DNA of 64,000 nucleotides from Trissonchulus latispiculum (lineage: Eukaryota > Nematoda > Enoplea > Enoplida > Ironidae). The position numbers and the translations under genes were made by a program. Of this stretch, positions 1-64,000 are shown one piece after another. Positions within the stretch are counted from its first letter, which is position 1. Each line of letters opens with the position of its first letter. Under the pieces are notes generated by a model. That model was not told the origin of the DNA and ran no database searches. It saw only the letters and a list, made by a program, of their open reading frames with translations. The stretch spans positions 62,001-126,000 of the forward strand of contig JASAND010021268.1 in the NCBI GenBank assembly GCA_030248195.1, given 5' to 3'.

Positions 1-2214
1 ATGTAAACGACCATTAACGTTAAGTTGGTCGAAGAATTGCTTGGACATCAAGCAAATATTAGCACCTGTGTCCAACAGGGCTAGAGTCTTGATGCCCTTC
101 ACCTCCACTATAACGTACGGGCTTTTCTTCAAAGCTATATGGGTACATTGAGAAACGAAAAACGGTACCGTCCCATTCAAAACAGAGAGTACCGCTCTGT
201 TTAGGTGTTTATTTGGAGTAGTGGGTTGCCCACTAGCTTCCTCACTGTCACTTGCTTCCGCATCCAGGTTAAACTCGACTCGTCTGCCTGGGGTGAGCGC
301 AGCCCGAAGTTGTTCTTCTAGATCCCAGATGCCATACTTATCCCCAAGATCAGTAGAAGTCACTTCTTGCTGATTGACCGGGGTTGCGCCTTTTTCCGCT
401 GAATTCGCTGTTATATCAGCCACTTCTGGGGTTGTTACTGTAGTGCCCGTTTGCTGGACTGTAGCGCCCTCCACTTCAGCGGAAGTAACTTCCTGCTGAA
501 TAGGTGTGGGATCCTCTTCCAACGGCGTACTGTCCAGTACTATAATCTCGTTCGGGTCATTAAGTCGTACGCCACGTCTGCCTTTCCTAGGCTGTGGGGG
601 GTCCTCGGACCAAATGGGTTGGTCCGGTTCACGGAGCACTCCCTTTTGTTGGAGCTCCAGTGTACGCTCGTAGTCCTTTTGGGCGAATTCCGCTAAGAGT
701 TGTTCAAACTCTTGCATGGACTGGCGTACCTGGTCCGTCACGGACATTACGTTCACGGACAATTGTTGGATCTGTTCCCCAATAGACTGGGCTACCACGT
801 GGGCCTGCTCGACTGCTTGTGTCACGACTGCCCAGCCATGTCTAATAGGCGCATAGTCCTGGACTTCTAGCAGAGCGAATCTGTTCTGAGTGGGAACCGC
901 TGCCCGCTCAGTACCTGAGGAGGCTTTTGACTTCCGAGTTACTTGTTCCCATTCGCCGTCCGTGTCTTTTCGAAGTTTCAACGGCGTTACTGGTGTACCT
1001 CCAGTACCGTGAACTTCAACAGGGGCAAGAGTTAATCCTGAACCCTCTGTTTCATCATCCGAGGCGTCACTTTCCGTGAGTTCTCGCCTTGTTGGGTTAT
1101 TGGCCGTGGCCCAAGGCTGTAAGTTGCCTCCCCGTTGCGGAGGAGATGCATCAGTGACCACTATTCTGGGTGGTTTTCGTTTGCCCGCTGGAGTCTCGGG
1201 TACCACCTGGGTAGAGGTAGAAATGCCAGCTACTGGGGTATCCCCAGTGCTTACTGATGAAAGCCCATTACCCGTAGGTTGGCTGTCCCCAGGGCTTTTA
1301 GCTTGCTCCCCATTTACAGGGGCCTGGTCTTCCCCAGGGCTTTTGCGATTAGCCCCTACCTCAGGCTGGTCCTCGGTTTCCGACAGGGCCCAGCGCCGCA
1401 ACGGTACTAGAACTCTGATCGGATCTGTTTGAACCTCCTTGGATGTTGAGGTCTTACGTTGCCTCCGAGTCGTACCCGTCCCGGGTTGCCTGGCGCGGGT
1501 TTGAGCTGCCATGACGGCGTTATTTTCCTGCCACTTCATGGCCTTTCGTATGCTATTAAGCATATTCCATTCCGTTCCGGGTGCTCGCTTCCATTTCTTT
1601 CGAGCAGGCACGTTATAATTGCGTTCGGAGGCTCCTCCATCCCCGAAGGGTTTCACTTCCTTGCGCCATCTATTCCAATATTTGTATGGCCGCAGGTTAC
1701 CTTCGCCATCATAGATGACATCGCCCCCATCGGGGAAGCCACCATTAGCTAGGACCACTTCCTCAGTTGGAAACCATTCGGCCCGTCGCCGCACCTGCTT
1801 GCAGGATTTGCACGGGCACTTCCACGGGTTCACATCCTGATCTGTGTCTTTATTCAAATACAGGCACACAGGTTCCCGCTTTGCTTTGCAGGCCTTACAT
1901 TTACATTTCCATTGATTCAATGCTTGGGTCGCCCGAGCATTAAGTTCGAGAATTGGGTGAAGGTATTCTTTGTCTGGGAGGGGGTCAGCCCCTTCCAGAT
2001 GTTCGGCATCGCTATCACTCTCGGAGTCACTACTCCAGATGCCGCCACGGTTCCAGCAGGGATCGTTCTTAATTGAGTAAATCATGTCAACAAGGTTAGT
2101 ACTAGTTGCTTGCACCGCACAGACCATTCCGCCAGACGGGTTTGCCGGTGCGGGACACGGGTCCAGGTCTACTGCCCGCGTCCCGCCTCCTCGTTTCCCT
2201 GCTCTGGGAAACCT
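1..2214 (-). CDS. pol: Retrotransposon Pol, N-terminal part with aspartic protease (runs off window)
   Basis: The minus strand is open without a stop from 2214 to base 1, overlapping the end of gag by 46 nt in the -1 frame. Near the window edge (about 130-1) it reads a retropepsin-like segment with ALLDTGANICLMS, the DTGA active-site signature of retroviral and LTR-retrotransposon aspartic proteases. About 650 residues precede the protease. They include two Cys-rich patches (CKCKACKAK and CPCKSCKQ, about 1800-1910), a basic segment, and a long Pro/Thr/Glu-rich stretch. Reverse transcriptase, RNase H and integrase would lie to the left, outside the window. No AUG is needed if translation enters by frameshift from gag. 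The protease signature and the overlap with gag make the Pol call firm. The clade (Ty3/gypsy or other) cannot be fixed without the RT. Confidence 0.88.
2150..2199 (-). promoter_or_regulatory. Programmed -1 ribosomal frameshift signal between gag and pol
   Basis: Near the end of gag, in the gag frame, the minus strand reads G GGA AAC (2199-2193), a canonical slippery heptamer of the X XXY YYZ type. Six bases later a 12-bp stem begins: GCGGGACGCGGG (2186-2175) pairs with CCCGTGTCCCGC (2161-2150), with one G-U pair and a 13-nt loop. Slipping back one base enters exactly the frame that stays open through the protease. The gag stop codon lies in the loop. Loop bases TAGAC could pair with GTCTG downstream (about 2138) to make a pseudoknot, which is a guess. 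A second, weaker heptamer T TTC CCA lies a few codons upstream. Confidence 0.85.
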
Positions 2215-4748
2215 TCATACCGGCGTGGGCCCACATAACCTCTGCTTATAGAGCGCGGCCGCACCGGCTGCCTCTGCTGCTGGCCTTGCTGGGCCTGTTG
2301 GCCTTGCTGCCTTTGTGGGTCCTGTTGGCTGCGGAAGTCTTGATTCCGCTGGCCCTGATTGCGCTGATCCCGGTCGTAGCGACTCCGGGCAGGGGGGTTA
2401 CCCTCCTGATCGCGCACGCCGTACCGTGTGTGGACATTACCCCTTGCCTGGTTCTGGTCCTGGTTCTGGTTCTGGCCGTTCTGGCTCAGATACTGCAGGT
2501 AGTCTGGGCATTGTTGCTGTCTATGCCCCACTAGACCGCAATACCAACACCTGCCCGGTGCCTGACGTGGGGGTGGTCGCTCGTCGTTGCGCTGATAACC
2601 TTGGTTGCGACCCTGGTTCGGCTGCGCTAGTTGCTGTTGATTCTGCTGGCTCCGCTGGTTCTGCTGGGGTCTCCCCTGCTGAACGTTGTTACATTGTGGA
2701 CCCTGACTTTGGGCACTAAAGACCGTAACGGCCTGTTCCCGGTCCAACTCCACCTGAACCGACTCTACGATATGTAGAGCTCGAGTTATTAGGTCGTTCT
2801 CCCGGACATGAGGCCAAAATTGGATGTCCGCCAGCGGAGCAGCCATTCTAGAGCGCAGCTCAGACTTCAAGCCTCGTTTGAACTGAGCAACCACCTTCTT
2901 TTCCCGATCGAACCCAGGTTCGAACGGAAATGCCTGAACCGCTAGCAAGCGTAACGCTGCCATATAATCGTGCGGTTTTTCCTGCGGTTCCTGCATTCGA
3001 CTGTAGAACTGCTCCGCATACTGCTCCGTTGTTACCGGCAATGGCTCATACAATTGTCGGATTCTAGTCACTAGATCCTCAAAGGTATCGGGTGGACATG
3101 GAGTCATAGACTCCTTAACCTTATCATCTAACAATGTCCACAGAATTCTATACTTCATGTTAGAGGGTACGTCATGTACCTTGACTGTTGTTTCAAAGTT
3201 AGCGAGCCAGCTGGTAAACTTGATATTACTCTGCGATCCTTGAAAGGGCCTAACCCCTTTGAAGCCTTTCAGGTACTCCCCCAGATGCTTGAAGCTCTCA
3301 TATGACGACGGCTCTCGGGTCTCGCGAGTTTGCGGTCGTTCCGACCGTTCTCGACGGGGCGCACTGTATTCCCGTTCACGGGAATACCGGCGAGGACTCG
3401 ACATCCGCTGTACCGGCGGTGGAGACTGATGGGCCCGGGACGAGGTTCTAGATTGATGAGAGTATTCCCTTCGACGGCGGGGTGATTCCCTGATTGGTCC
3501 CCTCATCTGGTCATCAGATGAGTCTAGGTCGATTATGGGCGGAGCTCTCCGTTCGTTCCCTCGACCACGATAGACGGGCTCCGGACTCGGATGTCTCGTC
3601 AGCGGGGGCTGTCCCATCTGATATGGGGGCGCGCCCGCATTCGGATCCTCTCTAGGAGTAGGCCACAGCCGGAGCAGCTCAATACATACCCGCGGAAACG
3701 TCTGCTCCAATGCTTCCCATGTTTCCATCGGAAGCCCTGCTATCCATGCTGTCATAAGCCCACGAATCACGCTGTATTCTCGGCTGGTCATATCACGTAT
3801 CCGAAACATTCCCTCCGTATCCCGTCGCGGGACCGGGAGCTGAGGGGGGGCCGGGGTTGGGTCCCGCAACGGGACCACCCAGTCGTCCATCGGTCCACGT
3901 ACCCGTGGTTTCCGGTCAGGTTCCGGGTCGGGGTCATTACCGCCCGGCCGTTGGCTACTGATTGCTCGTTTCGGATACTTTACCCTAGTTAAGTCTATAT
4001 GCGCTGTAGACCGGAATCGCTGTACCGGAGCCGCCGGTTCACTAGGTCCCGGAGCTCTGGGGTTATCCTTCTGTTGTAGTTTAGGGCGAGTATATGGCAA
4101 AAATGGCATAATGCCGGGCTGGCGGCGCATAACCGTGCTGTCCGAGCCCAGTCGTGGGCGCTGCTGGAATAATTCCAGTTCCAGTTGAGTTAAAAAGTCA
4201 CGTAAATCCTTTATGTCCGACATATCCGGCAGAGACCGTCCCGGTACATCTGCACCAGTCTCCTGCCGCCGGAGGTCAGCTCCGAAGCGGGCTAGCTTGC
4301 GTCGGACATATTCCAGTTGGTCATGAATGGTTGCCTGTTCATCCCAGTCATCTTCACTGGGTTCTTCTGATATCGGGGATTGAAATTCGCCTGGGTTATT
4401 AGAGGTCCCGTCCTCATGTTGGGCATCCGGGTCACCCGGGTCCAAAGCGTCTTCATCAACCTCTTGTTTAGAAGAGGCTTTATTCTTAGCCGTATCAGAC
4501 CTGAGCACTGGTCTGCTAGATGCTGCACCGTCAAGCTCTTGGCTTGAGGGTGCCCGGCTAGACGCTGATTGAGTAGAGGAACTCTTGCTCAATGCTGACT
4601 GGCTTGATGTGAGCCGCCCAAAACCGTGCTGCTTTAAAGGCCTTGTATCCGTCGAGTCACTCGAGCTAGTCGGATCACCCGGCTTAGCTGAGGCCTTAGA
4701 TGATTTCGCAGGAGACCGCAAAACCGACATTATTACAGTTAGTCGCAC
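2169..4748 (-). CDS. gag: Retrotransposon Gag polyprotein with CCHC zinc knuckle
   Basis: This 859-residue protein has the layout of an LTR-retrotransposon Gag. Residues 1-480 are Ser/Pro/Arg-rich and look disordered. A retrotransposon-gag capsid-like region lies at about 480-650, around FKGVRPFQGSQ and the YRILWTLLDD block. A CX2CX4HX4C zinc knuckle (CWYCGLVGHRQQQC) lies at about 733-746. The tail is very Gln/Asn/Arg-rich, typical of nucleocapsid. Gag packages the element RNA and builds the particle. The reading frame is intact, so the element is probably young. Its GC content is clearly higher than that of the flanks. The first ATG is at 4748; a second ATG six codons later (MSVLRSP) is an equally possible start. 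Pol follows by -1 frameshift. Confidence 0.93.
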   Translation of the reverse strand: MRLTVIMSVLRSPAKSSKASAKPGDPTSSSDSTDTRPLKQHGFGRLTSSQSALSKSSSTQSASSRAPSSQELDGAASSRPVLRSDTAKNKASSKQEVDEDALDPGDPDAQHEDGTSNNPGEFQSPISEEPSEDDWDEQATIHDQLEYVRRKLARFGADLRRQETGADVPGRSLPDMSDIKDLRDFLTQLELELFQQRPRLGSDSTVMRRQPGIMPFLPYTRPKLQQKDNPRAPGPSEPAAPVQRFRSTAHIDLTRVKYPKRAISSQRPGGNDPDPEPDRKPRVRGPMDDWVVPLRDPTPAPPQLPVPRRDTEGMFRIRDMTSREYSVIRGLMTAWIAGLPMETWEALEQTFPRVCIELLRLWPTPREDPNAGAPPYQMGQPPLTRHPSPEPVYRGRGNERRAPPIIDLDSSDDQMRGPIRESPRRRREYSHQSRTSSRAHQSPPPVQRMSSPRRYSREREYSAPRRERSERPQTRETREPSSYESFKHLGEYLKGFKGVRPFQGSQSNIKFTSWLANFETTVKVHDVPSNMKYRILWTLLDDKVKESMTPCPPDTFEDLVTRIRQLYEPLPVTTEQYAEQFYSRMQEPQEKPHDYMAALRLLAVQAFPFEPGFDREKKVVAQFKRGLKSELRSRMAAPLADIQFWPHVRENDLITRALHIVESVQVELDREQAVTVFSAQSQGPQCNNVQQGRPQQNQRSQQNQQQLAQPNQGRNQGYQRNDERPPPRQAPGRCWYCGLVGHRQQQCPDYLQYLSQNGQNQNQDQNQARGNVHTRYGVRDQEGNPPARSRYDRDQRNQGQRNQDFRSQQDPQRQQGQQAQQGQQQRQPVRPRSISRGYVGPRRYEGFPEQGNEEAGRGQ

Positions 4749-5930
4749 GCAACGTGGTCTAACTAATTATCAGTGTATACGTACCGTGTACACTGCTCCG
4801 AGAATACCGGTAAAAATGCAGTAAAACGCAGAGAAGAATTCAGAAAAAACTGGATGAGATCAGAAAAATTATTTAAAAACAAAGACCTATAAAAAGAACA
4901 GAACCGAAGAAAAAATTACTAAAAACTAGATAAAAATAAAAATAAGGTCGTGGACTGGCAGCCTAATGTAAAGTTGGAAGTGTACGAACAACCAAACTTT
5001 ACGAGTGGGAAACTGTGCACAAGGGTAACGTCGAACCTGGAGGAGATGTAGTTCCAGTCGACCTAACTAACCTCGCCAAATACTACCTAAGTGAAACCTA
5101 CCGAACGGATTTAAACCGCCGATGAAGAGCAAAGACTCAATTAGAAACCTACCCCAAATTTGCTGAAAAATGCACACTTAAACAAACTAACTACCTACCC
5201 AATAAATTCTTAGAAAAAGCCCTACTTACCGAACATACAATTCTAATACAAAAACCTAAACTAAATAAGACACCCTAAAATGGTCTAAAAGAGACCACAT
5301 TTACTTGAAAACAGTTATGCTTGATAATGGGGCGAACCCCGAAAATGCGTACAATAAATTTTGAAAGCAAATTACAGAGTACAAAGTAGCCTAACTAAAC
5401 AGTGAAGCAACAATAGAGCGTAAAAATACAAAGTACACAGTGATTTCTATTAACCCGGGATACTACAATAAATAAACCAGAGAAAAACTACCCAAGTAAA
5501 AGAAACCTAAACTTATAGAGAAGTTTCAAAAGACTAAGAACAATAGATTTAAAAACAAATAGAGACAAGATAAATATGAAAAGTCTGGCTCAACAGGGTC
5601 AACCTGGAGCGACTAGAAGTCTAGAGGAGTAAACCCTTTAGACATATAAGGTAACTAGTAAATAAACACAGCTAATAGGGGCAGGATAAAGCACAGTAAA
5701 TATAAAGAATACAAGGGGAGCACAGATAGAAAAACACGACCGCGCACGTTAACGTCAGGACACTAGACTGACTAAGTTTTGAGACGTCTGGATAAGACCA
5801 GTTTTGAAAGAGCGTGGAAGAATTTGATTGGATAGTTTTGAGACCCCCTTGAGAAGTGAGATGCTGGGAGAGGCTTCGAGAGAAAATAGACGTCTCAACA
5901 GCGCCACCTATTGACTAGGCTGGCTGATAC
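4749..5930 (-). repeat. 5' LTR/leader region of the gag-pol retrotransposon
   Basis: This is the sequence just upstream of gag in the element's orientation. About 4940-5300 matches, with divergence, the reverse complement of about 20.30-20.65 kb. Shared blocks include the stretch around GGAGATGTAGTTCCAGTCGA and the ACCAAACTTTACG block. The outer LTR ends and the primer-binding site could not be fixed, because only one LTR lies in the window. Confidence 0.6.
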
Positions 5931-6475
5931 ACACATGCATAATTTACACATACGCACACAAACACATCTCAACTAGGAAACTTTCAACTAAATTTCAAGA
6001 CACAATTTTAACATGAATTTCACACATTATAAATTACTTTCAAAATACCATTTCTAATATTATTTCCATCCAACATAAATTCAAACACACACACATTAAT
6101 ACTTTTAGAGGACTGACGTCACGCCGCCCCATTACAGTATGCTTACAGCCTTCAAAAATTCACTTCATATAACTTCAACACCAATGTTATTTCCGTCTAA
6201 TTGCTATTTTATACTTTTTTATTCGAACACGTAGGTTGTAATAATCCTGTCATTATGAATAAGAGGACCTATTCTGTATGCTCTAATCATATAATTGGGG
6301 GGTCGGAAGGGCTCGAAAAATATAAATCCCATGGAACAACCTAGCCCACACCCACAACCATTAGAAAATCTCACTACATTATTTCAATACCGGTTTCATT
6401 TCTGCCCGATTGCTATTTGATTTATACTTTATATTTATATATTTATACTATTTATGTATAATAGTTTTGTTCCAG
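5931..6475. other. AT-rich non-coding stretch
   Basis: It lies between the retrotransposon leader and the first exon of the + strand gene. No coding signal is seen. The last bases (about 6420-6475) form a T-rich tract ending in the CAG splice acceptor of the next exon. Confidence 0.5.
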
Positions 6476-9400
6476 GGGTCCAACACTGCATGCTGCGCTC
6501 GGCTTCAGCGAACCGATCACTGCAGGATCCACCTTGAACGAGGTCAGATCTCGGCTCAACTACATCGCATTGGACTACGTGAAACCCGGATCGTTCGAGG
6601 TCCCACCCTATTGGACGGCCTCAGCAGACACTCCGCAGTCTTCCTTCAGCGACGGAGTTGAGGTAAAGATATTACATACCTGACCGGGAGGTCTAAGTTC
6701 ACCGACTCTTGTGGAGGCTAGTTTGGATTTCTCTCTCTTAGGGAACCAATTTTGCTAGCAGATTTTAACAATTTTCACAATTTTCAACAACAATAGCAAT
6801 TTTGGTATGTTTAAGGTGGTGGTATCCTTTTGCGCAGTGCTTTTGTGGTGTCTTTGAAATGCTATAACTCTCGCAAGTTTGGGAGTTGAAGGGAGCTTTA
6901 TACATTGTGTTAAAGCTTATAATCGGGACATCAACATTAGGTTACGAAACATCGATTTCTCAAAACTGAAGCATGGGCCAAAACTTCTTTTTGTGCCACG
7001 ATATGAAGGGCATATGGACCGAGGGACGTTTTTTAGATTTGACTCAGCAAATCTTAACGATCAAGAAAATCGGCCAAATGCAAGGTAACACGAAATTTCG
7101 CAACTTAGCGTTAAGTTTTCATGCTACTCGACGCGTTTTAGCCCAAGCCAAGAAAAACATCCCTCCGCAGAAAGGCGAATCCGCAGACTCGAAATCTGCC
7201 AAAAATCTCCGAAATCCGTCGAGTAGTTTTGAGAAATCGATGTTCAAAACAAAATAACCACAGTTTCGCCAATATGGCTTTTACTAGGCCAAATCTCTAG
7301 CTTAACGCAATAATGTCCGGCTAATAGGCATTCATAAATATACATTTGGACGATGTATCGATTGAGTATAAATAAGCCAACTTTGTCCTTAACATGTGGC
7401 AGTAATTTTCAAAAAACTGATTTCCTCAAAAATGGCCAGTTTTTGACCCTCAAAACAGTTTTTTGCTTATACTGACTTAGCCACTGGAGATAGCTCAAAG
7501 GTTGTAAAAGCGAAAATGTTCATTTCGGTGTCTTCTTTCCAGCCATAGCATCCAATCCCGTGTCTTGTGTTGCACCTTAAGCAAACTTGTAGTGATGTCT
7601 CGCAAAAAGTTCTGGTCTTTCCCGTCTAATGACCACCCCAGTGCTAAGACCTTAAAATTTCGTCTATAAAGTTAAAATTAGAGCAAAATTTGGTATGGGT
7701 ATGTTTTTAACCACGCTAAATGCCAAATTCGATTTTGCATTCCATAACCGAAAAAGTTATTGTAGCTGATTTTGCTGAAATCTTGCATACAGGGTTTTGT
7801 TTGGGGTCGCAGAACACGAGTCTGAAGTCCGGTTTCGATTCAGCTTTTCACTCATTCACTCACTCACATTCAGCTCACTGCAAGCTTACATTTAAGCTTC
7901 ATTTAAACATTACAGCTTACATTTAAACTTCAGCTTTGTAGTGAGGGTAACGAAAATCTGACTCCAATAACTTCAGATTCGTTTTCTACGACCCAGAAAC
8001 ACCCTTTGTGTAACGTTTCAGCAAAATCAGCAACAAAAATTTTTTATTGGTCCCTCCTTGCGAATAGAAAAAATTGAATTTCGCAAAATCGAAACGTTTT
8101 GCGATATCTGAATTGTCGAAAACGTACCCATACCAGAGATGAAACCGGGTCACCGGGTCACCGGGTCACCGGGTCAGTTCGGGTCACTATATGGACCGGG
8201 TCACCGGGTCACCGGGTCAGGAGCTCTGACCCGGTCTTGACCCGGTAATTTTTGATTGGGGCATTTTTTTGCTGTTATAGCATATCTTTCAGAGCTTTTA
8301 CCAGTTTTTGCCAACTGAAAACTTCAATAATTACTCGAAAACTAGCAACAGAAATATTCTTAGCTTAATCGTGTAGTTTTTTTATATGCTTGTCGCTGTA
8401 GCTGTCGCTGTCCTCATAATATTAGCAATGTCATGTCAAGCTTAGATAGTTTTGAAACTACAATGATTGCTTTGAATCTTAACTACAAAATTAATATTAT
8501 TACATGGGCCCTGAGAGTCTGAAATTTTTAGTTTAAAATCTAAAATTCTCCATGCTCCGTCTACTGTAAGTGATTTTTCACTGATGCTATCATTTTTGGA
8601 GAAGTTCAGGCTGTGTGTTCAAATCTCATTAAGAAGAAAAATGTCAGCAAAACAACGTTTACAGATTCTGACTTTTGCTTTGCATTTTTTTGCAATTGTT
8701 ATGGCTTACTATCTTTACGAACTAATGGAGTTGTGATTGATTTTATTTATAGAGTATATTGCCTGAATCCTAGCCAAAAGCAAGAATACATATTTCATCT
8801 CCGCTGGGTGAAACCTCAACCGTGTACAACTAAATAAAATATTTTACGAAAATATATAGCGTCAGTCACTCTCAGTCACAGTACCACTGAAGCAGGACCT
8901 AGGAGAGAGAAGGGAAGAGGGATGTTCAGCTTATGACTCAGGGTTAGAGATGAGGACGAGCCGAGATTTTCCGGCTCGGCTGGGCTCGGCTCGGGAGAAA
9001 ATGTGGTCGGCTCGGCTCGGCTCGGCTCGGCTCGGTAGAATATTGAAGTGGGTCGGCTCGGCTCGGCTCGGCTCGCCCAGCTTGAAATTTGAAATTTGAC
9101 CGATTGCACCGAATTGTGGATTTTCTACGTTGTCTTAGACAAAAGGCCTGAAAACAGCTGTCTAGCTTTTGTGTATCAGTGTGAATCACCAAAATTCCAT
9201 TATTGACGAAACACTGCGAGCTGCAGATTCCACGATTATACGGTTTAATTATATTGATATTTGGCAAATGTATATATATTCTACGAAAATGGGCGGGCAC
9301 CCATTCGTCTTGTTTTGCATAAAATTTATTATTTTATTCTATGTATACAATATGGAAAGGAGCCATGGATAAAGGCCGAAAAAATCAGAAATAAACTTTT

Positions 9401-10868
9401 TGTTTTCCGCAGTCTTTAGAAAAGGCATAATCTGATAAATAGCAAAATGCTTGAGAACTCAACAATAAAATTCAGAATTCTTTTGCATTATTTTTAAATT
9501 TAAAAAAAATTTCAAATCCTCTAATTGCTCTCTGCCGATCGTAGCCATAAATCGTAGTCAATTGTAATTACGCAAAATAATTTTAAACTCTAAATTAATA
9601 GTAAGTATTTCTGGTATATAATCAGAAGTTTAACAACCTTTTCTGCTATGTGATAAATTACTACAAAAACCCAAAGCAGCAGTAGTAAGACAATGCAAAT
9701 TTTAATTGTGATATTTACCAAATATGCTACGTTGAAATAATTAAGTCAAAACGTTTCTTTCTAACTACACCATACATAAGTTTACTTCAAGCACAGCCTA
9801 ACGTTTAAACTAAGTTGGCGTGGAAATAAGATATGAATAAAGACAAGGAAAACAGAAAGTTAGACGACAAAGTTGTAAACAGAAAACAGAATTTGTTGGC
9901 TATTTTGTTTGAACAAATTCACAAGTAATTACAGTGAACTTAAAATTTTTCAATAGGGTCGGCTCGGCTCGGCTCGGCTCGGAGTTTCAATTCTCCGGCT
10001 CGGCTCGGCTCGGCTCGGGAGAAATTGTTGCCGGCTCGGCTCGGGAGAAATTGTTGCCGGCTCGGCTCGGGAGAAATTGTTGCCGGCTCGGCTCGGCCCG
10101 GATGGCGAGACGCGCCGCGCCGAGCCGAGCCGCGAGCCAAAATCCTCATCTCTACTCAGGGTTGAAAGTAAAGTATTGGCCCAGCCGTCGATCGAACCAT
10201 TGAAACTGTTATTTAGGAAAATCCTGTAAATTAATAAATACGGGTTTTAATCAATGAATACGGTACCATCTAATCGGCTATAGTCAATAGAAATTGCTAG
10301 CGTAATATTATGCTTTCGTAAAAAAACCAAAAAAATAGACGCAACACCACCAGGAAACCATTTCTAGGCAGTGTATGATTCTGTAGCAATGGTACTTGAT
10401 GATCAGTCATTCAGTTGCTCAATTACGTAGATTACTGGCCTCCATAAAATGAACCCTACTGGCCTCCATAAAATGAACCCTAACACAGATAAGATTAGCA
10501 CAAAAATACACAGATTTCGGTAATCTAATGTAGCTCTTCTACCAGGGCTGGAGGACCAGGAAGAAACCAAGTCCACCGACGGGACAAGCTGAACTCCCAT
10601 ATTAGGCTTATCAATCTTTCCTATGCCGGCTTCCCTTACACTAACTATGCTTCCGTTTAACATGGCTTCATGCATTTTTTAGATTGTGTCATTCAATGGA
10701 CAGGACATAACGCTGGAGGTCCGGACCCGGATTTATGCCATCAACGGACGCCGACTTGATGTGGCGCCAATCCCGGATCGAGGTGCGGAACCGGGAACCT
10801 ACTTCAGCGCCACAAAAGACTTCCAGCTCTACCTGAAGTTGAATGCTCTGATCAGATTTGCTGAGTGA
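6476..10868 (+). CDS. Last two exons of an unrecognised protein-coding gene
   Basis: Two exons fit together. Exon A is 6476-6662, after TTGTTCCAG and before GTAAAG, with one base carried in and phase 0 out. It reads around TLHAALGFSEPIT and LNYIALDYVKPGSFEVPP. Exon B is 10683-10868, after a T-run and AG, phase 0 in. It reads around SFNGQDITLEVRTRIYAING and ends at TGA after LNALIRFAE. Both are richer in GC than their flanks and have coding-like codon use. Junction phases agree. I do not recognise the family. No membrane segment or catalytic motif is evident. Earlier exons must lie upstream, possibly left of the window, so the gag-pol element would sit in an intron of this gene. The 4-kb intron holds several repeats. 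Confidence 0.6.
6803..7640. repeat. Repeat family starting TTAAGGTGGTGGTATCC, copy 1
   Basis: It begins at about 6809 with TTTAAGGTGGTGGTATCCTT and continues through blocks shared with 27804-29110, such as TTTTTGTGCCACGATATGAA and GCCATAGCATCCAATCCCG. Parts also match 56560-57110. It is non-coding. The TTAA at the end suggests a TTAA-targeting DNA transposon family, but no matching right end was found here. Confidence 0.6.
7680..8140. repeat. Inverted-repeat element (CCCATACCAAATTTTAG family)
   Basis: The left end (about 7684-7712, AAAATTTGGTATGGGTATG) is the inverse of the right end (about 8113-8135, GAAAACGTACCCATACCA). Related ends occur at 16200-16275 and about 35130-35170. Short and non-coding, it is probably a MITE. 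Confidence 0.5.
8143..8250. repeat. GGGTCACC motif array at a hAT-like end
   Basis: CAGAGATGAAACC, a hAT-like end resembling those at 8945 and 30126, is followed by tandem CACCGGGT units and then inverted GACCCGGT units. It interrupts the preceding repeat right after CCCATAC. No matching right end was found, so it may be truncated. Confidence 0.5.
8872..10200 (-). mobile_element. tRNA-Arg-type SINE fragment split by a MITE
   Basis: Bases 8872-8944 and 10155-10200 are two halves of the SINE seen intact at 32.1-33.3 kb, in reverse. The left half matches its CTCTTCCCTTCTCTC tail region and the right half its TTGGCCCAGCC segment. The 8945-10154 MITE sits between them. Confidence 0.65.
8945..10154. 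mobile_element. hAT-like MITE with GGCTC arrays
   Basis: This element is about 1.2 kb. The ends are TAGAGATGAGGA and its inverse TCCTCATCTCTA. An 8-bp target duplication CTCAGGGT lies at 8937-8944 and 10155-10162. Tandem GGCTC units fill 8955-9075 and 9958-10135; in the right array they are spaced by GAGAAATTGTTGCC. The middle is AT-rich with no transposase. The 8-bp duplication and the YARNG-type end point to the hAT superfamily. Confidence 0.8.
10540..10672 (-). mobile_element. tRNA-Arg-type SINE fragment
   Basis: Reverse-orientation pieces of the 32-33 kb SINE: a diverged copy of its CTACCAGGGCTGG region and the TATCAATCTTTCCTATGCC segment. It ends just before exon B of the + strand gene. 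Confidence 0.55.
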
Positions 10869-10869
10869 A

Positions 10870-13200
10870 ACAAATTGAGTCAATTGGACGTTTGGTTAAA
10901 GTGGACATTGTGTAGTGAAAATACTGCCTAAACAGTTATCATTCAATAAACAGCTAAACTTAAGTTTTTAAATTTATGTAAAGTTATGCTAAACCTCTAT
11001 TGAGTCAAGCATAATTAGAATTGAGCCGTCTTTCCTTTATTAATAGTAAAATACATTTGACTATGTGAATGCTAAATATGACTTAAGGTGCTGGTTTCCT
11101 TTTGGGTATTTTGCCTCATGCGGCTTAAATGTACGTAAATAGCTAAAATTTACGAAATAACCTATTTTCGTGCTGTTTAACATTCTGGGACCAGTCACGT
11201 AATTTTAGGCAGAAAAGAAAGTTTGGTTTTTAGCCTAGTTCTCGCAGTACACAGTAGAGACGTGGTATTGATTGCTATGCTTGTATCAAAATGAACATAC
11301 TTCTTTTGCAAGCTTCGAGCTATCTCCAGTTGTTAAGTCAATATAAGAAAGAACTATTTTAAAAGTCAAAACATGGCCATTTTCGAGAAAACCATTTTTT
11401 TCAAAATTACTGCCAAATCTTACAGACAATTTGGTTCATTCTCGACCGATACACAGTCTAACTGCACATTTTATCAGTGCTGGAGTTCGTTGTGTCGGGT
11501 ATGAAACCCTGGTGCTAGAATCACAAGATGACGGACCGTAAAGTTGCAAGTTCTCGTCGTAGGTGTGCGATGTCCTAATCAAATAAAGTGTTGTGTGTTA
11601 TCTAGTAGATTAAAAGGTTGTTACAGCTAACTCTATCGGATAACCAAGATCTAACCAAAAGCAGAGATTTATTCTGATCATCAAGTAAAGAAATAGAACA
11701 TCCAAATTACCAGCAATCCTAAGTTCACAACTTATGACGACAAGTCACAAAATGGACAGCAAACACGACAGAGACGAACTCACTCTACAACCCAACCGAC
11801 CCACTTCACAAACCTACCCACAACTGAACCTGTTCAGCCATCTTGAACTTGCTCATGTGTATGACTCATAGTAAGCCACAAGATTAGGCAATGCTAACTT
11901 TATGTTGATTATTCATAAAATATTGTTCACTAATTCACCATTAGTTTCTCTCGACTTAGGCTTAGCACGTTGGCGTATCCTATATTCTACAGTTGCTTTG
12001 TGAAACCTAGAGTTTTCCTGATTTCTTGAAAGCTTAATTGACTAAAACGATTAATGAATTTAATAAGTAACAACATTTAGTTTATGTCACCATATACACC
12101 CTAGGTGAACCATCGCATATTGCAATTAGAACTGGCCTCAGGGCCTTATATCTTATAAGGGTAACAATTTTATAACGCCGAAGAAAGAATAGCTGTCAAA
12201 CTGCCCGACTGACTGCGCCGAAAGAACCTTCTAGACTGATGCGTAAACTTAAAGGAACTAACATTGTGTAATAAGTTCAAGGCTCTAAAGTACCAAGAAT
12301 TACTCAGGTAATTCTTGGAGAATTTAACTGCACCTTTATCTGGCAAACTATGCAATGCCAACAATCTTAATAATTCCACGAATTATTTAACGGAAGAAAG
12401 ACTGCAGTTGAAAGAGAATAGTTAAAACAAGAGAATTTTGCAGCAAACTTAGGAAAAGCAAGGGGCATTACAGCTTTAAGCTAGACGTTTGGTCGAAATA
12501 TACCAGTTTGGCAAAGTTACGATTGTTTTGTTTTGAACACAGAAAACTCCTAGATTCCAGCGTTTTTGGCAGAATGGAAATTCGCATTACTACGCATTTC
12601 TTGGTTTGGGCCAGAACGTTTTGAGTAGCAAATTCTATATTTCTATATTCTGTATATCTATAAACTCTATGTTTCATTCTATAAATGTGCTGGCTGTTCT
12701 CAGAACTTTACACTGGAATTAGTGTATATGTCGTAGTTCGGTATGTAATTCAGTTCAGTTCGGAACTGAACTAGTAAAGTATGTAATTACACACTGGACT
12801 AGTTCAGTATGTAATCAGCATTTGCAAGAAGTTTACAGCGATATTACAGTTCTTGTTTATGAAACCCCTCATTATGATGTTGCAAACGTTAAGGGGTCTG
12901 TAATCTGTGAAATTACGATGAAAAAAATCTGTGACATTTTCCACCGCCTTGTATTTCCTTCTACTTTTTGAATGTTTTCAAATTTTTAAATTTTGCTTCT
13001 ACCGTTGACTAATTAACACAAATAACTGTTTTCAAAAGATGTACGTAAGAAAACATAGGGCTGAAGACACTGTTATCGTGAAAGTTGTTGTTATATATTT
13101 CTTGTTGTTATAGACAAAGGGCTAAATTTCAAACAAATTCAAAATATTTATTAAAATAAATAATTATTATTAAATTAAAATTAATTAATTAATAATACTA
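10870..13200. other. Non-coding repeat-rich stretch
   Basis: At 11090 a TTAAGGTGCTGGTTTCC end starts another inverted-repeat family, also seen at 23225. Bases 11300-11420 resemble, in reverse, the 7400-7560 repeat block. A small perfect palindrome AGTTCAGTTCGGAACTGAACT-like lies at about 12752-12772. No supported gene is seen. Confidence 0.45.
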
Positions 13201-13274
13201 ATTATTGAATTAATAAAATATAAACCCAACACCCTTGTCTTTATTGTCTGCCATTACTGCCTTAGCACACGACA

Positions 13275-13720
13275 GAAGTTCAGCAAGTCAAACCCCGGAA
13301 CGCTTTGAAGCCTTCACAAGAGAAGCAGCCTCCGTAGGTAAACGAGACACAAACTGGCATTTAAGAGCATTTTCGTCTTGAGTGGCAACTGAACCCGAAA
13401 GTCTTTTTAAATCCGCCAGGAAAGCATCCACTGATTCTTCCGAGCTAAGCTGCCACGGCTTGAACTGTTCAAAGGTCTGATATGGAGTCAGGGAAAAGCT
13501 GACAAAAGTTCTTTCTTGATTTCCTCGTAAGCTGCCTTTCTGGTCTTCTACAACTGGTCGAATATTGCAAAAGCCAGTCCATGCAAGAACAGTGGGGCAA
13601 ACTTACCAAGCTCCTGAATGCCTTGCAGGCTAGCCACCAATCCCGCCTTTTCTAACCATTTTCTCCACAACGTCCGATCCACCCACAGAGAATTCAGAAC
13701 CATTTTTAATCTGGAGTAAA
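13275..13720 (-). pseudogene. Decayed Ty3/gypsy-type gag fragment
   Basis: The minus strand reads a Gag capsid-like pattern: WLEKAGLVASLQGIQELGKF, then FAPLFLHGLAFAIFDQL, then after a stop and a frameshift ESVDAFLADLKRLSG and CQFVSRLPTEAA. This order (W..LE..ELV..LQG, LPLFL.G.AF, ESV..YLADLR.L) is that of Ty3/gypsy-type Gag proteins. An in-frame TAG follows FDQL and the frame shifts near 13500, so it is dead. It is unrelated in sequence to the intact gag at 2-4.7 kb. No pol remnant was found beside it. Confidence 0.65.
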
Positions 13721-14187
13721 TCACCAATTGTTAGTACCATATATCTTTACATAGACATAGACGCAGCGTCAAAGTTTCTTTAGGGATAAGCGCAAAAAAC
13801 CTAATTCAAGTCTTAGCATTAAAATATTGCTTACAGTTAGCAAACTGCTGTACATCAAGCAGCAGAGACTGCCAGGCATTGTGCTATTGCTAGATTACAG
13901 CAAAAACGTGAAGCCGGCTTCAGCATCAGCATCGTGAAGCTTTTATGGGCTCGTTGGTAGCTGATGCCGGCATCAACCACACTTTATTCTGGGCACTACT
14001 GTAAGCGCGTGTATATGAGCGCTGATGCAGGGTTGGCGGCCCGGCTTTGTATCCTACTAGATATTTAAAAACAGGAAGAAAAATTTGGAGGTGATTTTTT
14101 ATAAAAGTAAAGTACAGGCCTGAAACAAAAACAAAATACGGCATGCATCCTTGTAATCCCTGCCGCATAAACTTGTGCAGCTGAATT

Positions 14188-15450
14188 TCATGCTTTACAA
14201 TTTTGACTCAGACAGGTACAAGTGACAATGCTGTCCGGTAAACAGTTCCAAACATTGCAAATTCTATAGAAAAAAGAATGAATTGTTCTAGACTTTTCAT
14301 ATCGTTTTGGTATAATAGACAAACTATTATGGCGCCTTGTCTCTGCGTCAGGCGAATATGTAAAATAGTCATCAAAAGAACAATCATAGGCATTATACAC
14401 TATACCATGCATCTAATATGAATCATACATTAACCTTCTCATTTCCAATGATTGTAGGTTGCAACGTTTAAGTCTTTCTCTGTCAGTAAGAGTTTCAAGG
14501 CCATACAGTCGTTTCGTAAAAGCACGCTGTACTCTTTTTTTTTACAGCCACCTCACCCCAGTCGGTGCTCCGGTTAGGGGTAGTGCCAGCTTAGAACGTA
14601 TGTATTTTTGAGGGAAGGGGATGCTGACACTGAATAATTGCCATAGCAATTACCCGAGGTGTTCTACAAGGCTATCAGAACGTCCATTACGTCCACCGTA
14701 ATGGAGGTGCTGTGGTAGCTCCACCAGACAGGCGGCCACCCCTTGACAATCTCGGTAAATTGCCCAGGAGGGATATTTGAAATAGGGTGCTAGAGCTTAT
14801 TTTTTGTTCAAGCTCTAGACTTGACATGATCCTCCACTTGTAGCGCAGTAAGAAACCACTGCGCTACGGGAGGTTCCGCTGTACTCTTTCCACAGCGTCA
14901 ATGTCTTTATGCAAACTAGGTGACCATATCTGGGTGCAGTATTCCAAAACTGGTGTAACATACGCCCGCCACAAAAAGCTTAATTAAGAGGACGATATCT
15001 CTACTAGAAAAGCTAACTAAAGATAATTCCCACTTTCTGGTTGGCCTTAGCTCTAATTAGACTTATATGTTTAGAGAAAGTTAAATCATTAGTCACCATT
15101 CATTATACCCAGATCCCGCACAAACTCAGTATCCGACAGAGATTCACTACCCAAAGTATTATCGTAAAGACTTGATTATCGTTACGATAACCCAAATGCA
15201 TTACCAGACACTTATTAGCGGCTAGAGTAATTTGCCAATCTCTAGTCCATGAATCAATTATAAAAAGATCATTTTGAAGCACATTCGCCTCACATAACTT
15301 ATAGGCAATAGAGAAAACTTTCACATAGTCTCCAAACAGTCGAATTTCTGACAACAGGTTTTGCGGTAAGCCATAAATATAAATCAAAAACAATATAGGA
15401 CCCTCGTAAATGGTGTTGCTGACGCAAGTCATTAATTATTAACTAATTAT
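14188..15450 (-). pseudogene. Non-LTR retrotransposon (CR1/jockey-like) reverse transcriptase relic
   Basis: The minus strand carries late RT blocks. At 15432-15103 it reads GPILFLIYIYGLPQNL, then LFGDYVKVF, where the usual FADD catalytic motif is damaged, then an LQNDL...WTRDWQITLAANKC block. At about 15000-14890 it reads LHKDIDAVERVQRAFTKRL. At 14412-14188 it reads a terminal RT block with IIPKRYEKSRTIHSFF and WNCLPDSIV. Stops and frame breaks separate the pieces, and a SINE is inserted at 14538-14876. The lost Asp in the catalytic motif means it cannot be active. The clade is inferred only from motif style. Confidence 0.8.
14538..14876 (-). mobile_element. Structured SINE with poly(A) tail inserted in the LINE
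   Basis: The 13-bp target duplication CGCTGTACTCTTT lies at 14525-14537 and 14877-14889. On the minus strand the 5' end has a 10-bp hairpin GTAGCGCAGT/ACTGCGCTAC, and the A-tract tail is at 14538-14545. Serial inverted repeats follow in the body: a GAGCTTGAAC..AAGCTC stem, CCATTACG..CGTAATGG and AATTGCTATGGCAATT. TAGCGCAGTGG fits a pol III A box; no clear B box was found. Other copies are at 56055-56378, 60418-60740 and, diverged, about 27590-27735. Confidence 0.75.
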
Positions 15451-15879
15451 TACATGCTTTCTAAAAATTCTAGGCATATTGGACAGCTGAAGCGAAAACG
15501 AAGGCTAGCGCGATAATATCGAGTCGATATGCAGAAAAAACTTTATGTAGATCTAAATAGCATAGTTCAATCAATCACGGTATGACATCGAACGTTATGC
15601 CCAAACTCAAGGACCAAACGTAGGTGTATTGCGTAGAGTACAGTACAACAACTCATGTATATACAGATGGTTTTTCAAGCTCTTCTCAGTTTGGTGACGA
15701 GATATTCTATGGCAAGCCCAAATAGCTGGATCAAGCTGTGTACGGATCCTCCAATCTAAATCAATATTGGTTACGACATATAAACAATTATACGGTCTTG
15801 TCTCGATTACCCCACCACCAAAGTCCTTAAAACTTGACTAAAATGAATTAACATTAACTAACACTAACGTTTTCGATTA

Positions 15880-16330
15880 CGCTCAGTTCAAATATCACAA
15901 GATCTTACGATTTTGATTATTCTAGCGAAATTCGATTGAAGGGCCAATAGAAACCGAACAAAATTTTGTCGTCGATTTTGTAGAAAACTCGCAAACTGGG
16001 GTGGTTAGGGCGCTGAACACGAATCTGAAACCTGTTTTTCGAATTAGCTTTTCATTTCTGATTAATCTTGTATCTTAGGCTTAAAGCTTTTCAGCAGAAT
16101 CGAAGAAAAGACATTTTTCGGCATCCCTTGGTCTCCCTTTAAAAGCTGAAAATAATCGAATTTCGCGAAATCGAAAAATTTTGAGATATTTGAACTAAGA
16201 GTACTGTCGAAAACATACCCTGAGATATTTGAACTAAGAGTACTGTCGAAAACCTACCCATACCAAATTTTAGCTGATTTCGTTAAGTTTTAAGGATGTT
16301 GAGTGGTGAGGGGTATTGATACATGAACCG
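15880..16330. repeat. Copy of the CCCATACCAAATTTTAG repeat family
   Basis: It shares GGTCTCCCTTT-like, AATCGAATTTCGCGAAATCG and ACCCATACCAAATTTTAGCT blocks with about 35030-35210 and 7680-8140. A direct duplication of about 40 bp (TTTGAACTAAGAGTACTGTC repeated) lies at 16190-16250. Confidence 0.5.
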
Positions 16331-16717
16331 AATTATCTTCATGTTGAAGTTAAATCAGAAAATATACAACTAAATCCAAGATAAATGAGAGTGTTCCCAA
16401 ATCACAAGGAACTGTGGCGACCGAAACAAAATGCAACATAGTGGACAGCTTGAACCGGAAACAATTTTTTAATTTTCAGATGTGGAATAGAAAAACGCTG
16501 CTTCAAATTTTTCCAATCTCCATTTCACAATTTACTAGTTTTGAATTGTGTGCTGGAAATTCGCAAGACCCATTAATCCATTAATGATTCACATATGATG
16601 GATAGGTATGCACTTCACCAACCAAAGTAACCATATTGATATCAGCATATTTGTCTAAACGTACAAGAACTAATTATTTCTAAATTCAACGAAGAAATCG
16701 ATAGGCTTAATTCGTAC

Positions 16718-17148
16718 CCACACACACAAGACTCCGCCAACAGAGGCAAATACAGCATTTGTATCATATTTGAGATTTTGGACATGAGTCTCCGATGACA
16801 GCTTTTCATATTTAATATGGAGGACTGACAAGGCCGAAACAGACTTCAGCTGATTCTTGGCAACATACGGCTGGAACAGATCTAGCGAAAGCCTGAAATT
16901 ATCCAAAATTAAGTTTGCAATTACCATTATCTGCGTAGTAAAATATGGGTTGCACTCAAACAGCTGTAAGCGGTTATTATTTTAACATTTACCGTCTACA
17001 TTTTATGCGGCCACCCATAAGAGGAGCCAAAACATCTCCGAAAGAATTAGAAAACAACTGTACGGTTGAACGTTTAATTATATTTTGAAAATTAAAGAAA
17101 ATTTTGTCCCGATTCTACAGTTTTAAGATATCGAGCTTGAAACCGCGG

Positions 17149-17229
<81 letters not shown>

Positions 17230-20200
17230 CTATATCTGATATGTCAAAAGTAACAAGCCATGATGCTGTGATAGAATACGGGTGTGACATGGTTTAAACT
17301 GATTAATATATATCCTTTCAACTACAAAATTTTGGAAGTTATGATGTTTTAAATTAGTTACAAAATGCACAATAGGATGCCGCCACGATTAAGCTTGAGT
17401 GTTGAACGGGCTGTTAGGATGCAAATTGGTTAGATTCACAATTATCTAGATCTAAAAATGATCTGTCACCGGCACCTGCTCTAAGTTTAACTTTTTTCTT
17501 CAATCCGAAAGATTGCACAGTTTACCTGGATGCTGTTGCAGTGACAGCAAGTTCATGATCCACGCAGCGAGGCGGACAGGATTGACTGCATCGGGAGGAG
17601 GCATAGGGAATGAATCCAGTCGGTAAGTTCATGTATTGCAGTGGAACACATGCTGCACCCTTCACTGAGGTGCATATGCTGCCATCTCCCATATACCGAT
17701 TCCCATACAATTTCCTTGTTGTATTAACTATTCCGAGATAGGTACAACCGCTGCAGTTGAGGTGAGCTGTTGTCTGGTATTCACTTAGTGCTTTAAGGCC
17801 ACACTGTACAATGCACTCCTGATAGCCAAGCTTATTGTTATTGTTACACGGTTTATTACGTAGATTCAGTCGCTTATGTCGGACATTAGTCAGCGAAAGC
17901 AGATTAAAGCCATTGTGCAATACGTGAAGGAGATAGCCGTAATCACCGAAATCATTTACCAAACTTAAAGTAAATCCAACATTTAATGGTAACACTGCCT
18001 GATTGGTAAATTCTTCTGGCTGTTTTAGAAGCAACTGTAACCCTAAAGCAACATACAGAGTCATACTAAAATCAGTTCCAAAACAATGATACAACACATT
18101 ATATACCATACTACAAGTGCCACAGCCATGCTACAACCTAGGTACAAAAATGTGAGCTTTGAGGAGGCTTTGACCGATGACATGAAGCAGGAGCAGGAGG
18201 GATGAAAACTTTTTCTGGATACACAATACGTACTGTTAGTACCTCTATTAATTTTCAAGTTTGCTTTCCGTTGTTCCCACTGTTATGTTAGGTCTAAGGG
18301 TCAATAAGATGTGGTGATGCTACAGATGTTGAATCAAGTAGAATACATATACATATACATACACTTATACATGCAACCATCTGCTGATTAAACAAAAGTA
18401 CGCACTATGGTGAAAATACATAACAATAACGCTTAAAAATTTCATTTACTACGAACCAAAACTTGAAAATGCATGCTATTTGAAGATTTGGAAGATAGAA
18501 TCCGCTAGTTGAAAATTTGGAAATATTTTCCTTCTTTTTAATTGGGAGACGTTGCGTCTTACCCCTGTGGGGGTAGTGATGTTTCAGCACCTGAAACTGA
18601 AAATATTTTGAGTCAGTACATATTTCAGTTTCAGCACCTAAAACTGAAACTGAAACTGAAAATAGTAGAGCTCGACGCCTGAAACTGGAAATGCCACAAA
18701 TCGACGGATGAAACTAAAACTGAAACTGAAACTGATTTTTTGATTTGCAGCCTGAAACTGAAACTGAAATTCTGAAGATAACAGAAACTGAAACTGAAAT
18801 AATTTCAGTCGACAACTGAATCTGAAAATAATTTTAGCTCTTGCTTGGCCTGAAAGTGTCAATCGATTTAGGTCAACGCTTAGACTGAAAATTGTAATTT
18901 CAGACAACGCTTAGCCTGAAACTCGTAATTTCAGACTAAGCTTAGCCGGAAAATATCATTTTCAGATGATGTGTTGTCTGAAATTATTATCAGCTCGAAC
19001 ATATGCATTTGAACAGTACTGTACTGCATTGTACTGCATATATAACAAAATAAATTTATACTTTCTAGTAGATTAATGTAGGTATTGCTAGAAACATTCC
19101 ATTCTCGCAATACATTCAAGTAAACTGTTGGCTTTTGAAGTTTCACTGAAGTTTTACTGATTATCCCGCACGCAACCTGCTAAAATAATGTGTTTTAAGA
19201 CGTTCCATAAGGTTTAAATTTAAAAGTTTAGTAGTAAAAATATAAAAACAAAATTTTAGCATAGGCCTGAAACTGAAACTGAAAATAATTTGATTGAGAC
19301 CTGAAACTGAAACTGAAACTGAATCTGAAATTCCGACGAGCGACCGCCTGAAACTGAAACTGAAATTCCTCAATTAGCAGGCCTGAAACTGAATCTGAAA
19401 CTGAAACTGAAAATAAATGGGCCGCCTGAAACATCACTACTGTGGGGTAAGTTTTGTTGAATGTAAAGCGTTTATGTATGTCTGCGTTGTACGTAAGCGT
19501 AGATATGCATTTTAACATTTAACATTGTTTTGGATGTTTAAGAAATAGCAGGTAATTTATTGATTACCAGTTTATTGCTGTAGTGTATAAAAACCGTCTA
19601 ACATTTAAACATAGTTTACCCTGTCCCCTCCCTTTCTTTCTCGTTTCCAATTGAGCGTAAACGCCATTCCTTGCGCATTTTCAAAAAGAGCAATTAAAGT
19701 GTGGCGAAGTGTCCCACTACCTGCATTTTATGCTAATGTGTTTGCTTATAGTTTTGATTGGACTGCTTTTTATTGTCGTGTATGCGGTGATGTCTCGTTT
19801 TGTTTGTCTGTTTGTCTGGCGAGGTGCGCTGTCAGCCTTTCTTCTGGAAAGGCCTAGAGATTTCTTTTTCTCTGGCAACATTTTCATCCAATCAAAGACT
19901 TAAACGTTTAATCACCTTAATTTATTGGTAGGTTTTCTAATAACACGTTTTACTTCTCTATTCACGAAAGTCTGGTATATTCGTTTGTTTGGTGTGGTTG
20001 AGTTGTTAGTCAGCTCTTCAAACTTTTGTTTTTTCTGAATTGTCAATGCAAACTTTTCGTAGGTTTTGTGAATTTTTGATTATAGCCGCGACGGCTTAGG
20101 GACGTAGTTTCAGACTAATTTCGTGGGTTTTTTTGGGGGTTGTTTGATTGGTTTAAGTAGTATTCTTGTAATGCTAATAATTCTTTTGTTTCTGTGAAAA

Positions 20201-23200
20201 TTTTTTAATTGGAAGTGTTTCTTGTAAAAGTTCTGTTTAATATTTTTTCTTTGTTTTGGAAATTCGGGTCTTTGTCTGTACTTTTTCGAGGTTTCCCCAT
20301 TGCTCTGTATTTTTATAAAGTAAATGCGGCCTCTGTTGTTATTTTTGCAGATGAGGTTTTTGATGTAGAATTGTATAGTCATTCGGTAAGGTATATTTTT
20401 AGCTGGTAGGTAGGTAGGTAGCGTAATAGTTTGAGGGTACATTTTTCAGTAAATTTTATTTATTACTGCCGGATTTGAGCCTTTGCTTCATCAACGGCGG
20501 TTTAAATCCGTTCGTTAAGTGGCACTTTGGTATTATCTGGCGAAGTTCGTCTGGGTCGACTGGAACTACATCTCCTCCAGGTCGACGTTTCCATCTGCGC
20601 CCAGTATCCCACACGTAAAGTTTGGTTGGTAGGTCGCCGCCAACTTTACGCTTCCTCAGTTCAAGCAATTGGTGACCAAATTCTCAAATTCTTGGAGGGG
20701 CAAATTTTAAGCTTCACCAACTTTCATCAAATTTCACAATTTGAAAGTGGTAATTTTGAACGGTATTTTAAAATGTGCGTACCAACAAATTAAGCATTAA
20801 TGACCATCGAGCAAACCTGGCAAATAAACAAAGCCGTTTAATTTCCCCAATGCTGCTTTTGAAATGTAACAAATTTTTGAATTTACGAGAGCTGTGGAAC
20901 CAAGAGAGGCCATTTTGCTGAATCCAATTATACCGACAAATAATATACTAAATTTGTTCAGTGGACCTGACTAATCATATTAATGCACTACCTTAATTGT
21001 TATGCAACAATAATAAAACTAAACAATTATTTTAACTTTGTAGTACTTTGTCCCTTCCGTCTTCATTCTGGTCTAAAACTTGGATTTTATCTTGCGGAAG
21101 AATTTTGAGGTGTCATGTTTTGAACAAAAACATTACTGAGTTTTTCTAACTTCAAAAAAATTGGCTTTGCTTTCAAATGGTTCATTCTTGTTTCGGACTA
21201 AGGCTTTGCCATAGTGACTACATTCAGGTGTTTTTCATTATTCATTCTGAGTTTAACTTACTTTGAACCATGACTTTAGACCTTATTATGTTCTGATAGT
21301 TACTTTAGAGCTTAGCTTTAGAAGGCTTTAAAATGAAGGCTAACAAAAGTTAATAGTTAGTTAATAGTTAGTTAACTGAGTTATGCTGAGTATACGCGCC
21401 ACTAGGTGTACCTGCCAGCATCCTGTAGACAACAACCTTGTCCACACAGTATACGTGCATTCATTTGAGTGAATATTTCACTATGTAAAACGACAGCACG
21501 CAATTCATATAACGAAAGGATGTAAGGGAATCATTATTACTTTTTGTTTCCACTCACTTATCTTAGCACACGTGATTCTGAGGTTATCGCTATTAAGTTA
21601 ATTGGAGGTTTTCAATTAACCTACAGATTGAAATTTGAAAATAAATTCAGCCGTTAATAAAACAACTGATTTCACTATTGGGCATGTAGGCATGTAGGCA
21701 TATATTTCTGTTTAATCTAATCCCACTTAAGCACCCGTGGCTCAGATGGTTACAGCGTCTGCGCTTTAACCAAGAGACCATGGGTTCGAGTCCCACCAGG
21801 TGCCCGACTTTTTCGGGCACCTGGTGGTGTGCAGCTTTCTTACTTCTTTAATTGGGTTCGTGTTCATTGCGGTGGGAGGCTTGAGAGTTGTCTCGCTCCA
21901 CTTGCAGTGTGCAGTGCACATGTGCGTTGGAAGTTGCCCGCATTGGATTCGAATTCCGGTTTAAGCTCATTCCACTGAAACACCCGTGGCTCAGTTGGTT
22001 CGAGCGTCTGCGCGTTAAGCAGAAGGCCGTGGGTTTGAGCCCCACCGGGTGCCCGATTTTTTCGGGCACCTGGTGGTGTGCAACTTTGTTTCTTCTTTGA
22101 TAATGCTATAGTGAAGTAATAAATTGGAACAGGAATAAATCAAATGTCATAGTTAGAGTGCTAAATGAATTGAAATTGAAATCAGTAATCAGTCTGCATT
22201 AATTTCAATGTGTCAAATCAATTGACTGGAACGTATTGTTGCCCACACAAAATTTCGTTAAAAGTTAAACCGGAAGCCGATTACTTCTTCTTACTTCTTT
22301 AATTGGGTTCGTGTTCATTGCGGTGGGAGGCTTGAGAGTTGTCTCGCTCCACTTGCAGTGTGCAATGCACATGTGCGTTGGAAGTTGCCCGCATTGGATT
22401 CGAATTCCGGTTTAAGCTCATTCCACTGAAGCACCCGTGGCTCAGTTGGCTCGAGCGTCTGCGCGTTAAGCAGAAGGCCGTGGGTTTGAGCCCCACCGGG
22501 TGCCCGATTTTTTCGGGCACCTGGTGGTGTGCAACTTTGTTTCTTCTTTTATAGTGAAGTAATAAATTGGAACAGGAATAAATCAAATCTCATAGTTAGA
22601 GTGCTAAATGAATTGAAATTGAAATCAGTATAATTTAATTTAATATAAATCAGTCTGCATTAATTTCAATGTGTCAAATCAATTGACTGGAACGTATTGT
22701 TGCCCACACAAAATTTCGTTAAAAGTTCAACCGGAAGACGATTAAGCGCAGATGGGATGGTGCACACAAAACAAAACAGCGTGTGCGTACCTGTCGATGG
22801 GCCTACGGACGTTTGTTCTCTTCCTCGAATTAGTGGGCACAGCCCGTATGGATTTGAATAGTAACTGGCATTGGAGCAGCACTCAACCGGAAAGATATGC
22901 TTATTATCCAATATGCATGCAAGCACTACGTCTTCGCAGGCAAACCTGGCTTTCTCCAACACATCCAAAAGAGAACGATTCTGAGAACGCAGAATAAAAT
23001 CCACTTTGGCTGCTATTTCTAGACCTAGCATTACCGCTTCCTCGAAATATTGGCGGATATTTAAGTACGCAAAGAAATATGGCGTCATTAAGTTGCTAGC
23101 TACCACATCATCCAACTTTTTCCGCTCTGATGGGGACGTTATGTTGAACCACGTTTTAGCAATGTCCATAAGTCGATCATTCTTGTACCTGCAGAAAAAA

Positions 23201-25696
23201 GAAACAAATTAAGGGCTCCCATCTTAAGGTGCTGGTTTCGTTTCGGGTATTTTTCATTCTCACGACTTTAAAGCCCGGTTCACACAAGGGCACAAGCACA
23301 AGCACAGGCACAAGTTCTATATTCTTTCTTTCTGTTATCCAAATGTGATGCCATCCAAAGTTTGTTCATGAATTGCAAGTTTGTAACTTTGGACTGTTTT
23401 ATTTTAGATTCTACTTTAAAAATATATTTAAAAGTAGAGATGTGCTGGGTGTGCACAAAGGAAGTCCCAGTAGAATATTTCCATACGTTTGCTTAAAATT
23501 ATTTTTGCTATATTTCCAGTTAAAAGAAAAAATATGATTGTTTTAATTACAAATCGATGAGACAGTTGGGAGACAACATTTTTAACAATTAGCAATTTTA
23601 TCTACTTTTGGCTTTTAAACGTTCCAAAGTTTGGCCAATTTTTCAAAAGATTACAAAACGTTTCTAAATTTTGCATTTGTTTGGTACTGTGGTCTGCCCA
23701 TTTGTTCGGTTCGGTGCAGTAAGCCGACTTTGGTACACTATTAAGAATATCATGGTATAGTTTCAAACATTAAACAGTAAAGCATGAAGAGAAGCTTCCT
23801 TAGCAGAACTACAGTTCAGTAGAACCCCTGGTCATAGCTCAGGTTCTGAAATTTGTACAGCGCCTACTCTATATAATGGCTGAGAGCATTTAAGGTGTAA
23901 ATCCCTATTGCATTGCAATGCACTGCATAGCTAAAAACGTTTGATATCTTCCCTCCAACTTTAAATGCAACTATTTGATCAAGTGTTTCAATTTATGCTT
24001 CTACCTAATTCTCTAAAAATGCTATCATTGCCCACAAACGTGTTTAGCTGTGTAGGCTGAGGTTTGAACCACTTGTCTCTCTGATCTCCGGCTAACCATT
24101 GGTTAAGGTGGTGATTCCTTTTGGGCACATATTGTTGTTTGGCGGCGTAAATCAAGATGAAATTTGATGAAACTTTCCGAAATAAGTTCTTTTAGCGTTC
24201 TGACACCCTCCGCGCAATCTCGGTTCAAAAATTCGAGATTTCCGGTCAGAGTGGTTTTCCCCAATTTCTGAACGTTTGGCAGCTGCTATACAGTTATGAC
24301 TATATTCATTCGAAAGATCTCGTTGAGCTTCACATTTTTGCTTTTTAAAGCAAGTTTCTAGCGTTTCTCTACCGTAAGATATAGCCGATTTTCTTGTTTT
24401 GGCGTCGAAAACTTGTCATTTTTGCAGAAATCAAATAATCCAACATTTCTTGAACTACGCAAGCCGTAAAATCAAACTAAGGGCGTCGATCTGAAAGTCT
24501 CACAGGGACAAATTATCCGACGCATGATCGTCTTCCAACTGCTATCCCGTAGGCTGCTATCATAAAAAATGTAGTTTTTGCAAAAACACGACCAATTTTT
24601 TTCCAAAGATTGTGGATCATTCACCATGCAAGTTGGAGGGCTGCTACTGAACAAATGTGTTCTGCACAAATATACCCAGGGACGATTTTTTAGTTGCCCC
24701 GATTGCTGCTTTCTAGCTAAAGTAATCGCTTGACAAAATTGGAAAAAGTAGGCAAAATACAGGTTACGCACACATTTCAGCTTATTTCTCTATAACGAAG
24801 AGCGATTTCACAATAAATAAAAAATCGTCCCCAGCTATTTGATGGAGGTATCGAATGACATAATCGATGTCTCGCGAAAAAATTTACTTGAGTCTGCAAA
24901 AATTCTGGAAAATTAGACTTCTTCTAAAATGTGTTAAAAATATTTTAGAAACGCAACATTAGTTTCATGGCATGCATTAAAAAGAGAAAATGTCAAGCTA
25001 CATTTTGATATAAAAATGGCTTCTTAACTCCAAGTAATGAACGAGTAATAATGGTGCAAACTTTATGTGACCAAAGGGAATCACCACCTTAAGCCAAGTA
25101 AAATAGTGTTGTTAAGTCCCACATACAGTGATGTTCCTCGATAAAATAGTTAAACAAATCTCATAGTTCTAAGTCATTAGCAAGCAAGTATAAGCAGGTG
25201 TTGACCCAGCTTAACATCCGAAGCCCCTTTCCGTACGCAATTATAGTTCATCTAACTGTTAATTTTTAAGTATTTTTTTTAAAAAATATAAAACAAAAAG
25301 GTTTTTCAGTAAAGTTCAGTTTTAAAGTCTTGTCAGAACATGTACAAATATAGTATTCAGTTTTTGTGTGCTTAACTACATTACATTTTTATATCCTGCT
25401 TGAATTCTTCTAACCATGAGCATACAAGCAACAACTTACCGCATATACGGACACAACAAAATATCTGGAGTCCTAAGTGTGCTATGCTGACTTGTAACTA
25501 TATTGATTCTGAAATCTGCATTATAATATGTTGCAAGGATGCTCTTGCATGTCAGTGTGGCAAACACCACACAAACTCCCAAGACAACTGCTACGGCGTG
25601 CCATATCAGTTTCTGGCCAGAACATATTATGTCAAGTCCATGAATTTTTGTGCGACCGGCGATGAGTAATTGCAGTTCAGTGCAACGTAACTTCAT
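16718..25696 (-). CDS. DEG/ENaC (amiloride-sensitive) sodium channel, four exons, 3' end not found
   Basis: Exons on the minus strand: 25696-25440, 23188-22791, 18042-17526 and 16892-16718. All have GT-AG borders and matching phases (2/1, 1/2, 2/1), giving 449 codons. Exon 1 has the HG gating motif (TKIHGLDII) and then TM1 (about residues 31-52). Exon 2 has a pre-finger Cys pattern ending YYSNPYGLCPLI. Exon 3 carries the Cys-rich extracellular domain (CIVQCGLKALSEY, then CSQSCPPRCVDHELAVTAT). Exon 4 has the post-Cys strand and the start of TM2 (FASVGGVLCVW). It should form a trimeric plasma-membrane cation channel. The GxS selectivity filter and the C-tail must lie in a further exon below 16.7 kb, which I could not find. 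The ATG at 25696 follows an in-frame TAG that could instead be a splice acceptor. Acceptor 18042 was chosen because it alone fits the phase. Confidence 0.83.
17152..17226. repeat. (AT)n microsatellite
   Basis: About 75 bp of uninterrupted AT dinucleotides, in intron 3 of the channel gene. Confidence 0.97.
18574..19439. mobile_element. hAT-like MITE with CTGAAA arrays
   Basis: Ends TAGTGATGTTTCAG and CTGAAACATCACTA are inverted. The flanks repeat CTGTGGGG (right copy 19440-19447); the left copy has one extra G. Bases 18595-18800 and 19265-19425 are dense CTGAAA units in the same direction. No transposase is present. It sits in intron 2 of the channel gene. The spurious FSFSFS-type reading frames here come from the array. 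Confidence 0.8.
19580..20660 (+). repeat. LTR/leader relative of the gag-pol element, in opposite orientation
   Basis: Bases 20300-20650 match about 4940-5300 in reverse, including GGTTTAAATCCGTTCG and ACTGGAACTACATCTCCTCC. A TATA-like GTATAAAAACC lies at about 19585. No gag or pol is attached, so it is probably a solo or relict LTR. It lies in intron 2 of the channel gene. Reading frames in it are low-complexity shadows. Confidence 0.55.
21731..21804 (+). repeat. tRNA-like SINE head (degraded)
   Basis: A cloverleaf-like 74-mer with D and T arms and acceptor GCACCCG/CAGGTGC, but the anticodon stem is broken. It is followed by a foldback GGTGCCCGA..TCGGGCACC. It is a SINE head, not a working tRNA. 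Confidence 0.65.
21837..22740 (+). repeat. 450-bp tandem duplication containing two tRNA-like SINEs
   Basis: Unit 1 (21837-22286) and unit 2 (22287-22740) are nearly identical. Each holds a 74-nt tRNA-like body (21980-22053 and 22431-22504) with acceptor, D, anticodon and T stems intact and loop GCGTTAA, which puts GTT at the anticodon with an unusual C33. Right after each body is a 9-bp foldback of the acceptor/T end. The array ends just downstream of channel exon 2 (minus strand). Confidence 0.8.
23215..24100. other. Intron 1 sequence with a TTAAGGTGCTGG end
   Basis: At 23225 a TTAAGGTGCTGGTTTCG end of the family also seen at 11090 begins. A short GCACAAGCACAAGCACAGGC run lies at about 23290. 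No exon is seen. Confidence 0.4.
24103..25092. mobile_element. TTAA-flanked inverted-repeat element
   Basis: Ends TTAAGGTGGTGATTCCTTTT and the inverse of AAAGGGAATCACCACCTTAA make inverted repeats of about 24 bp with few mismatches, about 990 bp apart. There is no transposase. TTAA at both tips suggests piggyBac-type targeting. The inner part near the right end matches about 48110-48240 and, as an end, 52370-52405. It lies in intron 1 of the channel gene. Confidence 0.7.
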
Positions 25697-25825
25697 CTAA
25701 ACGTACTACATTTATTTCAGCACTATAACCATAACACATCAATAATTGTCTAGGCAACGTTATTATTATTATTATTACAATTTTGAATATTATTGTTACA
25801 AAAATTCTAAAAATAAGTTCTATTA

Positions 25826-25827
<2 letters not shown>

Positions 25828-25863
<36 letters not shown>
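25828..25863. repeat. (ATT)n microsatellite
   Basis: A run of ATT/TTA units just upstream of channel exon 1. Confidence 0.9.
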
Positions 25864-25864
<1 letters not shown>

Positions 25865-25979
25865 AGATTGCGAATGCAACTGCTGTTGCACCCTGTTGTA
25901 ATGCTTTTACATGGGTACTGCAGAGGCATCATAAATACAATAAGCGTTATCACTCTTACTATTTGCAGTTTTAGCTCTG

Positions 25980-27220
25980 TATGTATAGGTGCATTGGCAT
26001 ACTAACCCAAACTTACTGTTTTACAAGCTAGCGCATCCTTGTAGCTGTCAGCATAAATGGTTTGGTGATTTCTAGACATTAATTTTGACATAAATTTACG
26101 AGATGTTGGATGTTCATCATTTGAAACCACTTAGTGCGATTGGAACATTGCTTAGTTTCAACGCGCGACGATTAGAGCAAACAGACCTACTTAGACAAGC
26201 CAAGTGCTTCTAAGAGTATGACGTATTGTTCATAGACAGCTCAGTTTCGAAGATAAGATAAGAATATTCTTATTGCTAAGCTTCCTCAACGTAGCCATCT
26301 AGTGATTAGTAGTACGCTGACTGGAGGTTCCCACAAGTGTAACTGGCACCTGGTCATAAATGCGTAAACCGTCTCGAAAAATTATTTTCAAACGATTAAC
26401 TGAACAGTAATGCCATGACATTGATAGGAACTCCGTGTGTTCATCCAGATATTCAAGCAAGGAGCATTCTCTGCAAGCGTTGACAAGCCACCTGACCTTG
26501 AGGTCTTCGCATTAATGATTCGTGCGTGTTGCATGTTTTAGCACTGCAGAATTAGACCACCTTATTTTTCGTTATCATTTCGTAGGGATTAGACCAGGTA
26601 ATCTCGAAATTTATGATGAACTAGAATATTACCGATTTGAGAGTGTGTGAATGTTCGAAACTATCCAAACGAATACCCTGACCAACTATAAAAATAAAGA
26701 TCATAAACTAATCAGTGACGCTAGTTTGTTGAGTGAGCAAAAAGATCCAACAGTAAAATTACGTCTGTTTTCAATTCAATTCGCAAAACCTTGCATTTAG
26801 TGGTTGCAAAAATTTTCACTAACCTCAATAGAAATTTACTGAATATTTAATATCTTTATTTCTCTTGTTCTAGTTTTTGTGACTTATGGGTATTTCGCGT
26901 ATTTTGAGGAAAATGCCATATTCCCGCATTTTCGCGAAACTAATGTTAGAAGTCTGAAACTTTTAGAAATTTCAAAAAATTTTACCACAAAAAAGAGACC
27001 TCACCATTTCGGTTCAGAAAATATATACTTTATGATAGCTATCGTTAATAATAAATAATCAAATAATTATATTTTGCTGAAAGACGGAGTATCACACAGT
27101 ATTTGAAGTAGTCTACACAATACATCAGGCTGACCAGATTGGGAGAATGTACTAATCTGCATTAATCGGCCACAAACATGAAATTTTGGATCCTGCGGAT
27201 CCCTCAATGAAAACAACCAA
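25980..27220. other. Non-coding stretch
   Basis: No exon or complete element could be supported. Bases 26880-26990 (ATTTCGCGTATTTTGAGG and following) resemble 29285-29360, another dispersed repeat. Confidence 0.4.
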
Positions 27221-27226
27221 TACATG

Positions 27227-27289
<63 letters not shown>

Positions 27290-27296
27290 TATATAG

Positions 27297-27373
<77 letters not shown>
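27227..27373. repeat. (AT)n microsatellite, interrupted
   Basis: About 147 bp of TATA dinucleotides with a few ATT and AGAT interruptions. The IYIYIY reading frame is an artefact. Confidence 0.97.
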
Positions 27374-27375
<2 letters not shown>

Positions 27376-27589
27376 CTTTCTGAATTTAACAACTCAAAGT
27401 GCTCTGTTGTCGGCTGACAACAACAATTTGTTTATTGTAGGATTGGCACCGCGGTGCCTAAATCATCCCCCCATAATTGTAATTGTACTTATCCGAGTGT
27501 TTCAAGGAGTTGGCCGGTCAAGGGGGGAACCCCCTTTGAATGGAGCTAACGGGTGTCCACGATGCGGTTAAAGCAGCGTGGCCACTTCT

Positions 27590-27735
27590 GCTCCGGTCGT
27601 AGCCTTGCCTATGTCTCGGGTAATTGCGATAAGCAATTATTCAGTGCCATACCATGCACCCAGTGCAAAATTGGTATGGCACTACCCCTCATCGCGAAAG
27701 CAACTGGGGTGTGGCACTATGGGAAAAAAGTGCAT
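27590..27735 (-). mobile_element. Diverged copy of the structured SINE
   Basis: It shares the AGCAATTATTCAGTG and GGCACTACCCC blocks with the SINE at 14538-14876. It has its own stem GTGCCATACCA..TTGGTATGGCAC. Confidence 0.5.
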
Positions 27736-27803
27736 TTGAGGTATAAAGAAAACAACTTCGCTTTCTACATTTTTGGTCAGTCTTTAGTGTCAGTTTTTGT
27801 AAC

Positions 27804-29110
27804 TTAAGGTGGTGGTATCCTTTTGTGCAGTGCTTTTATGGCGACGTTTTAAAACGCTGAACTTTCGCCATTCTGGGAGTTGCAAAGAGTTTTATACATC
27901 GTTTTAAAGCTTATAATCAGGACATTCAGATAAGCTTAGGAAACTAGCAAAATTAGCAAAAAAATAGCTGAAAAGTTTCTGACATAATGGCTAAATATAG
28001 ACTATAAATTTTTAAACATCGATTTCACAAATCTGTAAAAACTCAAAATTTCTTTTTGTGCCACTATATGAAGGACATATGGGCGAGGACCAGTTGAGTT
28101 TTGAATTGAGTTTTCTTGCTACTTGGTACATTATAGAACAAACCAAGAAAAACGCTCCTCCGCAGAAGTGCGAATTTCGATTCTGTCAAAAATCTCCGGA
28201 ATCCGTCAAGTAGATTTTGTGAAATTGGTTTTTGGTCAAATCTTTAGTTAAACGCAATAATGTCCCGCTAACAGGCATTCATAAAATGTGCATTTGAAGG
28301 CTGTACCGATTGAATATAAATAAGCCTACTTTGTCGTTAAGATGTAGTAGTAATTTGATAAAACTGATTTCCTCGAAAATAGATTTGTTTGGACCCACAA
28401 AACAGCTTCTTGCTTATACTAGTTCTACTGACTTAACTAGTGGAGATGTGTTGTAAAGGTAAAGGTAACCAGTGTAGAGAATTTGTTGTTTGCCAATAAA
28501 CGATAAATTTAAATTAAAAGAAGAGTTGCTAGATTCGTGAGTGTGCGCATGTCAATCTCGTCCCTAACTCGCTCATTCCCTAAACAACTACAGCAGGCGC
28601 CGGTAATCTAATAAGTACCGTGAGTTTACTTTTGTAAAATTTACGAAAACAATACAAAACTTCAAAAATGTACACGACAAATTGAAACAAAACACCTTTT
28701 CACAAAAGAGGGGGTGATACAAAATGATAATAACAAAACATGAACAAACAAACTCAAAAGGGCAAATATCAATCCAAATTAGGGGCCCCAGACCAATAAT
28801 AACTTCCCCCAAAGTGTACAGAGAGAGAGAGCAATGGCGGACACCCAACCTTCCAGTAGAGAAGAAACTGTGAGACTGAATTTGCGCCCAATTTCAATGG
28901 CGGACCAATTTTAGCTAAGGAACCGAGCTTCCTACACAAGAGTACAATTTTTCGTTTATAGTTCATAAAGGTAGCGCTGCATTTTGAGTAAATTTAGATG
29001 AAAGTCAAAGAGAATATCAGAAAATAGTTCACACCAGGTTATTAAAGTAAAAATGTTCATTTTCGTGTCTTCTTTTCAGCCATAGCAACCAATCCCGTGT
29101 CTTGTCTACC
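27804..29110. repeat. Repeat family starting TTAAGGTGGTGGTATCC, copy 2
   Basis: It aligns with 6803-7640 over both ends, but the middle is split between about 28460 and 29040 by roughly 580 bp of unrelated sequence. The repeat resumes with AAAATGTTCATTTTCGTGTC. Confidence 0.6.
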
Positions 29111-30069
29111 TACTGAGAGGACAAAAGTCCAAAAAGCAAAACTTTCTAATTCTAACCTTTTCTCGTAAAAATACCGGACTGGTCCCAGAATGTTAAAGTT
29201 ATTTCGTTAGTTTTTTCGCTATTTCCTACTGGATTAAAGCTGTATGAGTCGAAAATAAGGAAAGGAAAACAGTACCTTAAGGGACTGGTATTGAGTGAAA
29301 TACCATTTTCCCGTATTTTCCAGAAAATAATCCTAGATACCTGAAACATTTAGAGCACACTACTTAGGTGTTCCTGGACATATTAGAAATAATCCCGGAG
29401 TCTTTGTGTGAAATTGCAAATTGTTGGTTTTTGCCGTGTTCTTTGCTCTTGGATTAATCTTTCTTCAAAATTCTTCAAAAAAGAACGAGATTTAAAATTA
29501 TTGGTTTCAAAAACCAGCTGATTTCCAAATTTCCATATGTCCAATGTAAAATGCGTTCACATTACATATTGCGGAGGATCATATGTATTGATTTTTGTTG
29601 GAACCTTCACAAAGTTATATTTAGTGTCGAAAAATAATGAAATTTCAAAACTTTCTATTTTTTGTTAGGATTCTCAAATAATGAACATTGACCCTCGGCA
29701 AGACTTAGCAAGTCAGCATGGCATAGCACAGCATAGAATAGAGTAATTTTGAACAATGTGCAAAGATTTCTGAATGGTTTGTTTAAATATGGTTTATAGT
29801 CTACTTCGTAAATCACTGTGAAAGTGGTTACATAAAATTTGACTTCGGCACTAAACTGTCAAGATTTAAAGCGATGAACCATGTGACATATAAGTCGTTA
29901 AATTTAACAAGTTATGAAGTTTTGAAAATGACTGCGGTAAACGTTAATACCACCACTTCAAGCAACAGCATATGCTGGTCTCTAGAGATGAACGGACTAA
30001 TTAAATATTGGATTAATTTTAAAATAAAGAAACTTGCTAACATTTTATATTCATTAAGTAACCAAGCTT

Positions 30070-31300
30070 ATTTTGCTTGGATACAAATTCCTTCTAGCTT
30101 GGTGCGACTGCAGGCTAGGTAGCTTCAGAGATGGACGCGGGCCGCGGGATCCCGCGGGATCCCGCGGGACGGGACGGGATGGGACGACAACCTTAGTCCC
30201 GCGGGATCCCGCGGGACAAAAATTTTTTATATTTACTTCAAAATTAGGGAATTTTTAAGAAAGCTAGATAACAGTTTTCAAAACATTACAGTCACACTGC
30301 AAATTATTCTATAAAATTTAATTTTAAGGTAACATAAGTTTAGTTTTTTTGCTGTGCTGGTTTGTTTACTGTTTAATTTTGAGTATACGTTTTGGTAATG
30401 TAAATGACTTCGAAATTGTATAGTGTTGATTATGTATATTAACTTAAAGACGGGACAAAGCTAGAGACTTTTGAAACTTGGCTTTACCTGCATTGCCTAA
30501 TTTAATCAGTTATAATTTGCAAACCAGCTAGTTCTAACAGATCTATGCAATGCAATTAATCATGGAACCGATGAGAACAAACACTATTCTGCTGGAGACC
30601 TCCATATTGAACGAACCTCAAGCTGCGAAACTTATGAAACGCAAGTTAAATTTTAAAACATGCAAATCATGTATCAGCATCACAATGAAATTAACCGGAT
30701 CAAGACCGGATCCAAGCTCTTCACCCGGTGAACCAGTGACCCGATCCGAAAAGCGGTCCAAATTGACACGGTGACCTGGTTCCATCGCTTTTGTATGGCA
30801 GTAATTTTCTGATTCCGCTAAATTTGATTTTATTTGGCCAATTTGGCCAATATTTTTAAATCAACAATTGATATATATTGTCTGTTTGCAGATGATATAA
30901 GCATTTCACATTTTTACACACAGCAGCTTATTTGAATAATAAGTTAAGTACTGACTTTGCATTTTAGCAAGGAAAAAATAAATACATAGCATAAAGTTTA
31001 CATAACAAACTTATTTCAAATTTCCATATAAAATTAGTATTAATTACCATTAATTTTAGCTAATGAGACATTTAAGAAATTATGCGGGATTTTGCGGGAC
31101 GGGCATTATTAAATTCGCGGTACTGCGGGATCCCGCGGGACGGGACAAACAAATTGAGTCCCGCGTCAATCTCTGGGTAGCTTAGTTAGCAGAACGTCGG
31201 AGCGTTAATCCGAAAGTCATGGGTTCGAGTCCCACCCGAGGCTCGAATTTTTCGGGCCTCAGGTGCTGAAGTGACCATTTCATTTCTTACATTACATCTG
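30070..31300 (+). mobile_element. tRNA-like SINE split by a MITE
   Basis: The left part (30070-30125) has the SINE lead sequence CTTCTAGCTTGGTGCGACTG and the first bases of the tRNA-like body. The right part resumes in the D arm (31176 onward) and continues through the body and its foldback GGCTCGAATTTTTCGGGCCT. The break is exactly the 30126-31175 insertion. Confidence 0.8.
30126..31175. mobile_element. hAT-like MITE with CCCGCGGGAT arrays
   Basis: Inverted ends CAGAGATGGACGCGGG and CAGAGATTGACGCGGG (read inward) span 1050 bp. The 8-bp target duplication GGTAGCTT lies at 30118-30125 and 31176-31183. Arrays of CCCGCGGGA units lie at 30135-30215 and 31080-31160. A further block at 30700-30790 with GACCGGATCC and CGGTGAACC motifs may be a nested piece. 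No transposase is present. Confidence 0.88.
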
Positions 31301-31438
31301 ACTTCACCCAGGTTAGCTTGAGGACACCACCAGAGTGTACCTCGCCCTGGATTATGTGTTTGTCCGCGTTGCACAATGAATTAAATTCATTGCCCCTTCA
31401 GTTTGGATACGAACTCCTTCTAGCTTGGTGCGACTGTA

Positions 31439-31511
31439 GCCTCGGTAGCTCAGTTGGCAGAGCGCCGGAGCGTTAATCCGAAAGTCGTGGAGTCGAGTCC
31501 CACCCGAGGCC
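31439..31511 (+). repeat. tRNA-like SINE body
   Basis: A 73-nt cloverleaf: acceptor GCCTCGG/CCGAGGC, anticodon stem CCGGA/TCCGA, loop GCGTTAA. It is followed by GCCCGAATTTTTCG. The neighbouring repeated lead sequence shows it is a SINE rather than a tRNA gene. Confidence 0.7.
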
Positions 31512-31519
31512 CGAATTTT

Positions 31520-32105
31520 TCGATGCTTCAAGATCTATTTGGAAGCGGAAACAAAAGACAAAGATTCGCCAAACGTTTGAATTAGAATTTTTGAGTCTTT
31601 GTGTCTTGTAAGAAATTGTTTATTGTGCACACGACCAGTTAATGGTTTCCACTTCTTGCCAATAAGAGCTAAGGGTACATAGCTAGTTGTTTGGAACAGA
31701 TTCTTAATGGTAGTGTTTGGGGTTTCAACTCAACATGCACTTGGATCGACCTCACTTTTGCTTCAGTTGCAATGATTCAGCTTTGACAAAATTTGGAAAA
31801 ATCTCCGATTGACTTAATGCTCTGGCACACCAGCGCACACACGTTTCAAACTTCAAATTAAATCAAAGTCATTACATCAACGAAGCCAACCTCCAAGCGA
31901 AACGGAATCGTCCGGCAAATCTGCTTCATTTGCGTATCCAGATCAGCATCCAAAATTCGAGCTTGGCATAGTGGATAGTGAGGGATTCTGACTTACATTA
32001 CTGCATTGCTTAATTTAGCAATCGAATCCAAAAACGTTTGATTCGCTTACTGTAGTGCTCTTCCTTATTTTCACGTATTGTCTCAGAAAGTGTATTACAA
32101 TTAAA
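31520..32105. other. Non-coding stretch
   Basis: No gene or complete repeat was recognised. Confidence 0.35.
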
Positions 32106-32124
32106 TTACTATATTTAATACTGT

Positions 32125-33335
32125 AAGGGAAGCAGGGATAGGAAAGATTGATAAGCCTGCAATGGGAGTTCAGCTGATGGCCCTGTGGTGTAGCGGTAGC
32201 ATGTCTGTTTCCGGATCAGAAGGGCCGTGGTTCGATCCCCGGCTGGGCACTTTCAATGGTGAGTGAAAAGCTAAACCTCCCTCTTCCCTTCTCTCTTCTT
32301 GGTCCTGGTTTCGTGGGTACAAGGGTCCCTGACGCCTCCCGTTCGGGCTTGTCCTTGCTTTCTTCCTGATCCACCAGCCCTGGTAGAAGTGCTACATGTG
32401 TCGAGGCTGCCTCAGGACCCGGATTGGACTCCTGTCTCCGGTCCCCCAGTAGTTGCTTCTGGTTGGTTGGATCTAAAAGGGGTCTGGAACGTGTGTCGGG
32501 GGAACACGGATCCCTTGGGCTCAGAATGCCCTGCGCTGGATGCGCTCTCGGTTCGATTCCGAGTTGAGTAAGCCGCGGGACGCGTCTTAATTGAAACCCG
32601 GGGGAGATGTAGGGGAAGCAGGCATAGGAAAAATTGATAAGCCTGCAATGGGAGTTCAGCTGATGGTCCTGTGGTGTAGCGGTAGATGTCTGTTTCCGGA
32701 TCAGAAGGGCCGTGGTTCGATCCCCGGCTGGGCACTTTCAATGGTGAGTGAAAAGCTAAACCTCCCTCTTCCCTTCTCTCTTCTTGGTCCTGGTTTCGTG
32801 GGTACAAGGGTCCCTGACGCCTCCCGTTCGGGCTTGTCCTTGCTTTCTTCCTGATCCACCAGCCCTGGTAGAAGCGCTACATGTGTCGAGGCTGCCTCAG
32901 GACCCGGATTGGACTCCTGTCTCCGGTCCCCCAGTAGTTGCTTCTGGTTGGTTGGATCTAAAAGGGGTCTGGAACGTGTGTCGGGGGAACACGGATCCCT
33001 TGGGCTCAGAATGCCCTGCGCTGGATGCGCTCTCGGATCGATTCCGAGTTGAGTAAGCCGCGGGACGCGTCTTAATTGAAACCCGGGGGAGATGTAAGGG
33101 AAGCAGGCATAGGAAAGATTGATAAGCCTGCAATGGGAGTTCAGCTGATGGCCCTGTGGTGTAGCGGTAGCATGTCTGTTTCCGGATCAGAAGGGATGGT
33201 GGGCCGTGGTTCGATCCCCGGCGGGGCCAATTCTTTACTTTCAATGGTGAGTGAAAAGCTGAACCTCCCTCTTCCCTTCTCTCTTCTAGGTCCTGGTTTC
33301 GTGGGTACATATATATCGTGGGTACATATACAGTC
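32125..33335 (+). mobile_element. Tandem array of three tRNA-Arg-derived SINE units
   Basis: Units start at about 32128, 32612 and 33096 (period about 485 bp) and are nearly identical. Each begins AGGGAAGCAGG.ATAGGAAA and then has a tRNA-like part at 32179, 32665 and 33150. This part has anticodon arm TCTGTTTCCGGATCAGA, very close to eukaryotic tRNA-Arg(CCG), and a GGTTCGATCCC B box. A C/T-rich tail region follows. The third unit is cut short near 33330. Single partial copies occur at 57940-58215 and, reversed, 58565-58855. Confidence 0.82.
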
Positions 33336-33339
33336 AGAA

Positions 33340-34037
33340 ATAAAAAGTTGAGGTACATACTAGATCTATATGAAGAAAATTAGGCGCAGCGACTACGGCC
33401 ATTTTAAAGCTTGTTATGTGCTCAACAACTACGTTTTTAGAAATATGTCTCACTTTTACCGTTTTTGAGCAGTGAATTATTGAATAATTTTCGTTCTAGA
33501 ATTGGTTGTATTCGTCGCGACATTGCTGAAAACAGGTCTTGTCAGAATTTGCAACAGTGTTGACCACAAACATAGGTAAGTTTATACTCAAATCACGGCT
33601 TCGAAAGCTGCACAATCTAGATCAATTAGAGCCATTTACACTAAACTTGCCTAAAGTTCTTGTCGAATAACTGGTTTGATCATACAGCAGACAAAGTTTT
33701 TGACCGAAGCACCAGTTGGTGGATTTGAAATATATTTTGACCCTTTGGAAGACTTCTCCGGGGTGGTTTTTTTAGTTCTCGCTCTATCAGCTTTCAACCA
33801 AGAGCAGTGATTTTTCACAATTGGATAAAAAGTGAAATTTGCAAGGAATGGTCAATTTCTGCATACTGAAACGATGTTTAGACAAAAAACCGTCCCTGGC
33901 GACATATCTCAGATACATACTTTAATTCACCATTTTCTTCTTACATAAATATTTTTAATAAAACTATTTGCATCAAGAAAATGAGGTAAACGCGGGCCAG
34001 CAGGCGGATCCACGAAGGATACAAGGCATTAATTATA
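33340..34037. other. Non-coding stretch
   Basis: No exon is seen. The last bases (33986-34025, GTAAACGCGGGCCAGCAGG) match the hairpin arm at 36196-36285 of the foldback family. Confidence 0.4.
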
Positions 34038-34483
34038 GAGAAATAATGAAAAACGTCTGCCTGCAGCCACTAAGGCCGAAGCCTTAGCCCGAACAGGAGA
34101 GAGCCAATGGGCGCTGTGAGCGCTCTTACCCAGAGAGAACTAGTGTCTGGAGCTCCTGCTTGGTTGTCCTGGTTTCCCGCCGTTTACATCATTTTCTTGG
34201 TGTAAATGCTGTTTGTATCTCTACGGAAATCCGTGGGCCACTGCAGTCCTCTTTCTGTCCATAGCACAGTCAGAGAGGTTTTGATAAAACGTTCTCTGGC
34301 TATGTTGCAGGACAGATAGAGCCGAGTTGGCTGTCCTTCTTGGACAACCAGGCATGAGCTCCAGAGACTAACTCTCTGTGGGTAAGAGCGCTCACAGCGC
34401 CCATTGGCTCTCTCCTGTTCGGACTAAGGCTTCGGCCTTAATGGCTGCAGGCAGGCGTTTTTCATTATTTCTCTATCATAAAA
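34038..34483. mobile_element. Foldback element, copy 1
   Basis: Arms 34038-34170 and 34350-34483 are inverted copies of each other, from GAGAAATAATGAAAAACG to the GGAGCTC and GGTTGTCC blocks, with a loop of about 180 bp. No coding capacity is seen. Family member at 35903-36290. Confidence 0.75.
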
Positions 34484-34989
34484 CTATTTGTTCAGAAATT
34501 GTGCCTACCTTTGGCTTTATTATGAATATCTGAATTTTGTCATTGGATAAGGGATAAGTGATCTCAATTAACATCTCCCATTCAAAACTACAGTTTTAAC
34601 CCCAACTCAAAACTGCTTCTACAATGCTTGAACATCAAAATCTAGATTATGAAAATATTTAAATTAAGGTTGAATACAATTTGGCTACAGTGTATTATTG
34701 ATCCTCTATTATTGAACATTATTACGGAGAATAAGAGAGAGTATGTGCCGACTAAATCAAGCTCTGACCTCGCTTTAATGACAGAATTATATGCAAATGA
34801 ATATCTTTAGCTGTTGGATTTGCACGATTTTGAAGTTTGATCTTAGCTCCCAGCAAAGTCAGGGGCTGTATCAGTCGTCACTGTAATGGTTACATTATCG
34901 AAGTTCCGGACTTTGTGTCCTGGTTATCTGAGCATATCTCGGCTGTCCATAAACATACATTTACAATTCGAGTGCAGTAAAAGGGATCA

Positions 34990-35215
34990 ATCATTAGATG
35001 TTAATCATTAGATATACAACTTTTAAGTAAAATCGAAGACAAAAAATTTTTCGGTTTCCCTTGGTCCCCCCTTAGAAGTCGAAAAAAATCGAATTTCGCG
35101 AAATAGAAAAAAATTTTGCGATATTTGAACTCAGCGTGGTCGAAAACATACCCATACCAAATTTTAGCTCATTTGGTCAAGTTTTAAGGAGTTTGAGTGG
35201 TGGGGGGTAATCGAG
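34990..35215. repeat. Copy of the CCCATACCAAATTTTAG repeat family
   Basis: It matches 16130-16320 over the TTTCCCTTGGTC, GAATTTCGCGAAAT and ACATACCCATACCAAATTTT blocks. Confidence 0.55.
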
Positions 35216-35277
35216 ATAAGACCCCCATCCTGTAACGTATGACTGTCATTAATTGTTCCCACATAAAGGAATTTTTA

Positions 35278-37770
35278 TTATGTAGTATCATCATTGGCTT
35301 CCTCGTGTTCTTGTTCTTTATCTTGCGTTGCTAGTTGTGCACCACTATTCTTCGGGTTTCCATCATCTGTCATTGCTAACATTGAGCCTACCTTTTTGCA
35401 AGATCTTCTAATTCTTTCTGCTAAAGCAAATAAACACAAGTCCTACTACTACGGCAGCAGGTTACAGGTCACAAGTAAATCTGCCTTAAGAAATTTCAAA
35501 GACACAAGGTCAAATTCAAATTTGGGTCACTTCGCGGACTTAGGCAGATTCGTTTAGACCAGTTAAATGCTAACGTTCGCAAAAACAATTGCCGAAAAAG
35601 CCAACGCATTATGATTTCAAACTTCTACATTTGGGATTTGCATAAATCAAAGGAAATGTTAAAAGAATTAGTTAAGGTACATAATTTTTCAGTACAATTT
35701 CAGTACACAATGGTTAAATGTTCAGTCAGTTATGTATAAGTGACTATATATGTGACTAAGTGACTAAGTGACTAAGTGTATATATAGCGGTGTAGTTGGA
35801 GATAATCTAAACCATGGAACTGGAGTCGCTCATGGACTTGAATTAAAAAAATTAACTTGAAGGAGCACTTATGAGCAGTATCTATATATCATTAAGCACA
35901 TTTATCATAAAGAAATAATGAAAAACGCCTGCCTGCAGTCACTAAGGCAAAAGCCTAGTCCGAAACGGGAGAGAGCCAATGGGCGCGGTGAGCGCTCCTA
36001 CCCAGGGAAAACTATTCCCTGGAGCTCCTGCCTGGTTGTCCAAGAAGGACAGCCAGCTCGCTCTATCTATGCTGCAACATAGCCAGAGAAGGTTTTAACA
36101 AAACCTGTCTGACTGTGCTATGCACAGAAAGAGGACTGCAGTGGCCAGCGGATTTCCGTAAAGATACAAACAGCATTTACATCAAGAAAATGAAGTAAAC
36201 GTGCGCCAGCAGGCGGATCCACCAGGGATACAAGATCCTTGTTTCCCTCGTGAATCCTCCTGCTGGCCCGCGTTTACTTGATTAAGCACATCTATATTAG
36301 TTACAGTAGGATATTTACTTAATCTGTAATGACATACTTGTCTAAGTCCATTGCCTTTAAATAAGCTTGTTTAGGGTGCTCAAAGTCATCCAAATGAGCT
36401 AAGATCACTGAAATGTAATGAAGCAAAATAAAAACGATAAAAGCAATATATGATCATACATTTATATGTTATGCGAAGTAATATCCATGGCCGCCTCATA
36501 TTAGGCTACTTGGAATAAGCACAGGAACACGCTGATGATTATTGCCCAAATTGTAATTTTGCATGCTGATTACATAGCTAATAGATTAAGGGCGCCAATT
36601 CCACATTTTTTCATGCTCTTGCAAATTCTTCAAATCTGGATCCGACATACCTGCAAGTAACGAAAATAGAGGAGCATGCCTTGGCTGCAGATTAACTGCA
36701 GCGCTGGCGAAATGGAAAGCAGATGCGTACTGATGCATGGTGACATACACTGTTGCCAAATTTGTCATAATCTTCCAGTCCAGTGGTGCCAGGTAGTTTG
36801 CTCGTTTTAAGCAGCTGATTGCCTGAAGCCGAACTGCAGATTTTTCAATCATTACAACTGTAACCAGGAGATATACAATGGCGATTTCGATTATCACGCA
36901 AAGCAAAGTGAAACTGTCTGATGATTTTGTGAAGCAGGGCTGGTAATCTCTGATGTATTGCATTTATGTTTAATGTCATATTACTCAAGGCCCAGTTACT
37001 TAAAAAATAATGCAAATCATGAATTCATACGGCTACATATTTTTTCTTTCCATAAAAGCACCTGCCCACATTGTTCCATATTTGGGCAGAGTCTGGCCAT
37101 GCAGCCGCTGCAACCCGATATTTTGTTAGTGCTACGTCATAGTCCCCATGCTCCTGCATCATTCGACCCGCTGCCATGATAGCACCACAGTGGCTCGGAT
37201 TGAAGCTCAAAGCTTTCCCTAAGCATTCGAACGCCTGTTGAAATGTACCACGTTAAAACGTCAAGAAGAAAAGTCGAAGATGGTTAGGTTAAACTAGGCC
37301 AAAAACAGTTTTGAAATTGTATTTTCGAAGACTACCCAGTCAAACGTATATTGTCTCAAGGCAGCGGCAAAATCACCTACAATAGCGTGTACACTTTCAC
37401 CATCGCGAATTCTAGTTTGTTTCTAGTGTTAATAAAAATAGTTTTGTCCTCAGCTTGGTGAGGCATGGGGCCAATTCATCGGACTTAAAATGAGACAGAG
37501 GGTAACTTTCTGTAATTTGTAAACCTGCTTTTGGCAATTGTACTATAACTTAATATACCCTTTGCAATGAATCTCATATAATTATCTAGTTGGAATGCTT
37601 AAGTTTGCAACTCTGTACATTGTACCGGAATGGTATGGTCTGTTAGTGATTTAATACTTTCATATTTTGGACATATCAAAACATGAATTGTTCTATGGGA
37701 ACTGATAAACTTTACCTTCATGTACATCAAACCAAGGGTAGTGAGAATATCAGGATTCTCAGGAGAAACT
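35278..37770 (-). pseudogene. Partial decayed copy of the BBS4 3' half
   Basis: Exon copies correspond to exons 8 (37770-37716), 9 (37234-37031), 10 (36822-36651), 11 (36407-36338) and 13 (35420-35278) of the BBS4 gene at 42.3-55.6 kb. Splice sites are preserved. Intron sequence next to exon 9 is almost identical to the parent, so the duplication is of DNA, not mRNA, and fairly recent. Exon 12 is missing; a foldback element occupies that intron. Exon 13 has lost one A in an A-run, giving a TAG ten codons in. Upstream of exon 8 the homology stops at 37785, where a Polinton polymerase fragment begins. No start exons are present, so it is non-functional as BBS4. Confidence 0.88.
35903..36290. 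mobile_element. Foldback element, copy 2, in the BBS4 pseudogene
   Basis: It shares AGAAATAATGAAAAACG, GAGAGAGCCAATGGGCG and GGAGCTCCTGCC with copy 1. An inner hairpin at 36196-36285 has arms GTAAACG..GCCAGCAGG and CCTGCTGGCCCGCGTTTAC. It lies where exon 12 of the BBS4 copy should be. Confidence 0.7.
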
Positions 37771-37785
37771 CTATAATGCAAGCAT

Positions 37786-39034
37786 TTACTTGGACGCTAA
37801 CAATTTATATGGCTGGGCTATGTCACAAGCACTTCCGGTTAAAGACTTTGAAAGGATGGATGACTTTGGCGACATTGATTGGTTACGGCAACAGGTGGAC
37901 CAGGAAACAGGCTATGTGCTAGAGGTTGGCTTGGACTATCCTCAGCATTTGCATGACTCTCACAATTCGTATCCCTTGGTCCCAGAAAATTACTGACGAA
38001 ATGCTGTCTCCTTATGCTTCCAAACTGAAGAAAGACTTAACGATATGCTCTGGAAAAGTTTAAAAATTGGTCCCTAATCTCCTCCCCAAGAAGAACTATA
38101 TAGTCCACTACGCTAACCTGAAGCAATACCTGTCACTGGGTCTTCAGCTGACAAAGGTTCATCGCGTCTTGAAATTTACTCAGAAGCCGTGGATGCAACC
38201 CTACATCCTGTTCAACACGGAGAAAAGGAAGCATGCAAAGAGTGAATTTGCGAAGGATCAGTACAAGCTCCTCAATAATGCCGCTTTTGGCAAAACAATG
38301 GAGAATGTCCGTGCTTACCAGAACATTAAGCTTGTGACTGACTCTAAAAAACATGGCAAACTTGTATCTAATCCCAGATATAATCGCTCAACTATATTCT
38401 CTGAAGATTTGGTTGCTGTATCGATGAAAAGAGTAACTGTAGAATTATGTAAACCTATATATGTTGGGTTTTCTGTTTTGGAATTATCGAAATATTTAAT
38501 GTATTACTTTCATTACAATTACATTGTACCAAAATACGAAAATAATGTTAAGTTGCTTTTTACTGATACGGACAGCTTGTGTTATCATATTACTACTGAT
38601 GATGTATATAATGACATGTTACAGGACATTGATCTATTTGATACGAGCAACTATCCAAAGGATCATCCTTTACACTCGACACAAAACAAAAAAGTGTTGG
38701 GTAAAATGAAGGATGAAACTATGGGTAGTCCATTTGAAGCTTTTTGTGGTGTACGTGCTAAGGCTTATGCTATTGTATGTGATGGGATTGAGAAAAAACG
38801 ACTTAAAGGTATTAAAAAATCCGTGGTAAAAAGGGGGTTCATTTCAAGCATTATGTTTCTATTATTTTTGAAAGGTCTACTATGTATTGTGGTATGAATT
38901 TCATCAGAAGTGATAAACATAAATTGTATAGTGTACATGTAAATAAGAAGGGATTGTCTGCCTTTGATGACAAAAGATATTTATTAGACGATGGTGTAAC
39001 TAGTCATGCATATGGACATTATAACATTATGTAA
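37786..39034 (+). pseudogene. Polinton/Maverick-type family B DNA polymerase, C-terminal fragment
   Basis: This is protein-primed DNA polymerase B as found in Polintons and related virus-like elements. The fragment begins at a DANNLYGWAMSQALP block (37790). It then has a KTMENVR motif region (about 38290) and the catalytic [10 protein letters not shown] motif (about 38565). It ends with an SAFDDKRYLL..YGHYNIM-type terminus (stop at 39032). Stops lie at about 37994 and 38070, and the frame shifts near 38835 in a G-run, so it is dead. The N-terminal exonuclease part and other Polinton genes (integrase, ATPase, capsid) are absent. Its left border coincides with the end of the BBS4 duplicate. Confidence 0.85.
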
Positions 39035-39058
39035 TAAATGGATATTAGAAAAATAACA

Positions 39059-39193
39059 GATGTGGCATTGCCCACGGAAAAAGAGGTATAGCCCACAAAA
39101 AGAGGCATAGCCCACAAAAAGAGGCATAGTCCAAAAAATGAACATAGCCCACAAAAAATATACAAAACTATTAAAAGAGGCTAAAGTCCAAAA
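39059..39193. repeat. Short tandem repeat of about 20 bp
   Basis: Five imperfect units of AGCCCACAAAAAGAGGCAT, ending immediately before the hammerhead motif. Confidence 0.75.
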
Positions 39194-39252
39194 AACCGTA
39201 ACGGTAGCCTTAAGCCGTCTGATGAGACCCTTTGGCAGGGGTCGAAACGGTT
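39194..39252 (+). ncRNA. Hammerhead ribozyme, type III topology
   Basis: All conserved parts are present in order. Stem III strand AACCGT (39194-39199) is followed by A at position 17 (39200), so the cleavage triplet is GTA. Stem I is ACGG (39201-39204) with CCGT (39215-39218), loop TAGCCTTAAG. The core CTGATGA is 39219-39225. Stem II is GACCC (39226-39230) with GGGTC (39239-39243), loop TTTGGCAG. GAA is 39244-39246. Stem III closes with ACGGTT (39247-39252), pairing perfectly with AACCGT. The A15.1-U16.1 pair is present. Loop bases GCC (39207) and GGC (39234) could kiss. It should cut its own transcript after 39200. Confidence 0.87.
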
Positions 39253-39387
39253 AGAGCAGTCATTCCGGAGCCTATTGGCTCCGGCAAATAAGGTGCCCTT
39301 TTTGCACTAGAAGGAGTCCGGAGCACCTATACTTTGAACTGGGAATGGCTCCGGACTTGCGGTCGGACCGCCATTTTACGTCTACTC

Positions 39388-39972
39388 ACTTGCAATTGGT
39401 CGTAGCAGTATGGAATTAGTCAATTAGTCAATGTCACAAAGGATCAGGATTTTGGTTAAATTCTGGGTCAAATTGCAGGTTTAAATTCTTAAAGGGCAGG
39501 CTACTTTCAACTGAGTAGTTGATCCAACTTGATCAGATCAATGGCTGTACCTTGTCCTGGCTGGTGGGGGCTCCCGAAACCCCCCTACCGCATCGCTTTA
39601 ACCTATGGATACAATGAAATCAGTTTTGGTTTCCAGGAATAATGATAACGAATTTCAGATGAAATACAACCTTGCACACTTTTTGCAGACTGAAGCCAGT
39701 TTTTTGGAGGGGTATTTTTATATCAAAAAACACAAATTTATATCAAATAGATGGGTACTTTTTAATTATTACGAAATCGCTCTTCTAATGGAGAAGTTAA
39801 CTGAAATATATGTTTTGGTTACTATATTTTAATTTATTTATATAAATTTATATATTATTAATATTAATATATTAATTAATATTTGACCCAGAATTTAACC
39901 AAGATTCTGATCCTTTGTGACATTCACTAACTGACAAATTGCATACTGCTACGACCAATTGCAAGTGCAAGC
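39388..39972. mobile_element. Inverted-repeat element of about 600 bp
   Basis: Left arm about 39388-39472 (TTGCAATTGGTCGTAGCAGT, then ACAAAGGATCAG and TTAAATTCTGGGTCA) is the inverse of 39884-39970. The interior has no transposase. Confidence 0.65.
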
Positions 39973-40599
39973 CCCTCCAAAAGTCTAGTTTCCCGTGTTC
40001 TGACCCCATATTAATATTAATAAATTAATATTAATTTATATTTATATAAATTAATATATTTTTAGTTAATATATTTTGGTTACTTTTTACAACTTCAGCC
40101 ACAAAACGGCTATAGGAGAAACTAAAAGAAGAAAACGGTGTGTTTTAGCGTAAACCATAAGGAGGGGGGGTCTAGAGGAATTTTCGACCATGTTTGACTT
40201 TTTCACATATTTTATAAGTTCTCGTGGGTCCGCAGCACAGGACAGATGTATTGTTGCAGAACGTTCCCAATCAATCACAATAGTCCTCCAACGGTGACCC
40301 CCGACATGTGTTAAGCACAGGAAAATGTTAGGAAATGAGCAAATGAGCTATAACTTGGTACAATGTTAATCTGAACTGATTTCTGTACGAGGTGTTTTTG
40401 CATTCGCTCAGCGATTTTCCAGAGATTTTGAAAGTTGGATGGAGTCGGTTTTTGCACAATTCTAATTTACAAAATTCTCTAAAAATGCTTCGTCGTGGCC
40501 AAATGTTGACCAAAAACCAGCCATTCATTGCACATGTGAGTGTTAACGCAGTTCCCAGATGAAGATACAATTTTCATATGCACTATCCCTGCTGCCGAC

Positions 40600-40705
40600 T
40601 AGAGTTGTGCCCGGGCCTTGAATCGGGCCTTTGGGCCCGGCCCGATGATGTCAGTAGGATCGGGCCCGGGCACGGCCCGGAACATTTCTTGACGGCAAAA
40701 CTCTA
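40600..40705. mobile_element. Tiny hAT-like MITE with GGGCCCGG motifs
   Basis: 106 bp with ends TAGAGTTGTGCC and the inverse of GGCAAAACTCTA, filled with GGGCCCGG-type units. The 8-bp flanks CTGCCGAC and CTACCGAC differ at one base. Confidence 0.7.
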
Positions 40706-40861
40706 CTACCGACTGCTTGTGTATAGATCACACTTGTGGACGCCGCGTTGACGTTTTACATCAAAATGCGTCAATTTCTCAAATTTTTCGATATAATGGT
40801 CCATAGGTAGGGTGATAGCCGTGCATGTACAATGTACATAATAAAATAAGAGTACACTTCC

Positions 40862-41430
40862 GCATGTGATAAACATGCTTGACATGCTAGGTTCGTTAAC
40901 TCGCCCCCCCCCCCCGAATGTTTTAGGGGGGGGGGGTCCCACCCTACACTAACTACATGCGGTCATATAAGTGTGTGTCTGCTCGCTGATTCGCTAATTA
41001 GATTAAGCCTACGGTAGACACTTTATTAGTAATTTTTAATTATAACTTCAGTCAGGTTGATGCGATCAAAAAACTAATTCGACAACTCTGTAGCATTTTT
41101 TCTGCTCTTTCCAATGATACAAAAATTGTTGCACACTACATTTCTACGAAGTTTTGTTTTGCGGCACACAACATGCTGCAGAGTTGTCAAATTAGTTTTT
41201 TAATTGCGTCAACCTGATAAAAGTTATAATTAATTAATTAAAAATTACTAATAAAATGCCTACGGTAAGCTTAAGCTAATTGTCGAATCAGCGAGCACAC
41301 ATACAGTTATATGAAAGTATGTAATTAGTGTAGTGTGGGACCCCCCCCCCGAAAGTTTAATTTCGGGGGGGGGGGGCTGAGTCCCGATTTAACGAACCGA
41401 GCATGTCAAGCATGCTTAACACATAGTAGC
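40862..41430. mobile_element. Inverted-repeat element with oligo-C/oligo-G hairpins
   Basis: The arms share AGCATGCTTGACATGCT and GGTTCGTTAA in inverse orientation. Just inside each end a run of about 10-12 C faces a run of about 10 G across a short loop (about 40904-40937 and 41341-41377). Further inside, ATCAAAAAACTAATTCGAC is inverted too, so most of the element folds back on itself. Confidence 0.75.
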
Positions 41431-41439
41431 GTAAGGGTT

Positions 41440-42290
41440 TCATACTTGGGTACTCTTGGTTAAACCAAGTTCATCAAATGCCACAACGGAACTCAAGACA
41501 AGAATTATCTGAAGATTCATTGCATTTCACAGTTAAAGGGAGGGTCGCTTGAACTGTGATCGTTGTAACACTTCGTCAAAACCTGACATTCCTTAGCTAG
41601 TCAGCAATACAGCCGTAGCTAGTTCTTCTTTTTAAAGAAGAATGCCAGCTACCTCAGTTCACTAGTTATGCTAATCCTAAATAATTTGTGTTATGCTCTT
41701 TTCTTTTAAATAAGTGTTATGCTTTATGTTTAGATTGGATTATGTTTAGATGATCTTTGGACTATGTTAAAGTTAGCTTTCGTGAAAGAAACAAAGCTCT
41801 AAAATGCAATTTTGCAGTTTTGCACCGAGTTTTGTGTGGAATGTTTTGAATTTGAATAACTATTTTATTCAATATTGCTAAAGTTCACTCCTATCGTAAG
41901 TGCCTTAGTAACGAGCAGGCATAGCAAACTGGACGCTCAGAAGTGCTGTTTAAGGTTGTGCTAAACCTGCAGCAGTCATTTCACGTAGTTACGATAATAT
42001 GTTACGATATGCTGTAGTTATAGTTGTGATATCTTGTAGTAGTGACATCGCTGCATGCTTCCGAAAACAAACTTTTACAGTTCAGCAGTAGCGGAAATCG
42101 CGCAATACGCATAATCATTAAACATTCTGAAATTTTTGCTTAAACATTTCTCGGAAAATTGAGATGTACAAGTATTTTTTTCGAAAACCAGAAACTGGAC
42201 ACGGCTACTGGAAAATGTTTCTAGCAACACGTCTATGTCTCGCCCTACAATAGCGTATGACTGTCATTATATGTTTTTTTACACAGAGGT
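41440..42290. other. 3' flank of BBS4, no feature
   Basis: Non-coding. Bases 42250-42290 are homologous to the 3' flank of the pseudogene (GCGTATGACTGTCATTA), so this is probably BBS4 3' UTR or trailer. Confidence 0.4.
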
Positions 42291-42294
42291 GTTT

Positions 42295-45200
42295 TCATGA
42301 TTTAATATCTTCATTGACTTCATCATATTCGTTGTCCTGCGCTTCCGGTTGAGCTCCACTACTCTTCGGGTTTCCATCGTCTGTCATGGCTAACATAGAA
42401 CCTACCTTTTTTGCAAGATCTTCTAATTCTTTCTGCTAAAACATGAAACACAAGTGCGACAACAACTCTAGTAATCTACAGGTATGATGACGTATGATGA
42501 TGATGATGATGATGATGTATGGTGATATGACGACATTTCAACATGATTCTATTAACATGGATACTGCATCACTGTTCTAATACTATAACCATTATCCGTT
42601 GCATACGTTGTCCAAACCTTTATGACTTTGCACTTATGCATATAGAATTTACTAAACCAAAATGCTATAAACGTAAATTCTATAATAAACGTAGAAATGC
42701 CCTATATACATAGTTGCAGTACTGATTACAACATATTAACCTCTGGAATGCGTTGTTTTGTTTCTTTCAGTTTTTGCATCCTGCTTAAATATTGCTGAAA
42801 CAGTTCCATAGCGGTGCCGCGGTCTTCGTTCCTCATACAAAGTACTGCAAAGTTTAGCGGAGTTGTCGGTGATGATCTAAAAAGTAGATATGTATACTTT
42901 ACATATACTGCCATACGTTTGAAGCAGTTCAATGCTTTAACGAACTTTTAACCAGATGCACACACGATTAATCACATTGGTAGTAGTGCATTTTCTGCTT
43001 TATATTTGTATTTGAATAAAATCTTTTCGATTTTGTATAACTGCTGGTTACTTATAAAGTAAACAAACTACTTTGTTTGCTTGTTTGCTTGTAGCTATTA
43101 TTTCCAACATCATTTTCTAAGCCTTTGCAACATACTTGTCTAATTCCATTGCCTTTAGATATGCCTGCTTTGAATGTTCAAAATCATCCAAATGAGCTAA
43201 GATCACTGAAAGGAATTAAACCAAAAGCAATACTCATTTCAGTTGTCTGACAATGTCATATGTTTGTGTATTCAAAAACAAAATGTTGTTTAACCTATAG
43301 CTCTAAGTACTTATTATTTGTCTTATAATACTTGTTCAATTTACATGTTCTATTAAATTTTTAATAATACATATTTACATTTCTGTACTTATTACTTATT
43401 ATGCCGACATACCTGCAAGTAACGAAAACAGTGGGGCATGCCTTGGCTGTAAATTGATTGCAGCGCTGGCAAAATGAAACGCAGATGCGTACTGATGCAT
43501 TGTAACATAAACAGTGGCCAAATTAGTCATGATTTTCCAGTCCAGTGGTGCTAGGTAGTTAGCTCGCTTTAAACAGCTGATTGCCTAAATTTCAAATTGA
43601 GGCATTTCCCAGTCATTTTTAATTAGGTATTAAATAAGGTAATGGCAAACTAAGAACTCAAAGGGGAATTTTGACACTTTCTCAAATGCAGACAGTAGAC
43701 ACATGAACATTTGTTTCAGAACTTTGATTGATCGAGCATCCAGTATTATCTAAACACTCTAATGTACTGCTGCATACTGACGTTATTATTGTGCCATTCT
43801 AAAGGTTCAGTACTCGAGAAATAATGTTATAATCGAAATTCGTACAGCAACATATTTTTTCTTTCCATAAAAGCACATGCCCACATTGTTCCATATTTGG
43901 GCAGAGTCTGGCCATGCAGCCGCTGCAACCCGATATTTTGTTAGTGCTACATCATAGTCCCCATGCTCCTGCATCATTCGACCAGCTGCCATGATAGCAC
44001 CACAGTGGCTCGGATTGAAGCTCAAAGCTTTCCCTAAGCATTCGAACGCCTGTTGAAATGTACCACGCTAAAACGTCAAGAAGAAAAGTAGAAGATGGTT
44101 AGGTTAAACTAGGCCAAAAACAGTTTTGAAATTGTATTTTTGAAGACTACCCAGTCAAACGTATATTGTCTCAAGGCAGCGGCAAAATCACCTCCAATGG
44201 CGTGTACACTTTCACCATCACGAATTCTAGTTTGTTTCCTTCCAGTGTTTATACAAATAGTTTTGTCCTCAGCCTGGTAAGGCATGGGGACAATTCATCG
44301 GACTTAAAATGAGACAGAGGGTAACTTTCTGTAATTTGTAAACCTGCTTTTGGGAATTGAACTATAACTTAATATACACTTTGCAATGAATCTCATATAA
44401 TTATCTAGTTGGAATGATTAAGTTTGCAACTCTGTACATTGTACCGGAATGGTATGGTCTGTTAGTGATTTAATACTTTCATATTTTAGACATATCAAAA
44501 CATGAATTGTTCTATGGGAACTGATAAACTTTACCTTCATGTACATCAAACCAAGGGTAGTGAGAATATCAGGATTCTCAGGAGAAACTCTATAATGCAA
44601 GCATAAGCATAAGCAACATGAGTAGCAAATTTAACAGACAAATACAAAGGTACCAGTATACTGCAGAGCATATGCAGCGGCCGATGTGCCAATATAAGAA
44701 ATGACTGCTAACCGTCTCAACCTAAGAATCAGATTCTTTGTTATTGCAAGATCCATCAAGCACACGTGTCCTAACAAACCTTAAAGGTACACTCTATCTG
44801 CATCTTAGCAGTCTAAATAGACATATTAAAGAAATAACAATAACTGCAAATACAAAAAGTGAACAAAATAGAATCACACATACTCCAGTGCTTTCTTATA
44901 AATTTCTATGGCCGTGAGTACTTCACCATCCTGTGCAAACATGTCCCCTAACAGTACCAGCGAACACTCCATCTTTTTAAGAGATATGGATCTTTGTAGC
45001 ATTTCTCGTGCCTATACGGAAAAGTCTGGAAATTAGCTCAGAACAATCAGTACTGCCTCAAGTTAGATCTAAATACAGAGTCGATAATTATTACGAGAGT
45101 CGAATTATAGTGAGATCTGTAACTTTTCGCACCATAGGAGCTGCACAAGGCTTTAGCTGCAGAACACAGGTAACGACAAAAAGCCTCAAAAATTTGCAGC

Positions 45201-48200
45201 TTGACTCAAAATATGTATTGAAGTTAACAATTATCGCCAGAGTTTGACTGGAGATATTATAGTTAATTATGTTTCAGCACTGAAACTGAGACGGAAACCA
45301 GGTTTCAGGTTGCGGTTGAACATCTTGCTAGGTTTGTGCATTCCAAACAAACCTAGCAAGATTCCGCAGACACTGGTGTGCTGGGTTTAGGCTTATAATT
45401 TTTCCTCGAATTGGCAATTTTGCTGTCTAGGTTTTGCTGTTTTATAATTCCATGGAAAATTTCCCACGACGCTGGGAACTGGCTAGCCGTGTAACGATTA
45501 AGTTTCACATATCTATTACATATGAGACATACACGCCGTTAAATCGATTTACCGGAATCTAGTCAGTCAGTTTTAAGCGATAAAACATTTCACGGAAATT
45601 CACCCATTTGGCTGGAAACCGGTTTTCTGGGTTTAAGCTCTAAAATTTCCACAGAATGTCTCCAATAAATTTTTGATATGTCTAATCTGCGGAATCTTGC
45701 TAGGTTTGTGGACTCAAAATCTTTTGATACATGCATTTTTGCTTTATATTACTTTTAAATGCTATCAGCTGCACTTTTATGAATAACCTTAAATTGAAAC
45801 TGAAACTCTGCCTGAAACTAAAACTGAAACTGAAGTCATTTTGTGTTCCCGAGTGAAACTGAACTAAAACCAGTTACTGAAACAGCACTAATTCTAGTTT
45901 ACTTTACATAATCATTAGAAACTTTTCTTAAAATATTCAACGATGGTTCTAACTCCATTATTTTAGCTCCCCAACAGAAAGGCAAGCTTTAGAATTCACC
46001 CGAGATTGGAAAATAAGCTGGTACCGGTGCTTTCACTCATCTAACAAGAAAGTTGCAGTCAAAAACTTTACCATTGTCTTCTCCCCCATTCGGTGATAGC
46101 ATAGACCTTTCCAGTAGCAGGCTTCCTACAGAATATTAGTCTCAGGGCAGAGTTACAAGTCGTAAACTTGAAAAGTGCATACATTAGTGTATAACTAGTG
46201 CACAAATCATTTCATCTTCAACCTTGTTCACAAATATAAATGCCTAAAAACGTAGCTAAAAAGAGACGTATTACGGTTTTCTGACTACTACTGCATATTC
46301 AAAAAGAATTCACTATTCCGCGAAGTGCACCTTTATGCCTTTAAGCAAGAAGTATGAAGCCTAAGCAGAAATATAGTAACAAAATAACTGAATAGTTCAA
46401 CATAACCACGTCCCCTATGTTTTGCAAACTGTCATTACGGAACAAAACCTCAGCTATACATGAACCTGATATCTGGCTTTATCCTAATCAATAGACAATA
46501 ACCACAAACAGACTTACAGCGGAGTCGGGATCGCGCTTTACCACTTCTTCCAGAACGTCCAGTGCGCCTTTGTGTTTCCCCAGTAAGTACCTGAACAAGT
46601 AAACCATCGTCATCAGCATATACTAAAACTACAGCTACACAATTTGTGTCCTGGTAGTACAGTAGTGTATCAAACTATACTTCTGAGGACGAAAATGCAA
46701 ATCCTTTTGACTGAACATAATTATAGACTTTACGTTTGCAGAAGTCTAAACAAACATTAATATAGTCTTACAGTGATCTGGAAATTTGCATCAAATAAGT
46801 CGTTTCCTTTGGGTTCAGCAGAACGCATTGCTGGAATGCCTCAAACGAGTCCTGCAACTTTCCTTCTTGCCGTAGAATTAATCCTAAAATGAATATTGCT
46901 TTAACTTTTACCTACTTTGCTGTCAGTAAATACAGAAGCGGTTTTAAGTCAACAATAATGCTTATCTAAATGAAGACAAAAACTTATGCAGAACGTCGCT
47001 AATACTCATGCCATAAATTAGATTTTCTATACTAGACAAGGAAATATCGGTTTCGTGCCCTGCACAGTTGCAGCAAAGTCTATTTTCGCACTTATTTAGT
47101 GACATCTGACAAGTTTCCATGCGCTCGTAGCACGCATGGAATTTAGTTGACATCAAATGTTTTGAGTGAGGTGATCTCTTGTAGTCTCTAGCTTTTATAC
47201 ATTTTCTGTGACAGTTTCAGACATTTTGAGACAAAGTCGTGATCGATACCGAAAGTTAGTTGAGTAAATAGAGTGTCAGTGTACCCCGTTATCATTTGAT
47301 TATTCAAAAAACTAGAAAAACAAAAATCAAAAATCAACACTTTGATTTTTGATTTTTGATTTTCGTTCTTTCAGTGGAAATCAAATATCAACGCTTTGAT
47401 TTTTGATTTTTGATTTGTTGTTAACAAAAACAAAAATAAAAAATCAAATATCACGTTTTGAGAAGTCAGATGAAAACACTAAACGAATTTGCTAAATAAA
47501 AAAAAATTAAACATCAAAACCTTGTTTTTTGATTTTTGACAATGTAACAAAGGTTAAAAATTAAATATCAAACGCTTGTTTTTTGATTTTTGACAATGTA
47601 ACAAATATCAAAAATCAAATATCAAACGCTTGTTTTTTATTTTTGACAATGTAACAAATATCAAAAAATCAAATATCAACGCCTGGTTTTTTGATTTTTG
47701 TTTTTGTCACATTTCATAAAATCCACAATACGGCTGCAAACTTCCGGCAGAGCCGGTAAAAACTGGTTATTTCCAGATGGATCAAGTTTTAAGCTGAGGT
47801 GGTGATTCTTTTTGGAGACATCAACTTATTACTCATTCATTACTTCGAGTAAAGGGGGGTCGCGAATTTTCGACCATCTCCGATTTTTCTCATTTTCACA
47901 TATTTTGTAGTCCCCATGGGTCCCTAAAACAAGACAGTTGCGTTTGTTGCAAAGTGCTATTTTTCAGATTTTTGCAGACAGAAGTAAATTTTTTCTTGCA
48001 ACATCAACTACATCATTCGATACATTTTAGCTAAGTTCTTCGCAACGAAGAGGAATACCATACAAATTAACAAAAGACCCCAACCATTTGATAGATGTCC
48101 AAAATTTCTGAAAAATTGCACTTATTCAGAAATCCGTTAAAACATTTTCAAAATCCAAAATTAGTTTCATTGTATTCATTAAAAAAGAAAATGTTAAGCT

Positions 48201-51200
48201 ACATTTTGAGATAAGAATGTGTAATAAAAATGGTCATTTAAAGATTATGGATTCTGGAATAAAATAGGCTTCAGTTAGGAAATGCCTTGAGAACATGACT
48301 AAAAGTGTTAAGCCCATGAATAAGGGCGAATTTTCGATTATTGGGGAACCTTTAATCTACTACGGACCGGCCATGGAACGGAAATGAAAATGAGCTTGAA
48401 GAACCTAAATGCTGTACTATTTGTGCTCTGTATGTATGTATGTGTACTGTGTTTCCTAACATTGCACGAGGCATGTACCAATTTGGAAATTCGGATAGCA
48501 TTTGATGTTTCAATTCTAAATTCATTCTGTTCAGTCTGGGGTTCACTCGACTCTTCCTGCAGAGGCACCATGGTCTCACATAGTGGGCAGTCTCCGGTCA
48601 ATCCATAATTTGACAGAACACGTTTATATCTTTATAACTAACCAAAAATAAATGCCTCTTCTGTGGTTCGTTTTCATTTTATGTGACATTTACGGTTACC
48701 TTAGAAGAGCTCGGCTCTTCCTTCACGGATTGTCAGTTTTAAGGATTTCTTCTTAATTTCATGCTACTTAACATTAATAGCAAAGCTTAAATCTCCATAA
48801 TCAAAACCAGTACGCTTTTCTCTTTCCAATTATCCAAAAATAATTACCTGTTCTGTGGTTCGATTTTATTTTACACACCGATTTTTCAACCACACGTGAA
48901 GACTTCAGTGCAACTGCCAAGTTTCACTACCTTTAATGGTTTTCCGTTAATTGCTTAATAATTAACATTAGTAATCAACTTAAAGTTTATATAATCAAAA
49001 TCAGCACATCCCCCTCTTTACATTTACCAAAAAATAATTACCCTTTCTGTGATTCGTTTTTATTCTGCAAGCCATTCTTTATCACATATGGGAGCTTCGG
49101 CTGGCCCATCGAACTGTGACTGGTTTTAGTGGTTAAAATTAAAGTTTCACACTAACTAACATCAATAACTAAGTTGAAACTTTTATAATTAAATACAGCG
49201 GGTCTTCCTCTTCACGTTTAGCAAAAAATATTTGGTAGTTCTGTGGTTCGATTTTACTTTAGAAGCCGCTCTTTAACTTTATAGGGAGAGCTCGGCTCGT
49301 CCCTCAAAACATTAACAAGCTTTCTCAAGCTTTGGATCTGTTTTCAGTTTAGCTAAAGTAAATTAATTTAAAAGGTATTCACTTAAGGGAAATTAATTAA
49401 TTAAAGTTGGGTTTTTGTTTACTGGTTTTGTAATTGTTTCATGTTTTACCTACTTCGTACGTAATTGTATTACATTGTTGTCTTTTGTTATTGTAACTTT
49501 GTGGGCTCGTACCTAAACTAATCTAATAATTTAAATCTACCTACCTAATAGCAGTCTTTCATTTAGTGTCCCCCCTGGGACAAACAAACGAGAAATTAAC
49601 GTTCGCCTTAATTTCTCGCCTGAATGCGTTGAACATCTGTTGTCCATTTCTTGCATTTTCTTTAACAATAGGGAAAGGGATTAAGTTAATTACCCTTTCC
49701 CATTTTGCGTAAACACTTGAGAAGAGGCGGTTCTCCAACCCGATTCTTATCATTGCAATCATTGCAATCATGGCTTCATGACCCAATCAGAATCATTTGT
49801 TACGCGCCCTTTTTTGCGCAAACGCAATTTCGGCCAATCAGAAGAATGATTACCGAAATTGCCGTGATTGAAGACTGTTGAACTCTCTTTTCATCTCAGT
49901 CTTACCTTGTCTCTTGACGTGTACGGCCGCTTTTTGGCCTCTCCCTTCTCCCCCCAGTTTTCTATCATTCTACGGCGTTACTATGCCCAAAATTCCCCCC
50001 ACTCCGGAAACGGGCTAGTGTTTTAACTCAGTCAATTTTTGGGGTTTTGAAGAATTGAAGGGGGGTTTAGGAATATATCCCACCTTAGGTCTCTCTTCCC
50101 TTTTTCATTATCTTTTATTCTGCTAGTTTTTAAGCGATTTCCCTCTTTTTCTGGGAATCGCTTCTGAGAGCATAAAAGGACTCAGAGGTCCTCTATTAAA
50201 ATAAACCCCTGAGAATGACCCATTAATTTAATTAAATTTGATATTGCTTATAAATGATTCTGATGTAGTAATATCTATGCAGATATTACCTGGGTCGCGT
50301 GGATTTCCGAAAGGAAATCCACTGAGAAGCTTTGGACTTTTGGGAACTCTCCCAAAAGTCCTCAATTTCACTTTTAAATCAAAATTCCCGTAACTCTAAC
50401 CACTGAACGCACTTCCAAACTTTTATAAAATTACACAAACTCCTCAAACTTTCTATTGGCTTCTTAGGGAGACTTCCTGGACCCAGGAAATATCAAAGGT
50501 TAAGACCTTTTAACTAAGGTTTTAACCCATTTGATTCAGGTTCTACCATTACCTGCCGGTGATCTCCTGCTACCTGCCTGGATCCTTTAATCCTTGCTGC
50601 TCCCTTTGGATCCTGCTGCTCTGCCTGCCGTGGATCCTTGCTGCTCTCCCAGGATTCGGCTGCCTTCCAATCCCTTGGATTCTTGGATCAGATCCCGGAG
50701 CCTCGTGATTTGTCGGTGTGAGGAACCTCGCCGTTTCACCCGGCCCTTGCTGCTCTGATCGATCCCGCGGATCTATTACCCTCCCTGCTCTCCTGGCCTT
50801 CCAGGACCTTCAAGCCGAGTCCTGCTTCCCCCTCAACCAGATCTCTCAGGATTTATAAGGTGCTTTCCGTAGAACTTTTCGTAGATTACAATAGGGGAAA
50901 ACAGTCTGCCAGGGCTGGATAGAGTGCACACGACTGGTCATCATTCAGGGTGATTTGTCCGACACCCTTTGCTTCTTCTTGCATCATTCAGGGTGATTTG
51001 TCCGACACCCAGCTGCCATTCTGACTTGGATTCTTGCCGTGCACTGCTATCCCTCCTGGTTGAGGCTTGCTCCCTCGATCAATCGACCACTGCATCTCAA
51101 ACTTTAGCCGCCTCTCGGCCTTAAGAGCCTGTTTCAAGGCTACCAAACTTTAGGATTGCGGGTTCGGAGTTGGGACCATCCCGAAGAACATCACACGAAT

Positions 51201-54200
51201 TAACTCTTTTTCACTGTCTTCCAAAATTTATGTCTCTTTCTTTGATCAAATTGTCTGTCTTCTGTAAATCGTACCTTTGAGGGTACAAAACTCTTTTGTA
51301 CTGTAATTCCTGGGGAAGTCTAAAAGACCGTCTAGCCTTTAACCTTCGGCCGCTTCCTTAGGCAGGAAGTAGGATATTAGCTTCTGGCTGTCTGCCGAGC
51401 GGGCAGTTGGAACTAGTATCTAGAGCCTTGGGAAGGGTGGAAATCTGTGCGATATTGACTGTTTTATAACTTTGAACAGCATATAGGACACAATTTGCAT
51501 ATAGGCAGACCCCCTCGAATCTTAGGTTCGGTAGACAGAATATAGTGATTCGATAGTCTAGGAACTGTTACCTTAAACTTAATTTAATTTCTTGGTAAAT
51601 TTGGGTTTATGAAAGACTGCTGATTAGGGACCTGATTCAATCATACAACATAACTTAAACTAATCTCTTTCTGGTAAAGGTACGAGCCCAGATAAGCTGT
51701 AAGAGTGTGAATTGGCTTGCTTGTTTAATTGTCTGTCGTTGGAATTGTCCTGACTGTTTTCTACTGTTGTATTTGTGTTCTTCTCTTTATTACTTGCAAT
51801 TGATTATCCGTACCTCTTTTATCCTTTCTCTTAAACTCAGTTTGTCTCTATCCTAAATTTCCTCGTTTGCGTATAATCTTTTGTTCATTAAATTAGTAGC
51901 TTGTACTTCTGATTTCATTAGGCCTAGGGGACTAGTTAGGTCAGCTTTAGCTTTACTAGGTAGGAGTTGAGTATTGGTGGACTTGCGGTTTAAAGTTAGT
52001 ATTGGTGGACTTGTGGACTAGACCTTTGCCACTGTTGGTTTCTAGAGCGCAGAGCGAAGAGAAACCAGGGATTCGAACCGACTTATTACAGTAAGACCCG
52101 TGAAGCACTTTACGATCCCCATAAGGTGGACCATACCGGATCGGGCACGCACTAAACCAGGCTGCTTGGTTCGACGGATATAAGAGTTGCCTTGGCATCT
52201 CGTGTTCACCTGGCTGTAGTGTTTCATAGTACCTCTCAGTCTCAGCTACAGTTGCCCATAAGTCAAAGTTGATCGTTGGTGGACTCTTTAAACCTTTTAC
52301 TCTTAACCAAATTCACTACAAATGGCTTGTTAACTCAAAGTAATGGTTGAGTAATAACGATGCAAATTTGATGTCTCCAAAGGGAATCACCACCTCAGCT
52401 TAAAACTTGATCCATCTGGAAATAACCGGTTTTTACCGGCTCTGCCGGAAGTTTGCAGCCGTATTGTGGATTTTATGAAATGTGACAAAAATCAAAAAAC
52501 CAGGCGTTGATATTTGATTTTTGGCATTTGTTACATTGTCAAAAATCAAAAAACAAGCATTGATATTTGATTTTTGATATTTGTTACATTGTCAAAAATC
52601 AAAAAACAAGCGATTGATATTTAATTTTTCTTTTATTTGGCAAATTCGTATAGTGTTTTCATCTGACTTCTCAAAACGTGATATTTGATTTTTGATTTTT
52701 GTTTTTGTTAACAACAAATCAAAAATCAAAAATCAAAGCGTTGATATTTGATTTCCACGGAAAGAACGAAAATCAAAAACCAAAAATCAAAGTGTTGATT
52801 TTTGATTTTTGTTTTTCTATTTTTTTTTGAAAAATCAAATGATCACGGGGTACACTGACAATAGGGTATATACTTGGCTTATTTTATTTTAACCAGTATT
52901 TTAACTGTCCTGCTCGACATCTCGTTCACAACAAATACGGTATCAAACGATCGTGTATTTGATATAACAAATGTATACCACTGGAAAGTAAATTTACCAT
53001 TGATATAAATAGGATACTCGCATTTGTTGCCCGTTTCGTCCAACTGTTCTCTGATCAGGGAACGACAGGTGTCCCACTCGCTTCGGATGTAGTGCTGATG
53101 AATCAGCCAGTTTCTGCGCTCAAACTGGGGCAGTTCGGGAGCTGAAAAATGAGCAACGGAAAAAACATAGCTCAAAAAGGAGAGCACATGTGGGGACCTG
53201 ACGCCTTGGCTATGGGGCCAGTTTCATAAAAGTTGTCAAGTCTGCGAGTCGTCGAGAAGCCATATGCTCGCAGTATGTTATTTCGTCGGCATTTAAAAAT
53301 AAACAGTAGTCACTGAGGTTTAATTTCTGGTAGATGCAATTTGTAGGACAATATAAGATAGGTCGAGATATTAAGCTTTTAAAAGTTTTTTAAACATTTG
53401 TCGAGTAAAACTATTACATTGAAACTTTCTCGAGTAAAATTAAACTAAAGAACTCGACTCGAAAACTAGCAGCTATTTTTCAACAGTACTTGCGTTTCAG
53501 GAGCACAAGTCACAGATATTTCCAGCGTAGAGCACTCGAGTCGACGACTCGACAAAGTTTTATGAGACTGGCCCCTGGGCAACAAAAAATAACTACACTC
53601 CGAGTGTATAACTGCACTATATGTAAGAAGAAAAGTAAGTCACTAGAGGTCTCTGCGTCAGTGCATCAGAGACAAAACCAGGTCATTATTTGCCGACCCG
53701 GTGACCCGGCTTCTTGACTACAGTGCATTGCGTAACGGTGCTCCGACCACAGTACGAAAATGTTTCCCCGCTTGTCTGGAGAGGGGGGTTTGATAATCAT
53801 AATCCCCTCCACATTGGATGAAGGCCAAAAGACGTTCCCATTGAGGTGGGACGTCAAGACAGGGAAAGATTACTTGAATCTGATTGGCTGTTGGCGACTG
53901 TCCTCTCGCCAAACGGGAACCCATGCTGAAACTACCGTTGATCCACCTCCCACCATACGGGAGGGTTTCTGTGTAATCAGATTGACTAACTCCTCTCCTT
54001 TTTCGGAGGCTTCCTTTGCCACAGAGCCCTAAGAAAGGGAGGGGGTTATGTTTGTCGATTCCCTCCCCCCGTCAAACGGAGGGTCATTCGCGTATTGTGG
54101 TCAGAACGCAATGCACTAAAGAGGAGCTGTCTGGTTGCTTTATGTATCTATCATGTGTCTGTCCGTGTTGCATAACGCATTGTTTATTCATTGGCCTTCA

Positions 54201-55604
54201 GTTTAGATGCAAACTCCGTCTACAATGCGACTGTGGCCTCAGTAGCTCAGTTGGCAGAGCGTCGGAGCGTTAATCCGAAAGTCGTGGGTTCGAGTCCCAC
54301 CCGAGGCCCGAATGTTTCGGGCCTCAGGTGCTGAAGTGACAATTTTATTTCTTACATCAAACGAGCAGGAATTTTATCCACATCATGCTCACGCATAGAA
54401 TCATTTTGAACTTTAGATTCTTACCGCATGCAAACGAAAAACACATTTTCAGAAGGAAACGTGTAATAAATACACAAATAACATAGATGGAGTCTACATG
54501 TGCAATCCGTAAAAGCAGGATGAAAATGTCAAATGGCAAATGTCATAGCAGCTATATTTCGATTTGAATTTGAATTGAATTTGAACATTTGAATTTCAAT
54601 ATTGAACCACCAGTGTATCGATTTGACGTCGGACATCCTACCACTCAACTTATACTTTCGAACAGTTTGAGACTAGTTTATTACGCTGATTTCAACCTTT
54701 CTGAGATGTTGATGGGCACAGTTGCAGTCAGTAGTTTGGCGCTAAACTCCCATACCAGACGTATCAATCTTTCCTATGCCTGCTTCCTTTACAAGTTGAT
54801 ACCTTTCTTTAGTCGTAACTTCCGCTCCGGCGAAGGAGGTCGCGGCTTAAGTATATCCTCCGGCGCAGGACCAGAGTTTTCCACTACTACCTGGTCCTCC
54901 TTTTCGACCTGCTGCTGCAAAGAATATAAACTTTGTTTTTCAGTAAAATTAAGAAAAAACTGTGAGACTTAATCTGTACAGTGAAGTGGAAGCCAATTTA
55001 GGTTAAGACGCATAGTTCGCACGAATGCAGTACACGACCGGGTTAAGACTATTGAGATTGTAAATGGATTTTGCTTAGTATATTCGAAAATTAATAAATA
55101 CAAGCAACCCGTCAATACCTTTTAATTTGGTTTAAAATTTTTGTAGGCGGTCTTAGTCGTCAAAAATGATTTGTCCGTTTTACAAAACAATTTTTTTCCT
55201 GCAATTAATGCCTTATGACTAGTCTAAACGTTTCAGTTCCATGTTAAATACAATTTTATTTTCAGTTTGTGGTCAAAACATTCTGCTAGAGTTTCAGTGT
55301 TAGTTTAGCTCAGAAGGTCACCGAGGTCAAAATTAAAGTTAGCACTGTCTAATGTTAGATACATTTCAAACTAATTTTGGGTTTGCTTGGTCAGCTGTAT
55401 CAATGTTTGAAACAGTGAAAATCCCTACTTTGAACGAAAACTGAAGCTAATTGGCCACCCAAAATATTCTACACCAATTACAACTATGCCAAGTTTTGAA
55501 ATTGTCAACTGTATTTTAAATTTATATTTTTAAAATTAAAAAAGTTTTCAATTCATTTATAGCAAATTTCAAACCTTTTCAGCATCTTCCAAGTCGTCGT
55601 ACAT
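42295..55604 (-). CDS. BBS4: BBS4, BBSome TPR subunit, complete 13-exon gene
   Basis: Exons (minus): 55604-55575, 54914-54803, 53141-52998, 46883-46772, 46590-46518, 46125-46072, 45011-44884, 44589-44535, 44049-43846, 43584-43413, 43205-43136, 42876-42741, 42435-42295 (stop TGA). All borders are GT-AG, all phases agree, and the sum is 1431 nt, 476 residues (human BBS4 is about 519). The N-terminus is acidic, then comes a basic run leading to [17 protein letters not shown], a BBS4 hallmark. TPR repeats run from about residue 58 to 425, including [29 protein letters not shown] and [18 protein letters not shown]. The acidic tail follows. BBS4 is a BBSome and centriolar-satellite protein for ciliary membrane traffic. 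Intron 3 holds a 5.6-kb transposon composite. Exons 1-3 lie in the left arm of the palindrome. Confidence 0.95.
45260..45890. repeat. Second CTGAAA-motif element, in BBS4 intron 6
   Basis: CTGAAACTGA units lie at 45275-45310 and 45795-45880. The ends GTTTCAGCACTGAAAC and GAAACAGCACTAATT partly mirror each other. GATTCCGCAGA-type and ACCTAGCAAGATTCC segments are also inverted inside. It is probably a relative of the MITE at 18574-19439. Confidence 0.55.
48650..49275. repeat. Four diverged tandem units of about 193 bp
   Basis: CTGTGGTTCGATTTTA-like blocks recur at about 48661, 48851, 49049 and 49241. Each is preceded by AAAAATAATTACC-like sequence and followed by a GCTCGGCTC-type and a TTAACATTA-type block. 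Confidence 0.7.
49500..52300. other. Unassigned interior of the composite element
   Basis: This part is GC-richer than the flanks, with repeated GGATCC and TTGCTGCT words at 50560-50770. A direct repeat of ATCATTCAGGGTGATTTGTC lies at about 50939 and 50984. GGGCTCGTACCT at 49502 is inverted near 51677. It may be LTR or retroelement leader sequence. Minus frames at 49786-49559 and 52227-51956 are short and not recognised. Confidence 0.35.
54236..54308 (+). repeat. tRNA-like SINE body, left arm
   Basis: A 73-nt cloverleaf: acceptor GCCTCAG/CCGAGGC, anticodon stem TCGGA/TCCGA, loop GCGTTAA (GTT at the anticodon, C33), T arm intact. It is followed by the foldback GAGGCCCGAA..TTCGGGCCTC. Confidence 0.7.
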
Positions 55605-56054
55605 TGTCAGGCTAACAGTAAATTTTGGACTGTTACCATGGCAACTATTTGCTCAGGCTGAACTATCCTTGCTATTCTCTAAGAGAAAGGAACAGATTCA
55701 ACCCCGGTCTGATATTTAAAATTACCCGTTGCTAGTTCATTTTATAATGAAAATTAGAAAATGAAAGAAAATTAAATGTAATGTAACGCAACACTAGAAA
55801 GTTTAGCTATGTAAAGCCGGAAACAGAAACAAGAGATGCGGAAAGATGCGAGCATCCATGACTTTTCTGTTGAAGCCAGTCGATTGAGAAACACTGCCGC
55901 ATGTTAAGGACACTGTTGAATTATTTATACTCAATCTGTCAAGTTGCACATTTTACAATAGCCCATTAGTTGGAGTTTATGGCTTTAGGCTTGAGATTGG
56001 CAGAAAAAACCATTTTGGCAAAACTGATATAATTTTGTTTTGAACATCTATTAC

Positions 56055-56378
56055 AGCCACCTCACCCCAGTCGGTGCTCCGGTTAGGGGTAGTGCCAGCT
56101 TAGAACGTATGCATTTTTGAGGGAAGGGGATGCTGACACTGAATAATTGCCATAGCAATTACCCGAGGTGTTCTACAAGGCTATCAGAACGTCCATTACG
56201 TAATGGAGGTGCTGTGGTAGCTCCACCAGACAGGCGGCCACCCCTTGACAATCTCGGTAAATTGCCCAGGAGGGATATTTTAAATAGGGTGCTAGAGCTT
56301 ATTTTTTGTTCAAGCTCTAGACTTGACATGATCCTCCACTTGTAGCGCAGTAAGAAACCACTGCGCTACGGGGGGTTC
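56055..56378 (-). mobile_element. Structured SINE, left-arm copy
   Basis: It is nearly identical to 14538-14876, with the same terminal hairpin GTAGCGCAGT/ACTGCGCTAC and internal stems, but without the poly(A) run. Confidence 0.75.
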
Positions 56379-57114
56379 GAACATCTGTTTCTCAAAAGCT
56401 GCACAATGTTCAGGTTATTTTTGGCAGAATGAAAGTTCACAATATCGCGGAGGGATATTTTCTCGGCTTGTGATACGACTTCTCTAGTTGAAATTAGTAT
56501 TATTATTAACAAGAAGAATAAATTCGAAGCTGCGAAATCTAATGTCGCTACATTTGACTGATTCTCACAAAACTAAGGTGTTGCTAAGCCCAGTCCAAAA
56601 AATGTCGGCCCATATGCCATCTATGCTATATAACATCGATAGAAGTTTTTGGCGATTCTGTAGTTTTGAGAGCTCGATGTTTTTAGACCAACCTTCTGTA
56701 TTGCCCTGGTATGCTAGAAAAGTAAGCTAAGAAAAATTAAAGGGGACGCCTTCAGAATGGCTGTTGGAAAACGACCGTTTACAGCAGATTAACCTTTGGA
56801 GGAAACCCCAACAATGGATATATTTTTATAATCCTCAGGAACACTATATTTCGAAAATTAGAAGAAATCCGGAATTCGGGTTTCACTCACGAAAAGTCTG
56901 GACACTTGGACGCTCTATTGGACGCTCTATCGTCTAATAGACGATGGACGCTCTATCGATTGAGTATAAATCGACCAAAATTGTTCGTAAGTTTTGGCCG
57001 TAATTTTGAAAAAACAGAAAATGGACGAAAATGGACATTCTTTGACCCTCAAAATGGTTTTTTGCTTATACTGACTTACTGGAGATGGCTCAAAGGCTGT
57101 AAAAGCAAAAATCA

Positions 57115-57795
57115 CGATCCTCGTGATCCAGACCCAGCTGACCCAAGAATTATCGTGACCCAGACCCAAATGACCCAATAAAATAACTCGACCTTAACTG
57201 ACTTAACATTATCCTTTTGTGAAGTGGTTTTGAAACGCCGTAACTTTCTTGACTTTTGAACTTGGGTAAGAGGTATACCTATACATTAGGGTCGAAGCTC
57301 CTCAATCTTGTCATTTTCATTCTTTTTCAATAATAGTTATTTTACGTGAAAGGTCTGATTGGTTGATGTAGCAAAATATTTAAAGTTTTAAAATTATAAA
57401 ATCTATGGAAGTGTACATGGCTTTTGTTACGTGAACCGGCGAAAACATAATGACCGGACAAGTCACAGCTAACTCTACTGATTTCCGATAAGCAATACTA
57501 AATTCAATTAAAAACTGCGCCGAAGGCGCGAAAAATTTCTTTAGCAGTTTTACGTAATTGGAACAATGCCAGATCTTCGAATTTGAAATTTGGTAAGACC
57601 CCGTGACCCAGACCCAAAATGACCCAATAAAAAATTGCTGACCCAGACCCAAAGTTCCACAGGCAGCATGACCCAGACCCACTCTGACCCAAACGCTTTC
57701 AAAATTGCTGACCCAAGACCCAGTGACCCAAGCAAAATGGCGACCCAAACGACCCATGACCCAGTGACCCATGACCCAGTTTCCATCCCTGGGCT
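57115..57795. repeat. TGACCC array with a hAT-like end, left arm
   Basis: GACCCAGACCC-type units lie at 57120-57180 and 57590-57785. They end at TTTCCATCCCTGG, the inverse of a CAGGGATGGAAA hAT-like end. The matching outer end was not found, so it may be truncated. The Trp/Gly/Ser-rich reading frames here are array artefacts. Confidence 0.6.
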
Positions 57796-57939
57796 GTAGA
57801 TACATTTCTAAGTTTTTTGAGAACTAAGTGTCTACAAAAGCATCCTCACCAAACCTGAGCTTCGTAAGCTTAGTTAGATCTAGACAAATGACTCAAAAAG
57901 TGCAGTTTTTGCCAGCACTGTATTGAGACTGCAGTATTA

Positions 57940-58215
57940 ATGTAAGGGAAGCAGGCATAGGAAAGTTTGTAAGCCTGTGCAATGGGAGTTGATGATGGCC
58001 CTGTGGTGTAGCGGTAGCATGTCTGTTTCCGAATCAGAAGGGCCTTGTCTGGATCCCCGGCTGGGCCAATTCTTTATTTCAATGGTGAGTGAAACGCTGA
58101 ACCTCCTCTTCCCTTCTTCTAGGTCCAGGTTTCGTGGGTACAAGTGCCTGACGCTCCCCGTTCGGGCTTGTCCTCGGTTTCTTCCTGATCCACCAGCCCT
58201 GTAGAGGCGCTACAT
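57940..58215 (+). mobile_element. tRNA-Arg-derived SINE, left arm
   Basis: It starts AAGGGAAGCAGGCATAGG. The tRNA-like part is at 57997-58067 with loop TTCCGAA. The tail has CTCTTCCCTTCTTC and CACCAGCCCTG. The mirror copy is at 58565-58855. Confidence 0.75.
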
Positions 58216-58564
58216 TAAGTCATTTATGAATACCGAAAGAGCAGGGCCTATTTAGTTTCTGCAAGGATTTCTGCACTTACACAAACATATAGTTTCTAGT
58301 AGTTTTTTCTACACCTCATAAACGCATTTGGGGCTAATGAAAGGTTGTTTAGGTTATGTGTGCAGCTATATATAACCCATCTGTAGTACGTTTCACGGCT
58401 GCATTTGTGGTTAATAAGTCGACGGAAAGTGCTAAAACAGTAAAAGTTGTATTTAGATGTTAGAAGTTACGAAAAACTACTAGAAACTATATGTTTGTGT
58501 AAGTGCAGAAATCCTTGCAGAAACTAAATAGGCCCTGCTCTTTTTCGGTATTCATAAATGACTT

Positions 58565-58855
58565 AATGTAGCGCCTCTACCAGGGCTGGTGGATCAGGAA
58601 GAAACCGAGGACAAGCCCGAACGGGAGGCGTCAGGCACCTTTGTACCCACGAAACCTGGACCTAGAAGAAAGAAGGGAAGAGGGAGGTTCAGCGTTTCAC
58701 TCACCATTGAAAATAAAGAATTGGCCCAGCCGGGGATCGAACCAAGGCCCTTCTGATTCGGAAACAGACATGCTACCGCTACACCACAGGGCCATCAGCT
58801 AAACTCCCATTGCAGGCTTACAAACTTTCCTATGCCTGCTTCCCTTACATTAATA
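58565..58855 (-). mobile_element. tRNA-Arg-derived SINE, right arm
   Basis: Inverse copy of 57940-58215 and slightly closer to the 32-kb units, for example in having a complete CTACCAGGGCTGG. Confidence 0.75.
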
Positions 58856-58993
58856 CTGCAGTCTCAATACAGTGCTGGCAAAAACTGCACTTTTTGAGTC
58901 ATTTGTCTAGATCTAACTAAGCTTACGAAGCTCAGGTTTGGTGAGGATGCTTTTGTAGACACTTAGTTCTCAAAAAACTTAGAAATGTATCTA

Positions 58994-59675
58994 CAGCCCA
59001 GGGATGGAAACTGGGTCATGGGTCACTGGGTCATGGGTCGTTTGGGTCGCCATTTTTGCTTGGGTCACTGGGTCTTGGGTCAGCAATTTTGAAAGCCGTT
59101 TGGGTCAGAGTGGGTCTGGGTCATGCTGCCTGTGGGTCACTTTGGGTCTGGGTCAGCAATTTTTATTGGGTCATTTTGGGTCTGGGTCACAGGGTCTTAC
59201 CAAATTTCAAATTCGAAGATCTGGCATTGTTCCAATTACGTAAAACTGCTAAAAAATTTTTCGCGCCTTCGGCGCGAATTTTAATTGAATTTAGTATTGC
59301 TTATCGGAAATCAGTAGAGTTAGCTGTGACTTGTCCGGTCATTATGTTTTCGCCGGTTCACGTAACAAAAGCCATGTACACTTCCATAGATTTTATAATT
59401 TTAAAACTTTAAATATTTTGCTACATCAACCAATCAGACCTTTCACGTAAAATAACTATTATTGAAAAAGAATGAAAATGACAAGATTGAGGAGCTTCGA
59501 CCCTAATGTATAGGTATACCTCTTACCCAAGTTCAAAAGTCAAGAAAGTTACGGCGTTTCAAAACCACTTCACAAAAGGATAATGTTAAGTCAGTTAAGG
59601 TCGAGTTATTTTATTGGGTCATTTGGGTCTGGGTCACGATAATTCTTGGGTCAGCTGGGTCTGGATCACGAGGAT
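58994..59675. repeat. TGGGTC array with a hAT-like end, right arm
   Basis: The mirror of 57115-57795. It begins CCCAGGGATGGAAACTGGG at about 58998. Confidence 0.6.
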
Positions 59676-60417
59676 CGTGATTTTTGCTTTTACAGCCTTT
59701 GAGCCATCTCCAGTAAGTCAGTATAAGCAAAAAACCATTTTGAGGGTCAAAGAATGTCCATTTTCGTCCATTTTCTGTTTTTTCAAAATTACGGCCAAAA
59801 CTTACGAACAATTTTGGTCGATTTATACTCAATCGATAGAGCGTCCATCGTCTATTAGACGATAGAGCGTCCAATAGAGCGTCCAAGTGTCCAGACTTTT
59901 CGTGAGTGAAACCCGGAATTCCGGATTTCTTCGAATTTTCGAAATCTCGGGTTCCTGAGGATTCTAAAAATATATACATTGTTGGGGTTTCCTCCAAAGG
60001 TTAATCTGCTGTAAACGGTCGTTTTCCAACAGCCATTCTGAAGGCGTCCCCTTTAATTTTTCTTAGCTTACTTTTCTAGCATACCAGGGCAATACAGAAG
60101 GTTGGTCTAAAAACATCGAGCTCTCAAAACTACAGAATCGCCAAAAACTTCTATCGATGTTATATAGCATAGATGGCATATGGGCCGACATTTTTTGGAC
60201 TGGGCTTAGCAACACCTTAGTTTTGTGAGAATCAGTCAAATGTAGCGACATTAGATTTCGCAGCTTCGAATTTATTCTTCTTGTTAATAATAATACTAAT
60301 TTCAACTAGAGAAGTCGTATCACAAGCCGAGAAAATATCCCTCCGCGATATTGTGAACTTTCATTCTGCCAAAAATAACCTGAACATTGTGCAGCTTTTG
60401 AGAAACAGATGTTTCGA

Positions 60418-60740
60418 ACCCCCGTAGCGCAGTGGTTTCTTACTGCGCTACAAGTGGAGGATCATGTCAAGTCTAGAGCTTGAACAAAAAATAAGCTCTA
60501 GCACCCTATTTAAAATATCCCTCCTGGGCAATTTACCGAGATTGTCAAGGGGTGGCCGCCTGTCTGGTGGAGTTACCACAGCACCTCCATTACGTAATGG
60601 ACGTTCTGATAGCCTTGTAGAACACCTCGGGTAATTGCTATGGCAATTATTCAGTGTCAGCATCCCCCTTTCCTCAAAGTGCGTACGTTCTAAGCTGGCA
60701 CTACCCTAATCGGAGCACCGACTGGGGTGAGGTGGCTGTA
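60418..60740 (+). mobile_element. Structured SINE, right-arm copy
   Basis: The mirror of 56055-56378, with a few substitutions. Confidence 0.75.
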
Positions 60741-61186
60741 ATAGATGTTCAAAACAAAATTATATCAGTTTTGCCAAAATGGTTTTTTCTGCCAATCTCA
60801 AGCCTAAAGCCATAAACTCCAACTAATGGGCTATTGTAAAATGTGCAACTTGACAGATTGAGTATAAATAATTCAACAGTGTCCTTAACATGCGGCAGTG
60901 TTTCTCAATCGACTGGCTTCAACAGAAAAGTCATGGATGCTCGCATCTTTCCGCATCTCTTGTTTCTGTTTCCGGCTTTACATAGCTAAACTTTCTAGTG
61001 TTGCGTTACATTACATTTAATTTTCTTTCATTTTCTAATTTTCATTATAAAATGAACTAGCAACGGGTAATTTTGAATATCATATCGGGGTTGAATCTGT
61101 TCCTTTTCTTAGAGAATAGCAAGGATAGTTCAGCTCGAGCAAATAGTTGCCATGGTAACAGTCCAAAATTTACTGTTAGCCTGACA

Positions 61187-63803
61187 ATGTACGACGACTT
61201 GGAAGATGCTGAAAAGGTTTGAAATTTGCTATAAATGAATTGAAAACTTTTTTAATTTTAAAAATATAAATTTAAAATACAGTTGACAATTTCAAAACTT
61301 GGCATAGTTGTAATTGGTGTAGAATATTTTGGGTGGCCAATTAGCTTCAGTTTTCGTTCAAAGTAGGGATTTTCACTGTTTCAAACATTGATACAGCTGA
61401 CCAAGCAAACCCAAAATTAGTTTGAAATGTATCTAACATTAGACAGTGCTAACTTTAATTTTGGACCTCGGTGATCTTCTGAGCTAAACTAACACTGAAA
61501 CTCTAGCAGAATGTTTTGACCACAAACTGAAAATAAAATTGTATTTAACATGGAACTGAAACGTTTAGACTAGTCATAAGGCATTAATTGCAGGAAAAAA
61601 ATTGTTTTGTAAAATGGACAAATCATTTTTGACGACTAAGACCGCCTACAAAAATTTTAAACCAAATTAAAAGGTATTGACGGGTTGCTTGTATTTATTA
61701 ATTTTCGAATATACTAAGCAAAATCCATTTACAATCTCAATAGTCTTAACCCGGTCGTGTACTGCATTCGTGCGAACTATGCGTCTTAACCTAAATTGGC
61801 TTCCACTTCACTGTACAGATTAAGTCTCACAGTTTTTTCTTAATTTTACTGAAAAACAAAGTTTATATTCTTTGCAGCAGCAGGTCGAAAAGGAGGACCA
61901 GGTAGTAGTGGAAAACTCTGGTCCTGCGCCGGAGGATATACTTAAGCCGCGACCTCCTTCGCCGGAGCGGAAGTTACGACTAAAGAAAGGTATCAACTTG
62001 TAAAGGAAGCAGGCATAGGAAAGATTGATACGTCTGGTATGGGAGTTTAGCGCCAAACTACTGACTGCAACTGTGCCCATCAACATCTCAGAAAGGTTGA
62101 AATCAGCGTAATGTAAACTAGTCTCAAACTGCCTGAAAGTATAAGTTGAGTGGTAGGATGTCCGACGTCAAATCGATACACTGGTGGTTCAATATTGAAA
62201 TTCAAAATGTTCAAATTCAATTCAAATTCAAATCGAAATATAGCTGCTATGACATTTGCCATTTGACATTTTCATCCTGCTTTTACGGATTGCACGTGTA
62301 GGTGGATTCCATCTATGTTATTTGTGTATTTATTACATGTTCTCCTTCTGAAAATGTGTTTTTCGTTTGCATGCGGTAAGAATCTAAAGTTCAAAATGAT
62401 TCTATGCGTGAGCATGATGTGGATAAAATTCCTGTTCGTTTGATGTAAGAAATAAAATTGTCACTTCAGCACCTGAGGCCCGAAACATTCCGGGCCTCGG
62501 GTGGGACTCGAACCCACGACTTTCGGATTAACGCTCCGACGCCCTGCCAACTGAGCTACTGAGGCCACAGTCGCATTGTAGACGGAGTTTGCATCTAAAC
62601 TGAAGGCCAATGAATAAACAATGCGTTATGCAACACGGACAGACACATGATAGATACATACAAAGCAACCAGACAGCTCCTCTTTAGTGCATTGCGTTCC
62701 TTCAACAATACGCGAATGACCCTCCGTTTGACGGGGGAGGGAATCGACAAACATAACCCCCTCCCTTTCAGAGGTCCTGTGGCAAAGGAAGCCTCCGAAA
62801 AAGGAGAGGAGTTAGTCAATCTGATTACACAGAAAACCCTCCCGTACGGTGGGAGGTGGATCAACGGTAGTTTCAGCATGGGTTCCCGTTTGGCGAGAGG
62901 ACAGTCGCCAACAGCCAATCAGATTCAAGTAATCTTTCCCTGTCTTGACGTCCCACCTCAATGGGAACGTCTTTTGGCCTTCATCCAATGTGGAGGGGAT
63001 TATGATTATCAAACCCCCCTCTCCAGACAAGCGGGGAAACATTTTCGTACTGTGGTCGGAGCACTGTTACGCAATGCACTGTAGTCAAGAAGCCGAGTCA
63101 CCGGGTGGGCAAATAATGACCTGGCCTTGTCTCTGATGCACTGACGCAGAGACCTCTAGTGACTTACTTTTCTTCTTACATATAGTGCAGTTATACACTC
63201 GGAGTGTAGTTATTTTTTGTTGCCCAGGGGCCAGTCTCATAAAACTTTGTCGAGTCGTCGACTCGAGTGCTCTACGGAAATATCTGTGACTTGTGCTCCT
63301 GAAACGCAAGTACTGTTGAAAAATAGTTGTTAGTTTTCGGAGTCGAGTTCTTTAGTTTAATTTTACTCGAGAAAGTTTCAATGTAATAGTTTTACTCGAC
63401 AAATGTTTAAAAAACTTTTTAAAAGCTTAATATCTCGACCTATCTTATATTGTCCTAGAAATTGCATCTACCAGAAATTAAACCTCAGTGACTACTGTTT
63501 ATTTTTAAAATGCCGACGAAATAACATACTGCGAGCATATGGCTTTCGATGACTCGCAGACTTGACAACTTTTATGAAACTGGCCCCATAGCCAAGGCGT
63601 CAGGTCCCCACATGTGCTCTCCTTTTTGAGCTATGTTTTTTCCGTTGCTCATTTTTCAGCTCCCGAACTGCCCCAGCTTGAGCGCAGAAACTGGCTGATT
63701 CATCAGCACTACATCCGAAGCGAGTGGGACACCTGTCGTTCCCTGATCAGAGAACAGTTGGACGAAACGGGCAACAAATGCGAGTATCCGATGAGTATCA
63801 ATG
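61187..63803 (+). CDS. BBS4: Second BBS4 gene, exons 1-3 (runs off window)
   Basis: Exons: 61187-61216 (ATG start, 30 nt), 61878-61989 (112 nt) and 63660-63803 (144 nt). Lengths, splice sites and phases are identical to the minus-strand BBS4. Exons 1 and 2 are base-identical to it. Exon 3 differs at 5 bases, changing F to L in LPQLERRNW and I-Y to M-S near its end. No stop or frame break is seen in these exons. After exon 3 the copy of the hAT-like composite begins (63946) and the window ends, so whether the gene is complete cannot be told. The two BBS4 start codons are 5.6 kb apart, facing away from each other, and any promoters lie within the palindrome. Confidence 0.85.
62493..62565 (-). 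repeat. tRNA-like SINE body, right arm
   Basis: The mirror of 54236-54308. One D-arm base differs (GGCAGGGC for GGCAGAGC). Confidence 0.7.
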
Positions 63804-64000
63804 GTAAATTTACTTTCCAGTGGTATACATTTGTTATAGGACGAATACACGATCGTTTGATACCGTATTTGTTGTGAACGAGATGTCGAGCAGGACAGCA
63901 TTAAAATACTGGTGGAAATAAAATAAGCCAAGTATATACCCTCTTGTCAGTGTACCCCGTGATCATTTTGATTTTTCAAAAAAAAATAGAAAAACAAAAA

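Follow-up and report, generated by a model that had tools for sequence, protein, structure and literature searches.

The window, which is the whole 64,000-nucleotide stretch of Trissonchulus latispiculum DNA that was analyzed, contains on its forward strand a 59-nt motif that is almost certainly a real hammerhead, and this hammerhead is likely to be active. The reading that we prefer, and hold to be reasonably probable, is that of a genuine type III hammerhead, probably active, that was left as an orphan by a mobile or viroid-like RNA capable of self-cleavage. The coordinates of the ribozyme, its parts, and the neighboring features are given in Table 1.

Table 1. Positions of the hammerhead ribozyme, its components, and the surrounding features in the window.
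Feature	Position	Strand	Basis or remark
Type III hammerhead ribozyme, 59 nt	39194..39252	+	letters, fold, RF00008, strict motif, model R1
Predicted cleavage position	between A39200 and A39201	+	GTA triplet
Stem III 5′ strand AACCGT (open stem)	39194-39199	+	6 bp with 39247-39252
Stem I hairpin, loop AGCCUUAA at 39206-39213	39201..39218	+	letters, fold
Stem I strands ACGG(T) / (G)CCGT	39201-39205 / 39214-39218	+	4 bp, 5 with U-G
Core CUGAUGA (DNA CTGATGA)	39219-39225	+	letters
Stem II hairpin, loop UUUGGCAG at 39231-39238	39226..39243	+	UGGC tetraloop in 7-bp form
Stem II strands GACCC / GGGTC	39226-39230 / 39239-39243	+	5 bp, 7 in minimum-energy fold
Core GAAA (39244-39247), then stem III 3′ strand	39244..39252	+	letters
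Stem III 3′ strand ACGGTT	39247-39252	+	partner of 39194-39199
C-terminal part of Polinton-type DNA polymerase B relic	37784..39034	+	protein matches, pieces searched apart
Tandem repeat, period 19 bp, 4.9 copies	39064..39157	+	between polB and ribozyme
BBS4 exon, approximate ends	36642..36827	-	6xt9_D residues 296-360; copy at 43404-43589
BBS4 exon, approximate ends	43837..44067	-	6xt9_D residues 225-298; copy at about 37022-37245

Sequence and predicted fold of the hammerhead

The conserved CUGANGA...GAAA core and an NUH cleavage site were both present at 39194-39252, and the three stems were found in the correct order for the RF00008 topology, with stem III open. The minimum-energy fold of this 59-nt stretch was identical to the centroid fold, and both were exactly the hammerhead structure, with a free energy of -20.8 kcal/mol. 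The initial annotation had described a complete type III hammerhead here, and its core, GTA triplet, stem order, and open stem III were all borne out by the letters and the fold. Its end points and its predicted cut after 39200 were right on direct reading, and its stem lengths of 6, 4, and 5 bp agreed with the letters, with stem I extending to 5 bp when the U-G pair is counted and stem II to 7 bp in the minimum-energy fold. The folding energy of the hammerhead had a z value of -1.89, with 9 of 200 shuffled sequences at least as stable, and free energy by itself is weak support for the hammerhead.

A larger structured-RNA element at 39190-39390 was also considered and rejected. This region had a z value of -3.40 against shuffled sequences, and 39254-39380 one of -3.65, but other segments of the window scored as well or better. 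The structured stretch 39194-39380 was unexceptional, ranking 42 of 1358 on raw values and 115 of 1358 after GC correction.

Statistical support for the motif

A covariance-model search of the window had been suggested in the initial annotation, and it gave a divided result: RF00008 matched 39193-39253 over the full model with 35.8 bits, but the gathering score of 48.5 was missed. The E value of this match was 3.8e-6 when 451 b were compared with 4227 families and 5.8e-5 when 7001 b were scanned. When the whole window was searched at the Rfam gathering scores, 11 matches were obtained, all of them to tRNA, and the hammerhead was absent. Control searches were performed on 10 viral contigs, sampled from 124 that had been collected in hammerhead-pattern scans and whose motifs are putative ribozymes. 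Ten RF00008 matches were found in 7 of these 10 contigs at 30.2-45.0 bits, all below 48.5. The other three (L012, L016, and L122) gave no RF00008 match; L012 and L016 nonetheless carry the motif by letter search. Four further viral contigs yielded three matches at 36.1-39.2 bits, also below the gathering score, and none in contig L163. Thus, all 13 matches across the 14 viral contigs, which were picked for hammerhead-like patterns, lay under the gathering score. Because the control motifs score below 48.5 and some are missed altogether, the gathering cutoff appears to be too strict for this group and RF00008 misses some of its members.

A second covariance model (R1) was trained on 48 type III sequences from viral contigs. 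It scored the locus at 36.2 bits with an E value of 5.1e-8, which is rough owing to a short calibration, and the runner-up in the window reached only 11.8 bits. The R1 training set was gathered with patterns from the window's own core, which helped the score somewhat. A strict type III motif search (stems of at least 4 bp, G-U allowed) gave one match in the 64 kb; 60 Mb of simulated order-2 Markov sequence contained no match. The score below the Rfam gathering cutoff and the only moderately low folding energy would fit a chance resemblance without any ribozyme history. Such a resemblance is nevertheless hardly credible when the simulated sequence yields no motif at all, when R1 gives so low an E value even with its training patterns taken into account, and when the control motifs likewise fall under the Rfam cutoff.

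The loop-loop contact and related type III hammerheads

The initial annotation had raised a possible contact between the loops, which is plausible: loop I (AGCCUUAA) and the UGGC of loop II are able to form three G-C pairs, GCC with GGC. Two loops of 8 nt have a probability of about 0.4 of matching each other over some 3 bp, while the chance probability of GCC in loop I together with YGGC in loop II is 0.001-0.005.

According to the text available for PMC7936874, type III hammerheads occur in toad and termite delta-like RNAs, in two termite genomes, in flies, and in Drosophila pseudoobscura, and this group has a 5-bp stem I, GCCR in an internal loop, and YGGC in loop II. The termite-genome hammerheads are described there as isolated motifs whose carrier is not known. 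The D. pseudoobscura motif is credited by that paper to PMC3088659, in the main text of which the word Drosophila does not occur. The names epsilon and zeta virus are taken from the accessible part of PMC11721086. The present hammerhead resembles those of the delta-like (epsilon) agents, termites, dipterans, and D. pseudoobscura as PMC7936874 partly presents them in its type III topology and in its 5-bp stem I (here including a U-G pair), as well as in having GCC in loop I facing YGGC (UGGC here) in loop II and in being an isolated genomic copy. It differs from them in that the extra helix I hairpin of about 20 nt is replaced by a simple 8-nt loop, GCCU stands in place of GCCR, and the motif is found on one strand only.

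Pattern scans of IMG/VR contigs gave, among the matches listed, 51 type III motifs, which were spread over 40 of 252 loci and have the same core and the same topology as the hammerhead described here. The cleavage site was GUA in 7 of the 51 motifs listed, so a GUA site is ordinary. Both GCC and GGC were present in the loops of 4 of the 51 listed, a count that is biased upward because the loci were partly picked by the YGGC pattern. In terms of stem lengths, the viral motifs most commonly had a 7-bp stem I (35 of 51) and a 4-bp stem II (42 of 51), in contrast to 5 bp and 5-7 bp here. One type III motif, at 3296-3365 of contig L163 on the minus strand, has a stem I of 5 bp and shows GCCA within loop I and UUGGCC within loop II; it has no Rfam match at E ≤ 1 and scores 32.7 bits with R1. 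Its layout is close to that published for animal delta-like agents, and it lies on a viral contig whose ORFs include terminase- and portal-like ones, labels that come from our own reading of the ORFs rather than from a family search. The GCC/GGC pseudoknot had been considered as proof of a delta-like origin. This argument is weakened by L163, which has nearly the same layout, and such an origin is therefore not proven.

Comparison with other hammerhead classes

The expectation in the initial annotation that most animal hammerheads are type I was upheld by the portions of PMC7229834 and PMC7761336 that were available. Its view that the layout stands out was weakened, because type III hammerheads are already recorded in termite and fly genomes, D. 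pseudoobscura, and delta-like agents (PMC7936874, in part) and in mammals, where a discontinuous type III hammerhead is reported (PMC6155905, in part). Hammerheads of this kind are most familiar from plants and phages. The type III hammerheads of plant retrozymes, viroids, and satellites, as far as the available text of PMC7229834 and PMC7936874 describes them, share the topology and the core found here. Unlike the present motif, they have a 6-bp stem I, a loop II of 4 nt that typically closes a stem of 4 bp, and non-Watson-Crick contacts, and no repeat pair with hammerheads was found in the window. The core chemistry of the animal type I hammerheads of non-LTR retrozymes, PLEs, and Terminons is, according to the parts of the sources at hand, the same as here. 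Those hammerheads are open at stem I, whereas the present one is open at stem III and no motif-bearing tandem repeats were found in the window.

The polymerase relic upstream of the hammerhead

The initial annotation had placed the hammerhead just after a Polinton polymerase relic and a 20-bp tandem repeat; both are there, but the repeat has a period of 19 bp. The reading frame of the polB relic shifts near 37980 and again near 38830; a single stop interrupts it at 38061, and the apparent natural stop is at 39032. Of 5104 candidates in a protein search, 4535 reached E ≤ 0.001; those named among the best 120 were from spiders, molluscs, and a sponge, and a few of the polB-like matches among the best 120 of the 4535 carry PF03175. 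The fragment itself had no Pfam DNA polymerase match, and the name Polinton rests on the polB relatives and the initial annotation. No match to the polB was found in a phage collection, and a single-sequence scan of IMG/VR gave no relative. Related polB sequences were located at 37-66% identity (best segment) in 11 contigs, one of them from IMG/VR and the other ten from MAGs. No hammerhead was detected by motif, Rfam, or R1 in these 11 polB-bearing loci (L001 and L126-L135; 67,480 b), which are distant relatives.

The hammerhead starts 159 nt past the polB stop, on the same strand and directly past the repeat-rich spacer, and the few lesions of the relic (one stop, two frame changes) mean that the ribozyme and polB may share an age. 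These observations would fit a Polinton-borne ribozyme in the polB 3′ UTR that cuts the transcript 166 nt past the stop and so removes the poly(A) tail or frees an RNA end. This is an unlikely origin given that none of the 11 polB loci carries a hammerhead, distant though they are, and that the literature joining hammerhead ribozymes with Polintons, in the parts available, puts the hammerheads in Terminons/PLEs (PMC6431247) or viroids (PMC4609113) and holds no report of a hammerhead in a polymerase 3′ UTR. It is quite improbable that the polymerase 3′ UTR of a Polinton/Maverick DNA transposon contains a working type III hammerhead whose self-cleavage controls the polymerase mRNA.

The BBS4 locus and other features of the window

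A BBS4 exon segment is present in two copies, one on either side of the hammerhead, which is on the opposite strand. Self-comparison paired 37022-37785 with 43837-44604 at 96.5% and 36642-36827 with 43404-43589 at 87.6%. This is a tandem duplication of the BBS4 exon segment in which the flanking parts are only 78-88% alike, and the uneven identity may reflect recent copying, gene conversion, or assembly haplotypes. Among solved structures, the best match of the exon corresponding to residues 225-298 was an engineered TPR protein (3.3e-58), with BBS4 second (1.1e-34), and BBS4 was first for the exon corresponding to residues 296-360. The left BBS4 copy ends at 37785, and polB homology begins at 37784 in 5 of the 8 relatives compared. 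A plain BBS4 intron was rejected as the setting, because self-comparison shows a duplicated segment and the ribozyme may be either intronic or intergenic between the copies.

The BBS4 pre-mRNA reads the opposite strand, and the ribozyme is unlikely to serve this gene at present. A ribozyme co-opted by the host to regulate an antisense or intronic RNA at this locus would be in keeping with the flanking BBS4 copies and with the hammerheads published in amniote gene introns (PMC6155905 and PMC3088659, both in part). We consider it very doubtful, in view of the strand of the ribozyme and of the region 37786-42250, to which nothing in the duplicated BBS4 segment corresponds and which contains transposon-like debris. 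Intactness was tried as a sign of selection and rejected: 54-34% of simulated copies were intact at 2-3.5% divergence (54% at 2%), and the polB relic has few lesions, its divergence of about 2% being a rough estimate from those lesions rather than a measurement.

Just downstream of the ribozyme is a MITE-like element (39387-39967) whose terminal inverted repeats are 87 bp long and 93% alike, followed by a 561-bp imperfect palindrome (40864-41424; 76%) with C/G runs, a foldback that yields several sub-threshold miRNA-family matches. The eleven tRNA-like matches spread over 21731-62565 fall into two or more sequence kinds and are probably tRNA-derived SINE copies. The segment 32216-33379 contains a direct repeat whose two copies are about 485 bp apart and give near-identical open frames. 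An 865-aa open frame on the minus strand (2169-4766) has a weak, below-cutoff zinc-knuckle (gag-like) match, and none of its 7999 protein-search candidates reached E ≤ 0.001.

Origin and possible action of the hammerhead

If the forward strand is transcribed, the RNA would fold as drawn, and loop I may dock on loop II through the short GCC/GGC pseudoknot. Hammerhead cleavage yields a 2′,3′-cyclic phosphate and a 5′-OH, and self-cleavage of this RNA after A39200 would leave these ends. The presumed source is a retrozyme-like or delta/epsilon/zeta-like RNA that entered DNA and left the copy seen here, which is solitary in the window.

Motif search and self-comparison of the window gave no second motif copy, no tandem unit, and no repeat of the hammerhead block, and no target-site duplication of at least 5 nt was found between 39151-39200 and 39371-39400. 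In terms of an endogenised delta-like agent, neither of the marks looked for was found: the minus strand of the window has no type I or III hammerhead motif, and no delta-antigen match, nor any RT match, was obtained in the nine nearby ORFs scanned. The absence of a target-site duplication, a second copy, and an opposite-strand ribozyme counts against any specific carrier. We thus agree with the initial annotation that the host element is unclear, since the searches for a second copy, a duplication, delta antigen, and RT did not demonstrate a source element.

A type III hammerhead in an animal genome is not unprecedented in the sources partly available, and the surprise is moderate. Type III is nonetheless the less usual hammerhead topology in animals, and well-placed copies such as this one help to decide between relics of viroid-like RNAs, animal retrozymes of plant topology, and ribozymes borne by DNA transposons.
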